Part shown: positions 1-64,000 of the stretch, one piece after another
Numbering within the stretch: position 1 is the first letter of the stretch
Layout of the letters: every line of letters begins with the position of its first letter
Assembly (NCBI RefSeq): GCF_002530675.1
Contig: NZ_PCMX01000002.1
Coordinates: 1 to 64,000 of the forward strand
DNA length: 64,000 nucleotides
Direction of reading: 5' to 3'
DNA from: Flavobacterium columnare NBRC 100251 = ATCC 23463
GTDB lineage: Bacteria > Bacteroidota > Bacteroidia > Flavobacteriales > Flavobacteriaceae
The notes under the pieces: generated by a model
What the model saw: the letters and a program-made list of their open reading frames with translations, nothing else
Database searches by the model: none
Told to the model about the DNA's origin: nothing
Program-made: the position numbers and the translations under genes

Positions 1-53
1 TTATCTATTATCTATTTTTATTAATTTAAGTTTATAATGGAGTTTTTTTAAAC

Positions 54-863
54 TCATATTAAAATTAAACGCATTAAGAAAAACACTGACGAAATGCTTA
101 TTATTATGGATAAAACTTTGTAATTTTTAGGTTTATCGAGAGTTGTTTTTAGGAAATTTATAGATACAAAATCTTTATTTATCCAATTTTGTGATTTATA
201 TACGAATATAGAATTTAAAACAAAAAGGTGACACGCTGTTGCCATTCTTGAATGAAAGAATTCATTGGATTGAAAAGCTACAATAAATGAGGCTAAATGC
301 ACTATTAATACGGTAGCTTTAGGCAATAATGAATTACTATCTATTAACAGCACTCCTATTAACCAAGAGCAATAAATAAATTGTAATTCAAGGGGTGCAT
401 CATATCCATAAATAAGAATTTTATTATCTGGAGAAAGTATTGTACCTGTACATCTAAAATAGTATATAAAAAGTCCTATTGTTAGTGCAATGGTAGGTAT
501 TAAGTTGTAATAAGTTTTTTTAATGAGTAAGGAAACTAAAAAACCTCCTGATTGAAAAACAAAGAATACGGCAAATAATAGATCAAAAACAAGCATTTCT
601 ATTTTAAAAAATGTGTTGAATTTTAAAGTGATACATATTAGGTTAAAAAAGGTTTCTAGTATAAGTAATCTTTTAATTTCTGATGTTAAATTTTCTTTAT
701 TAAAAAAAGGAATAGCTAGTAATGGAAAAAGTAAACTGATAAAAACCTCATAATAAACGCTTTTTTGAATTATATATTGAATAAAAAAACAATATAATAA
801 GCTTAAAAGGAAAAATAATGAGGTAGTACAGAGTTGGTATTTTTTATTTGATAATGAGGTCAT
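54..863 (-). CDS. Unrecognised polytopic membrane protein
   Basis: The 269-residue product is mostly hydrophobic, with about seven or eight predicted membrane spans. They start near residue 12 and the last runs to the C-terminus (about residues 249-269). There is no cleavable signal and I recognise no catalytic motif. The ATG start is followed by a short polar stretch (MTSLSNKK), and an A-rich AAAGAAAC lies just upstream. The next gene on the same strand (1169-2677) encodes an FAD oxidoreductase. About 300 bp with an inverted-repeat element separate them, so co-transcription is uncertain. It could be an integral membrane enzyme or a transporter fragment; the function is not assigned. Confidence 0.6.
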   Translation of the reverse strand: MTSLSNKKYQLCTTSLFFLLSLLYCFFIQYIIQKSVYYEVFISLLFPLLAIPFFNKENLTSEIKRLLILETFFNLICITLKFNTFFKIEMLVFDLLFAVFFVFQSGGFLVSLLIKKTYYNLIPTIALTIGLFIYYFRCTGTILSPDNKILIYGYDAPLELQFIYCSWLIGVLLIDSNSLLPKATVLIVHLASFIVAFQSNEFFHSRMATACHLFVLNSIFVYKSQNWINKDFVSINFLKTTLDKPKNYKVLSIIISISSVFFLMRLILI

Positions 864-950
864 TTTGTTTCTTTTAAATTAATCTTTCTTTTATCATATT
901 TCGTTAAATGTGTTTGCAAAATGAAACAACAAAATACTAGAAGGCTTATA

Positions 951-1133
951 ATTTATTAGGTGTAATTAATTATACGAATCTCCTCAATTCATAAAATATT
1001 TTATAGATTTTTTAAAAAAGCATGTTGTTTTTTAAAATAATTTTTATTGAAGATGAAGTATTTTTAGACAACACCTCTTTTTATTTTCGAACTACTTAAA
1101 GTACGTAAAAAACAATAATTACACCTAATAAAT
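951..1133. repeat. MITE-like element with 18-bp perfect inverted ends
   Basis: The gap between the membrane protein and the FAD oxidoreductase holds two perfect 18-bp inverted copies: ATTTATTAGGTGTAATTA at 951-968 and its exact reverse complement at 1116-1133. They enclose about 147 bp of AT-rich non-coding sequence. Size, perfect ends and lack of an ORF resemble a miniature inverted-repeat element. No clear target-site duplication flanks it, and no second copy was noticed in the window. The rest of the gap (864-1168) holds nothing else I can support. Confidence 0.5.
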
Positions 1134-1168
1134 CATATTAGTTTGTACATAAATATGTTAAATATTTA

Positions 1169-2677
1169 TTATGCTTCTACTAAATAATTATTTACAATTT
1201 TAGAACAGATTGCTGCATTTTCCATACATCTTTCAATTGTTGAAGGAACTGTCCATACTTGATTTTCATCATTAATCCATTCTCCTGATATAAAAACATT
1301 ATTACAATTAAAAGAATTAATTCCTACCTTGTTGTTATAATCTGGATTTATTAATTCGTTTTCAAATGCCCAAAAATATTTATTGCCATTATCTTCTTTA
1401 ATTATTGGACCATGATGCCAGTCTTTATATTCTTCAAGATTTATTTCTGTGTATTCAAGATACTTTGCTCCTACACCTATATTTAAATTTCCATACATCA
1501 TATCTTTACACATATCTTTTTTTAGTAGTCCCATTTGAAATAATAGTTCTTCTTCTACTTCTTTTATGGTACATTCTATTAAAGGTTTTTTATACAATGG
1601 TCCCCTTTCTTTTTCGGTTTTTGTAGCTGTAATTGAAATGGTAACTTTAACCCCGTTTGAAAACTCCTTATGTGCGTATTTTTTAGTATGGTACAATTTA
1701 TAACTTAGTCCCCATGCAGAATCAGCAATAATTCCAATGGTTTTATTTAAAAACAAATCGGGAACTTCTTTGAAATGAAATTGAAAACCGTGACTTTTTA
1801 TATAACTAACAGATAATCTTTCTGCAATTTTAGGCAGCATTTCTATAACTTGCTTAGGTGGGATTGCTAGGACAAAAGCATCCGCTTCAATGATATTATT
1901 TTTTTCAGAAACGGCATTCAAAGCTTTTCCATTACTAATATTTAATTTTTTAATTCCTTCATTAAAATGAAAGGTTACTCCTTTTTTTCTTAAAAAGTCA
2001 TACCATGGTTGTATCAATGAATCCGATATAGGTCCGTTGAGAGTAATACTTGTTGTATTGGTTTGAGTATATACTTTCTTTTTTGATAAATTTTTATAAT
2101 TAAATAATAATAGGAAATCTCCAGTCTTGGTATTGCCATTACCTCCTATCCAGGTAGATATAATTTTAAGAATAAAAACTGCAAGTTTGGGTCTTTTATC
2201 AAATTCTAAATATTCACGTAAAGGCATATTTAGAGTCTCTTTATCTATTTTATTTACTAATAATTTAGATCTAAACCAATAAATATCTTTTAGAGGGACA
2301 CCTGAGAAAAACAAGGAATTTGCAGATTTTAAGTTGTCTATTAATTGCTCTAAAAAATTAAAAAAATTTCTATTAAAATCCATAAACTTTCTTTCTTTTG
2401 CCCAGTAAAACTGAACATTATTTATAGGTTCAATATTTTTTAATAAGTTGTTCCCCTCATATTCTATTTCATTTAACGTAGTGATGAAGTTCATATTAGA
2501 GGCAAACATTTGCCTGTGTGTGAGTTCTGTTGGTAAACCATTTTCAAAAGTACCAATACATTTTCCTCCAGGCTGATCTTTTGTTTCGTAAACAGTAATC
2601 TCATTTCCTGTTTTAATTAGCTCATGAGCCAATTTAAGTCCTGTAACGCCAGAACCAAAAATTACGATTTTTCTCAT
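1169..2677 (-). CDS. FAD/NAD(P)-binding amine-oxidase-like oxidoreductase
   Basis: A 502-residue flavoprotein of the amine oxidase / phytoene desaturase-like superfamily. The N-terminus carries a Rossmann dinucleotide-binding motif (IFGSGVTGLKLAHEL, residues 6-20), followed by a conserved acidic strand end and a Gly-rich segment (YETKDQPGGK). The C-terminus has the second FAD-contact region (NVFISGEWI, then a helix with ERCMENA), as in desaturases and protoporphyrinogen-oxidase-like enzymes. It probably oxidises or desaturates a hydrophobic or amine substrate. Carotenoid or other polyene metabolism is possible, but no partner gene here proves it. ATG start; complete length. Confidence 0.75.
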   Translation of the reverse strand: MRKIVIFGSGVTGLKLAHELIKTGNEITVYETKDQPGGKCIGTFENGLPTELTHRQMFASNMNFITTLNEIEYEGNNLLKNIEPINNVQFYWAKERKFMDFNRNFFNFLEQLIDNLKSANSLFFSGVPLKDIYWFRSKLLVNKIDKETLNMPLREYLEFDKRPKLAVFILKIISTWIGGNGNTKTGDFLLLFNYKNLSKKKVYTQTNTTSITLNGPISDSLIQPWYDFLRKKGVTFHFNEGIKKLNISNGKALNAVSEKNNIIEADAFVLAIPPKQVIEMLPKIAERLSVSYIKSHGFQFHFKEVPDLFLNKTIGIIADSAWGLSYKLYHTKKYAHKEFSNGVKVTISITATKTEKERGPLYKKPLIECTIKEVEEELLFQMGLLKKDMCKDMMYGNLNIGVGAKYLEYTEINLEEYKDWHHGPIIKEDNGNKYFWAFENELINPDYNNKVGINSFNCNNVFISGEWINDENQVWTVPSTIERCMENAAICSKIVNNYLVEA

Positions 2678-2702
2678 TTGTTTAATTTAGTATGTAAGCA
2701 TA

Positions 2703-2710
2703 CAAAATTA
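2703..2710 (-). promoter_or_regulatory. Putative -7 element for the FAD oxidoreductase
   Basis: On the minus strand TAATTTTG matches the Bacteroidetes -7 consensus TAnnTTTG, 26 bp before the ATG of the oxidoreductase gene. A small palindrome (GTATG-TAAG-CATAC, 2690-2703) sits next to it. No TTG is found at the expected 19-21 bp spacing, so the call is tentative. Confidence 0.3.
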
Positions 2711-2932
2711 AAACATTTTTTTACAATACCGAATTAAAAACCATTGATATTATTTTATTTAACCAAAAAAAACAAAACACACTTTAATTTAACTAACACC
2801 AAGAAACACAATATCTATATAGAATGTTAATATGTTATGTTAATATACAATGTCAATACCGTATATGAAGCTTAACAAAACTTTATTTGAAGTTCAATAA
2901 AATTCTTTGTTTATTTGTGGAAATACTTAGTA

Positions 2933-3640
2933 ATGATTAAAGCCACTAATATTCATAAATACTTTGGACAGCTAAAAGTTTTAAAAAGAGTAAATCTTGA
3001 GATTAAAAAAGGAGAAATTGTATCAATAGTTGGTGCATCTGGAGCAGGAAAAACTACTTTGCTACAAATTTTAGGTACTTTAGATCAACCTAGTTTTAAA
3101 AACAGAAAAGGCGTTAATCTTAGTTCTTCTTTAGAAATTAATGGTCAAGATGTATTAAAAATGAGTGATAAAGAGCTGTCAAAGTTTAGAAATTTAAACC
3201 TTGGTTTTATTTTTCAATTTCATCAACTGTTGCCTGAATTTACTGCATTAGAAAATGTTTGTATTCCTGGTTATATTGCTAAAAGAAAAAAAACAGAAGT
3301 AGAAAATGAAGCTAAAAAATTATTAACTTACTTAGGTTTAGAACACAGAATAAATCATAAACCTATGGAACTATCTGGAGGGGAACAACAGCGTGTTGCG
3401 GTTGCTAGAGCCATGATAAATAAACCTAAAATAATTTTTGCAGATGAACCCTCTGGTAATTTAGATACCACAACAGCAGAGAATCTGCATCAATTATTTT
3501 TTAAACTTCGTGATGAACTAAATCAAACTTTTGTAATTGTTACTCACAATGAAGACCTAGCTGATATGGCTGATCGAAAAATAACAATTGTAGATGGTAA
3601 TATTAAGGATATTCATGATATAGAAGTCGTTCTTGATTAA
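2933..3640 (+). CDS. lolD: Lipoprotein-release ABC transporter ATPase LolD
   Basis: ATP-binding subunit of the LolCDE-type transporter, which extracts lipoproteins from the inner membrane for transfer to the outer membrane. Visible motifs are Walker A (GASGAGKTT), the Q-loop segment [12 protein letters not shown] typical of LolD/MacB ATPases, the ABC signature [15 protein letters not shown], Walker B ([12 protein letters not shown]) and the switch His (VTHNED). I chose the ATG at 2933 over an upstream in-frame TTG because it gives the usual LolD N-terminus ([11 protein letters not shown]). The next gene starts 1 nt after the stop, so translation is probably coupled. The permease partners are not adjacent. 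Confidence 0.9.
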
Positions 3641-3641
3641 A

Positions 3642-4406
3642 ATGGAATTTACAGAATTAAAAAGCTTTTTAGATGAAAAAGTAGATTTATATAATCGTCT
3701 CGATTTTATAGAAAGTGATCCTATACAAATACCTCATTTATTTAGTATCAAAGAAGACATTGAAATAGCTGCTTTTTTAACTGCTACTATAGCTTGGGGA
3801 AATCGAAAAATGATTATAAAAAATGCACAAAAAATGATGAGTTTATTAGGTGATTCTCCCTATGATTTTATTCTCAATCACAATTCTGCACAACTTAACA
3901 AACTTGAATCATTTGTACACAGGACTTTTAATGGGCAGGATTTTATACAATTTATTAAAAGTCTCCAACATATTTATTTACACCATAAAGGATTAGAAAA
4001 TCTCTTTTCTAAACATACTGAAAACAACTCTACGCAAAAAGCAATCAGTGAAGTTAAAAAAGTTTTTTTTGAAATTCCACATACCATAAGATCTCAAAAG
4101 CATCTTTCAGACCCTTTAAATAACTCAGCCGCCAAACGAATTAATATGTTTTTGCGTTGGATGTGTAGACAAGATTCTACTGGTGTTGATTTTGGTCTTT
4201 GGAAAAAAATTTCTCCATCTGCCTTATCATGTCCTTTAGATGTACACTCAGGGAATGTAGCTAGAAAATTAGGGCTCTTAAATCGTAAACAAAATAACGC
4301 TAAAGCTTTGCATGAATTAGACACTAATTTACGTTTGTTAGACCCTAAAGATCCTGTAAAATATGACTTTGCTTTATTTGGATTAGGTGTTTTCGAAGGT
4401 TTTTAA
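3642..4406 (+). CDS. TIGR02757 / DUF2400 family protein
   Basis: About 254 residues, matching the conserved Bacteroidetes family TIGR02757 (DUF2400), whose biochemical role is unknown. Recognisable stretches are the N-terminal AAFLTATIAWGNRKMI, the central RWMCRQDSTGVDFGLW, and PLDVHSGNVARKLGL, which resembles the helix-hairpin-helix/GPD region of DNA glycosylases; that resemblance is my inference. ATG at 3642, one base after the lolD stop, suggests an operon. A short CCCCAAAA...TTTTGGGG hairpin (4444-4471) lies downstream but lacks a T-run. Confidence 0.8.
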   Translation: MEFTELKSFLDEKVDLYNRLDFIESDPIQIPHLFSIKEDIEIAAFLTATIAWGNRKMIIKNAQKMMSLLGDSPYDFILNHNSAQLNKLESFVHRTFNGQDFIQFIKSLQHIYLHHKGLENLFSKHTENNSTQKAISEVKKVFFEIPHTIRSQKHLSDPLNNSAAKRINMFLRWMCRQDSTGVDFGLWKKISPSALSCPLDVHSGNVARKLGLLNRKQNNAKALHELDTNLRLLDPKDPVKYDFALFGLGVFEGF

Positions 4407-4615
4407 TACAATGTCTCTTTTCTAACACTCATTTTTAAAAGTACCCCAAAACAGTATCTAACTTTTTGGGGCAGTGCATTTTGAGGGGAGTGTAATTATA
4501 TGTACCCTCTTTTTTAATTTGTGTAGAATGGATGTTATTTCTAAAAATCACTTTATATTAGGTATATACTCTAAAATTCGTAAGGCAAATAATACCTTCT
4601 ACCCCTAAATACAAT

Positions 4616-5185
4616 TTATCTTTTAATAGGTTCGTATTTATTTGTCTTGTCATTATAACTATATTTAGTCATTATTGACTTATTACTTAAACTAAAATCG
4701 CCATTAGATAATAAACTAAATAAATATCCTTCATTTCTTTTCTTAGAAATAGTCTGCGAAGTAGTCTTTAATCTATCTAAATATTCTATTTCTGTTATAT
4801 CTACCGTCTTTTCGGTATTGGCTAGTAAAAGTGTTTTATTTATAGGATTCCAAATTTGATTTTCATTTAGAGTTGCTAATTCTTTACGTATCGTTGTTTC
4901 TTTTTTTTCTATAGCTTTCCAATTTACATGATAAAACGTGTTGTTTTTAACTTTTAATGGATTAACTTTGATTGTATTTGGTATAAGTTCTGGCTTACTT
5001 TTAGATAAAAGCATACTATCTTTTAATACAATTAAATACAAATCTTTTTTCTTATTAAAAACAACACTAGCTTCTCCATTTTTAGCTAGTAAAAGATTAG
5101 CACCTGTATTGTCAGTAGGTTTCTTTTTTTGAGCAGACATTGAATTCAGCACAAGAAAACTAAACAAAAGAATCATTTTATTCAT
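4616..5185 (-). CDS. Exported hypothetical protein
   Basis: The product of 189 residues begins with a typical signal peptide (MNKMILLFSFLVLNSMSAQ), with cleavage likely after the SA/Q region. The mature part is polar and Lys/Asn-rich, without cysteines or a recognised domain. I took the ATG at 5185 rather than the GTG two codons upstream because the signal peptide starts there. It stands alone on its strand between convergent TIGR02757 and the glycolytic block. Likely periplasmic or surface; function unknown. Confidence 0.55.
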   Translation of the reverse strand: MNKMILLFSFLVLNSMSAQKKKPTDNTGANLLLAKNGEASVVFNKKKDLYLIVLKDSMLLSKSKPELIPNTIKVNPLKVKNNTFYHVNWKAIEKKETTIRKELATLNENQIWNPINKTLLLANTEKTVDITEIEYLDRLKTTSQTISKKRNEGYLFSLLSNGDFSLSNKSIMTKYSYNDKTNKYEPIKR

Positions 5186-5364
5186 AAACACAAATTTTAT
5201 TGGTTATAGATTACGTATTAAGTCACTAAAAAGTCGATTTATTTTGCAAACCTAACTTTAAACAGTAACACATCCTACTGGTAAGGAACCATAACAATAT
5301 AAAACTTTTTTTTAGAAAAAACATGAAATAGGAATATAATTATACTTTTATGAGTACAATTCTC

Positions 5365-5733
5365 CTACTTGGCTATTGCATCTAATAATAACTGTGCGGT
5401 TGCTTCATTAGTTGCTAAAGGCACATTATGTACATCGCAAATTCTTATAAGCATATTAATATCAGGTTCATGCGGATGACTACTCATTGGATCTTTAAAA
5501 AACAAAACCATTTTACATTTTCCAATTGCAATTCTAGCTGCTATTTGTGCATCTCCTCCTAGTGGACCACTTAAAAGTTTTTCTACCTTAATTCCTGTTG
5601 CCTCTACTTTACCACCTGTTGTACCTGTTGCTATAACTTTTATATTTTCTTTTAAAAGTAGATTTAAATTTCGATTTACAAATTGAACCATATCTGCTTT
5701 TTTTCCGTCATGGGCAATTAGTGCTATTTCCAT
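5365..5733 (-). CDS. mgsA: Methylglyoxal synthase
   Basis: Cytosolic enzyme converting dihydroxyacetone phosphate to methylglyoxal and phosphate, a bypass that relieves sugar-phosphate stress. The 122-residue protein shows the family signatures ALIAHDGKK (His8 of the active site), ATGTTG phosphate-binding loop, SGPLGGDAQIAARIA with the catalytic Asp (about residue 61), and FKDPMSSHPHEPD. It starts 5 nt after the stop of the sugar kinase gene, so the two are probably one transcript. Placement downstream of pfkA and gap fits a role at the triose-phosphate node. Confidence 0.93.
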   Translation of the reverse strand: MEIALIAHDGKKADMVQFVNRNLNLLLKENIKVIATGTTGGKVEATGIKVEKLLSGPLGGDAQIAARIAIGKCKMVLFFKDPMSSHPHEPDINMLIRICDVHNVPLATNEATAQLLLDAIAK

Positions 5734-5738
5734 ATTTT

Positions 5739-6590
5739 TTAATTCGTTTGTAAATGGTATGCTATTAATCCATCTATTGGTCTTTGTAGAATTTTACCTA
5801 CTTTCATAGTGTGTTTTTCTAGAGCAGACTTAATTTCATCTTGTAAAAAATAAGCAACAGATCCTATAAAGTGATTAGATAGTTCTTTATAATCATCAAA
5901 CTGTTTGATACTGTTTTCTATAAAACATTCTATTTCTTCTTGTATAATTTGTTTACAAAATGGTTCATTTTTGTATTTTATTAAAAATTCTGTAAACGAT
6001 GCTAAGTAAGCATTTGGATTAGGTTCTTTATATAAGTTTTGCTTAATAACATCTGCATCTAGGTCGTATGAACTTTCAAAGATTTCGACTAATTTTTTAG
6101 GCATTTTATTATAATAATATGCTCTTAATAAATGACGTCCAAAACGATTACCTGAACAATCATCCATTATAATATAGCCTAATGATTGCACTTTTTGATG
6201 CAATAGATGGCCATCAAAATAACTACAATTAGATCCTGTTCCAAGAATACTAACAATAGCTTTTTCTCCTTGTAAAGTTGTAGCATATACAGCTGCGTAA
6301 GTATCTTCGTAGACATTGATTTTTGCATTTAAAAAATATTTTTCAAAAATAGAGCTAAGAAAACTTTTCATACGATCCGTTCCACATCCTGCTCCATAAA
6401 AGTATAAATAAGAAACAGTATCCTTGTTTTTCGTTAACTCTAAATTATCCGTTAAACGTTTTAAAACTTCTGCTTCTGTTAAAATTTCAGGGTTTAAACC
6501 TTGTGTATGTGTAGAAAATAAAATGTTTCCTAATTCATCTATTGCAGTCCAATCTGCCTTAGTCGAGCCGCTGTCAATTATTAATTTCAT
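5739..6590 (-). CDS. BadF/BadG-type ATPase, N-acetylglucosamine kinase-like
   Basis: A 283-residue protein of the ASKHA (actin-like) kinase fold. The N-terminal phosphate loop is IIDSGSTKADW, and the phosphate-2/adenosine-type motif is SILGTGSNCSYFDG (about residues 113-126), followed by GYIIMDDCSGNRFGR. This pattern matches BadF/BadG/BcrA-domain proteins often annotated as N-acetylglucosamine kinase in flavobacteria. It probably phosphorylates an amino sugar in recycling or salvage; the substrate is inferred. It is followed closely by mgsA and preceded by the gap terminator, so it likely has its own promoter in 6591-6750. Confidence 0.75.
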   Translation of the reverse strand: MKLIIDSGSTKADWTAIDELGNILFSTHTQGLNPEILTEAEVLKRLTDNLELTKNKDTVSYLYFYGAGCGTDRMKSFLSSIFEKYFLNAKINVYEDTYAAVYATTLQGEKAIVSILGTGSNCSYFDGHLLHQKVQSLGYIIMDDCSGNRFGRHLLRAYYYNKMPKKLVEIFESSYDLDADVIKQNLYKEPNPNAYLASFTEFLIKYKNEPFCKQIIQEEIECFIENSIKQFDDYKELSNHFIGSVAYFLQDEIKSALEKHTMKVGKILQRPIDGLIAYHLQTN

Positions 6591-6750
6591 TTTTATAATT
6601 TTATCTCTTTATGATTTATTAATAAGAATAAATAAAAACCATCTTAATAAACCTTTCTTTTTTTAATATTTTATATAAATACTTAATATTTTTTTACTAG
6701 TCTTTTTTTTAGTAAATAACATTATCAATCAAGAAATATCGTTTTATTGA

Positions 6751-6791
6751 TAATAAAAAAAATCCCGTTTCATTTAAGAGAAGAAACGGGA
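6751..6791 (-). terminator. Rho-independent terminator after gap
   Basis: Arms TCCCGTTTC (6763-6771) and GAAACGGGA (6783-6791) form a perfect 9-bp stem. On the minus strand it is followed by a run of eight T. It lies 20 nt past the gap stop codon. Confidence 0.85.
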
Positions 6792-6811
6792 GATAAAAAT
6801 AATCATTTTAG

Positions 6812-7813
<1,002 letters not shown>

Positions 7814-7985
7814 CTATTTTTTTTAAAATTCATTTACAATCGTTTATCTGGATTGATTTTCAATATTTTTAATAATTATTTTAAAATTCTTTAGCAACTC
7901 AATATATTTACTCTCATCAATCTGTAGTAATCCGATTTTATATTTTTATATCTAATTTTTATCTTGTGTTGATCTTAATACTTTA

Positions 7986-8975
7986 TTAAGTAGACATGAT
8001 GTCTGAAACTTTAAGCAATTCTTGATCAATTTTAGAATGACCTTTTATAGCTTGTTCTAAAGGCGTTAAAGCTACTTTATCTTCTAACAATCCTACCATA
8101 TAATTGGATTTTCCTTCTAAAAGAGATTCAACTGCTTTTACTCCTAGACGAGCTGCTAATACTCTATCAAAACAAGAAGGGGAACCTCCTCTTTGCATGT
8201 GACCTAACACAGACACTCGAACGTCATATTCTGGTAAATTTTCTTCGACATATTCTTTTAGTTCGAACACATTTTTACCTATTTTATCTCCTTCTGATAC
8301 GACTACTATGCTTGATGATTTGCCTGAAGCTTTACTTCTTTTTAAGGATTCTAATAATCGGTCTAATCCTAAATCTTCCTCGGGAATAAGAATTTCTTCT
8401 GAGCCCGCTCCTATACCCGCATTTAGGGCAATATGGCCAGCATCACGCCCCATTACTTCCACAAAAAAAAGCCTGTTATGTGAACTAGCTGTATCTCTAA
8501 TTTTATCAATAGCTTCTACTACGGTGTTTAGGGCGGTATCATATCCTAATGTATGACTTGTACCATAAATATCATTGTCAATGGTACCGGGAATTCCCAT
8601 TACGGGAAAATTAAATTCTTTATTAAAGATTTCTGCACCGGTAAAGGTTCCATCACCTCCTATTACAACTAGGGCATCTATTTGCGCTTCTTTTATTTTT
8701 TTAAAGGCTAATGTTCTGCCTTCTATGGTTCTAAAATCTTTGGAACGAGCAGATTTAAGTATTGTCCCCCCTTTATCTATTATATGGTTTACGGAACGAG
8801 CACCCATTTCTTTAAAATCTCCTTCTATCATTCCTTGATAACCTCTATAAATACCTATACATTCTATATTATAAAAGGCACACGTTCTTACAACAGATCG
8901 AATTGCCGCATTCATTCCTGGGGAATCTCCACCTGAGGTTAAGACTCCTATTTTCTTTATACTTTTATTTGACAT
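7986..8975 (-). CDS. pfkA: ATP-dependent 6-phosphofructokinase
   Basis: Catalyses the committed step of glycolysis, fructose-6-phosphate to fructose-1,6-bisphosphate. The 329-residue protein has the N-terminal GVLTSGGDSPGMNAAIR, the ATP-binding GGDGTFTGA, the catalytic PGTIDNDI with the usual Asp pair, and VMGRDAGHIAL. The Gly after GGDG favours ATP rather than pyrophosphate as donor (family knowledge). ATG start. It heads the minus-strand pfkA-gap-kinase-mgsA block. Confidence 0.96.
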   Translation of the reverse strand: MSNKSIKKIGVLTSGGDSPGMNAAIRSVVRTCAFYNIECIGIYRGYQGMIEGDFKEMGARSVNHIIDKGGTILKSARSKDFRTIEGRTLAFKKIKEAQIDALVVIGGDGTFTGAEIFNKEFNFPVMGIPGTIDNDIYGTSHTLGYDTALNTVVEAIDKIRDTASSHNRLFFVEVMGRDAGHIALNAGIGAGSEEILIPEEDLGLDRLLESLKRSKASGKSSSIVVVSEGDKIGKNVFELKEYVEENLPEYDVRVSVLGHMQRGGSPSCFDRVLAARLGVKAVESLLEGKSNYMVGLLEDKVALTPLEQAIKGHSKIDQELLKVSDIMST

Positions 8976-9135
8976 TAAAAAAGGATTTTCAGAATAAGTA
9001 AAGTTACGAACACTCTCTTTACTTAAAAATGATAAATATTATTTTTTTTAAGCGTTTTTTACAATCAAAAAGTAATGAAGATTTATAAAACTCTCAAAGA
9101 GGATCTAAGATACTATTTTTTATAGAAATAAACAA

Positions 9136-12100
9136 CTAATTTAATTCAGGAATTCTATCTTCCTCTTCTTTTGGTTTTTCAGATGATTTTTTCTGTCTTT
9201 TTTCTGTAAATTGAATAATTTCTGGTAATAAATCAGAATCGGGTACCTGTTCTTTTGGTTGGTCTGATTTTCTTTTGGTTTTATTTTTTTTAGAATTAAA
9301 AACTTTGTACATCAATTCTTTAAAGGTGTTGAAATCTACTTCATAACTTACCCCTACTCCTTGCGTATAACCAATACCTCCTTGACCCAAATAACTTATA
9401 TCGTTTTCACGATTGAATACACGAGCCTTTAGCGAACCATCTTCATTTAAACGTAATTGGATCTCTACATCGCCTACCACAACTGATTCGTTTACTCCCC
9501 CTACAGGTACACCAAATTTACCATTAATCGTAATTTTATCACTTATTTGCGTAGATACTGTAAAACCTACTCGTCCTCCTGTGCTTGTTTCTTGATTTAA
9601 ACGGTCGTTTTGCACATAATTTAATCCTAATTTAAAACGATCATCGTTAGCAAATAAGTCGTCAAATAAACTATTTGCACGTTCTAAAATATTACCACTT
9701 ATAACATTTTCTACGACCCCTTTATCTGATAAAAAACTTCCTGAGGAAATTAACGATAAGGCTTGTTTTTGACGTGTATCAAAATCGTTCAGTTTATAAT
9801 CTATTTCTGAACGAAGAACAGAGCTAACAGTTGGAAAATTTATAAAAATTTCAGGTGTTGGATTCGTTAATTTGTCTGTTAGTTTAATGACTACTTCTGT
9901 TGGAACTTTTTTATTAAAACTAGGATTATCTAATAATATAGAGGGGTTTGCTTCTGTTTTATAAACGGCTTCCATATTTAGGGTTGCATTTAATGGATCT
10001 CCATCCCAAGAAATATATCCTCCATTTTTAACTTTTATTTTTTTATCTATAAAACCGCCGTATTTAAAATTATAGACTCCATCATACACTTGAAAATCTC
10101 CCCACATATTAAACTTCCCCAAGGTGTTTATCTCCATTAACAAAGAACCACGGCCACGTCCTTTTAGCCCATGGCCATTATTTTTGTTTACAATTACTTC
10201 TATTTCTGCAACAGGAGTAATATTTAGTTCAAAATTTAATTCTAAACCATTGTAATCTTTTTCTTTACTTTTTACTTTTTGAGAAGTATTTTTAGAGTTT
10301 ACAAATTTAATATAGTTTTTCTCTGAACTAGCTTGATCATCATTAATCGGTATTTTTAAAGAAGACCCTTCTGCTGAAGTAGCATTAACATTAATAGCTA
10401 ACGCGTTTGTAGGCCCTTTAATTGTTGCTTTCCCATCCATATAAGCTGTTCCGTAATACAATGCGCCTTCATGATCTTTTGTATCAAGCACGACAATCCG
10501 ATCCGAATTAATATTAAAATTTAGATACCAATCACTTAGTTTATTGTGCTTTACCCAACCATCCAGAGTACCTGTTGTTCTAAATTTAGAATCCGTTACC
10601 TTCACCTCTCGAAACGAAAATTGATTTTCTGTAACTTCTACTATAGAATTAGTACCAAAATTATAATCCGTATTCAAATAAGGCACTTTTATACCCGATT
10701 GATTTAGATAGAGGCGACCATTTATTTCGGGATTGTAAATATCTCCTTCAAATTTGGCTGAACCTGATGCAAGCCCTCTTATATTCGTTATTATATCAGC
10801 TCCCATGGGAGTAAAAAAGGAAAGGTCAAAATCTTTGAGCCTCACATCAAGATCCATCAACGTTTTCTTACCCTGAAAATAAAGACTTCCTTCTGTTTTT
10901 AAGATATCATTTCCTTTGTTGTTTAAAACAGAATTAATTTTAAAATTCCTAAGGTTATCATCTCCTGTTACTGCTATATCAAATCTTCCTAAAGGCAAAT
11001 TATTAATACTAAAATCATCCACTGTTAATTCTGAAGCGGGTTCATAAATACTTTTTTCTTGTTTAAAGTCTATATTCCCATTTAGTTTTCCTTTAAATTG
11101 CAAATTATCGACAGCAGGTGTAATCTTATCTAATTCTACATCCTTAAATGACAATCGAAGGTCTTTATAGGTAGAATCTTGTAAAACGCCCATTAATTCC
11201 ATTGTCTGATCATTATGGGATAGTGAAATTTTTTCAATAGAAAAATCTGTTAGTTTTTTATTGAATACAATTTTGTTATTACGTTCTTCTTTTTCGTTTA
11301 AAAACCATAAGTAATTTTTAAAATTAATTTCTGACTTTTTAATTCCTACTACACTCTTATTATCTTTACCAATGGTATGGTATAAGTTTAAATTATAAAA
11401 ATCCTCTGCTTTGTTTCCTCCTTTAAATTCAGTTCTAACAAATAACGTATCGTTTGAGGTTACATTTATCAAACTCATTTTTGAAACTTTATAGTATTTT
11501 GTTTTAATACTATCCATTTCTACATAAGCATTGTAAAGAGGGTTTTTATTATCTATATCTACACTTATATTATCAAATTCATTATCGTATGCTTTTATTT
11601 TTGGGGATTTAAAATTAAATTTGAATAAACCTTCATTAGAATCTATTTCTCCTTTCATAAAGGTGTTTTCTCCTAATGAAATTTCAGGATAAAATATTTC
11701 TATTAGTTTACTGTATACATTAAAATCAAACTTCATAAACTGTCCTTTACTCACTTTATTAGGTGAATAATTGGCATAAAGACTTCCCAGTGAATTTTCT
11801 ATTAAATTGGGTAATTCTTTAAACTTGAAGATTCCTTCTACTATATCGGGAGAATTGATAGTAATCGTCCTAAAACCATCTTTCTCAAAAGTAGATTTAA
11901 CCATGAAATCATCAAAAAAATAAGTTTCTTTGGGGTTTTCATACGAGGTTTTATTTATGTACACATTACCATAAATATTATCAATTGAATTCCCTTGTAA
12001 ATCCATCCTTACATCTCCTCTAAAAACAGAAACTGCATCAGGAGTGTATACATTTAGTTTTTTTAGGTTAGCATATTCTACTTTTGCGTGAAAATTATAT

Positions 12101-13668
12101 TTACTTTCTTTTCTAGTTAAATCTAGGAACCCATCAAAATCCATAATTAAATTAGGATCATTAGCTTTTATAGAACCTTCAAAAATGGCTTTGTTCATCT
12201 GACCATCAACAATTATATTTCTATAATTATATTTGTTATAGTAGAGACTCGTTACAGTTCCTTTTATTTTTGTATTCAAGTACTTTTCAACAAAACCTCT
12301 TCCGTCTACTTCTGTATCTAAATTTACGATTCCTAAATCTTTTCGGTTTAAAAATGTCCCTAAATCAAACTCTGTTAGTTTAACATTACCAACATACGTA
12401 GCATTATCAATAGCATTAATATGGGTCATTGTTAAATTGGTTTTTACGGTTCCTAAAACGGAAGAAAGTAAAATATTTGCTTTTAATTTATTAAAATCTA
12501 TTTCTGCCTGGCCATTTAAAGAAAAAGTGCCTAATTTTTTAAAATTAGTGGGTATTTTTTTTCCTAAAATATTAGGTAGTATTTTAATTAAATCTTGATA
12601 AGTAGAAGTTATTTTAGAAAAGCGTCCTTTTACGTAATAAGTATTTTCATGTTTTGAAAAAAGATTTTTAAATTGAAAATCACCTTTTATTTGTGATCCA
12701 AAATCATCTAATACAATCAATCTTTTTGTAAAAAAATTATTTAATGTCCCTAATAATTTACCTTTTACTCGGTATTTTAAATTTTTCCCAAATTCGTCAT
12801 AAAATTTATTCAGATCATTAGAAGAAAGTATTCCTTCTTGGATTTTCACATCAAATAAAACTTTGTTATTAAAATCAGAAAAGTCTTTACGATCGTAACG
12901 TAATTCTACATCTCCTATTAAATTCGATTCTGGTGTTTTTAATTTGAGATGTGCGAGGTGTATATTTTTTTTTGTATATGTAAAATCAGATGATGATTCT
13001 TCTATTTCTATTCCTCGGTTATCTACAAATGACATTTCATCAATTTGAGTTGTAACATCAGGTCCTAAAATTTTAAAGCTATGTGTTTCTGCATTTAATT
13101 TTTTAGCACTAAAAACCAAAGGATTGGACATATTATCATCCCAAAAATAAAATTCACTATTCATCAGGTGAATAGTATTTATGGTCATTAAAAACTTTTT
13201 CTTAGAGGTAGAAGGCTTTCCATCATCAAAAAGCTCAATAAATTTATCTAAATTCGTATCGCGTTCACCTTTATAATTCCTAATTTTAAACTTAAGACCA
13301 TCCATTCTGACTTCGCCAAAATGCAAATCACCGTCTATTAACTTTTTTAAATCCAGAATATTCGTTTTTAACACATTGATATGAAACAATGTATCTTTTT
13401 TATAATCCTTAATAAAAACTTTTTTGAGTTTAACTCCTCCAAAAACAGTAAAGTTAGCTTCTTGAACAGTAATATCAGTACCAAATTCTTTATTTAAATA
13501 CTCCGTTGCATACTGTCCTAATCGTGTTTGAACAGAGGGCATAGAAAGAACTATAGCCAATAGGAGTAACAAGAATGCAATTCCAAGAAAAAAATACATC
13601 TTGATTTTTAAAACAGTCATCCACAGACTTTTTTTATTTTTTTTTACTCCATCTTCTTGCTCTTCCAA
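9136..13668 (-). CDS. tamB: Translocation/assembly module TamB-like (DUF490)
   Basis: A 1510-residue envelope protein. One membrane anchor (about residues 22-44) is preceded by a charged cytoplasmic tail and followed by a very long beta-rich periplasmic region of TamB/AsmA type. The C-terminal third holds the DUF490 domain, including SVLRSEIDYKLNDFD. The tail after about residue 1455 is Lys/Glu-rich and low complexity. The family bridges inner and outer membranes and helps place outer-membrane proteins or move phospholipids. The ORF begins with TTG at 13668; an ATG 16 codons in (13620) is an alternative. It is divergent from tsaD. Confidence 0.85.
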   Translation of the reverse strand: MEEQEDGVKKNKKSLWMTVLKIKMYFFLGIAFLLLLLAIVLSMPSVQTRLGQYATEYLNKEFGTDITVQEANFTVFGGVKLKKVFIKDYKKDTLFHINVLKTNILDLKKLIDGDLHFGEVRMDGLKFKIRNYKGERDTNLDKFIELFDDGKPSTSKKKFLMTINTIHLMNSEFYFWDDNMSNPLVFSAKKLNAETHSFKILGPDVTTQIDEMSFVDNRGIEIEESSSDFTYTKKNIHLAHLKLKTPESNLIGDVELRYDRKDFSDFNNKVLFDVKIQEGILSSNDLNKFYDEFGKNLKYRVKGKLLGTLNNFFTKRLIVLDDFGSQIKGDFQFKNLFSKHENTYYVKGRFSKITSTYQDLIKILPNILGKKIPTNFKKLGTFSLNGQAEIDFNKLKANILLSSVLGTVKTNLTMTHINAIDNATYVGNVKLTEFDLGTFLNRKDLGIVNLDTEVDGRGFVEKYLNTKIKGTVTSLYYNKYNYRNIIVDGQMNKAIFEGSIKANDPNLIMDFDGFLDLTRKESKYNFHAKVEYANLKKLNVYTPDAVSVFRGDVRMDLQGNSIDNIYGNVYINKTSYENPKETYFFDDFMVKSTFEKDGFRTITINSPDIVEGIFKFKELPNLIENSLGSLYANYSPNKVSKGQFMKFDFNVYSKLIEIFYPEISLGENTFMKGEIDSNEGLFKFNFKSPKIKAYDNEFDNISVDIDNKNPLYNAYVEMDSIKTKYYKVSKMSLINVTSNDTLFVRTEFKGGNKAEDFYNLNLYHTIGKDNKSVVGIKKSEINFKNYLWFLNEKEERNNKIVFNKKLTDFSIEKISLSHNDQTMELMGVLQDSTYKDLRLSFKDVELDKITPAVDNLQFKGKLNGNIDFKQEKSIYEPASELTVDDFSINNLPLGRFDIAVTGDDNLRNFKINSVLNNKGNDILKTEGSLYFQGKKTLMDLDVRLKDFDLSFFTPMGADIITNIRGLASGSAKFEGDIYNPEINGRLYLNQSGIKVPYLNTDYNFGTNSIVEVTENQFSFREVKVTDSKFRTTGTLDGWVKHNKLSDWYLNFNINSDRIVVLDTKDHEGALYYGTAYMDGKATIKGPTNALAINVNATSAEGSSLKIPINDDQASSEKNYIKFVNSKNTSQKVKSKEKDYNGLELNFELNITPVAEIEVIVNKNNGHGLKGRGRGSLLMEINTLGKFNMWGDFQVYDGVYNFKYGGFIDKKIKVKNGGYISWDGDPLNATLNMEAVYKTEANPSILLDNPSFNKKVPTEVVIKLTDKLTNPTPEIFINFPTVSSVLRSEIDYKLNDFDTRQKQALSLISSGSFLSDKGVVENVISGNILERANSLFDDLFANDDRFKLGLNYVQNDRLNQETSTGGRVGFTVSTQISDKITINGKFGVPVGGVNESVVVGDVEIQLRLNEDGSLKARVFNRENDISYLGQGGIGYTQGVGVSYEVDFNTFKELMYKVFNSKKNKTKRKSDQPKEQVPDSDLLPEIIQFTEKRQKKSSEKPKEEEDRIPELN

Positions 13669-13697
13669 AGGAAATATTTTTTTGAGTTAAAATTTAG

Positions 13698-13705
13698 TAA
13701 CTTTG
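13698..13705 (+). promoter_or_regulatory. Putative -7 element for tsaD
   Basis: TAACTTTG matches the Bacteroidetes -7 consensus TAnnTTTG and lies 72 bp before the tsaD ATG in the tamB-tsaD divergent spacer. The nearest TTG is only 13 bp upstream, so the -33 element is not convincing. Confidence 0.4.
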
Positions 13706-13777
13706 CACAGGTTGTAAAAATAATCTATTCCTTGATTTTACACAACTTTAGAAACAAATTCTATGCCTTAAAAAAGA

Positions 13778-14794
13778 ATGAAAAACATTTATATACTAGC
13801 AATCGAAAGTTCTTGTGATGACACGGCTTGCGCTGTTCTACACAACAATAAAATGTTATCAAATGTTGTTGCTCGTCAGAGTATACATGAAGAATATGGA
13901 GGTGTTGTCCCTGAATTAGCTTCTAGAGCGCATCAACAAAACATTGTCCCTGTAGTAGATGTAGCACTAAAAAAAGCAGGAATTACAAAAGAACAGTTAT
14001 CAGCCATAGCATTTACACAAGGCCCTGGTCTAATGGGCTCCTTATTAGTAGGGACTTCTTTTGCCAAAAGCATGGCAATGGCGTTAAACATCCCCTTAAT
14101 AGCCGTTAACCACATGCACGCTCATATATTAGCTCATTTTATACACGAAGAAGGTTTTTCTAAACCAGAATTTCCGTTTTTAGCACTGACTATATCAGGC
14201 GGACACACTCAAATTGTAAAAGTAAATAGTTTTTTTGATATGAAAATTATTGGGGAAACAACTGATGATGCTGTTGGCGAAGCTTTTGACAAATCTGCCA
14301 AAATACTAGGATTACCTTATCCTGGCGGACCGCTTATTGATCAATATGCTCAACTAGGAAATCCTAAACGCTTTCGGTTTACCAAACCAAAAGTTGATGG
14401 TCTTAATTTTAGCTTTAGCGGACTTAAAACACAAATTTTATATTTTATTCAAAAAAATGTAAAAGAAAACCCTAACTTCATTTCTGAAAATTTAAATGAT
14501 ATCTGCGCGTCTATACAATATACCATAATTAGAATATTAATGGATAAGATCAAAGAGGCTTCTATCCAAACAGGAATTAAACAAATTGCAATAGGGGGTG
14601 GCGTTTCAGCGAATAGCGGTATCCGCCAAACACTAAAAGATACTGAAAAAAAATATGGCTGGAAAACCTTTATCCCAAAATTTGAATACACCACAGATAA
14701 TGCAGGCATGATAGGTATAGTTGGGTACTATAAATTTTTAGAAAATCATTTTAGCGATAATTCCGTAACTTCTAAAGCAAGAATTGAGTTTTAA
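13778..14794 (+). CDS. tsaD: tRNA N6-threonylcarbamoyladenosine synthase TsaD
   Basis: Transfers the threonylcarbamoyl group to A37 of ANN-decoding tRNAs, together with TsaB and TsaE. The 338-residue protein shows the Kae1/Gcp signatures: IESSCDDTACAV at the N-terminus, the metal-binding NHMHAHILAHF (about residues 109-119), SGGHTQI, and GGGVSANSG near residue 275. ATG start with an A-rich upstream region. rsmE follows with its ATG 28 nt after the stop, so the two likely share a transcript. Confidence 0.96.
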   Translation: MKNIYILAIESSCDDTACAVLHNNKMLSNVVARQSIHEEYGGVVPELASRAHQQNIVPVVDVALKKAGITKEQLSAIAFTQGPGLMGSLLVGTSFAKSMAMALNIPLIAVNHMHAHILAHFIHEEGFSKPEFPFLALTISGGHTQIVKVNSFFDMKIIGETTDDAVGEAFDKSAKILGLPYPGGPLIDQYAQLGNPKRFRFTKPKVDGLNFSFSGLKTQILYFIQKNVKENPNFISENLNDICASIQYTIIRILMDKIKEASIQTGIKQIAIGGGVSANSGIRQTLKDTEKKYGWKTFIPKFEYTTDNAGMIGIVGYYKFLENHFSDNSVTSKARIEF

Positions 14795-14822
14795 CAAACC
14801 ATTAACTACAAATAAAGAGATA

Positions 14823-15527
14823 ATGCAATTATTCTATAATCCATATATAACCATTGCTTCGACAGATTTTTATTTTGACAAAGAAGAAAGCAAACACATA
14901 GTAAAGGTATTACGCAAAAAAGAAGGCGATATTTTATTTGTTACTAATGGCTTCGGTTTTTTATTTGAAACAGAAATCACTTTAGCTTCAGAAAAAAAAT
15001 GCTCTATAAAAATTAACAATCATAAAACCTTTAACCAAACTGGGTTTTACTTGCACCTAGCCGTTGCTCCTACTAAAATGAATGAACGTTATGAATGGTT
15101 TTTAGAAAAAGCAACCGAAATAGGCATACATGAAATAACACCTATTATTTGCGAGCATTCTGAAAGAACTTCTATAAAGACAGACCGCTTTGATAAAATC
15201 ATCCAATCCGCCATGAAACAATCCAATCAGTTTCATTTACCCAAATTAAACAAAGCTATCTCTTTTAAAGATTTTATTAATAAAGATTTTGAAGGACAAC
15301 TGTTCATTGCTCATTGTGAAGATTCTGATAAAAAAAATTTAAAAAAAGAAATTACGCCCAATTCTAAATACACGATCTTAATTGGCCCTGAGGGTGATTT
15401 TTCGGAAAAAGAAATCCGATTAGCTGTAAATAAAGGTTTCATACCTGTAACTTTAGGAAACACAAGATTACGAACGGAAACCGCAGCAGTTGTTGCCTGT
15501 CATAGTGTGGTTTTTAGTAATGAATAA
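14823..15527 (+). CDS. rsmE: 16S rRNA m3U1498 methyltransferase RsmE
   Basis: SAM-dependent enzyme that methylates U1498 of 16S rRNA. The 234-residue protein has the PUA-like N-terminal part (HIVKVLRKKEGD) and the SPOUT knot region with ILIGPEGDFSEKE and TLGNTRLRTETAAV at the C-terminus, both diagnostic for RsmE. I chose the ATG at 14823, preceded by AAAGAGATA, over an upstream TTG that would overlap the end of tsaD. Complete length. Confidence 0.93.
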   Translation: MQLFYNPYITIASTDFYFDKEESKHIVKVLRKKEGDILFVTNGFGFLFETEITLASEKKCSIKINNHKTFNQTGFYLHLAVAPTKMNERYEWFLEKATEIGIHEITPIICEHSERTSIKTDRFDKIIQSAMKQSNQFHLPKLNKAISFKDFINKDFEGQLFIAHCEDSDKKNLKKEITPNSKYTILIGPEGDFSEKEIRLAVNKGFIPVTLGNTRLRTETAAVVACHSVVFSNE

Positions 15528-15608
15528 TTAAAATACTTTTTAAAATTTAGATTTATATCAATTACAATATTATTTTTACAAAATAAAATAAGACTCACGC
15601 GGTAAAAA

Positions 15609-16259
15609 ATGTTTAGAACAGATCTTATAATTTTTAGTTTTTTAGCTTTTTTTAGCTCTCCTCTTTTCTCTCAAGAAATAGCTTTACTAAAATACAATGG
15701 AGGTGGCGATTGGTATGCTAATCCCACATCATTACCTAATTTAATAAAATTTACAAATCAAACAATCAACACGCGTATCAAACAAAAACCCTCTACTGTA
15801 ACTCCTGGTAGTAGCGATATTTTTTCATATCCCTTTATACACATGACAGGACACGGAAATGTGGTTTTTAGTCCTCAAGAAGCCGAAAATTTAAGAAACT
15901 ATCTAAATGCAGGAGGCTTTTTACATATAGATGACAATTATGGAATGGATCAATATGTACGAAATGAAATTAAAAAACTTTTCCCTAATCAATCTTTAAT
16001 AGAAATTCCTACTTCACATACTATTTTTCAAAAACCGTACCCTTTTCCATCCGGATTACCTAAAATTCACGAACATGATGGCAAAAGACCACAGGCTTTT
16101 GGTCTATTTTTAAACAATCGCCTAGTATTATTATACACTTATGAATGCGACTTAGGCGATGGATGGGAAGATTATGAAGTTCATAACAACCCCAAGGAAG
16201 TACGTGAAAAAGCTTTAAAAATGGGAGCTAATATCCTAAATTACGTTTTTAACCATTAG
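15609..16259 (+). CDS. DUF4159-domain exported protein
   Basis: A 216-residue protein with a signal peptide (hydrophobic residues 5-20, FSQ/EIA cleavage site) followed by a DUF4159 domain. Recognisable parts are LLKYNGGGDWYANPTSLPNL, FIHMTGHGNVVFS, GGFLHIDDNYGMD and YECDLGDGWED. The domain is related to class I glutamine amidotransferase-like folds, but no enzymatic role is known to me. It lies 81 bp after rsmE and 4 nt before the TrmH-type gene. Confidence 0.85.
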   Translation: MFRTDLIIFSFLAFFSSPLFSQEIALLKYNGGGDWYANPTSLPNLIKFTNQTINTRIKQKPSTVTPGSSDIFSYPFIHMTGHGNVVFSPQEAENLRNYLNAGGFLHIDDNYGMDQYVRNEIKKLFPNQSLIEIPTSHTIFQKPYPFPSGLPKIHEHDGKRPQAFGLFLNNRLVLLYTYECDLGDGWEDYEVHNNPKEVREKALKMGANILNYVFNH

Positions 16260-16263
16260 TCAT

Positions 16264-16770
16264 TTGGAACAACTTAATCATTACAATACTGCTTTCAATT
16301 CTAAAAAATTCCCAATCACATTAGTGTGTGATGGTGTCTATTTTCAAGAAAATATAGGAAGTATTTTTAGAATTTGTGATGCAATGGGCGTTTCTAAAAT
16401 TATTTTTTCAGGTTCAAAATTTATCTTTTCTGAACGCAAAATCAATAAAACATCTAGAAGTACTCATAAAAGGGTTCCTTTTGAAATCATTAAAGAACAA
16501 GAATTACTTATTAATCATCTACATTCAACTTCTTCTATCTGTATTGCACTAGAAATCACCCAAACCAGCATCCCTCTGAACAAAATAAAAATAAACCTAA
16601 ACCAACCTATTACTCTAATAATAGGCAACGAAATAAACGGAATTTCAACTGAGATCCTAAAATTATCTACAATCCACACACATATTCCTATGTTTGGATA
16701 TAACAGCAGCATGAATGTTGCACAAGCATTATCTATAGCACTTTACGAACTAACTCTTCAATTAACTTAA
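16264..16770 (+). CDS. TrmH/SpoU-family RNA 2'-O-methyltransferase
   Basis: A 168-residue SPOUT methyltransferase. The SpoU signatures are LVCDGVYFQENIGSIFRICDA at the N-terminal part, LIIGNEINGIS in the middle, and the knot motif MFGYNSSMNVAQALSIALYE at the C-terminus. It probably methylates a tRNA or rRNA ribose; which one cannot be told. The best start is a TTG at 16264, 4 nt after the DUF4159 stop, because no ATG precedes the conserved region. The repeat copy at 16818 lies just downstream. Confidence 0.88.
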   Translation: MEQLNHYNTAFNSKKFPITLVCDGVYFQENIGSIFRICDAMGVSKIIFSGSKFIFSERKINKTSRSTHKRVPFEIIKEQELLINHLHSTSSICIALEITQTSIPLNKIKINLNQPITLIIGNEINGISTEILKLSTIHTHIPMFGYNSSMNVAQALSIALYELTLQLT

Positions 16771-16817
16771 TACAATTTCATAGCAAATACCTAAAACGGT
16801 TGCCTCCTTTTTGCTTT

Positions 16818-16986
16818 AACCCAGATTGTTCTTTAGCCTTTATAATGAAGATAAAAAGGCAAAGAAGATGAAAATATATAGATTTTTTTTCGCAAATATA
16901 GTTTTCGTATGTTCAGAACCAAAAACTGAATACTTTTTTAAAATTCAAAATTCTTTTTATTTATAATAAATCCCTAATGCGTATCT
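16818..16986 (+). repeat. Dispersed intergenic repeat, copy A
   Basis: Begins AACCCAGATTGTTCTTTAG and ends near CTAATGCGTATCT, with the shared internal pieces GATAAAAAGGCAAAGAAGAT and TTTATAATAAAT. It aligns along its whole length with copies at 26461-26630, 52951-53121 and 59069-59232. It starts 47 nt after the stop of the methyltransferase gene and reads in the same direction. It is the most diverged of the four clear copies. The rest of the 16771-17181 gap is AT-rich sequence with no gene. Confidence 0.7.
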
Positions 16987-17181
16987 ATTACTCTTAAAAA
17001 CTATATAAATTACACAACAAAATACATAAATAAATGCAAAATACATATTTTAAATAAAAAATAAATAAATACTTTTCTAAAAAAATCATAATTTTTTATA
17101 ATAAACGTTTTGTAATTAAAATATATTTCATATCATTGCAGCAGAATAAAACAAATTTTATCAACCAAAAACCAAAAAAAT

Positions 17182-18135
17182 ATGAAAAAAGTTTTATTAT
17201 CCGCATCAGTAGCGTTAATGATGTTTTCTTGTCAAAAAGAAGACAATTCTCCAACAGATCAAGTAGAAACTGCTGCTCATAGAGGATGTGCATCGCATGA
17301 AGTACTGGAAAGACAAATGCAAGAAGACCCCTCTTTAGCTTCTAGAATGGCATCTTTCGAAAAACAAGCATCTGAAGCAATTAAAAACAATCGTTTAGTA
17401 AACGGTGTTATTGAAATTCCTGTTATTTTCAACGTATTATACAATGGTAGCACAGAAAACATTTCATTAGCTCAATTACAATCACAAATTGATGTATTAA
17501 ATGCCGATTATGCAGCTACAAATGCTGATTATAACACAGCTAACAATCCTTATTCTTCTGTAAGAAGTGGTAATTTTAACGTTCGATTTGTTTTAGACCA
17601 AGTAATTCGTAAAAGCACTAAAAAGAGAAGTTGGGGAACTGATGACTCTATGAAAAAATCAACACAAGGTGGTATAAGCCCTACTTCTCCAACTACAAAA
17701 TTAAATATTTGGGTTTGTAATTTAGGTTCAAGTTTATTAGGATATGCTCAATTTCCTGGAGGTGCCGCTGCAACCGACGGTGTAGTACTACATTATAAAT
17801 ATACAGGCACAACAGGTACAGCTACTGCCCCATTTAATTTAGGTAGAACAGCTACTCACGAAGTAGGCCACTGGATGAACTTACGTCATATTTGGGGTGA
17901 TGCAAATTGCGGAAATGATTTTGTAGCAGATACTCCTCTACATGATTCAGCTAACTATGGAGTTCCTACCGCAGGACACAAATCTACTTGTACTGGTACC
18001 CCACTAGAAATGTATATGAACTATATGGATTACACTGACGACAGAGGTATGTATATGTTCTCTCAAGGACAAAAAGAAAGATCATTAGCTATCTTTGCTG
18101 CTGGTGGAGCTAGAGCATCATTTGCTCAACCATAA
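17182..18135 (+). CDS. Pappalysin-like (M43B) zinc metalloprotease lipoprotein
   Basis: A 317-residue secreted protease. The N-terminus is a lipoprotein signal with lipobox around LMMFSC (Cys17), so it is likely membrane-anchored on the periplasmic or surface side. The zinc site HEVGHWMNLRHIWGD (about residues 231-245) is the extended metzincin motif HExxHxxxxxH/D of M43 proteases. The Met-turn region appears as MYMNYMDYTDD near residue 276. Conserved Cys residues (NCGND, STCTG) probably form disulfides. Monocistronic, with a terminator downstream at 18175. Substrate unknown. Confidence 0.9.
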   Translation: MKKVLLSASVALMMFSCQKEDNSPTDQVETAAHRGCASHEVLERQMQEDPSLASRMASFEKQASEAIKNNRLVNGVIEIPVIFNVLYNGSTENISLAQLQSQIDVLNADYAATNADYNTANNPYSSVRSGNFNVRFVLDQVIRKSTKKRSWGTDDSMKKSTQGGISPTSPTTKLNIWVCNLGSSLLGYAQFPGGAAATDGVVLHYKYTGTTGTATAPFNLGRTATHEVGHWMNLRHIWGDANCGNDFVADTPLHDSANYGVPTAGHKSTCTGTPLEMYMNYMDYTDDRGMYMFSQGQKERSLAIFAAGGARASFAQP

Positions 18136-18174
18136 TAGAATCATATTTTCCTCATATAATATTTTTTTAACCTT

Positions 18175-18205
18175 AGCCTGATCTTTTGGTCAGGCTTTTG
18201 TTTTT
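18175..18205 (+). terminator. Rho-independent terminator after the M43 protease
   Basis: AGCCTGA (18175-18181) pairs with TCAGGCT (18190-18196). The stem can extend by C-G and a wobble pair, and is followed by TTTGTTTTT. It lies 40 nt after the stop codon. Confidence 0.8.
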
Positions 18206-18533
18206 ATGTTATTATTTTTACTTCATTTTCCCAAAAGTATCTTAATACTTTCTCTTTAAATAACTTAACATACGATGCAATCATTATTTTTGAATCGGTC
18301 AATTTCTATTCTATAAGCTAGCTATTTTTTCAGAAATTTTCTTAACATTATTATCTCCTCTTCTAAAACCTCTTTCAGAAATCCTTTTTCAAATAATTTC
18401 TATCTAAACTTTATAACTTTTCCTATTCTTCTTAGTTTCTTAAGTAAACCCTTAATTTAAAGCATAAATGATATTATAAAGTATTTTTGTTTTTATATAT
18501 TGTAAAGAAATTCTTAAAAATCTTATCTTTTTC
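18206..18533. other. Intergenic AT-rich stretch, no gene seen
   Basis: This stretch lies between convergent genes. On the minus strand one frame has coding-like segments (for example KLRRIGKVIKFR and LEEEIIMLRKFLKK), but stops interrupt them and I recognise no family. It may be decayed coding sequence or chance. Confidence 0.3.
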
Positions 18534-19388
18534 CTACTTTATTTCCAAAAAAGTATCACCTGCTCGTAAATCACCTGTTTGATAGCCTTTTAAAAACCAT
18601 TTTTTACGTTGCTCAGAAGTACCGTGGGTAAATGATTCAGGCACAACATACCCTTGCAATCTTTTTTGGATTGCATCATCTCCTACTGCTTGTGCAGCAC
18701 TTAAAGCTTCATCAATATCGTCTGGATCTAAATATTTCTGATTATGTTTAGCCCAAACCCCCGCGTAAAAATCTGCTTGCAACTCTAAAGCTACCGATAA
18801 ACGATTGCCTTCTTCTTGAGTCGTTTTTTGTTGCAACTGTCGTACTTTATTGGAAGTCCCTATAACTGTTTGTAAATGGTGTCCAACCTCATGTGCAATA
18901 ACATAAGCTGTTGCAAAATCTCCTCCTTTAGCACCAAAACGAGTTCTTAATTCTTCAAAAAAAGCTAAGTCCATATATACCTTTTCATCTCCAGGACAAT
19001 AAAAAGGGCCTGAAGCTGCGGAAGCACTGCCACAAGCTGTTTCAACTGCATCTGTAAATAAAACCATTTTAGGATTTCTGTAATTAATATTGTTTTCTTT
19101 AGATAATTTACCAAAAATATCTTCTGTATCAGCAAAAACAGTGGCTACAAATTTCCCCATTTCTTTTTCTTCTGGTGTAAGAGAACGTTGTGAGGCTACT
19201 TCTTGAGCACTGGATTGATTCATTTGTTCTAAAACAGGGGCTATCATTTTACCAGTTTCTCCTCCAAAAAGATTTAATAAAAGGATAATAATTCCTAATA
19301 CTCCTCCTCCTGCTATCATTTTTCCACCTACTGGTACACCTCTTCTATCTTCAACATTATCACTTTGACGTCTTCCTTGCCACTTCAT
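18534..19388 (-). CDS. ypfJ: YpfJ-family neutral zinc metallopeptidase
   Basis: A 284-residue membrane-anchored putative metallopeptidase. The N-terminus MKWQGRRQSDNVEDRRG is highly typical of the YpfJ family. It is followed by one membrane span (about residues 23-43) and a domain with the zinc motif HEVGHHLQTVIG (about residue 165) and further LELQADFYAGVWA, which supplies the third ligand region. Its ATG lies 4 nt after the stop of the large histidine kinase gene, so the two are very probably co-transcribed. The physiological substrate is unknown. Confidence 0.9.
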   Translation of the reverse strand: MKWQGRRQSDNVEDRRGVPVGGKMIAGGGVLGIIILLLNLFGGETGKMIAPVLEQMNQSSAQEVASQRSLTPEEKEMGKFVATVFADTEDIFGKLSKENNINYRNPKMVLFTDAVETACGSASAASGPFYCPGDEKVYMDLAFFEELRTRFGAKGGDFATAYVIAHEVGHHLQTVIGTSNKVRQLQQKTTQEEGNRLSVALELQADFYAGVWAKHNQKYLDPDDIDEALSAAQAVGDDAIQKRLQGYVVPESFTHGTSEQRKKWFLKGYQTGDLRAGDTFLEIK

Positions 19389-19392
19389 CTTG

Positions 19393-22300
19393 TTATTTTT
19401 TATTTATGTTTAACCATTTAAATATTGTTGTTTCAAAAAACTCTTTATCTATAGGTTTAGAAATATAGTCATTCATACCTACTTCTAGACATTTTTCTCT
19501 TTCTCCTTTTATAGTTCCTGCTGTAAGTGCTATGATTGGAATTTTTTTATCAATTTTTCTAATTTCTAAGGATACTTCATATCCATTCATCAAAGGCATC
19601 TGAATATCTAATAGTATTAGATCAGGAGCATTTTGAGCATATTGTTCAACCCCTACAATTCCATTTTCGGCTTCAAAAATAATCACATGAGGCACTATTT
19701 TTCTTAAAAGTGTTTTAGCTAACATCATGTTGATTTTATTATCTTCTACTATTAATATTTTAAATTCATTATTTTTGAATTTCTCAAATGCTATTGTTTT
19801 TAGATCTTCAAGAGTTTCTTTCTTTTTTTGAATACTGTAATCTTCGCATTCTACGTTTTGTGTACAAAAAACTAAATCTAGTTCAAAAAAGAAAGTACTC
19901 CCTAATTTATAATTGCTTTCTAACTGAAGTTGAGTTCCCATTAAACTCAAAATATTATTAGAAATAGTCAAACCTAACCCCGTGCCTCCATATTTTCTGG
20001 TTGTTGAGTTATCTTCTTGAGAAAAAGGTTCAAAGATTTTCTGATGATTACTTTTTCTTATACCTATACCACTATCATGAACAAGGAATTGAACTTTAGC
20101 TTTATTTTCTTGAATTTCTTTTAGTTTTAGTTCTAAAACTACTTCTCCTTCGTTGGTAAATTTAACGGCATTTGATAATAAATTTAATAAAACTTGTTTT
20201 ATTCTTAAAGGGTCTATGGAAACATATTTAGGTATTTTTTCATCAAATTTAAAGTTTAGCGCAATTCCTTTTTTTTCAGAGTCAAAACGTATAATTTTAA
20301 CAATTTGCAGTATTAAATCATATAGGTTTGATTTTTTAAACTCTAATTCTAATTTTCCCATTTCAATTTTTGAAAAATCCAGAATATCATTTACCACCTC
20401 TAACAAGATTTTAGCAGATTCATTTACTGTTGATAAATATTCGTTTTGAGTAGCGTCTAGTTCTGTTTGTTTCATTAATCCCGAAAATCCTATAATAGCA
20501 TTTAAAGGTGTTCTGATTTCATGGCTCATATTAGCCAAAAATTCGGATTTAGCTTTATTGGAAGTTTCGGCATACTCTCGAGCTTTAATTTCTTTTTCTA
20601 TTAATTTTTTTTCTGTTACATCAACTAAAATTCCTCCTATATAAGAAACTTTCCCGTCTTTGATAACAGTATCACTAAATTCTTCAATCCAAATATATTC
20701 TCCGGATTTTTTCTTAATTCTATAGATTAATTGGAAGGGGATATTGCCTTCAAAAGCTCTTTTATTTTCGTATACTACTTTTGCTTTATCCTCTTTATGG
20801 GTCAAATCAATTAAATATACTTTACCTTCTAAAAATTCTTCACGAGTATACCCTGTTAGGTTTTCTATTTTGTCACTGATGTATATTTTAGAAAATTTTT
20901 GATCATATTCTGACAAGAATACGACTCCTGGTATATTATCAGCTAGTAATTTAAATTGTTTTTGTGATTCTTCGATCAAATTCAAATTTTCAATTCTTTC
21001 GATCGTAATAGAAACATTATTAGCTAAAATTTGTAAGATACTTACCTCTTCTTCTGTCCATTCACGTTCTCTAGAACAGTCATCAAATCCTAGAAAACCT
21101 CGAAAAGCATCATTTATAAATATAGGGAATAGTAAAATAGATAGTATTCCTTGTGAACGCAATCTTTGATAAATAAAAGGATTTTCTATTTGAGAACTTT
21201 TAGCTCTAAATACCTGTTTTTTTGATAACACTTCATAATAAATTAAATTATCTTTATGATGCATTTTTTGCAACGATTTGTTATTTATTTCTGGTTGTAT
21301 ATTTTTATTCTTATTTACCCATTCGTTCTTTTGGCTGAAATAATGTTCCACTTCATTATTTTCAAAATAATAAATTCGATCAATATTAGTGGCTTGGCCT
21401 ACAATAGAAAAAATCTCTTCAAATAACTGATCTAAATCATCATTCTTGAGTAATTTTTCTGTTGAAACAGCAATTGCTGTTAGTATTTTTGTTTTTTCTT
21501 CTAATTTTTCTTCTGTCTCTCTTCTTTTATACGTTTCAATTGCCAATGAAACTACATCTGCTATTGATCTTGCAAAGTTAATATCATCATTATCCCATTC
21601 TCTTTTTTGTTTGGTTGCTTCAAAACTTAATAAAGAATGCAACTCTCCATTAATAAAAACAGGAAGATTGAGCATAGATTTAATTTTTTCTTTTAAAAAA
21701 TAATCATTTACAAACTCATTAGTATAAAAATATTCGTATACATTATTCGCTACAATTAATTGTTCTTTTTCTAGATATTCGAAATAATTAGGATGGTCTG
21801 ATTTAAAAAACACCAATCCCTCTTTAAATATATCTAACTCTAAATCATATAAAGAAAAACAATTAAGGCTTAATCGATCATAAGTCCAATAACTCACTCT
21901 ATCTATTAGTGTTCCTTCCGCAGCAGATTTTAGTATAAGATTAATTCTGTCATTAAAACTTTCTTCTTCTTTATAAGATAGAGTAGCTAATTTATTTATT
22001 GTTTTATTGAAATTTTCATTTTTCCTTTGCCTGTTATTTTGTTCTATTTCTATATTCTTTAGCAAAGTAATATCCCTTGCTATTGCAGAAAAACCTAAAA
22101 TTTCTCCCTCTTGATTTTTTTTAACATTTACTTTTTGAGACAACCATAATTCCGTACCTTCATTAACAATAATTGGAAATTCTATAGAGGGAATACTTTT
22201 CCTTCCTAATAAATTGGAACGATAAAACTGGAATACTTCTTTTTTATAATCTTCTCTAATAAAAAGGGAGAAATTTTCACCAATTACATCTTCATCTCTT

Positions 22301-23367
22301 AAATTAAATAATGATTTAGCAAATGTATTTACAAAAGTAAACCTTCCTTCTTTATCTATTTCATAAATAATATCGGTTGCGGTTTCTATTAGATTTTTAT
22401 ATTGATGGTCTAAATTAATCAGTCCTGTAATATCCTGACCAATATTCAGGTAGATATTTCCAGAATATTTAACATTCTTCCATTGTATGTAGCGGTAGGC
22501 CCCCTGTTTTGTTAATACCTTACGAGTATAAAACTCATGATTAGTTTGATAGTTTTCAATTGAATATTCTGGATCTTCTATTAAAGTTAAAAAACTAATT
22601 CCTTTTAGATCATCAGAACTATATCCTAAAATATTTTTTACATTTTCAGAACAGTAAACGATTATTCCGTTTGTATTAATCCCTATAATTAAAGTTGCTT
22701 TTCTATTAATAGCATTGTTGGTAAATAAAAAATTGTCTTTTGCTTTATACTTTATAATATAGCGTACATGATTTATTAAAGAAATCATTAAACAACTACA
22801 ACTCAAAGTAACAAACATTATTGGGCTAAGTACTTTGTAATAAAACAAAAATATTATGAGCAAATAATTACAGATTACAAAGACCCAGTAAAAATGTATA
22901 CGAGTAAAAAGACTATAAGAAAAAAAGAATAAAACAATCCAGTCAAAATAAGTAAACACATGTTCTGGATGGATCACTATACGTAATAAGGTAATAAAAA
23001 AACAACTAAAAAAAATAAGAGTAAAAAAGACTCCTAAATGTTTTTCTACAAATGAAATTTTATAACTAGCTACATATAAAAAAAGTAAAATGGTAGCAAC
23101 AGTAAGGTTAATAGGAAAAAATTCTTCTTGTCGTAGATGAAAAAAATCAATTATAAACTCTATTAAAGGCAATGCAATTCCTACAAACAAAAAGTATAAT
23201 CGATATTGCTCATTAGCTCCTTCAACCTCTGAAAAATCATATATAATTTCAGGATTAACAACCGATTTTTTAAAAAATCCGTAATACCCAACAAAAAAAG
23301 CAATAAATAAGAAAAAAAGTATATACCAAGATAACTGGTAAATATTTAATCCTAACCAATGAATCAT
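19393..23367 (-). CDS. Seven-TM PAS/GAF hybrid sensor histidine kinase
   Basis: A large multidomain kinase of about 1324 residues. About seven membrane spans lie in the first 215 residues. Next come two PAS domains (about 225-450), two GAF domains (about 465-790) and a further PAS (about 800-920). The HisKA phosphoacceptor MSHEIRTPLNAIIG has its His near 947. The HATPase region has DSGIGI and GGTGLGLTISN, and the C-terminal receiver starts LIVEDNKINMML with the phospho-Asp in LLDIQMP near 1253. I prefer the ATG at 23367 to an upstream TTG. The receiver without an output domain suggests intramolecular relay. ypfJ follows 4 nt downstream. Confidence 0.9.
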   Translation of the reverse strand: MIHWLGLNIYQLSWYILFFLFIAFFVGYYGFFKKSVVNPEIIYDFSEVEGANEQYRLYFLFVGIALPLIEFIIDFFHLRQEEFFPINLTVATILLFLYVASYKISFVEKHLGVFFTLIFFSCFFITLLRIVIHPEHVFTYFDWIVLFFFSYSLFTRIHFYWVFVICNYLLIIFLFYYKVLSPIMFVTLSCSCLMISLINHVRYIIKYKAKDNFLFTNNAINRKATLIIGINTNGIIVYCSENVKNILGYSSDDLKGISFLTLIEDPEYSIENYQTNHEFYTRKVLTKQGAYRYIQWKNVKYSGNIYLNIGQDITGLINLDHQYKNLIETATDIIYEIDKEGRFTFVNTFAKSLFNLRDEDVIGENFSLFIREDYKKEVFQFYRSNLLGRKSIPSIEFPIIVNEGTELWLSQKVNVKKNQEGEILGFSAIARDITLLKNIEIEQNNRQRKNENFNKTINKLATLSYKEEESFNDRINLILKSAAEGTLIDRVSYWTYDRLSLNCFSLYDLELDIFKEGLVFFKSDHPNYFEYLEKEQLIVANNVYEYFYTNEFVNDYFLKEKIKSMLNLPVFINGELHSLLSFEATKQKREWDNDDINFARSIADVVSLAIETYKRRETEEKLEEKTKILTAIAVSTEKLLKNDDLDQLFEEIFSIVGQATNIDRIYYFENNEVEHYFSQKNEWVNKNKNIQPEINNKSLQKMHHKDNLIYYEVLSKKQVFRAKSSQIENPFIYQRLRSQGILSILLFPIFINDAFRGFLGFDDCSREREWTEEEVSILQILANNVSITIERIENLNLIEESQKQFKLLADNIPGVVFLSEYDQKFSKIYISDKIENLTGYTREEFLEGKVYLIDLTHKEDKAKVVYENKRAFEGNIPFQLIYRIKKKSGEYIWIEEFSDTVIKDGKVSYIGGILVDVTEKKLIEKEIKAREYAETSNKAKSEFLANMSHEIRTPLNAIIGFSGLMKQTELDATQNEYLSTVNESAKILLEVVNDILDFSKIEMGKLELEFKKSNLYDLILQIVKIIRFDSEKKGIALNFKFDEKIPKYVSIDPLRIKQVLLNLLSNAVKFTNEGEVVLELKLKEIQENKAKVQFLVHDSGIGIRKSNHQKIFEPFSQEDNSTTRKYGGTGLGLTISNNILSLMGTQLQLESNYKLGSTFFFELDLVFCTQNVECEDYSIQKKKETLEDLKTIAFEKFKNNEFKILIVEDNKINMMLAKTLLRKIVPHVIIFEAENGIVGVEQYAQNAPDLILLDIQMPLMNGYEVSLEIRKIDKKIPIIALTAGTIKGEREKCLEVGMNDYISKPIDKEFFETTIFKWLNINKK

Positions 23368-23457
23368 TTGAAAAACCAAAATCCTAATCAAAAATATACA
23401 ATTTAACTTTTATCCTAAATACCTAATAAAAATACAAAAAAAACAACTACATAATAA

Positions 23458-24690
23458 TTATTTCTTACTTTTTTCCTCTATCCATTTCGACATATATTTT
23501 GTACTTGCAAATTGGTTTTGCGATAATAACTTACCAATAAAATTTTGATTCCTATGACTATTTATTCCTTTTTTCAATTTCAATATAAATTCTTTAAACA
23601 AACTTTTATATAATTCTTTTTTAAACTTTTCAAGAATAATTTTTTCTCCTTTTTTACAGGATTCTTCCCAAATTTCTTTTTCTCGGTACAAAGTTATGGA
23701 CTTTTCAATAAAGTCTTTCATATTATCTGCCACATAACCGTTCCAATATCCGATAGAACTTATGCCTTCTACTCCAATAGACGTGGTTATTGATGGCGTA
23801 TTTACTACCATTGCTTCCAACAACTTCCCTTTTATTCCCGCACCAAATCGTAAAGGAGCTAACAAAACTTTACTTTCTTCTAGTACATCATATACACAGG
23901 AGGCTCTCCCTCTGATACAAAAACCTTCTTTTTCATTATTTAACTGATTTATTTTAGGAGAAACATAAGCCCCATAAACATTAAGATTTATATTAGGTAA
24001 TTCTTTACGTATGTCTTTCCAAATCATTTTTAGCTGAAGAACGGCATCGTAATTCGGCTCGTGTAAAAAATTCCCGATAAAAACAAAATTTTTCCTATCC
24101 TCATAAGCACGTGTCTGAACTTTGTTTGAATAAAAAATTGGCAAATAATAAAGTAGTGTTTTATCTATCTTAAAAACATTTTGTAATACCTCTATTTCAA
24201 ATTCGGAAATTATCAAAGTTAAATCTGATCTATATATACTAGCTATTTCTCTTAGAGCCAATGGTTCTTCTACTAAATTTTTGATTTCAAAAACCATATT
24301 TTTTTTTACTGCTGTGTGTCTAGCATAACGTAAGCAATGCAAATCTTCTGAATCCAATATACGTATTGCTTTAGGACAGGTAGTAGCTACACGCCATCCA
24401 AATTGTTCTTCTGATATAAACCGATCAAAAACCACCATAACTGGATCAATCTTTAAAACAAAATCATCAAAACTAGCATGATTTAGCTCAATGGCATATT
24501 CTACTACATCAATAGATGATAGGTCAAATGAATTTTCTGTTTTTTGTGCAGTTGAAGCAAAAATTACTTTATATCCCAAATCTTTATACAAACTAATGAG
24601 TTGCAAAATCCTAGTCCCAGCAGCAGAAGAAGTGGGCTCTGGAAAAACTAAACCTATAAATAAAACTGTCTCCAAGTCTTTTTTTTGCAC
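23458..24690 (-). CDS. GT4-type glycosyltransferase
   Basis: A 410-residue GT-B fold enzyme. The N-terminal part begins VLFIGLVFPEPTSSAAGTR, a variant seen in flavobacterial group 1 glycosyltransferases. The C-terminal nucleotide-sugar domain has FIGNFLHEPNYDA (about residue 203) and the donor-binding LLAPLRFGAGIKGKLLEAM (about 280-298). It probably acts on a surface polysaccharide or glycolipid; donor and acceptor are unknown. The start is GTG at 24690, because no ATG precedes the conserved strand. It is monocistronic and divergent from miaE. Confidence 0.8.
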   Translation of the reverse strand: MQKKDLETVLFIGLVFPEPTSSAAGTRILQLISLYKDLGYKVIFASTAQKTENSFDLSSIDVVEYAIELNHASFDDFVLKIDPVMVVFDRFISEEQFGWRVATTCPKAIRILDSEDLHCLRYARHTAVKKNMVFEIKNLVEEPLALREIASIYRSDLTLIISEFEIEVLQNVFKIDKTLLYYLPIFYSNKVQTRAYEDRKNFVFIGNFLHEPNYDAVLQLKMIWKDIRKELPNINLNVYGAYVSPKINQLNNEKEGFCIRGRASCVYDVLEESKVLLAPLRFGAGIKGKLLEAMVVNTPSITTSIGVEGISSIGYWNGYVADNMKDFIEKSITLYREKEIWEESCKKGEKIILEKFKKELYKSLFKEFILKLKKGINSHRNQNFIGKLLSQNQFASTKYMSKWIEEKSKK

Positions 24691-24750
24691 AAAATAACAA
24701 CTATAAATTAGGAGTAAAAAATGTAATTTTGTATTTCAATAATTTTTTAT

Positions 24751-25332
24751 ATGTTAGGATTAAAACTTAAAACAGACCCTAGATGGGCTAATATAGCAGA
24801 AGGAAATCTTGCTGAAATTCTTTCAGATCATGCGTGGTGCGAGCAAAAAGCCGCAACTAACGCAATTAACCTCATCATTAATAACTCAGAAAAAGAAGAT
24901 CTAGTAACTGAAATGACTAAAATAGCCATTGAAGAAATGGATCATTTTAGAATGGTACATGACATTATTAAGGAACGTAATTATGAGTTTACTCGTGAGC
25001 GCAAAGATGATTACGTAGGACAATTAACTAAATTTTTAAAAAAAGACGGAAGTCGCGAACAATCTATGATTGACCGTTTATTATTTGCTGCTATGATTGA
25101 AGCCAGAAGTTGTGAACGTTTTAAAGTTCTTTCTGAAAATATTCAAGATCAAGAATTATCTAAATTTTATAGAGAGCTTATGATTTCTGAAGCCAATCAT
25201 TACACTACTTTTTTAAATTTTGCTAGAAAATATGGCGAAAGGGACTATGTAGACAACCGTTGGAAAGAATGGATTGCTTATGAAGAAAGTATTATTATAA
25301 ATTATGGTAAAAAAGAAACCATACATGGTTAA
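24751..25332 (+). CDS. miaE: tRNA 2-methylthio-N6-isopentenyladenosine hydroxylase MiaE
   Basis: Non-heme diiron monooxygenase that hydroxylates the isopentenyl chain of ms2i6A37 in tRNA. The 193-residue all-helical protein shows the diiron ligands: an N-terminal Glu in the LAEILSDHAWCEQKAA region, EEMDHFRMVH, EARSCERFKVL and SEANHYTTF, which give the paired E/ExxH pattern of ferritin-like proteins. ATG start. A TAATTTTG box lies at 24724-24731, close upstream. Confidence 0.92.
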   Translation: MLGLKLKTDPRWANIAEGNLAEILSDHAWCEQKAATNAINLIINNSEKEDLVTEMTKIAIEEMDHFRMVHDIIKERNYEFTRERKDDYVGQLTKFLKKDGSREQSMIDRLLFAAMIEARSCERFKVLSENIQDQELSKFYRELMISEANHYTTFLNFARKYGERDYVDNRWKEWIAYEESIIINYGKKETIHG

Positions 25333-25383
25333 GATGGGCGACCAAAAAATAATTACTTAACGTCTTAGCTCGCCCCCTTCAAC

Positions 25384-25431
25384 AACAGGAAAAACTTCAT
25401 TATCAACACCATGTAATTTATTTTTCCTGTT
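25384..25431. other. Intergenic inverted repeat
   Basis: AACAGGAAAAA (25384-25394) and TTTTTCCTGTT (25421-25431) form a perfect 11-bp stem with a 26-nt loop, between miaE and the AIM24-family gene. A nearby GGGCGA/TCGCCC pair (25336-25341, 25369-25374) adds structure. There is no ORF and no T-run typical of a terminator. A structured leader or an element relic are both possible. Confidence 0.35.
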
Positions 25432-25541
25432 CATATTGTTCGATTGAACTCCGTTGGGTCTAAAATTGAGATCTTTAAGCCCTTTTTTTGTAATATTTTC
25501 TTACAATATAAAACTTATTATCAACATTAAAAACTAAGAAA

Positions 25542-26345
25542 ATGCAAGCACATGAAATAGATTATCATATTTATGGTGAAGAAATGCAATATGTAGAAAT
25601 AGAATTAGATCCACAAGAAATAGTTGTTGCAGAAGCAGGAAGCTTTATGATGATGGAAAACGGAATTAAAATGGAAACTATTTTTGGCGATGGTTCAAAC
25701 TATCAGGATTCTGGAATATTAGGCAAGCTCTTAAGTGCTGGTAAACGCGTATTAACAGGTGAAAGTTTATTTATGACTGCTTACCAAAATCAAGATTTTT
25801 CAAAAAGAAAAATTTCCTTTGCCTCTCCGTATCCTGGAAAAATTATTGCTATAGATCTAATGAAATACGGGGGCAAATTTATCTGTCAAAAAGATTCTTT
25901 TCTTTGTGCTGCAAAAGGAGTTTCTGTAGGTATTGAATTTTCTCAAAAACTAGGGAGAGGTTTGTTTGGTGGAGAGGGGTTTATTATGCAAAAAATAGAA
26001 GGAGATGGTATGGCATTTGTACACTCAGGAGGAACACTTGCTTGTAAAGAATTACAAGTTGGAGAAATTTTAAAAATTGATACAGGCTGTATTGTAGGAT
26101 TTACGAAAGATATAGATTATGATATAGAATTTATAGGTGGTATAAAAAACACTTTATTTGGCGGAGAAGGTATGTTTTATGCTACTTTAAAAGGTCCAGG
26201 AGTAGTTTATATTCAATCTTTGCCTTTTAGTCGTTTAGCTGGACGAATTATTGCTGCATCTACCATAGGAGGTCAAAACAACAAAGAAGAAGGTAGTTTA
26301 TTAGGAGGGTTGGGTAGGTTATTAGATGGCGATACTAGTTTTTAA
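25542..26345 (+). CDS. TIGR00266 / AIM24 family protein
   Basis: A 267-residue beta-sandwich protein of the TIGR00266 (AIM24-like) family. The N-terminus holds the conserved AEAGSFMMMENGIKMET. Gly-rich segments such as GEGFIMQKIEGDGMAFVHSGG and FGGEGMFYATLKGPG, and the terminal ending (GSLLGGLGRLL), are typical. No enzyme activity is established for the family. ATG start; monocistronic, convergent with the DEAD-box gene. Repeat copy B lies between them. Confidence 0.88.
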   Translation: MQAHEIDYHIYGEEMQYVEIELDPQEIVVAEAGSFMMMENGIKMETIFGDGSNYQDSGILGKLLSAGKRVLTGESLFMTAYQNQDFSKRKISFASPYPGKIIAIDLMKYGGKFICQKDSFLCAAKGVSVGIEFSQKLGRGLFGGEGFIMQKIEGDGMAFVHSGGTLACKELQVGEILKIDTGCIVGFTKDIDYDIEFIGGIKNTLFGGEGMFYATLKGPGVVYIQSLPFSRLAGRIIAASTIGGQNNKEEGSLLGGLGRLLDGDTSF

Positions 26346-26460
26346 CCATGTTATAAATGTACTGTCCAAAAATAGGCTAGATACTGTTTTAAGAAAAGTA
26401 CAAAGGTGGACTGGCTTTGCCTTTTTATTTAATAGAATAACTCCGAAGAGCTTCTTTAAA

Positions 26461-26630
26461 CCTAGATTTATGCATTAGAAATGTAGTACAGATAAAAACG
26501 GCTTTAAATCTAAAAAATGATTTTTTAGATTTAAAGCCGTAAAAGTACATCTACGAAAAAAATTTCTGTTCCTTTTTTATCTTCTTTGCCCTTTTCATCT
26601 TCATCACAAAGTCTAACGCATAATCCAGAT
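26461..26630 (-). repeat. Dispersed intergenic repeat, copy B
   Basis: Read on the minus strand it begins CTGGATTATGCGTTAG and ends CTAATGCATAAATCTAGG, so the two ends are imperfect inverted repeats. It shares GATGAAAAGGGCAAAGAAGA with the other copies. It starts 20 nt after the stop of the DEAD-box helicase gene, in the same orientation. Its centre has been replaced by, or evolved into, a perfect 20-bp stem (26498-26540). Confidence 0.75.
26498..26540. terminator. Perfect 20-bp palindrome, possible bidirectional terminator
   Basis: ACGGCTTTAAATCTAAAAAA (26498-26517) and its exact complement (26521-26540) enclose a 3-nt loop. It sits inside repeat copy B between convergent genes. The stem has GC pairs only at its base and internal A/T runs, so it is not a textbook terminator. 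It is very likely to fold in either transcript. Confidence 0.45.
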
Positions 26631-26650
26631 ACAAGATGGATCGTATTGTA

Positions 26651-27916
26651 TTAATACCAACGTTTCTTGTTTTTCTTAGAATTATCAGACTTTCGGGACT
26701 TTTTAAGATTTTTTTGTTTTGGCGAAGTGCCATTTATAGTTTGACTGGATTGGGTCCTTTTTTTTACAGTACTATTTGATTTCCAAGGAAAAGGGTGATC
26801 TTCTACAATTGTTACTTTGTTCTTTAATAATCTAACAATATCTTTCCAATATAATTCTTCGTCTTTACCGCAAAAAGAAATAGCAATACCTGAATGACCA
26901 GCCCTACCCGTTCTACCTATTCTGTGAATATATGTTTCAGGAATATTAGGTAAATCATAATTAATAACTACTGGAAGCTGATCTATGTCTATTCCTCTTG
27001 AAGCAACATCTGTAGCTATTAAAAAATCAATTGTTTTGTTTTTAAAATCTTCTAGTACTTTTTGACGTGCATTTTGAGATTTATCACCATGAAGAGCATC
27101 ACAATTTAATTGATTTTTTCGTAAAAATTCAGCAAGATTTTCGGCACCTTGTTTGGTTCTTACAAATATAATAGTGTTTCCTAGTTTTTCTTGCTTAATA
27201 ACTCGCAACAAGAGTTGTTTTTTTTCAGATTTTTCAACAAAATAGACAGATTGTATTATGTTCTGACTATTGTTAAAAGTGGATTTAACTTCTACATACT
27301 TTGGCTTTTTAAGAAATTCTTCTGCAATTTCTCTAATTTCTATAGGCATAGTAGCGGAGAATAAAAGTGTTTGCCTATTTTGTGGAGCTATTTTTGTTAT
27401 TTTTCGCACATCATTTATAAACCCCATATCAAGCATTAAATCCGCTTCATCTATAACTAAATGATGTAAGTGATTAATATCTATTACCCCTTGTTTATTC
27501 AAGTCTAAAAATCGTCCTGGGGTAGCTATTAATATATCAATTCCTTCTTTTAATTTTTCTACTTGAGTTGCTTGAGGAACACCTCCATAAATAGTAAGTG
27601 TCGTACAATTAGTATATTTCCCGTATTTATTAAAGCTCTCTTCAATCTGCAACGCTAACTCACGAGTAGGAGCTAAAACGACTGTTCGAATGTATTTTTT
27701 CTTTTTAACAGAACCTACTATTGGAATTAGATAATTTAAAATGGGAATAGCAAAAGCAGCTGTTTTTCCTGTTCCAGTCTGCGCACATCCTACTAAATCT
27801 TCTCCTTCAAGAACAATAGGTATTGTTTTTTCTTGTATTTCTGTTGGTTTTGTATAATTTGCTTCTTTTATTGATTCTACAATATTTCGATGAAAACGGA
27901 ACGGTTCAAAAGTCAT
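26651..27916 (-). CDS. DEAD-box RNA helicase, RhlE-like
   Basis: A 421-residue ATP-dependent RNA helicase. Motifs seen are the Q motif (KPTEIQEKTIP), motif I AQTGTGKT, motif Ia APTRELALQ, motif II VIDEADLMLD (DEAD), motif III SAT, motif V DVASRGIDI and motif VI HRIGRTGRAG. The C-terminal tail after about residue 375 is short, Lys/Ser-rich and basic, consistent with RNA contact. It starts 24 nt after hutG on the same strand, so they may share a transcript. Role in RNA remodelling, ribosome assembly or mRNA turnover. Confidence 0.92.
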   Translation of the reverse strand: MTFEPFRFHRNIVESIKEANYTKPTEIQEKTIPIVLEGEDLVGCAQTGTGKTAAFAIPILNYLIPIVGSVKKKKYIRTVVLAPTRELALQIEESFNKYGKYTNCTTLTIYGGVPQATQVEKLKEGIDILIATPGRFLDLNKQGVIDINHLHHLVIDEADLMLDMGFINDVRKITKIAPQNRQTLLFSATMPIEIREIAEEFLKKPKYVEVKSTFNNSQNIIQSVYFVEKSEKKQLLLRVIKQEKLGNTIIFVRTKQGAENLAEFLRKNQLNCDALHGDKSQNARQKVLEDFKNKTIDFLIATDVASRGIDIDQLPVVINYDLPNIPETYIHRIGRTGRAGHSGIAISFCGKDEELYWKDIVRLLKNKVTIVEDHPFPWKSNSTVKKRTQSSQTINGTSPKQKNLKKSRKSDNSKKNKKRWY

Positions 27917-27940
27917 ATATAAAAAATTTAAGCAAAGGTA

Positions 27941-28981
27941 CTATTTTATGACTGAAGAATGTGCTTTTATAAAATCTGTTATCAAGTAGCCTATCAGTTT
28001 ACCAACTAACTGAGGGTTTTTATCCTCACCTAAAGAAGGTGCTCCTTCACAAATATGCAAATAAGAGGCATTTTTATGTTTACCAAAAAAGTGGCAAAAT
28101 TGTCTTACTTCCTCTACTGAAAAACCGCTTAAAGTCATAGCACTAGAGGGGACATTAGGAATAGAATCTAAATCAATTTCAATTCCGTAGGGATCTCCTT
28201 TTATGTGTTCGTAAGCTATTTTTAGTTCTGACTGATAATGTTTTTCTTGACGAATTTTAATTTCGTCATACGTATTGTACTTTACTCGATCATTTTTACT
28301 TTTTATAATATCTAATACATTTTTAGACGTATAACTTTCATGTAAACCAAAGATAAAGTAATTCTTTAAAAAGCCTTCTTCAAAGGCATAAGAAAAACCA
28401 TTGCCACTATGTCTTCCTTCTAAGATTCTAAAATCAGAATGTGCATCAAAATTTACTGCATTAATAGATTTTCCTAATCCCAGTGCTGTTCCTTTAATAT
28501 TTCCATAAGCATTATTATGCCCTCCTCCTATAATAATAGGAATTTTTCCAGCCTTGATAATATGGTAAATAATATGAGAAACCTCTTTATCTATATTTTC
28601 AACTATTTTAAATAATTGTTTTCGATCATCAGGATTATTAGGATCTAAATCTTCTGCTTCGTTCATTTCTTGCGAAACATCTACACGCCCTAAAATAATA
28701 ATTTGACTGCCTTTACAAAATTTATTATGTTGTATATTGGCTACACTCTGAAGGGTACTTTCCCACGCTGTTTTAGCTCCTCTTCTACCTAAATTAGCAC
28801 GTATACCAACATCTTCTGGAATTCCTAGAAGGACATACTTTGCTTCACTTCTTTTTAAAAAACTAAACACATCCTCATCTTTAGGAACAATTTGAATTTT
28901 TTCTCCAAATTTTATTTCACCATTACGATAAGCTGTAATTTTTGAAAGATCAGATTGTCTAAAACGAATTAAATTTTCCAT
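27941..28981 (-). CDS. hutG: Formimidoylglutamase / arginase-family hydrolase
   Basis: A 346-residue binuclear manganese hydrolase of the ureohydrolase family. Metal ligands are visible in GGGHNNAYGN (His), NFDAHSDFR (Asp, His, Asp) and EIDLDSIP (Asp, Asp). Flavobacterial members of this subgroup are usually formimidoylglutamase, the last step of histidine degradation. The hutI gene 7.8 kb away supports that, but hutH and hutU are not in the window. Agmatinase or arginase activity is the alternative. ATG start; it is followed by the helicase gene. Confidence 0.8.
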   Translation of the reverse strand: MENLIRFRQSDLSKITAYRNGEIKFGEKIQIVPKDEDVFSFLKRSEAKYVLLGIPEDVGIRANLGRRGAKTAWESTLQSVANIQHNKFCKGSQIIILGRVDVSQEMNEAEDLDPNNPDDRKQLFKIVENIDKEVSHIIYHIIKAGKIPIIIGGGHNNAYGNIKGTALGLGKSINAVNFDAHSDFRILEGRHSGNGFSYAFEEGFLKNYFIFGLHESYTSKNVLDIIKSKNDRVKYNTYDEIKIRQEKHYQSELKIAYEHIKGDPYGIEIDLDSIPNVPSSAMTLSGFSVEEVRQFCHFFGKHKNASYLHICEGAPSLGEDKNPQLVGKLIGYLITDFIKAHSSVIK

Positions 28982-29105
28982 TGGGGAACAAAATTATATT
29001 AAGTCAAAAATACTATTTTTATGTAAAGTTACGTTAACTCTTGGTACAATCACATTAAAAAATTATTTTAGCATACTATAATAACCCTAAATAAATAAAT
29101 TTAAT

Positions 29106-29996
29106 ATGCAAAGAAATGCTCCAAAAAGATCTAATAACATAGGCTTTAAAGTTGTTATAGGTATTTTATTAACTATGTTAGCTTCTAGCTTAGTTTATAT
29201 TTATAAACTAAACGAAGAATCTAAAAATACCTTATCCGTAGTAACAAATGAAAAAGAGGCTTTAATTAAAGACTTAGAAATAACTAAGCAATCTTTAGAA
29301 ACAACTATGGAATCAAACACCTCAATGACCGAGGAATTAATGGCAGAAAAAGAAAAAATTCAGCAATTAATGGTGGAATTAGAAAAAACAAAAAGCACTG
29401 ATACTAAAGCCCTTGCGCGATACAAAGGTGAAATTGAAAAACTAAAATCTAAAATAGCTAATTTAATCAAGCAAATTGAAGGATTAAAAAAAGAAAATGC
29501 AACACTTACCACTAAAATAGACAGTACTAATACAGTACTAAAAAAATCACGCTTCATAAATGATACCTTAGTTTCAAAAAACAATATGTTGGCTAAAGCA
29601 ATTGAAAAAGGATCTAAACTGTCTATTGTTAACTTACAAACAACAGCTGTTAAACAAAAAAGTAGCGGAAGACAAATTGTTACAGACAAAGCAAGTCGTG
29701 CAAATGTTTTAAAAATTAGTTTTACAATAGCAGAAAATCAAATTGCTAAATCAGGAGATAAATCCTATTATATTCAAATTATAGATAGTAAAAACAACGT
29801 ATTAGGTGATAAAAAGATCGAAAGCTTTGGCGATAAAATGCTTACTTATAGCTTTGTATCTTCTGTACGTTATGAAAACAAAACCGTAAAAGTAGAAAAA
29901 GACCTTCCTGTAGAGGATATTTCGGAAGGAACCTTTTTTGTAAATGTTTTTGATAAAACTGAATTAGTTGCTAAAACGAGTTTCTCTTTAAGATAA
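29106..29996 (+). CDS. Membrane-anchored coiled-coil protein, hypothetical
   Basis: A 296-residue protein with a short basic N-terminus, one membrane span (about residues 14-31) and a long heptad-rich coiled coil (about 35-165; EKEKIQQLMVELEK, KGEIEKLKSKIANL). A C-terminal globular beta domain (about 195-296) ends in KTSFSLR. The topology suggests the coiled coil and the end domain face the periplasm. I recognise it only as a conserved flavobacterial hypothetical type. Monocistronic; a strong terminator follows. Confidence 0.7.
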   Translation: MQRNAPKRSNNIGFKVVIGILLTMLASSLVYIYKLNEESKNTLSVVTNEKEALIKDLEITKQSLETTMESNTSMTEELMAEKEKIQQLMVELEKTKSTDTKALARYKGEIEKLKSKIANLIKQIEGLKKENATLTTKIDSTNTVLKKSRFINDTLVSKNNMLAKAIEKGSKLSIVNLQTTAVKQKSSGRQIVTDKASRANVLKISFTIAENQIAKSGDKSYYIQIIDSKNNVLGDKKIESFGDKMLTYSFVSSVRYENKTVKVEKDLPVEDISEGTFFVNVFDKTELVAKTSFSLR

Positions 29997-30016
29997 AACC
30001 CGTTCCTAAAGCACAA

Positions 30017-30060
30017 ATACCATTCCTTATTATAGAAGAATTAAGGAATGGTATTTTTTT
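30017..30060. terminator. Bidirectional terminator between the coiled-coil gene and menE
   Basis: ATACCATTCCTTA (30017-30029) pairs perfectly with TAAGGAATGGTAT (30042-30054), followed by TTTTTT on the plus strand. The right arm overlaps the stop codon of menE on the minus strand, so the hairpin may also end that transcript. Confidence 0.85.
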
Positions 30061-31078
30061 TCATTGTTTCTTTTCTTTTTATTTTACCTGTTTCTGTTTC
30101 CTCAAATTTAGGTATAAAAATTACTTGCTTAGGTGTTTCATACAAACCTAGTTCTTTAAAGCTAGAAGGATCTATTTTATAATTTTGCCCTTCAATGACT
30201 AATACTAATTTCTCCCCCAACCTTTCGTCTGGCAAGCCATATACAAAAAAACGTTGTTGAATTTTATGCGTTAACTTAGCTTCAATTTGTTCAGGAAATA
30301 ACTTTATTCCTCCACTATTTACAACATGATCAACTCTTCCTTTCCAAATAAATTCTGATTCTGAAACTAAATCTATCAGATCATTAGTTACTAGTCTCTC
30401 AGCATCAATATTAGGTGCATTTATAACTAGACATCCCCTGTCGTCTTGATTAATTACTACACCTGGCAATAATTTAAAACTTTTTGTTCCTATTTTTTTT
30501 AGCGCAATATGCGTAATTGTTTCGGTCATACTATAAGATTCATAAGCATTTATAGAATTTTGAACTAACTTTTCGGTCAAAACGGAATTCACCTTAGCTC
30601 CTCCTATCAATACAATCCTTACTTTTGGTAATTTATCTAACGATTGCTCTATTTGTAAGGGAACCATAGCTATAAAATCGTACATTCCATGAAGATTTCT
30701 TAATGGAGATGAAGTAGGTTCCACAATGGTTAAGTCCCAGCCCAGTACCATTGCTCTTACTAACATCATTTTTCCTGCAATATAATTAACAGGCAAACAA
30801 CATAAGGCTTTAGATCCTGGATTTAATCCAAAAAAAGCACCTGTGCTTTGAGCTGAATATATCATAGCTCTTTTTTTTAATGTTATTTGTTTAGCAATTC
30901 CTGTGGTTCCTGAAGTTTGCACATTTACATAAGGACTTGTGTCTAACCATTCTAATATAAATGCTGCTGTAATTTTCTCATATTCTTTTCCTGCTTTGCT
31001 TTTTTCTTTTGCCCAAAAAGACAAAGTGTTTACATCATAAGAAATCCCATTTAATTTAAATTCCGAATGAATTGTCAT
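30041..31078 (-). CDS. menE: o-Succinylbenzoate-CoA ligase-like AMP-binding enzyme
   Basis: A 345-residue member of the acyl-adenylate-forming family, shorter than typical ligases, as flavobacterial MenE proteins are. Motifs seen are the P-loop-like QTSGTTGIAKQI, YESYSMTETITHIALK (adenine-binding region) and the C-terminal hinge FIWKGRVDHVVNSGG followed by LFPEQIE. MenE activates o-succinylbenzoate in menaquinone synthesis, the quinone used by this phylum. Its ATG overlaps the stop of the CPBP protease gene (ATGA), indicating translational coupling. No other men gene is in the window. Confidence 0.85.
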   Translation of the reverse strand: MTIHSEFKLNGISYDVNTLSFWAKEKSKAGKEYEKITAAFILEWLDTSPYVNVQTSGTTGIAKQITLKKRAMIYSAQSTGAFFGLNPGSKALCCLPVNYIAGKMMLVRAMVLGWDLTIVEPTSSPLRNLHGMYDFIAMVPLQIEQSLDKLPKVRIVLIGGAKVNSVLTEKLVQNSINAYESYSMTETITHIALKKIGTKSFKLLPGVVINQDDRGCLVINAPNIDAERLVTNDLIDLVSESEFIWKGRVDHVVNSGGIKLFPEQIEAKLTHKIQQRFFVYGLPDERLGEKLVLVIEGQNYKIDPSSFKELGLYETPKQVIFIPKFEETETGKIKRKETMKKNTIP

Positions 31079-32007
31079 CTTTTATTTTGTATTAAAATCG
31101 TACCTTTTAATTTTTCTTCCCAATTTTTCCAATGATATTTATTAGAGAAAATCATTAATAAAATAGGAAAAATTATAACTATTGGTAAAAAAAGTTCGAA
31201 ACTTAATTTTGGATTAGAAACATCCTTTAGAACTGATGCCGTTTGTAACACAGTCCATTTGGAAGTTACCAATAAAGCGGTAATTAAATTATTTGCGGCA
31301 TGAAATCCTAATGAAAGTTCCATTCCTTCATCCATCAAGGTTATAATACCTAGAAATACACCTGTACCTATATAATAGAGTACTAAAACGTTACCTAATT
31401 TAGCGACTTCAGGATTACTGATATGTAACACTCCAAACAGTACAGAAGTAAAAACTAAAGGTATTAATTTGTTTTTAAACACTAATGCAAGACCTTGCAT
31501 TAAATAACCTCTAAATATTAATTCTTCTATAGAAGTTTGTATAGGAATCATGAATAAAGCTATAAAAAACAGTGCTAAAAAAGGTTTTAATTCAAAATTC
31601 CATTGGTAATCAGTAGGTGATATAAAATAAGAAATTAATAATATTAAAACCTGAAGAAAAGCCCAAACGGTAAACGAAAAAAGGACACGATTCCAGTCTA
31701 TAGATACTCTACTCGTAATAATTTTAACAAGAGGTTGTTTGTGCAACGTTTTAACGACAAGAATAAAACCAAAAAAAGCAAAAACAAAACTCAATAACAT
31801 CAGAAAAAGTTGAAAATTACTATCTAAAACCTGCAAAAGAGCTGCCTCATCCTTTCCATAAATAGTATCCTTTTTTTCTTCTAATTTAGAAAAAACAGCA
31901 ATCATAAAGGGTACCTGTCCTATTAAAGTAAAAATAAAAACAATAAAGGTTCCCAAAAGATATTTCCAAAATTTATTCCCATTAAAAAAAGCTTGTTCTA
32001 AAAACAT
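31075..32007 (-). CDS. CPBP-family intramembrane metalloprotease
   Basis: About 310 residues with roughly eight membrane spans. The CPBP (CAAX protease/Abi) motifs are visible: EELIFRGYLMQ (Glu-Glu with Arg), FGVLHISNPE (His) and a further FHAANN (His). Such proteins may process prenylated or other membrane substrates; the target here is unknown. I chose the ATG at 32007 over a TTG nine codons upstream. It overlaps menE by 4 nt. Confidence 0.85.
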   Translation of the reverse strand: MFLEQAFFNGNKFWKYLLGTFIVFIFTLIGQVPFMIAVFSKLEEKKDTIYGKDEAALLQVLDSNFQLFLMLLSFVFAFFGFILVVKTLHKQPLVKIITSRVSIDWNRVLFSFTVWAFLQVLILLISYFISPTDYQWNFELKPFLALFFIALFMIPIQTSIEELIFRGYLMQGLALVFKNKLIPLVFTSVLFGVLHISNPEVAKLGNVLVLYYIGTGVFLGIITLMDEGMELSLGFHAANNLITALLVTSKWTVLQTASVLKDVSNPKLSFELFLPIVIIFPILLMIFSNKYHWKNWEEKLKGTILIQNKR

Positions 32008-32069
32008 ATTTTTATTTTTTAAGTATAAGAGCAATTTAGCCTATTTTTGTTACAAAAAAAAATTAAATC

Positions 32070-32411
32070 ATGATTACAATTTACCATAATGCTCGTTGTT
32101 CTAAATCAAGAGAGGGAGTTTGTTTTTTAGAAAATCAAAATCAAAATTTTGAAGTTATTAATTATTTAGAAAACACTCCTACTGTAGAAGATTTAAAAGA
32201 TTTATTAAAAAAATTAAACCTCCCAGCTATTGATTTAGTTCGGAAAAAAGAAACTATCTGGATTGAAAATTTTAAATCAAAAGAATTAAATGAAGAAGAA
32301 ATTATTCAGGCAATGGTCGAGTTTCCCAAACTTATAGAAAGACCCATTGTAGTTAAAGGAGATAAGGCTGTCATTGCAAGACCTACTGAACGGATCAAGG
32401 AAATTTTATAA
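32070..32411 (+). CDS. arsC: ArsC/Spx-family arsenate reductase-like protein
   Basis: A 113-residue thioredoxin-fold protein. The N-terminus IYHNARCSKSREGV contains the single catalytic Cys (residue 9) followed by SxxR, as in glutaredoxin-dependent ArsC. IERPIVVKGDKAVIARP supplies the conserved Arg/Pro region. It would reduce arsenate with glutathione/glutaredoxin-type thiols, or act on another oxyanion. There is no ars operon nearby, so a general thiol role is possible. A TATTTTTG box lies at 32042-32049, 20 bp before the ATG. Confidence 0.85.
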   Translation: MITIYHNARCSKSREGVCFLENQNQNFEVINYLENTPTVEDLKDLLKKLNLPAIDLVRKKETIWIENFKSKELNEEEIIQAMVEFPKLIERPIVVKGDKAVIARPTERIKEIL

Positions 32412-32477
32412 AATTAACATTTTCTTAATTTTATAAATCAAGTATATCCGCTAATTTTACCTATTAACTCCCTCTAA

Positions 32478-34955
32478 ATGAAAAAATTATTATTTCTATT
32501 TTTTGTTTTTTCAACAATTGTTTTCAATGCACAAGAAAAAGAATTTACTAAAAAAATTACAATTACAGGTAGACTTGTTGACAAAACAACTCAGCAACCA
32601 CTTGAATATGCCACTATAACTGTTATTAATCCTAGTAACAATAAACCCATTAATGGTACAATTACCAATTTAAAAGGAGAATTTACTCTTCAAAACACAT
32701 CCGGTAATTTTATATTAAAATACGAATATTTATCATTTAAAACTTTATTAACCACTCCTAAATTATACAATGAGAGTTTAGATATTGGGATTATTTCTTT
32801 AGAACCTGATGCTAAAACACTAAGCGAAGTAGTGGTACGATCTGAACGAACAACAGTAGATCTAAAACTTGATAAAAAAGTGTTTACTGTAGGTAAAGAT
32901 ATATTGGTTAGAGGAGGAACCGTAAGTGATGTCCTTGACAATATCCCTTCTATTTCTATTAGTAGTGAAGGAACTGTAGCCCTAAGAGGGAATGAAAATG
33001 TTAGAATCTTAATAGATGGCAAACCCACTAATGCGGTAAGCGTAACCGATGCTCTAAAAATGATTCCTGCCGATGCAATAGACAAAGTAGAAACGGTTAC
33101 TACACCTTCTGCTCGTTATGATGCTGAAGGAGGAGGAGGAATCATTAATATAATTCTTAAAAAAGGTAAAAACCAAGGAATTAACGGCAGTATTATAGCC
33201 GCAGTTGGAACACCTAAAAACAATAGTCTTTCTACTAATGTAAATTATAAAAACGAAATGATAAATTTTTTTTCAACCGTAGGTTATAATGATCGTACTA
33301 ACCCAGGAAGAACAAAAATTGATCAAGAAACTTTTAATAAAAAAACGGGTCTTTTAGATTCTTATTTAGAAGAAAGAAGAGATAGCGAAAAGTATACTAA
33401 GGGAATCAACTTAAATTTTGGTCTTGAAATTGCTATCAGCAAGAACACCTCTTGGACCAATGCTTTTAATTATAGAAGCAATAAAGGAGGAAATAACGAA
33501 GCCGTTTTATACTACAACTTTGATGCTAACAAAATTTATCACAATACATCCAAACGTGATAATCAACTAGTATCTACAGGTGATAATGTAGAATATACCA
33601 CTAATTTTACTAAAAATTTTAAAAAAGAAGGACATAAAATTACTTTTGATGGTGCTTTTTCAAAAAACACGGATAAAGATGATTCTGATATTTTACAAAT
33701 AATCCTAAATAACAATCAATTTGTTAGGAACGAACGTAGCAAAAAACACGATACACAACTACGAAATTTATTGCAATTAGACTATGTACTACCTTTAAAA
33801 AAAGATTCCCAATTTGAAGCAGGCTATCGTGGTAATTTTGTAAAGTTATTAGCTGATTTTTCTGTACAGAATCTTAACACAAACACGGGTGTTTTTGAAA
33901 ATATTACAGGTTTTTCTAATACAATGAATTATGTAGAAAATGTAAATGCCTTTTACACACAATTTGGGTCTAAAATGAATAAAATATCCTATCTCTTAGG
34001 GTTGCGTTTTGAAAATTCACATATTGAGATCAATCAATTAACCTCACAAATTTTTAAATCAAAAAATTACAATAATTTTTTTCCAAGCGTTTTCTTAACC
34101 TATGAATTAGGAAAAAACACAAGTATATCCACCAATTATAGCAAACGTATTACTAGACCGAGAGATCGTTTTATTAATCCTTTTGCTTCTTATACAAGTA
34201 ATATCAACTTATTTCAAGGGAATCCTGATATTAATCCTGCTTATAGTGATGCTTTTGATATTGGTTTTTTAAAGAAGTGGAATCAATTAACATTAAACAC
34301 CTCTGTTTATCTAAATCATACAACAGATGCTTTTCAAATTATCCGTAAAGAAAGAGGTGATTTTATTGATGGTACTCCTGTAATCATTAATACACCTTTT
34401 AATCTTTCAACAGACGATAAATATGGTCTAGAAATTACAGCTAATTATACCGTAAAAAAATGGTGGAAACTAAATGCTAATGCTAATTTTTTCTATAATA
34501 TTACAAAAGGTGATTATCAATACACCAATACCAAAAATGAATTAGTTATTCAAGATTTTAATTTTAAATCCTCTACTTGGACGGCACGTTTAAACTCAAG
34601 AATTAATTTACCTTATAAAATTGATTTTCAATCTAATTTTACTTACAACGCATCACAAAAAATGGCACAGGGAATTCAAAAAGGAATTGCAGTGCTTAAT
34701 TTAGGATTTAGTAAAGACATCCTAAAAGACAAAGCTACTTTAGCCTTTAATATCAATGATGTATTTAATTCACGTAAGATGATACGTGATTTAAACTTGC
34801 CAAGTGTAAATTCTTATTCTGAAATGCAAAATCGGATGCGCGTAGCTACTTTATCTTTTACTTATCGTTTTAACAAATCAAAAACCGAAAAAGAAAAAGA
34901 TTCTAAGCAGAAACTAAATCATGATGGTAATGATAACGATTATATGGGAGGATAA
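32478..34955 (+). CDS. TonB-dependent receptor / outer-membrane beta-barrel protein
   Basis: An 825-residue outer-membrane protein. It has a signal peptide (residues 1-18, FNA/QEK) and a carboxypeptidase-regulatory-like domain (about 28-110, beginning TGRLVDKTTQQPLEYATITV). A plug domain follows (about 120-225; GTVSDVLDNIPSISI and RGNENVRILIDGKP), then a long barrel to the C-terminus. This layout matches the outer-membrane beta-barrel family (PF14905-like) rather than SusC. The ligand is unknown, and no SusD-like partner is adjacent. The last 25 residues are a polar tail. A strong terminator follows. Confidence 0.88.
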   Translation: MKKLLFLFFVFSTIVFNAQEKEFTKKITITGRLVDKTTQQPLEYATITVINPSNNKPINGTITNLKGEFTLQNTSGNFILKYEYLSFKTLLTTPKLYNESLDIGIISLEPDAKTLSEVVVRSERTTVDLKLDKKVFTVGKDILVRGGTVSDVLDNIPSISISSEGTVALRGNENVRILIDGKPTNAVSVTDALKMIPADAIDKVETVTTPSARYDAEGGGGIINIILKKGKNQGINGSIIAAVGTPKNNSLSTNVNYKNEMINFFSTVGYNDRTNPGRTKIDQETFNKKTGLLDSYLEERRDSEKYTKGINLNFGLEIAISKNTSWTNAFNYRSNKGGNNEAVLYYNFDANKIYHNTSKRDNQLVSTGDNVEYTTNFTKNFKKEGHKITFDGAFSKNTDKDDSDILQIILNNNQFVRNERSKKHDTQLRNLLQLDYVLPLKKDSQFEAGYRGNFVKLLADFSVQNLNTNTGVFENITGFSNTMNYVENVNAFYTQFGSKMNKISYLLGLRFENSHIEINQLTSQIFKSKNYNNFFPSVFLTYELGKNTSISTNYSKRITRPRDRFINPFASYTSNINLFQGNPDINPAYSDAFDIGFLKKWNQLTLNTSVYLNHTTDAFQIIRKERGDFIDGTPVIINTPFNLSTDDKYGLEITANYTVKKWWKLNANANFFYNITKGDYQYTNTKNELVIQDFNFKSSTWTARLNSRINLPYKIDFQSNFTYNASQKMAQGIQKGIAVLNLGFSKDILKDKATLAFNINDVFNSRKMIRDLNLPSVNSYSEMQNRMRVATLSFTYRFNKSKTEKEKDSKQKLNHDGNDNDYMGG

Positions 34956-34962
34956 TACAATT

Positions 34963-34988
34963 AAAAAGCCCCATAAATGGGGCTTTTT
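34963..34988. terminator. Terminator between the TonB receptor and a small membrane protein gene
   Basis: AAAAAGCCCCAT and ATGGGGCTTTTT form a nearly uninterrupted stem with a minimal loop (34963-34988). T-runs occur on both strands, so it probably serves both convergent genes. Confidence 0.88.
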
Positions 34989-35007
34989 GTTTAAAACAAT
35001 AATAAAA

Positions 35008-35175
35008 TTACTGTTTTAAGCTTTCTCTATTAGCTCTCTTTTCTTTGTATTCATTCCACAAATAACCTCCTACCCAATAGAATACGAAATTAATTAAGAA
35101 AATCATTAACCAAAATCCCATAGTTAAAATGGTTAAGAAAAGTAAGAAACCTAAATACTGTTGAAATTCAAACAT
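35008..35175 (-). CDS. Small membrane protein (55 aa), hypothetical
   Basis: Starting at the ATG at 35175 (MFEFQQYLGFLLF), the product is 55 residues with two close hydrophobic segments (about 7-37) and a charged, Lys/Arg-rich tail (EYKEKRANRESLKQ). An upstream in-frame start at 35232 would add 19 residues but gives a less typical N-terminus. No family recognised. Downstream is the shared terminator at 34963. Confidence 0.55.
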   Translation of the reverse strand: MFEFQQYLGFLLFLTILTMGFWLMIFLINFVFYWVGGYLWNEYKEKRANRESLKQ

Positions 35176-35298
35176 TTTCCGGATTTTTTTTGTATACTCT
35201 ACAAAAGTAAAAATACTATTTATTATAGCCAATAATTATGACTCTTTTTTTATTTACTAAAGTTTTCTTTTTTAAAACAATTAAATGTTATTTTTATC

Positions 35299-36369
35299 CT
35301 AGAACCATTTTCTCCATTTAAAATAAATTGCCATAGCTATTAATAATATCACCATAGAAACCAATACCATAAAATAACCATATTTCCAGTGTAATTCAGG
35401 CATATTATCAAAATTCATTCCATAAACACCTACTATAAAAGTCAAAGGCATAAAAAATACTGAAACTATAGTTAAAGTCTTCATTACCTCATTCATCTTG
35501 TGGCTTTGTGAGGCAAAATAAAAATTTGAAGCACTCTCTAAAGTTGTTAAATCATATTCTATTTGCTCTAATAACTCTAAACATTTTTGATGCAATCGAT
35601 CAAAAAAACTATAATTTTCCTTTTTTATTACATTAAATACATTGTCGTCTTTTGTCGTTCTTATAGAGTATAATGAATCTCGTAAAGGAATTATTGAACG
35701 TTTTAAAAAATTAAAATTGTCTCGATGTTTTTCTATTTGCTCTAATATTTCGGGTTTTGAATTCGTTTTAGAAATATTAATTAATGCCTCTACTTTATCT
35801 TCTTCTGCCTCTATTGTTATAAAAAAATTTTCTATGATAGCATCTAATAATAAATATAATAAATAATCAACTTCTTTATCACGTACTATACCTGAATGCG
35901 TTCGGATGCGCTCTCTTATATGTGCAAAAAAATCACTCTTCTTTTCTTGAAAAGAAGTTAAAATTCCTTCTTTTAATAAAAACGATATTTGCTCTACCTT
36001 TATATTATCGGAATGCTCAATGGGTAAAATAGACTTGATGCTAAAAAAGAGGACATTATGATACTCATCTATTTTTGTGCGTTTTGTTGTATTAAGAATA
36101 TCTCCTAAGATAAATTTATCAACATTTAAAAAAGCACCTATTTTTTGAATTTTTTCTAAATCTGTTAATCCATGAATATTAATCCAATTTTGTTTTTTTA
36201 GATCTACGTCTACAATCATTTCTTCAAAAAAGCCATCAGCACTTTCTACTAGAGTATGTGTATCATAAACAAATAACTGCATGGTGGTGGGTATACTTTT
36301 ATAACTTCCTGTATACTCTAAAAAAGTAGGAATTATTTTTTTTCCTTTTTTATATTTTATTTTTCGCAA
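35299..36369 (-). CDS. corA: CorA-family magnesium/cobalt transporter
   Basis: A 356-residue channel-forming transporter. The long N-terminal cytoplasmic funnel domain has long helices. Two C-terminal membrane helices follow (about 295-315 and 330-350), separated by the signature YGMNFDNMPE, the GMN selectivity motif. It mediates Mg2+ (or Co2+) uptake. No ATG precedes the conserved part in frame, so the start is the TTG at 36369, preceded by AAAGAAA. Monocistronic and divergent from hutI. Confidence 0.93.
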   Translation of the reverse strand: MRKIKYKKGKKIIPTFLEYTGSYKSIPTTMQLFVYDTHTLVESADGFFEEMIVDVDLKKQNWINIHGLTDLEKIQKIGAFLNVDKFILGDILNTTKRTKIDEYHNVLFFSIKSILPIEHSDNIKVEQISFLLKEGILTSFQEKKSDFFAHIRERIRTHSGIVRDKEVDYLLYLLLDAIIENFFITIEAEEDKVEALINISKTNSKPEILEQIEKHRDNFNFLKRSIIPLRDSLYSIRTTKDDNVFNVIKKENYSFFDRLHQKCLELLEQIEYDLTTLESASNFYFASQSHKMNEVMKTLTIVSVFFMPLTFIVGVYGMNFDNMPELHWKYGYFMVLVSMVILLIAMAIYFKWRKWF

Positions 36370-36752
36370 GATTCATTTCTTTTTAGTACAACACAAAAAT
36401 ATATTTTAAAAGACAAAAAACTGTTAAAAAAACAAGCAGTTTTGGTGTGTTTAATGATGTCTTCCTAAAAAACGTAGCTTTCTTTTTTATATACGTTTTT
36501 TTCGATAATACCATTTAACGCTCTCTTACACGACTAATCTGTAATAGTATCATCTTTTTTATTTCTTGACAATCCCTCAGCTTATTTTTACAAAACACAT
36601 TAGAATCAATCTTTTAGGTCTATCTTTAGAGCAAAAATAACAGTTCAATAAATTTATTATTAAAAAAATATCTGATCTCTTTTAAAAAAGTCAACTTTTT
36701 TTACTGAATACTATAAAAACAAAGTACTTTAGCAAGACTTTTTTTTATAAAG
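36370..36752. other. Divergent corA-hutI intergenic region
   Basis: 383 bp without an ORF. An AT-rich hairpin, AAAAAACGTA (36467-36476) with TACGTTTTTT (36492-36501), is the only structure noticed. Promoters for both genes must lie here, but no full TTG/TAnnTTTG match stood out. Confidence 0.3.
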
Positions 36753-37988
36753 ATGAAAAAATTAATTATAAACATACAAGAATTATTACAAATAAGAGAA
36801 CAATCTATTCTGAAAGTTTCAGGAAAAGATATGGCTGAACTTCCCAAAATCAACAATGCGTATTTATTAATTGAGGATAATCTTATTTCTGATTTTGGAC
36901 CTATGGAAAACTGTCCGGAAAAAGTAGATGCTCATATTATAGATGCTAAAGGAAAAGTAGTTTTACCTACTTGGTGTGATAGTCATACACATCTTGTGTA
37001 TGCGGGCAACAGGGTACAAGAATTTGTAGACCGAATCAAGGGCCTTTCATACGAAGAAATTGCTCAAAAAGGAGGTGGGATTTTAAACTCTGCAAAAAAA
37101 TTAAATGAAACCTCTGAAGAAGAAATTTTTGAACAATCAAAAATTAGATTAGAAGAAGTTATCCAACAAGGCACAGGAGCTATTGAAATAAAGTCTGGTT
37201 ATGGATTAACAGTTGAAGGAGAACTTAAAATGTTACGGGTTATTAAGAAATTAGCAAAGCAATATCCTATTAAAATCAAATCTACTTTTTTAGGAGCTCA
37301 TGCCTTTCCTGCTTCCTACAAAGAAAATCATAGTGCTTATATAGATCTAATTATAAATGAAATGCTGCCTATAATTGCTAAAGAAAACTTAGCTGATTAT
37401 ATAGATGCTTTTTTAGAAACAGGTTATTTTTCTGTTGAAGAAACAGAACGTATTATGAAAGCAGGTCAGGAATATGGCTTACGAGCCAAAATACACGTTA
37501 ATCAATTTACTGCCATTAACGGAATTGAAGCCTGTGTAAAACACCAAGCTCTTAGTGTTGATCATTTAGAAATTGTAACGGATCATGATATTGAAGTATT
37601 AAAAAATTCAAATACCATGCCTGTAGCATTACCAAGTTGTTCATACTTTATTAGTATACCATATACACCTGCCAGAAAAATGATTGAAGCAGGTCTTCCG
37701 TTAGCTCTTGCTACTGATTTTAATCCTGGTACTACTCCGTCAGGAAACATGAATTTTGTAGTAGCTACTGCTTGCATTAAAATGAAAATGACACCTGAAG
37801 AAGCCATTAATGCAGCTACGCTAAATGGAGCGTATGCTATGGGCATCAGTGATACACATGGTAGTATTACAAAAGGAAAAGTTGCTAATTTAATTATTAC
37901 GAAAGAAATTCCAACCTATTATCAGTTGCCATACGCTTTTGGAAGCCATCTTATTGACCAAGTGATTATAGAGGGTAAAATTATGTAA
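36753..37988 (+). CDS. hutI: Imidazolonepropionase
   Basis: Metal-dependent amidohydrolase that converts imidazolone-5-propionate to N-formimino-glutamate in histidine degradation. The 411-residue protein shows the metal pair SHTHLVYAGNR (about residues 76-86), a metal/substrate His in KIHVNQF, DHLEIV, and the catalytic Asp in LATDFNPGT. Length is normal for HutI. It pairs functionally with hutG at 27941, but the two are not in one operon. A strong terminator follows. Confidence 0.95.
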   Translation: MKKLIINIQELLQIREQSILKVSGKDMAELPKINNAYLLIEDNLISDFGPMENCPEKVDAHIIDAKGKVVLPTWCDSHTHLVYAGNRVQEFVDRIKGLSYEEIAQKGGGILNSAKKLNETSEEEIFEQSKIRLEEVIQQGTGAIEIKSGYGLTVEGELKMLRVIKKLAKQYPIKIKSTFLGAHAFPASYKENHSAYIDLIINEMLPIIAKENLADYIDAFLETGYFSVEETERIMKAGQEYGLRAKIHVNQFTAINGIEACVKHQALSVDHLEIVTDHDIEVLKNSNTMPVALPSCSYFISIPYTPARKMIEAGLPLALATDFNPGTTPSGNMNFVVATACIKMKMTPEEAINAATLNGAYAMGISDTHGSITKGKVANLIITKEIPTYYQLPYAFGSHLIDQVIIEGKIM

Positions 37989-38009
37989 TTTCTTACTTTT
38001 ATATCAAAA

Positions 38010-38068
38010 AAAGTCTGTCCTTAAAACTTGAATTAGAGTTTATCTTTCATTCTTTAAGGACAGACTTT
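38010..38068. terminator. Bidirectional terminator between hutI and the MazG-like gene
   Basis: AAAGTCTGTCCTTAAA (38010-38025) pairs with TTTAAGGACAGACTTT (38053-38068), a perfect 16-bp stem with a 27-nt loop. A T-rich tract follows on the plus strand and T-runs exist on the minus side. It lies between convergent genes. Confidence 0.8.
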
Positions 38069-38073
38069 CGTTT

Positions 38074-38457
38074 TTAAAATAATATTTTTTTAATATTAGG
38101 TTTAAAATAATGAGGTCCTTTTAAAACTTTTCCATCTTCTCGATAGATAGGTTTTCCATCCATACCAAGCTTGCTCATGTTGCTTTTTTGAATTTCTTCA
38201 AATACTTCTTCTATTTTATGTTGTAATCCATGCTCTAAAATGGTACCACATAATATATAAAGCATATCTCCTAAAGCATCTGCAACTTCTACTAAATCAT
38301 TGTTTTTAACTGCTTCTAAATATTCTTCGTTTTCTTCTTTCATCAAATTAAAACGAAGTTGATTTAAATCATTACCTAAATCTGCCACTGGGACTTCTTT
38401 TACTCCTAAACCAAAAGATTGGTGAAATACACGTACTGATTCGAGTTGTTTTTCCAT
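38074..38457 (-). CDS. MazG-like / phosphoribosyl-ATP pyrophosphohydrolase-like protein
   Basis: About 127 residues of the all-alpha NTP pyrophosphatase superfamily. The Mg-binding pattern is visible as KEENEEYLEA followed by EVADALGDMLYIL (ExxE then ExxD). It probably hydrolyses a non-canonical or damaged nucleotide; a HisE role is less likely since no his genes are near. I used the ATG at 38457 (MEKQLESV) rather than a TTG at 38487. It ends at the shared terminator. Confidence 0.82.
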   Translation of the reverse strand: MEKQLESVRVFHQSFGLGVKEVPVADLGNDLNQLRFNLMKEENEEYLEAVKNNDLVEVADALGDMLYILCGTILEHGLQHKIEEVFEEIQKSNMSKLGMDGKPIYREDGKVLKGPHYFKPNIKKILF

Positions 38458-38546
38458 TTTTATTTGATTATAAATTTTATATGACAATTAAGATGTTTAA
38501 AATAAAAATATACCAATACTAATACTTAATTTTGCAATAAAAAACT

Positions 38547-38738
38547 ATGTTTAGTCAAGGTCAAATTATATTTGCAATTTCTTTTTTTATTTGCTTTGTT
38601 ATATTAATGATTTTTTCTTACAGAAAAGATATAAAACTACATAAATTACATTACAAAGGTAGTTTTTGGATACTTATCTCTTTTTTAATTTTCATTGGAA
38701 TTTTATTTCTCATAAAAACAACACTCAAAAATCAATAA
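38547..38738 (+). CDS. Small two-span membrane protein (63 aa), hypothetical
   Basis: Two hydrophobic helices (about residues 7-23 and 42-58) flank a basic loop (YRKDIKLHKLHYKG). ATG start; a TAATTTTG box (38527-38534) fits the phylum -7 consensus. The START-like protein gene follows 56 bp downstream with a separate promoter-like site. Function unknown. Confidence 0.6.
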   Translation: MFSQGQIIFAISFFICFVILMIFSYRKDIKLHKLHYKGSFWILISFLIFIGILFLIKTTLKNQ

Positions 38739-38743
38739 GAAAT

Positions 38744-38773
38744 TTGCGTTTTTAACATTTTTTTATAGCTTTA
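38744..38773 (+). promoter_or_regulatory. Putative promoter for the START-like protein
   Basis: TTG (38744-38746), then 19 bp, then TAGCTTTA (38766-38773). This matches the Bacteroidetes TTG/TAnnTTTG pattern except for the last base. It lies 21 bp before the ATG at 38795. Confidence 0.45.
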
Positions 38774-38794
38774 CATGAGTTTACACTTAGAAGC

Positions 38795-39817
38795 ATGAAG
38801 GTAGCTAAATACTTATTCTTACTAATGCTATTACTTACAGGAACTATAACTGTATTTGTAGCCACAAAAGATGGAAAATATAAGATACAACATGAAAAGT
38901 TAATAGAGGTTTCTAAAGAAATCGCTTTTAAATACATGAGTGATCGTGCCAATTGGGATTCTATCAACCCTTGGAAAGATGAAAATTTTAAAGTAATCCA
39001 ACTCCAAAAGGTCTCTAATGAATCTATTTCCCAACAAATTATCATGAATGAAGTAGTAAATAAATTAGTATTAAAATTTAAAGACACTTTACAAAACAAG
39101 ACCAAAGCTATTTGGTCTACTGAAGGAGAATTAACATTTAAAGATAAATTTCTTAGTATTATAGGCAGAGGTGTTAAAAACGATTTTGAAGATCGTTTTG
39201 AGTCTGCTTTAAGCTTCGTAAATACTACATTAACAAGAGAGATTAACAATTTTGAAATAAAACTAGATGGTTTTGTAAAAAGAGATACCCTTTATTATAT
39301 ACAACGCCCTGTAATTTCTAAAAAAGAACAAATCCCATTAATGATCAAACGTTTTGTTCCTAAACTACAAAAAATACTAACCAGTACAAACACCCCTATA
39401 AACGGAGCCCCCTTTCTTGTTTACCATGCTAAGGATAGTATACAAAATCAATTTAAATACTCTATTGCTATACCTATAAAGAAAAAAATATACATTAGTA
39501 ATGATAGTGATATATTAAGCGGTCAAATCAATCCTTCAAGTACTATAAAAGCAACTGTAAAAGGGAATTATATTCATTTAGCAAAAGCTATACCGCAGCT
39601 ACATACTTTTATGGAGAAAAACAAATTGGAACAAAGTGATAAGTTCCGAGAAATAGAAGTTTTAGTTAAAAATAACACCACATCTCAATCCGCTTCTTCT
39701 TGGGTAACTGAAATTTACATTCCTGTCAAACCTATAAAAATAGCTACCAAAGTGAGTTCCGTAAAAAAAGATACGACAAAAACTCACATTGATAGCCCTG
39801 AAAATCTGCAAAAATAA
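38795..39817 (+). CDS. SRPBCC (START-like) membrane-anchored protein
   Basis: A 340-residue protein with one N-terminal hydrophobic anchor or signal (about residues 5-23). The next region resembles polyketide-cyclase/SRPBCC proteins (VSKEIAFKYMSDRANWDSINPW). The C-terminal half may be a second ligand-binding domain of the GyrI/effector-binding type, which is inference. The tail is Lys/Thr-rich. Complete from ATG; convergent with tcdA, 10 bp apart. Substrate unknown. Confidence 0.7.
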   Translation: MKVAKYLFLLMLLLTGTITVFVATKDGKYKIQHEKLIEVSKEIAFKYMSDRANWDSINPWKDENFKVIQLQKVSNESISQQIIMNEVVNKLVLKFKDTLQNKTKAIWSTEGELTFKDKFLSIIGRGVKNDFEDRFESALSFVNTTLTREINNFEIKLDGFVKRDTLYYIQRPVISKKEQIPLMIKRFVPKLQKILTSTNTPINGAPFLVYHAKDSIQNQFKYSIAIPIKKKIYISNDSDILSGQINPSSTIKATVKGNYIHLAKAIPQLHTFMEKNKLEQSDKFREIEVLVKNNTTSQSASSWVTEIYIPVKPIKIATKVSSVKKDTTKTHIDSPENLQK

Positions 39818-39827
39818 AAGCGGATTT

Positions 39828-40544
39828 TTATTTTTTAAGTAGATCTCTAATTACCTTTTCTGCTGCGTGTAAACCAAACAAAGCAGGCATCCAACTATTC
39901 GTACCATAAAATGACTTCTTAAAATTAGATCCATCCGTCATTTTTACACTTGAATAATCAGGTCTTTCGTGTGAATAAACCACTTTTACTCCTCCTGAAA
40001 TTCCTTCTGCTTTAAGTCTTTTACGCACTTGTTTAGCTAGTGGGCAATAGTCTGTTTTACTAATATCTTTCACACATACTTTTCCTGCTTCAAACTTGCC
40101 TCCAGCCCCCATATTGCTGATTATTTTTACTTTTTTCTTTTTAGCTGCAATAATAAGATTTAGTTTAGGTGTAATACTATCTATACAATCCATAACATAA
40201 TCAAAATCCTCTGTAACAAGCTCATAAGCTCTTTCTGGTGAAAGAAATTCTTCGATAACGGTCAAATCTATTTCAGGATTTATATCCTTAATTCGCGCCG
40301 CCATTAACTGTACTTTAGGCACTCCTACAGTAGAATGCAAAGCGGGTAATTGTCTATTAATATTTGTAATATCTACCACATCACCATCTACAATAGTCAT
40401 TTTACCTATACCTGCACGCACTACAAATTCTGCCGCAAACGAACCTACTCCTCCCATTCCTACGACTAAAACGTTGGAATTTCTTAATTTCTCTAAGCCT
40501 TCTGTTTTAAATAATAATTCCGCTCTTTCCTGCCAAACTGCCAT
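39828..40544 (-). CDS. tcdA: tRNA threonylcarbamoyladenosine dehydratase TcdA
   Basis: E1-like ATP-dependent enzyme that cyclises t6A37 in tRNA to ct6A. The 238-residue protein has the ThiF/MoeB nucleotide motif VVGMGGVGSFAAEFVVRAG (residues 26-44), then VDITNINRQ and DCIDSITPKL, and TcdA-typical NMGAGGKF and SYEYSHERPD-like segments. It works downstream of tsaD, also in this window. It starts 24 nt after the tatD stop, so the two are probably one transcript. Confidence 0.9.
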   Translation of the reverse strand: MAVWQERAELLFKTEGLEKLRNSNVLVVGMGGVGSFAAEFVVRAGIGKMTIVDGDVVDITNINRQLPALHSTVGVPKVQLMAARIKDINPEIDLTVIEEFLSPERAYELVTEDFDYVMDCIDSITPKLNLIIAAKKKKVKIISNMGAGGKFEAGKVCVKDISKTDYCPLAKQVRKRLKAEGISGGVKVVYSHERPDYSSVKMTDGSNFKKSFYGTNSWMPALFGLHAAEKVIRDLLKK

Positions 40545-40568
40545 TCAATTTTATTTTTTATTAATTCA

Positions 40569-41204
40569 TTAAAGTTGAAACACTTTCATAAAATTAGCTT
40601 CTATTAATCCTTCTACATTCTTCCCTTTAATTATTGAAGCTTTATTGTATACCTCTTCAATCGTTTCTTCTATTGTATCTGTTTCTAAAAAAAAACGATC
40701 CTCTGGTACATACTTAAATACTGATGCTAATTCAGGATTTCTTATTAAATATTTCCCAAAAGAAAGATAAAATTCGTTATCTAATAAACTTTTAGCAACT
40801 TGAATATTCTTAGAAAAGCCATGTATAACAATAGGCTCCTCTATTTTCATTGCTTTTTTTATACTAATTATTTCCTGAAAAGCCGAAACGCAGTGCAAAA
40901 TTAAGGGTTTTTTATATTTTTTTGCAAGTTCTAATTGCTTTTCAAACACTTGTATTTGAAAATCTAATTTTATATCTATCCGTTTATCTAAACCACATTC
41001 CCCTAACGCTAAACAATTTTGTAATGGTAATTTATTCTCTATTATCTTTAATTCTTTATTAATATATTCTTCTTTTATATACCACGGATGTATACCTATA
41101 GAAAAATAAGGTGTTTTTTCATTAAACGACATAGGGTATTGATTGACAACTTCTAATACCTCTTTTTGGTTTTTAAACGAATGTGTATGCAAATTATATT
41201 TCAT
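40569..41204 (-). CDS. tatD: TatD-family metal-dependent hydrolase
   Basis: A 211-residue TIM-barrel amidohydrolase, shorter than the usual 255-265 residues, as is common in Bacteroidetes members. Seen are the metal pair NLHTHSF, IGIHPWY, the Glu in ALGECGLD, ILHCVSAF, VIHGFSK and FFLETDT. The family includes DNases and D-aminoacyl-tRNA-related enzymes; the substrate is uncertain. Its ATG overlaps the stop of the broken DUF1684 gene (TGATG), an arrangement of former translational coupling. Confidence 0.88.
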   Translation of the reverse strand: MKYNLHTHSFKNQKEVLEVVNQYPMSFNEKTPYFSIGIHPWYIKEEYINKELKIIENKLPLQNCLALGECGLDKRIDIKLDFQIQVFEKQLELAKKYKKPLILHCVSAFQEIISIKKAMKIEEPIVIHGFSKNIQVAKSLLDNEFYLSFGKYLIRNPELASVFKYVPEDRFFLETDTIEETIEEVYNKASIIKGKNVEGLIEANFMKVFQL

Positions 41205-41790
41205 CAGTCCTGATTTTTTTAACTCCTACAGAAATAGGTCTAGACAAAGTATTTTTATAAGAAACTATAGAACATGAATACTTTTGATTATAAACCCAAT
41301 ACGGATTGTACACTTGGTTAAAATCAAGCAATACCCTGTTTTAGGAGTACGTATTTCCAAATATATTCCGTCTCCGTAGGTTGTCACTTCGTTTGTTTCA
41401 TCTCTAAATGGGAGAAACAAATAATTTCCGAATCCTTTTTTATGTTTTAATTCTTGATTTGATAGACAACCAATTCTTCTTTTACGCCTTTTATTTCAAA
41501 GCCCAAAAGTCCATACACTTTATAGATTACTTTACGTTCCGTTGTTGTAGTCAATTTCAAAAACTTTGCCTTTACTAAATAATCATTATTCATAGAAAAA
41601 AAATCCAAACTTTTAAATTTAGCAAGATCTGTTTTTTCTAAAGGTGTTTAATCTATCTAAAAACTCTTTATTTAAACGATTTTGAAATTGATAAACTGTT
41701 TCTTGAAGAGCCTCCTTTTGTTCAAAATATTTTAAAAAAAATAAAAGACTATAAATAGATTCTATTTTTTCATTTGCTAAAATTAAGTAA
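41204..41790 (-). pseudogene. DUF1684-family gene, broken by three frameshifts
   Basis: No single frame is open, but pieces of a DUF1684 protein follow in order on the minus strand. They are QKEALQETVYQFQNRLNKEF (41790 to about 41650), TPLEKTDLAKFKSLDFF to VVYQIKN (about 41648-41459), QELKHKKGFGNYLFLPFRDE to TYGDGIYLEIRTPKTG (41456 to about 41330) and DFNQVYNPYWVYNQKYSCSI to the TGA at 41204-41206. The family's hallmark DFN-x-x-YNPY and YSC are recognisable, some with substitutions. Three frame changes point to a true pseudogene. No clear start codon survives. It was probably the first gene of a tatD-tcdA operon. Confidence 0.85.
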
Positions 41791-41853
41791 ATATCTATAA
41801 ATTACACATATTTTCTTTTGATATTTAGTATTTTTGAGAGCTATTACATCATT

Positions 41854-43068
41854 ATGCTCAAAGCTGGAATTATTCGTTATATTAACAACTTCAAAGGATT
41901 TTCAAGAGAAATTTGGATACTAACCCTAACCACTTTTATTAATCGCGCGGGTACTATGGTACTTCCTTTTTTATCTAAATATTTAAAGGAAGATCTGCAT
42001 TTTAGTTACAAAGAAGTGAGTTGGGTCTTAGTAAGTTTTGGTATTGGTTCTATGATCGGTTCGTGGTTGGGCGGCAAACTTTCGGACAAAATAGGTTTTT
42101 ATAGAGTCATGCTTTTTAGTCTTCTAACCAGTGGTATTGGATTTATTATTTTACAATTTATCACTTCATTTATAGGTTTATGTGTAGGAATCTTTCTTAT
42201 TATGGTGATAGCTGATATGTATAGACCTGCCATGTTTGTATCCTTAAATACTTTTGCTACTAAAGAAAATAGAACAAGGGCTTTAACATTAGTTCGTCTA
42301 GCGATTAATTTAGGGTTTGCATTAGGTCCCGCCATGGCTGGATTGATCATTATCGGAATAGGTTATAAAGGCCTTTTTTGGGTGGATGGTATAACTTGTA
42401 TATTAGCCATTAGCCTTTTTAGATATTTTATAAAGATAAAAACCAACAAACATAACTCTAAAAAAAATGTAAGTCTATTTAATAACAAGATTACTGTATT
42501 TAGTGATACCCTTTTTTGGATTTTCTTATCTTGTTGTATGCTGATAGCCATTTTGTTTTTTCAACTTTTCACTACTTTACCCCTTTATCACAAAATTCAA
42601 TTTAATTTAACAGAACTCCAATCGGGATTACTTCTGATGCTCAATGGTTTATTTATCTTTTTTTTAGAAATGCCCATTGTAAGTTATGTTGAAAGAAAAC
42701 AAATTAATAAAATAAAGATTATCACTACAGGTGCTCTTATGATGTCTTTAAGTATGTTTATACTGATTTTTTCTTCTTGGAGTAGTATACTCGTAATTAT
42801 GATGATTCTAATGTCTTTAGGCGAAATGCTTGCTTTTCCTTTTTCAAATTCTTTTGCCATGAGCAGAGCTCCTAAAGGTCATGAAGGAAGATATATGGCT
42901 ATTTTTAGTATGAGTTTTAGTGCTGCTAATATAATAAGCGCAAAAATTGGCCTGTCTATCGTGGATTATTTTGGATATACGACAAATTGGTTAATCATGG
43001 CTTTTTTAGGAATTATTGCTGTTTTATTAGGCATAATTACTTATAATCTTACTCAAAAAGAGAATTAA
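41854..43068 (+). CDS. MFS transporter
   Basis: A 404-residue, 12-span major facilitator. The loop 2-3 motif appears as GSWLGGKLSDKIGFYRVML, and motif C-like small residues occur in the fifth span (INLGFALGPAMAGLI). It is probably a drug or metabolite exporter with unknown cargo. ATG at 41854 (MLKAGIIRYINNF) is chosen over an upstream TTG/ATT-rich extension. Its promoter must lie in the debris of the DUF1684 pseudogene upstream. The regulatory blaI-type gene follows 124 bp later. Confidence 0.88.
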   Translation: MLKAGIIRYINNFKGFSREIWILTLTTFINRAGTMVLPFLSKYLKEDLHFSYKEVSWVLVSFGIGSMIGSWLGGKLSDKIGFYRVMLFSLLTSGIGFIILQFITSFIGLCVGIFLIMVIADMYRPAMFVSLNTFATKENRTRALTLVRLAINLGFALGPAMAGLIIIGIGYKGLFWVDGITCILAISLFRYFIKIKTNKHNSKKNVSLFNNKITVFSDTLFWIFLSCCMLIAILFFQLFTTLPLYHKIQFNLTELQSGLLLMLNGLFIFFLEMPIVSYVERKQINKIKIITTGALMMSLSMFILIFSSWSSILVIMMILMSLGEMLAFPFSNSFAMSRAPKGHEGRYMAIFSMSFSAANIISAKIGLSIVDYFGYTTNWLIMAFLGIIAVLLGIITYNLTQKEN

Positions 43069-43102
43069 AGCATTTGCCTCTTTTCTTAAAAATAACTTAA
43101 TT

Positions 43103-43140
43103 TTTAGTTAAACAACTACAAAAATAGTTGTTCAACTAAA
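43103..43140. promoter_or_regulatory. Palindromic operator upstream of blaI-type gene
   Basis: TTTAGTTAAACAACTA (43103-43118) and TAGTTGTTCAACTAAA (43125-43140) are inverted repeats matching at 15 of 16 positions around a 6-bp spacer. BlaI/MecI repressors bind such dyads at their own promoter. The right arm overlaps the predicted -33 box, so binding would block transcription. Confidence 0.7.
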
Positions 43141-43158
43141 AACATCGTTTTAGTTTTG
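43129..43158 (+). promoter_or_regulatory. Promoter of the blaI-blaR1-like operon
   Basis: TTG (43129-43131), a 19-bp spacer, and TAGTTTTG (43151-43158), a full match to the Bacteroidetes consensus. It lies 35 bp before the blaI-type ATG and overlaps the palindrome at 43103-43140. Confidence 0.7.
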
Positions 43159-43192
43159 TTCTACTTACTAAAAAAGAAGAAAGTATTTAACT

Positions 43193-43553
43193 ATGCAAAA
43201 GTTAACAAACAAAGAAGAGGAAATTATGCAAATTTTATGGAAGCTTGAAAATGCTTTTGTAAAAGACGTAATGGCTGAAATAAAAAACGAAACGCCACAT
43301 TACAATACCCTTTCTACAATTATTAGAAATTTAGAAGATAAAGGTTATGTTGGACATACTATTTTTGGCAACACACATCAATACTACCCCATTGTCCCCA
43401 TAAAAGAATATAGAAAAAAGTTTTTTAACACAACTATTGAAACCTATTTTAACAATTCATACAAAAATTTAGTTTCTTTTTTTGCGGAAGAAAAAAAAAA
43501 TTTCAGCTGCTGAACTTAGAGAAATTTTAGAATTAATAGAAAATAAAAAATGA
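43193..43553 (+). CDS. BlaI/MecI-family repressor, frameshifted at a run of ten A
   Basis: Winged-helix repressor of the BlaI/MecI/CopY family: KLTNKEEEIMQILWKLENAFVKDV, then the recognition region HYNTLSTIIRNLEDKGYV. The open frame ends early at 43513, giving 106 residues. If one A of the ten-A run at 43491-43500 is skipped, the frame continues ISAAELREILELIENKK to a stop at 43553, the normal end of such proteins and 1 nt before the next ATG. Either the base is a sequencing error, or slippage restores the full protein, or the gene is freshly broken. Self-regulation through the upstream palindrome is likely. Confidence 0.8.
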
Positions 43554-43554
43554 T

Positions 43555-45399
43555 ATGGGAATGCTAATTCTATATGTAGCTAAAGTCAACATAGTAATAG
43601 CAATTTTTTATATTGCTTATTATTTTCTTGTAAGCAAAGAAACTTTTTTTCGCAGTAATCGCTGGTTTTTACTATCTGGATTGATAACTTCTGTTATTTT
43701 ACCCCTATTTTTCGTTCATAAATACATCGCAATCAAACCTCAAACAACACCAAAATCTACTTTCCTACAAAGTATACATCACACTCCAATTAGTCACACT
43801 GAATCCATGCCATTTATCAACTGGAATATTATAATAACAAGTATTTATTTGAGTATCTCTTTAGTATTCTTTATTAAATTCATTATTAGTTTCTTTTCGT
43901 TGTATAAACTTCTTAACCAAGAAGAAGTTATTAAAAAAGGCTCTTTCAAATTGGTGGATTCAAATAAAGATATTGCTCCCTTTTCATTTTTTAATTATAT
44001 AGTCTATAATTCTGATTTTTATACTGTAGAGGAATTACAATATGTGTTAGTACATGAGAGGGTTCATAGTAAAGAAAAACACACAATAGATATACTATTT
44101 ACTTCTATATTTTGTATTCTTTTTTGGTTTAACCCATTTATTTGGTTCTACAAAAAAGCAATTGTTCAAAACTTAGAGTATATAGCCGATCAAAAAGCCA
44201 GTTCTTTTTTAAAAGATAAAACCCAATATCAAAAAGCATTATTAAAAGTAATTACACAACGAAATTATTTTTCAATTTCAAACTATTTTAACTCATCATT
44301 AATTAAAAATCGAATCATTATGTTAAACCAATCACAATCAGAAAAAAAGAATTCTTGGAAATACGCATTAATTATTCCTGTCGTAATGGCTTTTATATTC
44401 TTTTTTCAAGTAAAAACAATAGCTCAAGAAAAAAACATTGTTCAGCCTAACTCAAGTGGTTTATATATTACTACTGATAAAAGTTCGACGGATCAAGAAA
44501 TAAAAGAAGACACTAAAATTGCTAAAGACAAGTTTGGTGTTATTCTAAAATATTCTAAAATTAAACGTAATTCAAAAGGAGAAATAACAGCTATTAAAAT
44601 AGAATATAAAGATACTAATGGCAAAAAAGGAATGACACACATTCAAGGAGATGACCCTATTAAACCTATTTATTTTCACAAAATTAAAGACAGAATAGGC
44701 TTTGGAAAAGCAAGCGAAATAAATCTGAATAAAAATTTTTACAAGTCTAATAACGAAGATACTGATTTTGGGTTCTCTTTCTTAGAGAAAGAAAACGATG
44801 GAGTACCTGATTCAAATCAAATAGAACTACCTACACCAGAAAATCAAAACAATTTAGAAAAAAAAGAGGAGAAACCGGTAGTAAAAAATTATAGCAAAAG
44901 CATAGTGATTAAAAAGAAAAACGATGGAAAACCTCAAGTCATTATAGATGGTGAACAAATAGAAACTGATTCTGAGGAGTATAAAAAAATGTTGAAAGAT
45001 TTCAATGGGAATTTTGAATTCAATATACAAGAAGAAGGTCCTATGGTTTTAAAATTTAACAACAAAGATCTTTTTAAATTCGATTCCAATGAAATAGAAA
45101 AAATAACAAAAGAGGCGTTATCTAACTCACAAAAACATATTAAAAAGTTACGTGAAAAAATGAACACTATACAACCCGAAACAAATCAAATGAAAATTGA
45201 AATGGAAAAAATAAAACCAGAAGATTTTAATTTTGATTTTCTTTGGAACGAAAAAGAAGGCGAATCTGAAATGAAAAAAGCTAAAGAAGAAATCATCAAA
45301 GCTCGTGAAGAAATGATTAAAGCTCGTGAAGAAATGATCAAGGCCAAAGAAGAAATGCTAAAAGTAAAAAGTAAACAAAATAAAACAAAGAAGGTATAA
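43555..45399 (+). CDS. BlaR1-like M56 membrane metallopeptidase with long coiled-coil tail
   Basis: A 614-residue sensor-protease. Three spans lie in the first 120 residues. The zinc site HERVHSKEKH (His167, Glu168, His171) is followed by the downstream Glu in NLEYIADQKA, and a further span lies at about 274-291. The C-terminal 320 residues carry no penicillin-binding domain. They end in Lys/Glu-rich heptads with tandem AREEMIK/AKEEMLK units. By analogy with BlaR1-BlaI it would cleave or inactivate the adjacent repressor on a signal. The signal is unknown. Start is ATG 43555, overlapping the blaI end region. Confidence 0.85.
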   Translation: MGMLILYVAKVNIVIAIFYIAYYFLVSKETFFRSNRWFLLSGLITSVILPLFFVHKYIAIKPQTTPKSTFLQSIHHTPISHTESMPFINWNIIITSIYLSISLVFFIKFIISFFSLYKLLNQEEVIKKGSFKLVDSNKDIAPFSFFNYIVYNSDFYTVEELQYVLVHERVHSKEKHTIDILFTSIFCILFWFNPFIWFYKKAIVQNLEYIADQKASSFLKDKTQYQKALLKVITQRNYFSISNYFNSSLIKNRIIMLNQSQSEKKNSWKYALIIPVVMAFIFFFQVKTIAQEKNIVQPNSSGLYITTDKSSTDQEIKEDTKIAKDKFGVILKYSKIKRNSKGEITAIKIEYKDTNGKKGMTHIQGDDPIKPIYFHKIKDRIGFGKASEINLNKNFYKSNNEDTDFGFSFLEKENDGVPDSNQIELPTPENQNNLEKKEEKPVVKNYSKSIVIKKKNDGKPQVIIDGEQIETDSEEYKKMLKDFNGNFEFNIQEEGPMVLKFNNKDLFKFDSNEIEKITKEALSNSQKHIKKLREKMNTIQPETNQMKIEMEKIKPEDFNFDFLWNEKEGESEMKKAKEEIIKAREEMIKAREEMIKAKEEMLKVKSKQNKTKKV

Positions 45400-45459
45400 T
45401 TTTATTACACCACTAAAGAAAGTATCCTAATAGATTGCAATCTTATTATTTCGACTACA

Positions 45460-45497
45460 GGAGAAAACATAGTACTATAATACGCCTTTCTCCTTTT
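45460..45497 (+). terminator. Possible terminator after the M56 gene
   Basis: GGAGAAA (45460-45466) and TTTCTCC (45487-45493), followed by TTTT. The 20-nt loop contains the small palindrome ATAGTACTAT. It lies 60 nt after the stop. The stem is weak. Confidence 0.4.
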
Positions 45498-45708
45498 GGT
45501 TCAAGTAACGAATTAGAGGTTAAACATCTATTTTTTAGCCCTCTTTTTTATCTAGTGTTTTTTATTCAGGAGATAAATATGTAAATCTACGATTTGATTT
45601 AGGAAAAAATATAGATTATGTCTGAGATTAGTTAATTTCACAAACGATGTTTAATAGTCAAAAAAGTTAGTAAAAGAACTATTAGACATTGTAAAACATG
45701 AAGTTTCG

Positions 45709-45745
45709 AAGAGTTTATTGAAAGAAATTTCAATAAACTCTTTTT
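45709..45745 (+). terminator. Strong hairpin with T-run
   Basis: AAGAGTTTATTGAAA (45709-45723) pairs perfectly with TTTCAATAAACTCTT (45728-45742) around a GAAA loop, followed by further T. No intact gene lies just upstream, so it may belong to decayed sequence. Confidence 0.65.
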
Positions 45746-45749
45746 ATTT

Positions 45750-45905
45750 ATGAAAAACTCAAAAAAAGCAATGTCCAACTTGTAAAAGTCTAGAAACTAT
45801 AAAATGGGGATTCAACAAAACAAACAACAATTTAAGTGTAAGAATTGTGGAGAATTATTTACCATTAGGAATAAATCAGTTTCAGATTCTAACAAAGAAA
45901 TTTGA
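45750..45905 (+). pseudogene. Transposase N-terminal zinc-ribbon fragment
   Basis: Frames read in order give MKNSKK, CPTCKSLETIKWGFNK, then after a shift NKQQFKCKNCGELFTIRNKS and a stop. The two CxxC pairs with a W-G-F-N-K spacer and a QxFKCKNCG block are the N-terminal zinc ribbon of IS-type transposases. At least two frameshifts and a premature stop are present, and no catalytic domain follows. The IS family cannot be fixed. Within the wider gap (45400-46092) short relic-like pieces such as GDKYVNLRFDLGKNIDYV (around 45585) occur, but nothing else is callable. Confidence 0.65.
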
Positions 45906-46092
45906 TTAAAAAACTGGGAGAATTAGCAAACCTCTGGTTACTAATCTCTTAATAATAGAAGTACCCTTACAAATGCCATTACAGAATATACTATATTAAA
46001 AGGTATCGAACAAAAAATAAATGGATAAACAATCCTTAATCTTGTATTTATAAAAATCAGGTTATTTCACCCCTTCTAATCCTTTAACCGTT

Positions 46093-46428
46093 TCAACCAA
46101 TACGCAAACCATTGCTTACCTTTTGATCAGAAGATAACAATACAATATCATTATTTTCCCCCACAGAACCTAACACCAAACACTCGCTCATAAATTTGCC
46201 TATTTGTTTTTTGGGAAAATTTACAACGGCTATAACCTGCTTATCAATTAATTCATTTTTTGAATAACGCTTTGTTATTTGAGCAGAAGATTTTTTAATC
46301 CCCAATTCACTTCCAAAATCAATTAATAATTGATACGCTGGCTTATGTGCTTCAGGAAAATCATCCACAGCAATTATCGTTCCTATCCGCATTTCTACCT
46401 TTTCAAAATCAGACCAAGAAATTTCCAT
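46093..46428 (-). CDS. csaA: CsaA-like tRNA-binding protein
   Basis: A 111-residue OB-fold (tRNA_bind domain) protein. Typical segments are the N-terminal FEKVEMRIGTIIAV, SSAQITKRY, VNFPKKQIGKFMSECLVLG and the terminal KVSNGLRIG. The family is proposed to act as a tRNA-binding or secretion-linked chaperone-like protein. It lies downstream of secDF but after a strong terminator, so it has its own promoter. ATG start. Confidence 0.9.
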   Translation of the reverse strand: MEISWSDFEKVEMRIGTIIAVDDFPEAHKPAYQLLIDFGSELGIKKSSAQITKRYSKNELIDKQVIAVVNFPKKQIGKFMSECLVLGSVGENNDIVLLSSDQKVSNGLRIG

Positions 46429-46456
46429 ATTAAATATTTTAATTAGTATTTGATGT

Positions 46457-46485
46457 ATAAAAAAAGCCCCGAAATATCGGGGCTT
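46457..46485 (-). terminator. Rho-independent terminator after secDF
   Basis: AAGCCCCGA (46464-46472) pairs with TCGGGGCTT (46477-46485). On the minus strand it is followed by TTTTTTT. It lies 25 nt after the secDF stop. Confidence 0.92.
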
Positions 46486-46509
46486 CTAATTTATTAAAAA
46501 ACACTTAAA

Positions 46510-49476
46510 TTAAGCATTCATTTCTGCGTGTCTTTTTTCTATTTCTTCTTTATCTTTTTTAGACAAAGTATCTACTAGCACAGGTGTTGCAATGAATAAT
46601 GAAGAATAAGTACCTACAATAATACCTATCAACATAGCAAAGATAAATCCTCTGATAGACTCACCACCAAATACGAACATAATAGCTAATACTAAAATCA
46701 TAGTCAATGATGTATTGATTGTTCTTGATAAAGTAGTATTAATAGATTCATTTACAATATGATTAAAGTTTCCTTTTAAGTTCCCTGCTAAGAACTCGCG
46801 AATACGGTCAAATACAATAACTGTATCATTCATTGAGTACCCAATAACTGTTAAGATAGCTGCAATAAAGTGTTGATCCATTTCCATGTGGAAAGGCATA
46901 AACTTATAACATATAGAATAAATACCTAATACAAAAATTACGTCGTGTGCTACTGCTGCTACTGCTCCTAGTGAATATCCTAATTTACGGAATGAAATTA
47001 CTAAGTATAAACCTACTACTAACATTGCTCCAATAACAGCCCAAAAAGAGTTTGTTTTAATATCATTAGAAATAGCAGCACCTACTTTTGATCCTGATAA
47101 TACAGCTAGTTTTTTACCATCTGTTAAGGTAATAAATGTTTTATAATCCATACCAGGGAAATATTTAGACAATCCTTGGTATAATAATTTATTGACTTCC
47201 TCGTCTACAGCTACGCCTTCTTCTTCTATTTTATATTTAGTTGTAATCCTTAATTGATCTGAATCACCAAATACTTTAGCTTCGGCAGGTACACCAAATA
47301 CTTTTCCTAATTCTTCCGACACTACGGCTGCATCAACTGGTTTTTCAAATTTCACTTGAAAAGTTCTACCTCCAACAAAGTCTACCCCTTGATCTAAACC
47401 ATTTACAAAGAAAATTGAAACCAAACTGATTATAGTCACCACTAATGAGAAACCATAGGTAAATTTTTTAATTTTTAAGAAATCGAAATGATATCCTGTA
47501 AACCAATTTTTAGACCAATCTGTAGTAAATGATAAAGTAATATTTTTAGCCACTGCTCTATCCAAGAAAATTCTTGTAATAAAAATAGACGTAAATAATG
47601 AAGTTACGATACCGATTAATAACGTGGTAGCAAAACCTTTAATAGGTCCTGTTCCAAAAGTATATAAGATAGCACCCGTTAAAACGTGTGTTACGTTTGC
47701 ATCAATGATAGAACGCATAGCACCCGTCCAAGAGAATGATTTTTGTACTGCATCACCTAAATTTAAACCATGTCGTAATTCTTCTTTTGCTCTTTCATAA
47801 ATAATGATATTGGCATCTACAGCTGTACCCAATGTTAGTACAATACCTGCAATACCTGGCAATGTTAATACAGCACCTAAACTGGCTAAAATACCAAACA
47901 AGAACAATAAGTTAACTACTAGTGCTATATTTGCATAAGTTCCTGATTTACCATAATATACCCACATCCACAACATAACAGCCAATAATCCCACAATAGC
48001 AGACATAGTACCATTATCAATAGCTTTTTGTCCTAATGATGGTCCTACTACTTCTGACTGAACAATTTCTGCAGCGGCAGGTAATTTACCAGCACGTAAA
48101 ACATTAGCTAAATCTTTTGTTTCATCAATTTTAAAAGTTCCTGAAATTTCAGAACGTCCTCCTGCAATGGGCCCTGAAGTTACACCAGGTGCAGAATATA
48201 CAACATCATCTAAAACGATAGCAATTGCGTTCTTTTGAGAAAATACTCTACCTGTTAATTCTTCCCAAATTTTAGCCCCTTTACCGTTCATTTGCATAGA
48301 TACGGCTGGTTTTCCCATTTGATCAAAAGTGTCAGCAGCATCTATTAAAACGCTTCCACTCATAGGAGGCACATTTGTTCTATTTCCTTTAATAGCATAT
48401 ACCTCAACTGCTTCTGCTTCTTCGTCTTTTACTTTACCGTATAAAAACTTAACATCTGCTAAATTGGCAGGTAATAAAGATTTTATATCCGTTCTTTTTA
48501 AATAAGCATTAACTGTTGCTGTATCTTTAGTTGCAATCATGCCTATTATAGAACCTCCTTGCTGTAATGGCATTAATTTGTCAAACAATGGATTATTTCC
48601 TTTTGCATTACTTGCTGAATCTTTTGACTTATCAACTAATAAATCATTTAGTTTCGAAGATGATTTAGTTTCTTTAACAGCTGGTTCAACTTTTTCAGTT
48701 TTCTTCAAAGCCTCATTTACAGTCATTAAGTAAGAGGCTACTTCCTCTACTTTGTAAGTTTCCCAAAACTCTAATTGAGCCGTAGAAGATAACAATTTTT
48801 TAGCACGGTCTACATCCTTTGCTCCTGGCAATTCCACTAAAATACGTCCTGTATTTCCTAATTTAACAATATTAGGTTGTGTAACACCAAATTTATCAAT
48901 ACGTTCACGTAATACTCCAAATGCGCTTTGCACAGACTCATCTACTTTTTTAGCAATTACAGCTTTTACTTGTGAATCTGACATATTGAAGTTAATCTCA
49001 TCGGCTAAGTTTCTATTTCCAAAAACATCAGGAGAAGCTAATTTAATTCCTGAACCAGCCGAAGCTTTTTCAAATGCTTCAAAAAAAGCATCTAGAAAAG
49101 ATTGATTCCCTTGTTGATTTTTCTTAGCATCTGCTAAAGCTTTATTGAATAAAGCATTTGATGTATTATTAGCTAAACCTTTTAATACATCTTTCACAGA
49201 GATTTGCAAGGTAACGTTAATCCCTCCTTCTAAGTCTAAACCTTTGTTAATTTGCTTATCAGCTACTTCATTGTAAGTAAAATCAGTAAACCCTAAACTA
49301 AAAACTTTTTGTTTACCAATTGAATCAAGATACTTAATCTCCTTTTCTTGATTTCCATTTGCAAATGCTTTTGCATCACTTTTAACTTTATTCGCTATAA
49401 AAGTGAAAGTAAGCTGGTAAATACTTACTAAAGCAAAGATGATTGCAAAAAACTTAATGAGTCCTCTATTCTGCAT
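46510..49476 (-). CDS. secDF: Fused protein translocase subunit SecDF
   Basis: A 988-residue inner-membrane protein that uses the proton gradient to complete Sec-dependent export. The SecD half (about 1-640) has the first span (residues 8-27), the GLDLEGGINVTLQISV motif, a long periplasmic domain with VSMQMNGKGAKIWEELT, and the membrane block with GTAVDANIIIYERAKEELRHG. The SecF half (about 665-975) has GLDQGVDFVGGRTFQVKF and YSMNDTVIVFDRIRE. Fusion into one chain is normal in Bacteroidetes. A full-consensus promoter lies upstream at 49566-49596. Confidence 0.96.
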   Translation of the reverse strand: MQNRGLIKFFAIIFALVSIYQLTFTFIANKVKSDAKAFANGNQEKEIKYLDSIGKQKVFSLGFTDFTYNEVADKQINKGLDLEGGINVTLQISVKDVLKGLANNTSNALFNKALADAKKNQQGNQSFLDAFFEAFEKASAGSGIKLASPDVFGNRNLADEINFNMSDSQVKAVIAKKVDESVQSAFGVLRERIDKFGVTQPNIVKLGNTGRILVELPGAKDVDRAKKLLSSTAQLEFWETYKVEEVASYLMTVNEALKKTEKVEPAVKETKSSSKLNDLLVDKSKDSASNAKGNNPLFDKLMPLQQGGSIIGMIATKDTATVNAYLKRTDIKSLLPANLADVKFLYGKVKDEEAEAVEVYAIKGNRTNVPPMSGSVLIDAADTFDQMGKPAVSMQMNGKGAKIWEELTGRVFSQKNAIAIVLDDVVYSAPGVTSGPIAGGRSEISGTFKIDETKDLANVLRAGKLPAAAEIVQSEVVGPSLGQKAIDNGTMSAIVGLLAVMLWMWVYYGKSGTYANIALVVNLLFLFGILASLGAVLTLPGIAGIVLTLGTAVDANIIIYERAKEELRHGLNLGDAVQKSFSWTGAMRSIIDANVTHVLTGAILYTFGTGPIKGFATTLLIGIVTSLFTSIFITRIFLDRAVAKNITLSFTTDWSKNWFTGYHFDFLKIKKFTYGFSLVVTIISLVSIFFVNGLDQGVDFVGGRTFQVKFEKPVDAAVVSEELGKVFGVPAEAKVFGDSDQLRITTKYKIEEEGVAVDEEVNKLLYQGLSKYFPGMDYKTFITLTDGKKLAVLSGSKVGAAISNDIKTNSFWAVIGAMLVVGLYLVISFRKLGYSLGAVAAVAHDVIFVLGIYSICYKFMPFHMEMDQHFIAAILTVIGYSMNDTVIVFDRIREFLAGNLKGNFNHIVNESINTTLSRTINTSLTMILVLAIMFVFGGESIRGFIFAMLIGIIVGTYSSLFIATPVLVDTLSKKDKEEIEKRHAEMNA

Positions 49477-49565
49477 TCTTTGTAAAAAATTAATTAATTT
49501 GTTCTACGTTAGTTTTTGGTTAATAAAAGACTCCTAAATACAATAGGAGTATTTACTAAAACTTG

Positions 49566-49596
49566 CAAATATATAATTCTGAATACGATAAACCAA
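49566..49596 (-). promoter_or_regulatory. Promoter of secDF
   Basis: On the minus strand: TTG (49596-49594), a 20-bp spacer, then TATATTTG (49573-49566), a full match to the Bacteroidetes consensus. The predicted leader is about 80-85 nt. Confidence 0.7.
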
Positions 49597-49620
49597 TTAA
49601 TTTCCAAAAATTATATAAAA

Positions 49621-49648
49621 AAAAAGACTGTCGTTTTACAGTCTTTTT
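49621..49648 (-). terminator. Rho-independent terminator after mdh
   Basis: AAAAAGACTGT (49621-49631) pairs perfectly with ACAGTCTTTTT (49638-49648). On the minus strand a T-run follows. It lies 19 nt after the mdh stop. Confidence 0.88.
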
Positions 49649-49666
49649 AATAAATTAAAGTTTTTA

Positions 49667-50599
49667 TCATAATAGTTCTGAAAGGGTATCATTCATATTA
49701 CGAACTGCCGCTGAGGATTTGATAAATAACTCCCTCTCTAGATCATTTAACTTCACATCTATTATCTCTTCCACTCCATTCCTACCAACAATACAAGGAA
49801 CCCCTATACATAAATCCTTTTGACCGTACTCTCCATCCAAATACACAGAACAAGCAATCATCTTCTTTTGATCATTTAAAATAGAATCTACCAAATAAGC
49901 CACCGAAGCACCAGGTGCATACCAAGCTGAAGTACCTAGCAAAGCCGTTAACGTGGCTCCACCTACCATTGTATCCGAAGCTATTTTACTCAATTGTTCT
50001 TCTGACAAAAACTGCGATACTGGGATTCCATTATAAGAAGCCAAACGCGTCAGCGGAATCATAGTTGTATCACCATGTCCTCCAATAACCATAGCGGCAA
50101 TATCATTAGTTGGCTTATCTAAAGCTAAGGCTAAATATGTTTTAAAACGTGCACTATCTAAAGCTCCTCCCATGCCTATCACTCTGTTTTTAGGTATACC
50201 TAAAGCCTTATAGGTTAAATAAGTCATTGTATCCATAGGATTTGACACTATAATAAATACTGCATTAGGTGAATGTGCTAAAAGATTTTCAGCTACTGAC
50301 TTTACAATCCCTGCATTAATACCTATAAGTTCTTCACGTGTCATACCTGGTTTTCTAGGAATTCCCGAAGTAATAACCACTACATCACTATTAGATGTTT
50401 TAGAATAATCATTGGTTACCCCTATCAATTTAGTATTAAAACCTGTATTCGTGGCGCATTGCGAGATATCTAATGCTTTTCCTTCTGCAAAACCTTCACG
50501 AATATCCAATAGAACTATTTCACTAGCAATACCTCTATAAGCCATAACATCTGCGCAAGTGGCTCCAACATTACCCGCTCCTACAATTGATACTTTCAT
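49667..50599 (-). CDS. mdh: Malate dehydrogenase
   Basis: NAD-dependent malate/oxaloacetate interconversion in the TCA cycle. The 310-residue protein has the N-terminal dinucleotide motif VGAGNVGATCADVMA (residues 5-19), the substrate-binding loop GIPRKPGMTREEL with the MDH-specific Arg pair, VSNPMDTMTYL, and the catalytic IGGHGDTTMIP His. Arg in the mobile loop supports malate rather than lactate. It sits between gyrB and secDF, each with its own terminator. Confidence 0.95.
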   Translation of the reverse strand: MKVSIVGAGNVGATCADVMAYRGIASEIVLLDIREGFAEGKALDISQCATNTGFNTKLIGVTNDYSKTSNSDVVVITSGIPRKPGMTREELIGINAGIVKSVAENLLAHSPNAVFIIVSNPMDTMTYLTYKALGIPKNRVIGMGGALDSARFKTYLALALDKPTNDIAAMVIGGHGDTTMIPLTRLASYNGIPVSQFLSEEQLSKIASDTMVGGATLTALLGTSAWYAPGASVAYLVDSILNDQKKMIACSVYLDGEYGQKDLCIGVPCIVGRNGVEEIIDVKLNDLERELFIKSSAAVRNMNDTLSELL

Positions 50600-50710
50600 A
50601 ATAATTTATTTTTTTTAATCTTTTTATTTCTAAAACCTCTTTAATAAGAATCTTCTTTCGAATATACGAAAAAATACAATAGCAATCTACTAATAAAAAA
50701 AATTATATAA

Positions 50711-50747
50711 ACAAAAAAGACTGGTTCATTAGACCAGTCTTTTTTGT
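50711..50747 (-). terminator. Rho-independent terminator after gyrB
   Basis: ACAAAAAAGACTGGT (50711-50725) pairs with ACCAGTCTTTTTTGT (50733-50747) around a 7-nt loop. T-runs are on both strands; it lies 15 nt after the gyrB stop. Confidence 0.9.
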
Positions 50748-50761
50748 TTATGTTATACATA

Positions 50762-52723
<1,962 letters not shown>

Positions 52724-52740
52724 TTATTTTGTCTAATATG

Positions 52741-52748
52741 CAAATATA
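52741..52748 (-). promoter_or_regulatory. Putative -7 element of gyrB
   Basis: TATATTTG on the minus strand is a full TAnnTTTG match, 38 bp before the gyrB ATG. No TTG is found at the usual spacing upstream. Confidence 0.45.
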
Positions 52749-52950
52749 GTGAAATACCACTTTTTAAAATTATAAAATACTTTAAAACCCTTTTAGTTTG
52801 TTAACATTAGAGAGTTAATAAAAAGATCATTGCTTAAATCAAACAAAAATAGTCTTAATTTACATTTTCTTTCTTTTTTAAGAAATGTTAAAATTAAGTT
52901 TTTACAAAAATCCATTTAAAGCCCTCTTATAACTTTATTTTTACATTAAT

Positions 52951-53121
52951 CCCAGATTCATTAGAAATTTATTACAGATAAAAATGCTTTTTAATCTAAA
53001 CAAAGTAGTTGTTTTTTGTACTCCATATAGTAAAACTACAGCAGCGATAAAAATTTCTCGTCCCCTTTACCTTCTTTCCCCTTTTCATCTTTATCACAAA
53101 GTTTAACGTATAATCTGGGTT
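52951..53121 (-). repeat. Dispersed intergenic repeat, copy C
   Basis: Read on the minus strand it begins AACCCAGATTATACGTTAAA and ends CTAATGAATCTGGG. Shared internal pieces are GATGAAAAGGGGAAAGAAGG and TTTTTATCTGTAATAAATTT. It lies between asnB and gyrB, in the same orientation as asnB and 83 nt past its stop, but beyond the asnB terminator hairpin. The rest of 52703-53204 is non-coding. Confidence 0.75.
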
Positions 53122-53127
53122 CAAATT

Positions 53128-53159
53128 AAAAAACCTCAAAAGAAAAGCTATTGAGGTTT
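53128..53159 (-). terminator. Rho-independent terminator after asnB
   Basis: AAACCTCAA (53131-53139) pairs with TTGAGGTTT (53151-53159). On the minus strand a short T-run follows. A second dyad, ACTTTC-CAT / ATG-GAAAGT (53162-53188), lies between it and the stop codon. Confidence 0.75.
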
Positions 53160-53204
53160 AAACTTTCCCATTAAATTGATGAGAAAGTAAATCAGAACAC
53201 AAAA

Positions 53205-54884
53205 CTATTTTAATTCTTTTTCATACGCATCATCATGTACGTTAGCTACAGCTCTACCCGAAGGATCATTTAGTTTTTTAAAAGCTTCATCCCATTCTAA
53301 AGCTATTTTTGTACTACAAGCCACACTTGCTTCTTGCGGCACACACAATGCAGCCGTATCGCTTGGATAATGCTCGCTAAAAATAGTACGATAATAATAT
53401 TCTTCTTTATTCATTGGCGTTTGAACTGGGAATCTGAATTTAGCATTTGCCAATTGCTCATCTGTCACCTCTTTATTAACAATCACTTTTAAGGTATCAA
53501 TCCAACTGTACCCCACTCCATCGCTAAATTGTTCTTTTTGGCGCCATGCTACACTTTCTGGCAACATATCTTCAAAAGCTTTACGTAAAACCCATTTTTC
53601 CATGCGCTCTCCGTTAATCATTTTATCTTGCGGGTTGATTCGCATGGCTACATCCATAAATTCCTTATCTAAGAACGGTACACGTCCTTCGATCCCCCAA
53701 GCCGCTAAACTTTTATTAGCTCTTAAACAATCGTACATGTGGAGTTTACTTAATTTACGAACCGTTTCTTCGTGAAATTCTTTGGCATTAGGTGCTTTAT
53801 GGAAATATAAATAGCCCCCAAACAACTCATCAGAACCCTCACCCGAAAGCACCATCTTAATCCCCATAGATTTAATTACACGAGCCATTAAATACATAGG
53901 CGTACTGGCACGAACCGTAGTAACATCATAGGTTTCTAAGTTATAAATCACATCACGAATAGCATCCAAACCTTCCTGAATAGTAAACTTAATTTCGTGG
54001 TGAATTGTTCCTAAATGATCCGCTACTTTTTGAGCCGCAGCCAAATCTGGCGACCCTTCTAAACCTACAGCAAACGAGTGCAATTGCGGATACCAAGCTT
54101 CTGATTTATCATCTGTTTCAATACGACGACTTGCATACTTTTTAGCAATGGCAGAAGTAATAGATGAATCTAAACCTCCTGACAGCAACACTCCATAAGG
54201 CACATCACTCATTAACTGACGATGCACAGCAGCTTCTAAGGCTTCACGTATCGCTTGAATACTAGTTTCGCTCTCCTTCACGGCATCGTATTCAGTCCAT
54301 TCTCTATCATACCATTTTACCAATTGACCATCTTTACTATACAAATAATGTCCTGGAGGGAACAACTCAATTTTAGAGCAATACCCTTCCAAGGCTTTTA
54401 ATTCAGATGCCACGTAAAATGTTCCGTGTTTATCCCAACCTATGTACAATGGGATAATACCAATATGATCGCGAGCAATAAAATACTCATCTTTTTCTAC
54501 ATCATATAAAGCAAAACCGAAGATTCCGTTCATTTCATCGACAAACGTTGGTCCTTTTTCTTGGTACAATGCCAAAATAACTTCACAGTCGCTTTGAGTT
54601 TGAAAATCGTATTTGCCTTCAAATTGTTTACGTAATTCGCGGTGATTGTATATTTCGCCATTTGCGGCTAAAACAAAATTTCCATTAGAACTAAACAAAG
54701 GTTGCTTTCCCGAAGCTGGATCTACAATAGCTAAACGCTCATGTGCTAAAATAGCTTTATCATTCGAGAAAATCCCACTCCAGTCTGGGCCACGATGACG
54801 GATGATTTTTGCCATCTCTAACACTTGAGGCCTTAAGGTTTCTGCTTTTTGTTTTAAATCAAAGGCACATACAATTCCACACAT
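53205..54884 (-). CDS. asnB: Asparagine synthase (glutamine-hydrolysing)
   Basis: Makes asparagine from aspartate, glutamine and ATP. The 559-residue protein begins MCGIVCAF with the catalytic Cys of the class II glutaminase domain (residues 1 to about 190, including NGEIYNHRELR). The synthetase domain has the ATP pyrophosphatase loop LLSGGLDSSITSAIA and LSGEGSDELFGGY. ATG start; monocistronic with a terminator at 53128. Confidence 0.96.
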   Translation of the reverse strand: MCGIVCAFDLKQKAETLRPQVLEMAKIIRHRGPDWSGIFSNDKAILAHERLAIVDPASGKQPLFSSNGNFVLAANGEIYNHRELRKQFEGKYDFQTQSDCEVILALYQEKGPTFVDEMNGIFGFALYDVEKDEYFIARDHIGIIPLYIGWDKHGTFYVASELKALEGYCSKIELFPPGHYLYSKDGQLVKWYDREWTEYDAVKESETSIQAIREALEAAVHRQLMSDVPYGVLLSGGLDSSITSAIAKKYASRRIETDDKSEAWYPQLHSFAVGLEGSPDLAAAQKVADHLGTIHHEIKFTIQEGLDAIRDVIYNLETYDVTTVRASTPMYLMARVIKSMGIKMVLSGEGSDELFGGYLYFHKAPNAKEFHEETVRKLSKLHMYDCLRANKSLAAWGIEGRVPFLDKEFMDVAMRINPQDKMINGERMEKWVLRKAFEDMLPESVAWRQKEQFSDGVGYSWIDTLKVIVNKEVTDEQLANAKFRFPVQTPMNKEEYYYRTIFSEHYPSDTAALCVPQEASVACSTKIALEWDEAFKKLNDPSGRAVANVHDDAYEKELK

Positions 54885-55335
54885 AATATTTTTAGTTTTT
54901 AATTACCTGAATCCAGATTTTATTAATAATTTATTTCTGAAACAAAATTGATATATTTAATTCTAATTTTAAACTATAAACAATATTTTGATTTAAATTT
55001 AAAACAAAAAAACAAAAAAAACAAACTAAAACAAACTAAAACACATTGACAGATAATTAAAAATTAAAATCTGTAACTTATTTAATATTTTTAAGGAATG
55101 TTTTAAAAATCAAACTCTATATCATTTATAAATTGACTCAGCTTCTTTGCCCTAATAAACGACAGAAAAAAGACTAATACAAACGATCTAAATAAGACTG
55201 AGTATTCAACTTGTTCATTAAACTAAATTAACTAGTTGAATATTAAAAATAGTAGTTTACAACTTCTATTAACACACGTTATAAGAGATGTTAAAACTGA
55301 TCCGCTGGGGTTATTTTTATATTAATTTTAAATAA
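54885..55335. other. asnB upstream intergenic region, possibly a very decayed repeat copy
   Basis: About 450 bp without an ORF. CCAGATTTTATTAATAATTT (from 54912) resembles the right end of repeat copies B and C, and ATTAAAATCTGTAAC near 55063-55077 weakly resembles their left end, at the same spacing (about 165 bp). The middle does not align and contains a short tandem ACAAACTAAA (55021-55040). No promoter for asnB is certain. Confidence 0.25.
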
Positions 55336-55369
55336 AAAAAGGTTTACTAAAAAATTAGCAAACCTTTTT
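55336..55369 (-). terminator. Rho-independent terminator after the NUDIX gene
   Basis: AAAAAGGTTTACTAA (55336-55350) pairs with TTAGCAAACCTTTTT (55355-55369) around AAAA, with one mismatch. On the minus strand TTTTTTT follows. It lies 17 nt beyond the stop of the restored NUDIX frame at 55387, which supports that longer frame as the original gene. Confidence 0.82.
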
Positions 55370-55386
55370 AAAAGTGATCGTCTATT

Positions 55387-55993
55387 TTATTCTTGCATTT
55401 TTTTTTCTCTTTCAAAAAGAAGTTTAATGTTTTCGTATGAATTAGTTAATACTTCCTCTATTTGAGCAGGATTAAGCCAAGCTACTTTTTCAATACCTTC
55501 CTTCTAATTGACCTACTAACAAACCATTATAATCTGTTTTCATTTCATACCATTGCGTAATTTTCAAACGGTATTTGCCATTTCTTCTAAAGATATGGTA
55601 TGTTTTTTGGAGTTTTTTGGTAATTTTAAGATTCGAAACCCCTGTTTCTTCCTCTACTTCACGAATAGCCGTTTCTTCTATTTCTTCCCCTTTATCAATG
55701 CCTCCTTTAGGTAAATCCCATTTTCCTCCACGATAAATAAAAAGAACCTCTCCTTTATTATTGTACACTAAACCGCCTCCGGCAAAGTTTACTTTTATTT
55801 TAGATTTTAGAGTATTCAAGATTTCTTTTTCATCTGGATGATACAAATAAGCCTTTTGAATTTTGTTTTGAAAATAGCTTACAATAAGCTGTTCTATATC
55901 AATACTTTCAAGTAAAAAAAACTTGAAATCGGTTTCCTTAACAAATTCATTTGTCAGGAAAAGTGGTTTGTCGTTCACAAAAACTTTATACAT
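55387..55993 (-). CDS. NUDIX hydrolase, frameshifted near the C-terminus
   Basis: A nucleoside-diphosphate-linked hydrolase with the NUDIX box GGIDKGEEIEETAIREVEEETG (shown in full, 22 residues shortened: GGIDKG...REVEEETG; about residues 96-118). The open frame stops at 55490 after 167 residues. With one extra G removed around 55498-55504 the frame continues EGIEKVAWLNPAQIEEVL to SYENIKLLFERE and a stop at 55387, the usual C-terminal helix of this family. The core box is intact, so the truncated form may be active. The ATG (55993) is 7 bp from the pyrE ATG on the other strand. Confidence 0.82.
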
Positions 55994-55996
55994 TTG
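55968..55996 (+). promoter_or_regulatory. Putative promoter of pyrE inside the NUDIX start region
   Basis: TTG (55968-55970), an 18-bp spacer, then TACATTTG (55989-55996), matching TAnnTTTG. The G ends 4 bp before the pyrE ATG (56001), so transcription would begin at or next to the start codon. It overlaps the NUDIX start codon. Confidence 0.5.
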
Positions 55997-56000
55997 CAGT

Positions 56001-56648
56001 ATGATTTTTAATAAAGATACAGCGAGTAAAACTGCCGAATTGCTTTTACAAATAAATGCAATTAAATTGAATTCTAAAAATCCTTTTACATGGGCCTCTG
56101 GTTGGAAATCGCCAATCTACTGCGATAATAGGATATTACTTTCGTTTCCGGCAATACGAAATTATGCAAAAGATGAATTTGCAAAAAACATCGAAAAACA
56201 ATTTGGTAAACCTGATGTGATTGCGGGAGTAGCTACAGGAGCTATTGGTATAGGTATATTAGTGGCACAAGAATTAGGACTCCCTTTTGTATATGTACGT
56301 CCTGAACCTAAAAAACACGGTCGTAAAAACCAAGTAGAAGGGTTTTTACAAAAAGGTCAAAATGTGGTGGTAGTTGAGGATTTGATTAGTACAGGAACCA
56401 GTAGCTTGTTAGCTGTTGAAGCCTTACGAAATGAAGGGGCTAATATTAAAGGAATGGCTGCTATTTTTACTTATGGTTTTCCTATTGCTGAAGAAAATTT
56501 TAAAAATGCCAATGTAGATTTATTTACCTTGAGTAATTATGAAAATCTTTTAGAACTAGCCGTAACAAAAGAATACATTACAGAAAGAGAACATGAATTA
56601 CTTACAGACTGGAGAAAAAACCCAGCAGAGTGGAATATTGGAGTATAA
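56001..56648 (+). CDS. pyrE: Orotate phosphoribosyltransferase
   Basis: Joins orotate and PRPP to form OMP in pyrimidine synthesis. The 215-residue protein shows NPFTWASGWKSPIYCDNR, VRPEPKKHGRKNQVEG and the PRPP loop VVVVEDLISTGTSSL. I chose the ATG at 56001 (MIFNKDTASKTAELLL), since upstream in-frame sequence is antisense to the NUDIX gene. A START-like protein gene follows 18 nt downstream and is probably co-transcribed. Confidence 0.93.
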   Translation: MIFNKDTASKTAELLLQINAIKLNSKNPFTWASGWKSPIYCDNRILLSFPAIRNYAKDEFAKNIEKQFGKPDVIAGVATGAIGIGILVAQELGLPFVYVRPEPKKHGRKNQVEGFLQKGQNVVVVEDLISTGTSSLLAVEALRNEGANIKGMAAIFTYGFPIAEENFKNANVDLFTLSNYENLLELAVTKEYITEREHELLTDWRKNPAEWNIGV

Positions 56649-56666
56649 TATATTTAAAAAATTGAT

Positions 56667-57059
56667 ATGAATTTAGAGAGCCCAAAAGTAACGGTAGCAA
56701 AATCTGCGGAATACATATTTAACGAATTATCTATCGTTAAAAATTTTGAAAAATTAATGCCTGAAAACACGGCTAAATTTGAAGTAATTGATGAAAATTG
56801 TTTTGAATTTGGTTTAAAAGGTATGCCTGAAATCAAATTAGTAAAAAAAGAAGCTGTACCCACTTCGAAAATTGTTTTAGGAGCTGCTTCTAGTAAATTA
56901 CCATTTACATTAACTGCTAATATAAACGAAACGGCTGCTGAATCTACTGATATTCAATTAGTATTTGAAGGCGAATTTAATGCTATGATGGCAATGATGA
57001 TTAAAGCCCCTATTACTAAATTCATTGAAACATTAGCACAAAATATGAGTAAATTATAA
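56667..57059 (+). CDS. SRPBCC (START-like) small protein
   Basis: A 130-residue cytosolic protein that begins MNLESPKVTVAKSAEYIFNE and ends in a long helix (FIETLAQNMSKL), consistent with a ligand-binding helix-grip fold. This conserved flavobacterial type often follows pyrE. The function and ligand are unknown. Its start is 18 nt after the pyrE stop; a terminator follows at 57085. Confidence 0.75.
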   Translation: MNLESPKVTVAKSAEYIFNELSIVKNFEKLMPENTAKFEVIDENCFEFGLKGMPEIKLVKKEAVPTSKIVLGAASSKLPFTLTANINETAAESTDIQLVFEGEFNAMMAMMIKAPITKFIETLAQNMSKL

Positions 57060-57084
57060 TTCTTTACAGAAGTAAGAATGATAC

Positions 57085-57116
57085 AAAGACAACTGTTAAG
57101 CAGTTGTCTTTTTTTT
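57085..57116 (+). terminator. Rho-independent terminator after the pyrE operon
   Basis: AAAGACAACTG (57085-57095) pairs with CAGTTGTCTTT (57101-57111) around TTAAG, followed by TTTTT. It lies 26 nt after the stop. Confidence 0.9.
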
Positions 57117-57210
57117 GAATTTTATTTAAAATTTTAATAACCAAACTCTTGTTTTTTTAAATATCTTCAAAAAAAAATCTATTTAACACCATTAACTTAT
57201 AACTTTTCAC

Positions 57211-57218
57211 TACCTTTG
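57211..57218 (+). promoter_or_regulatory. Putative -7 element of the second DEAD-box gene
   Basis: TACCTTTG, a full TAnnTTTG match, 22 bp before the ATG at 57240. No TTG at the usual spacing. Confidence 0.45.
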
Positions 57219-57239
57219 CGCCCAATTTAAAAGTAAGTA

Positions 57240-59057
57240 ATGAATAAATTTGAACAATTAGGTCTTAATGAATCGCTAGTGCTGGCGATTAAAGATCTAG
57301 GATTTGAAAATCCCTCCGAAGTACAAGAAAAAGCGATTCCTCTATTATTAGAGCAAGATACCGACATTGTTGCATTGGCGCAAACTGGTACTGGAAAAAC
57401 AGCTGCATTTGGTTTCCCTCTTATTCAAAAAATTAACGTAGAAGATAAAATAACTCAAGCATTAATCTTATCTCCTACGCGTGAATTATGTTTGCAAATC
57501 ACGAATGAAATCAAACTTTATTCTAAATACATCAAAGGTTTGAATACGGTAGCCGTATATGGTGGAGCAAGTATTAACGAGCAGGCAAGGGACGTAAAAA
57601 GAGGAGCGCAAGTTATTGTGGCCACTCCAGGACGTATGCAAGATATGATTAACCGCGGAATGGTTAACATAAAAAACATTTCGATTTGTGTATTGGACGA
57701 AGCAGATGAAATGCTTAACATGGGGTTCTATGATGATATCTGTTCTATTTTAGCAGATACTCCAAAGGATAAAAATACTTGGTTATTTTCGGCAACTATG
57801 CCTACTGAAGTAGCAAGAATTGCTAAACAATTCATGCATACTCCTCAAGAAATTACAGTAGGTCATAAAAATCAAGGTTCAACAAACGTTTCGCATGAGT
57901 TTTATTTAGTTAATGCACGCGATCGTTACGCTGCTCTAAAACGTTTAGCAGACACTAACCCTGACATTTTCTCTGTTATTTTTTGTAGAACCAAAAGAGA
58001 TACGCAGGCAATTGCCGAAAAATTAATCGAAGATGGTTATAACGCAGCAGCTTTACATGGTGATTTATCGCAAGCACAACGTGATGCTGTTATGAAAGCA
58101 TTTCGTGGTCGCCAAATTCAAATGTTAGTGGCTACTGACGTTGCAGCACGTGGTATAGATGTAGATGATGTAACACACGTAATAAACTATCAGTTACCTG
58201 ATGAAATTGAAACTTACACACACCGTTCGGGTCGTACGGGTCGTGCTGGAAAATCAGGTACATCTATGGTTATTATTACAAAAAGTGAATTACGCAAAAT
58301 CAGTCAGATTGAGCGAATCATTAAAACTAAATTTGAGGAAAGACCTATCCCTAGTGGAATTGAAATCTGCGAAATTCAGTTATACCACTTAGCAAACAAA
58401 ATAAAAGACGTAGAAATAGATCATGAAATTGATAATTACCTACCTGCTATTTATGATGTTCTTCAAGATTTAACAAAAGAAGAATTAATCAAGAAAATGG
58501 TATCGGTTGAATTCAATCGCTTCTTATCTTACTACAAAAAATCACGTGATTTACACCAAGAATCTTCTAGTAGTAAAACAACAACTATTCCAACAGAAGG
58601 TGCTGTTCGCTATTTCATTAACATTGGAGCTCGTGATGGTTTTGAATGGATGGAATTAAAAGATTTCTTAAAAGAAAAATTAGAACTAGGCCGTGATGAT
58701 GTTTTTAAAGTAGATGTAAAAGAAGGTTTTTCTTTCTTCAACACTGATGCAGAGCACGTAGATTTAGTTATGAATACTTTAAACGGTATTACCTTAGAAG
58801 GTAGACGTATAAACGTAGAAATATCTAAAAATGATGGTTCTTCCAACAACAAACGTCGCGACCATAACTCTAGAGGTGGTGGTGAACGTAGAGAAAGACG
58901 CGGTGAAGGTGGTGCTCCTAGAGGGGAAAGACGTGATGGCGCTAAAAAATCATCCGATAGAAGAAGCTCTTCTTCTGACGATAGAAGCCCTAAAAATGAA
59001 AGACGTCCTCGTCGTTCCGATTCTTCTTCATCAGGCAGCAGAAACCGTAGAAGCTAA
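57240..59057 (+). CDS. DEAD-box RNA helicase with DbpA-type domain and basic RG/S tail
   Basis: A 605-residue ATP-dependent RNA helicase of the CsdA/DeaD type. Motifs seen are AQTGTGKTAAFGFP (I), SPTRELCLQ (Ia), VLDEADEML (DEAD), SAT (III), DVAARGIDVDDV (V) and HRSGRTGRAGK (VI). A DbpA-like RNA-binding domain follows (about 455-530; RYFINIGARDGFEW). The last 70 residues are rich in Arg, Gly and Ser (for example RGGGERRERRGEGG), a disordered RNA-binding tail. Cold-shock or ribosome-assembly role is inferred. Repeat copy D begins 11 nt after the stop. Confidence 0.94.
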   Translation: MNKFEQLGLNESLVLAIKDLGFENPSEVQEKAIPLLLEQDTDIVALAQTGTGKTAAFGFPLIQKINVEDKITQALILSPTRELCLQITNEIKLYSKYIKGLNTVAVYGGASINEQARDVKRGAQVIVATPGRMQDMINRGMVNIKNISICVLDEADEMLNMGFYDDICSILADTPKDKNTWLFSATMPTEVARIAKQFMHTPQEITVGHKNQGSTNVSHEFYLVNARDRYAALKRLADTNPDIFSVIFCRTKRDTQAIAEKLIEDGYNAAALHGDLSQAQRDAVMKAFRGRQIQMLVATDVAARGIDVDDVTHVINYQLPDEIETYTHRSGRTGRAGKSGTSMVIITKSELRKISQIERIIKTKFEERPIPSGIEICEIQLYHLANKIKDVEIDHEIDNYLPAIYDVLQDLTKEELIKKMVSVEFNRFLSYYKKSRDLHQESSSSKTTTIPTEGAVRYFINIGARDGFEWMELKDFLKEKLELGRDDVFKVDVKEGFSFFNTDAEHVDLVMNTLNGITLEGRRINVEISKNDGSSNNKRRDHNSRGGGERRERRGEGGAPRGERRDGAKKSSDRRSSSSDDRSPKNERRPRRSDSSSSGSRNRRS

Positions 59058-59068
59058 TCATTTTATTA

Positions 59069-59232
59069 AACTCAGATTATGCGTTAGCCTTTGCTATAAA
59101 GATAAAAAGGAAAGAAAAAAATACACGGTTTTTTTTCTACAGATGTAGTTTTACCACATTGAGGAACAATAGTTAAGTACTTTTTTAGAAACCTTTTTAT
59201 CTATAATAAATTTCTAATGCGTGATTCTGGTT
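59069..59232 (+). repeat. Dispersed intergenic repeat, copy D
   Basis: Begins AACTCAGATTATGCGTTAGC and ends CTAATGCGTGATTCTGGTT. Internal pieces shared with copies A-C include GATAAAAAGGAAAGAA, GATGTAGTTTTACC and TTTTTATCTATAATAAATTT. It starts 11 nt after the helicase stop, in the same orientation, and is followed 16 nt later by a terminator. Confidence 0.78.
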
Positions 59233-59247
59233 AAAGCTATACTATCT

Positions 59248-59277
59248 AAAAGGTTGTTCAAAATTGAACAACCTTTT
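59248..59277 (+). terminator. Rho-independent terminator downstream of the helicase and repeat D
   Basis: AAAAGGTTGTTCAA (59248-59261) pairs with TTGAACAACCTTTT (59264-59277), followed by TTTT. It probably ends the helicase transcript, so the repeat would lie within its 3' untranslated region. Confidence 0.88.
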
Positions 59278-59319
59278 TTATTCAAATAAAACCAGATTTC
59301 TTTACTTTGTACAAAAAAT

Positions 59320-59889
59320 ATGCACGACTTTATATACGATCAAAACTTCAATCAAGTTGTTTACAACCAATACGAATTAACTAACAAAGAATTTGAAAAC
59401 TGTACTTTCACGGGTTGTAATTTCACACAAGCCTTTTTTACTGGAACTATGTTTGTTGACTGTACTTTTAAAAACTGTAATTTTAAAGAGGCTAAAATTG
59501 GCCATGTAGGTTTAAGAAATGTATTATTTATAGACAGCGATTTTACAAATGTAAATTTTGCTATGACGGATCAAGTTATTTATGAGTTTCATTTTACCAA
59601 TTGTCTTTTAGATTATGCCCAATTTTATAAACTAAAACTAAAAAAAATTCAATTTACTAATTGCAGTATGGTTTCCGTAGATTTTATGGAAAGTGATTTA
59701 ACAGAAGCTTTGTTTGATAATTGCAACTTACGCTTGGCTGTTTTCTCAGATAGTATTCTTATAAAATCAGATTTTTATTCAAGTTATAATTTCTCCATAA
59801 ACCCTGAGAAAAATAAATTAAAAAAAGCCATTTTCTCTCAAGAAAACATCAAAGGATTATTAGATACTTATGAGATTATAATTAAGTAA
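59320..59889 (+). CDS. Pentapeptide-repeat protein
   Basis: A 189-residue right-handed quadrilateral beta-helix. Pentapeptide units A(D/N)LXX-like are frequent: FENCTFTGCNFTQAFF, DCTFKNCNFKEAKI, DSDFTNVNFAM, ESDLTEALFDNCNL and others, with conserved Cys/Phe positions. Some proteins of this type (Qnr, MfpA) mimic DNA and protect gyrase; that role here is only a possibility. No signal peptide. Monocistronic, convergent with the nitroreductase gene. Confidence 0.85.
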   Translation: MHDFIYDQNFNQVVYNQYELTNKEFENCTFTGCNFTQAFFTGTMFVDCTFKNCNFKEAKIGHVGLRNVLFIDSDFTNVNFAMTDQVIYEFHFTNCLLDYAQFYKLKLKKIQFTNCSMVSVDFMESDLTEALFDNCNLRLAVFSDSILIKSDFYSSYNFSINPEKNKLKKAIFSQENIKGLLDTYEIIIK

Positions 59890-59899
59890 CTTTTTTTTA

Positions 59900-59935
59900 C
59901 CGAACGAGAAATAAAATCCGAACGAGAAATAAAAA
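59900..59935. repeat. Two-copy 18-bp tandem repeat
   Basis: CCGAACGAGAAATAAAA plus one base occurs twice in tandem (59900-59917 and 59918-59935), with 17 of 18 bases identical. It lies just downstream of the pentapeptide gene. Function unknown. Confidence 0.55.
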
Positions 59936-59950
59936 ACACAAATAAAACAA

Positions 59951-60009
59951 TTACCTCCTACTCCAACGGATGTTTGTAGAAAATATAAACTAAAAAGAGT
60001 AAGAGGTAA
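59951..60009. repeat. Inverted repeat between convergent genes
   Basis: TTACCTCCTACTC (59951-59963) and GAGTAAGAGGTAA (59997-60009) match at 12 of 13 positions with a 33-nt loop. It may end transcription from the pentapeptide or nitroreductase side, although no T-run follows. Confidence 0.4.
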
Positions 60010-60042
60010 AATGGAGTTCATCTTGTATCGAATAAATGAAAC

Positions 60043-60657
60043 TTATTTAAACTCGCTTATAATTTCATCTAACTGCAAGCGTGATTTAGATCGTACATGA
60101 GGTTGGTTTCCATCTTTTTGATCTCTTTTTCCTATTGCAACTGCAAATAAAGGCTGATAATCTTTTAATCCTAATACTTTTCTATAAACATCTGTTTCTA
60201 TTCCTTCCATAGGAGTTGAATCAATTCCTAAACTGGCACAAGCTGATAAAAAATACCCTAATGATAGGTATACTTGATTTTTCATCCAAGATTTTATTTC
60301 TTCTTCTGGAAGAGGTTTTAAATATTGTTTGTAGTACCCTGTCGCGCCTTCTGGTAATTTATTTTCTATTTTTTTTTCAAATTTTTCTTCAAATTTTTGA
60401 ATATCATCAATTACGCTAAACACTATTGTATGGCTTGACTCTAAAACTCTTGAGGCATTAAAATAGGATGCTTCTGCTAAAAGTTTTTTTATCTCAGTAT
60501 TGGATACAAAAGTAAAATGCCAAGGTTGACTATTAATAGAAGATGGTGACAAGTTTAATATTGATTTTAATTTTTCAATCATTTCTAATGAAATTTTTTC
60601 ATTAGGATTGTATTTTTTTGTAGTGTAGCGCTCTTTTGCTAATTGTAGAAAACTCAT
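60043..60657 (-). CDS. nfsB: NfsB-like NAD(P)H nitroreductase
   Basis: A 204-residue FMN-dependent nitroreductase. The FMN-binding features are the N-terminal RYTTKKYNP, SPSSINSQPWHFTFV (about residues 37-51) and the late LGIDSTPMEGIE and GKRDQKDGN segments. It would reduce nitroaromatics or quinones with NAD(P)H. It is transcribed divergently from an HxlR-type regulator through an unusually compact promoter region, so it is likely that regulator's target. Confidence 0.9.
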   Translation of the reverse strand: MSFLQLAKERYTTKKYNPNEKISLEMIEKLKSILNLSPSSINSQPWHFTFVSNTEIKKLLAEASYFNASRVLESSHTIVFSVIDDIQKFEEKFEKKIENKLPEGATGYYKQYLKPLPEEEIKSWMKNQVYLSLGYFLSACASLGIDSTPMEGIETDVYRKVLGLKDYQPLFAVAIGKRDQKDGNQPHVRSKSRLQLDEIISEFK

Positions 60658-60693
60658 GTTTGTTTATTTTAAATTAAACTATACTTTTTATAG

Positions 60694-60727
60694 TTGCAAA
60701 CATATTTATAGTTTTTTATATTTGCAA
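60694..60727. promoter_or_regulatory. Face-to-face divergent promoters in one palindrome
   Basis: TTGCAAACATA (60694-60704) and TATATTTGCAA (60717-60727) are inverted repeats with one mismatch. Plus strand: TTG (60694-60696), 20 bp, TATATTTG (60717-60724) for the HxlR gene. Minus strand: TTG (60727-60725), 20 bp, TATGTTTG (60704-60697) for nfsB. Each promoter's -33 box adjoins the other's -7 box, so only one polymerase can bind at a time. The palindrome is also the likely HxlR operator. Confidence 0.75.
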
Positions 60728-60750
60728 TAACGGTCAAAAAGGATAGTGAA

Positions 60751-61119
60751 ATGTATAAAATAGATCATAAAAAATTTCCTTGTAGCACGAGTTTGACTAT
60801 GAAATTCATAGGAGGTAAATGGAAAGCGGTTATCTTAATTCATCTTTTTAATAAAAAAAGGTATAACGAACTAAGAAAACAAATACCTATGGTAACAGAG
60901 AGAACTCTTAGTTTACAACTAAAAGAATTAGAAGAAGATGGTTTGATATCTAGGACTGTTTTTACTAAAAAACCTCCGTTAAAAGTAGAATATGAACTTA
61001 CAGAATTAGGTAAAACCTTAATTCCCTTATTGAATGAAATTTCAAATTGGGGCAAATTTATTGCTGAAGAGCACTTACATGTAAAAATAGAGTCTTGTAT
61101 AACAGATCTTAAATCATAA
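60751..61119 (+). CDS. HxlR-family transcriptional regulator
   Basis: A 122-residue winged-helix regulator. The family signature is clear: a Cys near the N-terminus (FPCSTSL), FIGGKWKAVILIHL, RYNELRKQIP, and TERTLSLQLKELEEDGLI. HxlR proteins often sense electrophiles or redox change through that Cys and control an adjacent oxidoreductase, which fits the divergent nfsB. Its last 11 bp overlap the convergent end of the ABC ATPase gene. Confidence 0.92.
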   Translation: MYKIDHKKFPCSTSLTMKFIGGKWKAVILIHLFNKKRYNELRKQIPMVTERTLSLQLKELEEDGLISRTVFTKKPPLKVEYELTELGKTLIPLLNEISNWGKFIAEEHLHVKIESCITDLKS

Positions 61120-61786
61120 CTCTACCATCCTCCATAGTTATAATACGGTGCGTACGATTAGCAAAATCAGGATCGTGTGTTACTATTAATAAGGTTTGAT
61201 TAAATTCTTTAGCTAATTGATTAAAAATATCAAAAACGATATCGCTATTTTTTTTATCTAGGTTACCAGTTGGTTCATCACCCATGATTATAACAGGTTT
61301 ATTGATAAGTGCTCTAGCAATTGCGACTCGTTGTTTTTGTCCACCACTTAATTGATTGGGCATCTTCAATGCTTGTTCGTGCATTTCTAATGTGCGCAAG
61401 TATTCCATTGCATTATATTCGATTTCCTCTTCTGAGAGTTTAGCTAATTTTAGTCCTGGAAGCATTACATTTCGCAACACACTAAATTCGTTAAGCAGAT
61501 AATGAAACTGAAATACAAATCCTATTTTTTCATTTCTAATTTGCGCTAATTCTTTATCTGTCTTGCCTGTAATTAACTGATTATCCATTAAAATTTGCCC
61601 TTCATATTCAGTATCCATAGTTGATAGTAAATACAATAATGTGGATTTTCCACAACCTGACTTTCCCACAATAGAAACGAATTGACCGTATTCTATTTGT
61701 AAATCAATTTCTTTAAGAACCTGCATACGTACTGGATCATTAAAGTATTTTGTTAGTTTTTTAGTTTCTAAAACAATATTATTCAT
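61109..61786 (-). CDS. MacB/LolD-like ABC transporter ATPase
   Basis: A 225-residue ATPase of the MacB/LolD class. Motifs seen are Walker A VGKSGCGKST, the Q-loop FVFQFHYLLNEF, the signature LSGGQKQRVAIARAL, Walker B VIIMGDEPTGNLD and the switch VTHDPD. Its ATG overlaps the stop of the permease gene (TAATG), so translation is coupled. Together with the permease and the HlyD-type protein upstream it forms an export operon. Confidence 0.92.
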   Translation of the reverse strand: MNNIVLETKKLTKYFNDPVRMQVLKEIDLQIEYGQFVSIVGKSGCGKSTLLYLLSTMDTEYEGQILMDNQLITGKTDKELAQIRNEKIGFVFQFHYLLNEFSVLRNVMLPGLKLAKLSEEEIEYNAMEYLRTLEMHEQALKMPNQLSGGQKQRVAIARALINKPVIIMGDEPTGNLDKKNSDIVFDIFNQLAKEFNQTLLIVTHDPDFANRTHRIITMEDGRVMI

Positions 61787-63042
61787 TATTTTCCTCTAAT
61801 AATTTCTACTGGGTCAATTTTACTGGCTTTCAGTGCTGGAAACAAACCTGCTATACAAGTGGTTAGTAGGGCAAATGTAATTCCTATGACATAAAAAAGG
61901 GGATTGTAATTCATTGGAAACGTTTTAACTGTAGGTAGAGCGGCTGTATTAAATGGAATTAGATCTATAATATTTGAAAAAACAAAACCTAAAAACAACC
62001 CTAAAATACCTCCTGTAATTCCAATAACCATGGACAATAACAGAAAAATCCATTTTACATCATTTCCTGAAAAACCTGTTGCTTTTAGAATTGCAATACT
62101 ATCCATTTTTTCAAAAATCATCATATTTAATATGTTATAGATCCCAAACCCAGCTACAATTAAAAGGACAACACCTACTGCGTAGGATATAATACTCCTA
62201 ATAGTCGTACCTGTTTCAAATTGCGAATTGGCAGTTTGATAATCCATTGCATCTGTTTCATATTTTATTTTATATTCCTTAGCTAAAATGGGGGCTTGTA
62301 AAATGTCATGAATTTTTACTTGAATATCGGTAATATAGTTTTTGGGAACGCCTAAAATTTTTTGAGCCATAGACAAAGAGGTATAACTAGTTATATCATC
62401 TATTTCTGCGATACCTATTTGAATAATTCCTACAATTTTCATAGAGGTTAAATTCCCTTTGGGTGTAGTAATTTTAATCATATCTCCTTTTTTTAACAAC
62501 ATTTTATCAGACAATCCTTTGCCGATCACAATGCTATTGTTTTGTTGCAAATCTTCTATTTTACCTTCTATCATATAATCATTAAGAGCAAATAACTTTT
62601 GTTCTACTAGAACATCAATACCGTTTACAACTCCTGAAATTTCTATTGTTCCAGAATTAAAAAAAACAGGTGTATTGATCTTGGCTGCCACATCATATAC
62701 GCGGGTATCTTGCTTTAAACTCTGAATAATTGATTTAGCATTGTAAATAGATTTCCCTCTATCTTTAGGTTTTATTGAATGAATGAAATTACTATGTTCT
62801 TTATATTCTTGCGAGATAGTCACAGGCTGATTTTGGGAAGGTTTTATTTCGTTATACAAACGAACATGTGGTGTACGATTAATAATTAGACCGTCTAACA
62901 AATCGTTCATACCATACATAAAACTGACCAAAGTAATAAACATGGCTATTCCAAACATGACTCCTGCTCCTGCAATGATGGTTTGCTTGAGTCTAGAACG
63001 CATTAAATGCAGTGCTATAGAAAAAATCAGCTTACAATTCAT
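61786..63042 (-). CDS. FtsX/MacB-type ABC transporter permease
   Basis: A 418-residue permease with the FtsX/MacB layout. One span lies near the N-terminus (about 20-40), a large periplasmic domain follows (about 45-280), and three C-terminal spans (about 285-305, 335-360, 382-402) flank the EKMDSIAILKATGFS coupling helix. The C-terminus KASKIDPVEIIRGK is typical. It probably moves a peptide, lipid or drug out of the inner membrane. Start and stop overlap both neighbours by TAATG. Confidence 0.9.
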   Translation of the reverse strand: MNCKLIFSIALHLMRSRLKQTIIAGAGVMFGIAMFITLVSFMYGMNDLLDGLIINRTPHVRLYNEIKPSQNQPVTISQEYKEHSNFIHSIKPKDRGKSIYNAKSIIQSLKQDTRVYDVAAKINTPVFFNSGTIEISGVVNGIDVLVEQKLFALNDYMIEGKIEDLQQNNSIVIGKGLSDKMLLKKGDMIKITTPKGNLTSMKIVGIIQIGIAEIDDITSYTSLSMAQKILGVPKNYITDIQVKIHDILQAPILAKEYKIKYETDAMDYQTANSQFETGTTIRSIISYAVGVVLLIVAGFGIYNILNMMIFEKMDSIAILKATGFSGNDVKWIFLLLSMVIGITGGILGLFLGFVFSNIIDLIPFNTAALPTVKTFPMNYNPLFYVIGITFALLTTCIAGLFPALKASKIDPVEIIRGK

Positions 63043-64000
63043 TACTTAGGCATATAAATGGTTTCATCTACTTTTAATCCACTAATTACTTCTACTTTTT
63101 GGTAATCTTTTAGCCCTGTTTTTATTTTTCTTTTTTCATTTTCATTTACCAAAACGTATTGTTCTTTTATTAAATAATTCCTTGGTATAGTGAGTATATT
63201 TTTACGGGTTTGAATAATAATATTAGCCTCGGCAGTCAGATTAGGATATAGTTTTTGTGGTGGTTTTACAAAATGGGCTTCTATTTTAAATGTACGTGAA
63301 CGTACATCCATAATAGGATAAATTTTAGCAACGGTAGCTTGAAAAAATTCCCCCTTATAACTATCCATTGTAACGCCTATTTTTTGACCAACTTGCACGC
63401 GTACCATATCATTTTCATCTATATCTAATTCTAATATATAATTATCTTTTTTACCTATGATGGCTAAGGGTGTTTGTTGATTTATAACGGTTCCTTCTTT
63501 TACTAGGATATCATAAAGTTCGCCTGAAAAAGCACTTTTAACAATAAAATCACTTTGTGTTTTTTGGTTTATTCTTAAATTTACATTACTACGATCTTGT
63601 TCATTACGCAACTGAGTTTTTAATTGAGACAATTGTTTTATAGCCATTTCGTGAACTAATTTGGAGTTCTTGTAGGCTAATTCTACTTTTTCGAAATCGA
63701 CTTCAGAAATAGCGTTGTATTCCTTAACATTTTTACTACGTTTATAAAGTGATTCATCCAAAATTAATTTATCTTTAGCACTCTGGATACGTAATTCTGC
63801 TTCTGCTATTTTATCTCGAATATATCTACCGTTTTCTTGTGTGATTTCATACGACAAACGAGCATTTTCAGTAGCCAAATTAGCTTTTTCACTTTCTATT
63901 TGAAACAATGATTGTCCTTTTATTATAGGCTGCCCTGGTTTTACATTAATGTTTTGTAAAACACCTGTTACTGTACTAAAAACTATATATTGTTTGTCTG
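63042..64000 (-). CDS. HlyD/MacA-type periplasmic adaptor, partial at the window edge
   Basis: The open frame continues past 64000, so the N-terminus is missing; the leftmost ATG-like codon at 63908 is internal. Visible parts are a lipoyl-like half (GVLQNINVKPGQPIIKGQSLF), an alpha-helical hairpin (about 63500-63900; many Lys/Glu heptads), the second lipoyl half and a beta-barrel (SAFSGELYDILVKEGTVI). It would link the permease to an outer-membrane channel, as MacA does for MacB. The three-gene order matches MacAB-type efflux operons. Confidence 0.9.
   Translation of the reverse strand, partial: DKQYIVFSTVTGVLQNINVKPGQPIIKGQSLFQIESEKANLATENARLSYEITQENGRYIRDKIAEAELRIQSAKDKLILDESLYKRSKNVKEYNAISEVDFEKVELAYKNSKLVHEMAIKQLSQLKTQLRNEQDRSNVNLRINQKTQSDFIVKSAFSGELYDILVKEGTVINQQTPLAIIGKKDNYILELDIDENDMVRVQVGQKIGVTMDSYKGEFFQATVAKIYPIMDVRSRTFKIEAHFVKPPQKLYPNLTAEANIIIQTRKNILTIPRNYLIKEQYVLVNENEKRKIKTGLKDYQKVEVISGLKVDETIYMPK

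Follow-up and report, generated by a model that had tools for sequence, protein, structure and literature searches.

The question raised by this locus is how a regulator and its divergent neighbour are expressed from promoters that occupy the same DNA. In the window, by which we mean the whole 64,000-nucleotide stretch of Flavobacterium columnare DNA that was analysed, an HxlR-family regulator gene (hxlR, plus strand) and a nitroreductase gene (minus strand) are separated by a spacer of 93 bp. Within this spacer lies a 34-bp unit, TTGCAAACATATTTATAGTTTTTTATATTTGCAA (60694–60727), whose TTGCAAA and TTTGCAA arms are perfect and in which 22 of the 34 positions are self-complementary, as counted by eye. 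The features discussed below are listed in Table 1.

Table 1. Genes, promoter boxes, predicted starts and candidate operators at the hxlR–nitroreductase locus (window coordinates)
Feature	Position	Strand	Basis
Nitroreductase-family oxidoreductase, 204 aa, divergent target gene	60043..60657	-	Pfam PF00881, E 8e-22
HxlR-family regulator, 122 aa, N-terminal Cys11	60751..61119	+	Pfam PF01638, E 1e-28
O1, candidate HxlR operator dyad ACTATA-N5-TATAGT	60678..60694	.	ACTAT/ATAGT half letters in 70-78 of 84 aligned loci
Predicted nitroreductase transcription start, 5' UTR ~35 nt	60692	-	inferred from TAnnTTTG as -12 to -5
-33 box (TTG), hxlR promoter	60694..60696	+	sequence; family sample, 14/25 short-spacer and 0/22 long-spacer loci
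-7 box TATGTTTG, nitroreductase promoter	60697..60704	-	sequence; target promoter and both flanking sites in 47/54 family-sample loci
O2, central TATAGT half-site in the shared spacer	60707..60712	+	ATAGT letters in 67-80 of 84
-7 box TATATTTG, hxlR promoter	60717..60724	+	sequence; family sample, 18/25 short-spacer and 0/22 long-spacer loci
-33 box (TTG), nitroreductase promoter	60725..60727	-	sequence; N20 to its -7 box in all module matches listed
Predicted hxlR transcription start, 5' UTR ~22 nt	60729	+	inferred from TAnnTTTG as -12 to -5
O3, second candidate operator ACGGTCAAAAAGGATAGT	60730..60747	.	alignment of 84 loci

TTG is the -33 box of Bacteroidota promoters. The plus strand of the unit reads TTG, 20 bp and TATATTTG, while the minus strand reads TTG, 20 bp and TATGTTTG. 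Two -33/-7 promoters are superposed here and point apart, the hxlR promoter rightwards and the nitroreductase promoter leftwards. This confirmed the proposal of the first-pass annotation that each strand carries a full Bacteroidota promoter (TTG-N20-TAnnTTTG), the -33 box of one abutting the -7 box of the other. It had called them "face-to-face", a term that denotes convergent promoters and is wrong for a divergent pair. According to the part of the F. psychrophilum study that we drew on (PMC9723704), the primary sigma factor has TAnnTTTG as its -7 box, at positions -12 to -5; the two starts in Table 1 were therefore placed accordingly, and they lie 37 bp apart.

A sigma-70-type promoter scan of 59850–61250 returned 6 matches against 6.8 in shuffles; this comparison says little, as the promoter grammar of the host differs from that of sigma-70. 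No terminator-like sites were found in the same interval, and an Rfam search of 60400–61000 gave no structured RNA above gathering scores.

Two observations concern the surroundings of the gene pair. Converging on hxlR from 61109–63908 are LolD/LolC-E-like ABC transporter genes, whose matches stay under the NCBIfam equivalog cut-offs, and one more ORF on the minus strand; the first of these ORFs overlaps the hxlR end by 11 bp. Additionally, the nitroreductase frame of F. covae AL-02-36 (L002) is broken at a homopolymer run that matches window positions 60365–60380, where the window copy is intact; phase variation, decay or a sequencing error are possible causes.

The regulator is the only HxlR-family match in its genome. 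It is 91% identical to the protein of Flavobacterium covae and 85% identical to that of F. davisii, and its winged-helix domain scored 99.5 bits against a Pfam cut-off of 20.8. Cys11 was found in all 94 distinct HxlR relatives. The best NCBIfam matches of the protein were RrpA and RrpB, both below cut-off (74 vs 185 and 72.2 vs 175 bits). The nearest solved chains were those of YybR (4a5m/4a5n), with HxlR, YodB and QsrR further down. YodB, QsrR and HypR sense electrophiles via an N-terminal Cys, and HypR and B. subtilis HxlR are activators. An excerpt of PMC7835342 gives 4A5N the name HypR. By analogy with these proteins and with RrpA and RrpB of C. jejuni (PMC8765430), the expected signals of the window HxlR are quinones, nitro compounds or disulfide stress.

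The divergent partner varies. Among 89 related loci, blastp clusters of the neighbours (Pfam on representatives; some loci were fetched twice) comprised 53 nitroreductases, 19 zinc-type/quinone dehydrogenases, 7 flavodoxin-fold quinone-reductase-like proteins and 10 other proteins.

Is the unit more than an accident of base composition? Of 199 Flavobacterium genomes, 17 contain the exact 34-bp unit, in a single copy each, while the reversed-pattern control gave 0 of 199; in the window's own genome it is likewise single-copy. The window base frequencies predict 0.0002 exact units per Mb, or about 0.15 in 199 genomes if 3.8 Mb per genome is assumed. When the gap between the arms was left free (N0-30), N11 accounted for 15 and N12 for 17 of 42 Flavobacterium matches (together 32). 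In the family sample (249 genomes, 235 genera) the corresponding numbers were 3 and 14 of 30 (together 17), most of the N12 matches there being relatives of the window locus. An arbitrary or chance palindrome is thus ruled out by the excess over expectation, the empty control and the concentration of gaps at N11 and N12. Because precisely these two gaps give both promoters 19- or 20-bp spacers, the arms act as promoter boxes.

The same spacing emerged de novo. Among 1174 distinct TAnnTTTG contexts in the collected loci, the distance to TTG, counted outside the HxlR module, peaked at 19 (66 cases) and 20 (68 cases), other distances between 10 and 32 giving counts of 11–38; the loci were partly pattern-selected, which inflates the peaks somewhat.

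To follow the unit across relatives, we set an E-value limit of 1e-28 for HxlR matches, which gave 114 loci and, after removal of identical ones, 94, some of them fetched by the 34-bp pattern itself. The family sample contributed 54 loci from 52 of its 249 genomes, the genus set comprised L024–L037 (15 weaker HxlR matches, L038–L052, were omitted) and the genome-contigs set L002–L022 (L023 was omitted). The three samples overlap (L010 = L156 and L020 = L162, at zero branch length), so the pooled counts below contain duplicates.

The target side of the module was well kept. The nitroreductase-side promoter together with O1 and O3 was present in 47 of 54 family-sample loci, and 84 of the 94 distinct loci could be aligned (the search pattern itself dictates the CAAA, TA and CAATA columns). 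Seven family loci (L126, L128, L152, L165, L167, L173, L174) and one of 14 genus loci (L035) were without the full target module. The target promoter spacer was 20 in every module match listed, with 18–21 allowed.

On this alignment we examined the candidate operators. In each of the 47 family-sample modules, no more than one of the 10 half-site letters of O1 differed; this dyad extends over the predicted start of the nitroreductase transcript and borders on the -33 box of hxlR. O3 spans the region where hxlR transcription is predicted to start, which for the nitroreductase promoter is the DNA upstream of its -33 box. The O3 letters at 60731, 60745 and 60746 were found in 84 of 84 loci, those at 60730, 60732–60736, 60743, 60744 and 60747 in 74–83, and those at 60741–60742 in 51 and 61. 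In 71 of the 79 loci measured, the ends of O1 and O3 are separated by 53 bp, approximately five turns of B-DNA. O2 is lost or altered in some superposed loci (L099, L184, L185, L191) and is therefore dispensable for the superposed layout.

In the main group of loci O3 forms a partial dyad only, and a more perfect one, AACTATCC..GGATAGG/T, occurs in several loci with quinone-reductase-like and other partners. The left half (60728–60736) stays AACGGTC-like in most relatives, GG being present in 74–75 of 84, and the asymmetric form persists even at loci that have no overlapping hxlR promoter.

In the window's own genome, the promoter-plus-O3 module (up to 2 mismatches) occurs once. O1-like sites (ACTATAN5TATAGT, up to 1 mismatch) numbered 25 per strand, the same as the reversed control (25). 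We thus discarded the idea of a wider HxlR regulon in this genome, as half-sites no commoner than the control do not by themselves mark targets.

The regulator side of the unit behaved differently from the target side. Its -33 TTG and -7 TAnnTTTG boxes were jointly present in 12 of the 47 family modules and incomplete in 35. Their presence followed the distance to hxlR, measured to the first aligned codon, which is sometimes other than ATG. Of the 25 short loci of the family sample (hxlR within 100 nt), 18 carried the -7 box and 14 the -33 box, and each box was present in 0 of the 22 long loci (hxlR farther away). Genus-sample short loci had each box in 6 of 12 cases and the single long locus had neither (0/1). 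For the genome-contigs sample the counts were 3/5 (-33) and 2/5 (-7) in short and 1/16 and 0/16 in long loci.

Most long loci have a promoter of their own for hxlR. ATAGTTG-N20-TAnnTTTG was found nearer the gene in 37 of 41 pooled long loci, always with N20 although 18–22 was allowed, and 28 of these 37 carry the O2 half-site (up to 1 mismatch) at the same offset.

Among the pooled short loci, 18 of 46 are without an in-register regulator -7 box, and exact superposition is therefore not required for the gene pair. Fifteen of these 18 contain no other full TTG-N17-22-TAnnTTTG within 200 nt; L004, L005 and L028 have a full promoter match 115–121 nt from the aligned hxlR start. A lone TAnnTTTG stands out of register 60–66 nt upstream in L004, L028, L125, L130, L145 and L154. 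At L152, which has no close divergent gene, the hxlR -7 box is kept and the target -7 box is changed by one letter, and at L128 the nitroreductase is kept despite a changed letter in the target -7 box.

On the HxlR tree (87 rows; L165 and L173 were skipped), the short/long state needs 4 changes and the superposed state 12, with 54 of 84 inner branches open, and an independent-pairs test of the short/long contrast had 2 usable pairs. With so few changes and pairs, the Fisher values for this contrast are overstated: the pattern is strong, its statistical support weak.

These counts bear on where HxlR binds. The first-pass annotation had one HxlR dimer sitting on the TTGCAAA..TTTGCAA dyad and blocking both promoters, and the 34-bp palindrome could serve as such an operator, either for one dimer or for two that bridge the arms. 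The arms are indeed perfect in the window and in its nearest relatives, L002 and L003. The promoter boxes, however, fully account for them, 7-bp arms with a 20-bp gap are unlike the compact O1 and O3 dyads, and the same arms stand beside TetR, LuxR and MerR genes and in three regulator-free places. Moreover, the arm halves that belong to the regulator alone are complete in just 12 of the 47 family modules and incomplete in 35, whereas O1 is present in 47 of 47 and O3 persists. We consider this reading very improbable and rejected it on that loss of half-arms with O1 and O3 retained. Aligning the spacer from relatives, as had been proposed, thus gave a divided answer: O1, O2 and O3 proved conserved, but the regulator half of each arm is often lost. 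Because the half-arms vanish while O1 and O3 persist, HxlR most likely uses O1 and O3 as its operator, assisted by O2, and not the long dyad.

The same losses could mean that the nitroreductase promoter alone is used, the plus-strand boxes being a by-product and hxlR starting from another or a very weak start. The minus-strand promoter is the invariant one, and the in-register plus -7 box is absent from 18 of 46 pooled short loci, as such a reading would have it. Yet that box follows the short layout in the family sample (18/25 vs 0/22), a separate hxlR promoter appears in 37 of 41 long loci, and the 23 nt from the unit to the hxlR ATG leave little room for a downstream promoter; we consider a single working promoter very improbable. 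The main rival, which we regard as unlikely, makes HxlR mainly an activator of the nitroreductase gene. Modified HxlR at O3, whose centre is at about -46 from the predicted start, would recruit polymerase leftwards, and this activation would itself shut off hxlR via the shared slot, O1 serving basal repression and autoregulation. O3 adjoins the target -33 box on its upstream side and ranks, letter for letter, with the best-conserved parts of the module, also at loci where no hxlR promoter overlaps it. Passages of PMC8765430 describe C. jejuni RrpA, one of the two best NCBIfam matches (both below cut-off), as a positive regulator of divergent mdaB, and passages of PMC12825309 report that, at bidirectional promoters of E. 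coli, activators repress transcription in the other direction via polymerase competition. Against activation, O1 covers the target start, which is a repressor position, the hxlR promoter of long-spacer loci, which is not known to need activation, has the same operator upstream, and the RrpA paralogue RrpB represses divergent nfrA, as stated in the same part of PMC8765430.

We favour, as the probable reading, a superposed bidirectional promoter that serves an autoregulated redox/electrophile sensor, HxlR, and its nitroreductase, both controlled by predicted HxlR binding at O1 and O3. Reduced HxlR dimers would bind O1 and O3; the distance of about five turns places both on one face of the helix, and O2 lies in the interval. 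A dimer on O1 would mask the start of the nitroreductase transcript together with the margin of the hxlR -33 box; one on O3 would cover the hxlR start region and flank the nitroreductase -33 box, so that both transcripts would be held down. As judged from their positions over the two starts, O1 and O3 fit repression of both genes, autoregulation included. Against this reading stand the partial O3 dyad of the main group, the short loci that lack an in-register regulator -7 box, the nitroreductase kept at L128, and activators among the proven relatives (RrpA, HypR and B. subtilis HxlR).

Modification of Cys11 by quinones, nitro-aromatics or oxidants would then release HxlR. Polymerase would load in one orientation or the other, because each -33 box abuts the opposite -7 box, and strong firing one way should lower the other. 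Newly made HxlR would close the unit again. Judging from this geometry, two opposite polymerases should exclude each other at the shared DNA. According to part of the E. coli work (PMC12825309), bidirectional promoters show little competition at basal activity, and competition appears once one direction is strongly activated.

In place of the "built-in switch" of the first-pass annotation, one regulator acting on both genes would amount to negative autoregulation plus competition for one slot. It is not a toggle switch, because a toggle needs two mutually opposing regulators; here one side is an enzyme (PF00881), and the genome has a single HxlR-family gene.

Does the unit occur beside other genes? 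Three pooled samples yielded 45 gap-12 matches found by the pattern only (17 from the genus, 13 additional ones from the family and 15 additional ones from the phylum), and 42 of them lie beside a regulator gene. Thirty of these regulators are HxlR proteins of the window's clade (confirmed by tblastn, E 1e-36 or better) and 4 belong to another HxlR clade (35–42% identical, E about 1e-18; Pfam), the others being 6 TetR, 1 LuxR and 1 MerR (Pfam). Matches L100, L188 and L193 are without a regulator gene, and at L074 HxlR faces a different sort of partner, a gene of the major royal jelly/NHL type.

With the window's HxlR clade set aside, regulators were found at 12 of 15 gap-12 matches against 3 of 23 matches with gaps other than 11 or 12 (FUR in L111, TetR in L121, ArsR type in L198). 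The Fisher p of 9e-5 for this comparison is too small, as the counts include orthologues and represent fewer independent origins. In the control all 23 flanks were inspected, with Pfam run on the flanking ORFs of 19; L197 (like L194) was judged by eye, and L094, L120 and L199 had no ORF of at least 60 aa.

The TetR copies of the unit are L069, L071, L072, L181, L183 and L190. Five of the six face a short-chain dehydrogenase (assigned by Pfam for L071 and by eye for the others), and these five look like members of one family. A dyad centred in the unit was seen by eye at L069, L071 and L181, where a central repressor blocking both promoters is plausible. The second HxlR clade carries the superposed unit at L070, L186, L187 and L189, its partners being old yellow enzyme, SDR, DoxX and alpha/beta hydrolase proteins; AGTAATG is common to the middle of the unit in L070, L186 and L187.

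The gap-11 unit, with 19-bp promoter spacers, was observed at stable RNA genes. With every orthologue counted, a tRNA gene is found in 8 of 18 loci (L077, L080, L082, L085, L087, L088, L101, L116) and a small SRP RNA gene in 7 of the 10 loci, out of 18, that were searched with Rfam (L076, L081, L083, L084, L086, L089, L090). Inspected by eye, the flanking ORFs gave a YebC-like protein in L078 as the sole recognised regulator; L077, L080, L082, L088, L101 and L116 are without a nearby ORF.

A tentative generalisation, which we hold possible though short of probable, is that Bacteroidota repeatedly build a one-slot unit, TTGCAAAnnTA-N12-TAnnTTTGCAA. Coincident regulator and target promoters would compete in it for one polymerase site and one operator set would govern both, the layout having been adopted independently by HxlR, TetR, LuxR and MerR types, with an N11 version at tRNA and SRP RNA genes.

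The rules of bidirectional promoters are only now emerging, and in E. coli; the 34-bp unit is a searchable example from another phylum with a different primary sigma factor. Its natural variants (superposed, half-lost and separated) make polymerase competition, autoregulation and noise comparable across relatives. Additionally, O1, O2 and O3 are candidate operators for a widespread flavobacterial HxlR family found beside nitroreductase and quinone-reductase genes.

In the open-access literature we found no paper on HxlR divergent from a nitroreductase, nor on divergent HxlR promoters in Bacteroidetes, and none of the matches listed there dealt by title with bidirectional promoters in Bacteroidota. 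The main text of PMC9723704, on F. psychrophilum starts, contains neither "divergent" nor "bidirectional". Bidirectional promoters and divergent pairs of redox regulators and reductases are already known. As far as these searches show, what is new is the complete coincidence of two -33/-7 promoters, with the -33 box of each next to the -7 box of the other, and its recurrence beside Bacteroidota regulators.

The closest precedents for the promoter are those of E. coli and other bacteria (Warman, Grainger et al.; PMC12825309, PMC10268837). In the parts of these papers on which we rely, one DNA stretch likewise accepts polymerase facing either way, the two opposed complexes exclude each other, as predicted for the window, and regulator–target pairs are among the examples (acrR/acrA, soxR/soxS). 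The E. coli type, however, shares a near-symmetric -10 and most often has 18 bp between its starts (distances of 10 and 23 are common too), whereas the -7 boxes of the window are separate, each abutting the opposite -33 box, and the predicted starts are 37 bp apart.

For the gene pair, the nearest systems are RrpA-mdaB and RrpB-nfrA of C. jejuni. As described in sections of PMC8765430, an N-terminal-Cys redox regulator is there, as here, divergent from a quinone/flavin reductase gene; RrpA and RrpB are reported autoregulators and bind inverted repeats between the genes, to which the candidate dyads O1 and O3 of the window compare. Those sections make no mention of superposed promoters. The C. 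jejuni systems differ in phylum and promoter type, and the window protein scores far below the NCBIfam cut-offs. HypR, YodB, QsrR and HxlR of the Firmicutes (MarR/DUF24, which is the HxlR family) share the Pfam family of the window regulator, but the matches span the domain alone (e.g. 7–102 of 122 residues). Unlike theirs, the operators and promoters of the window are those of Bacteroidota.
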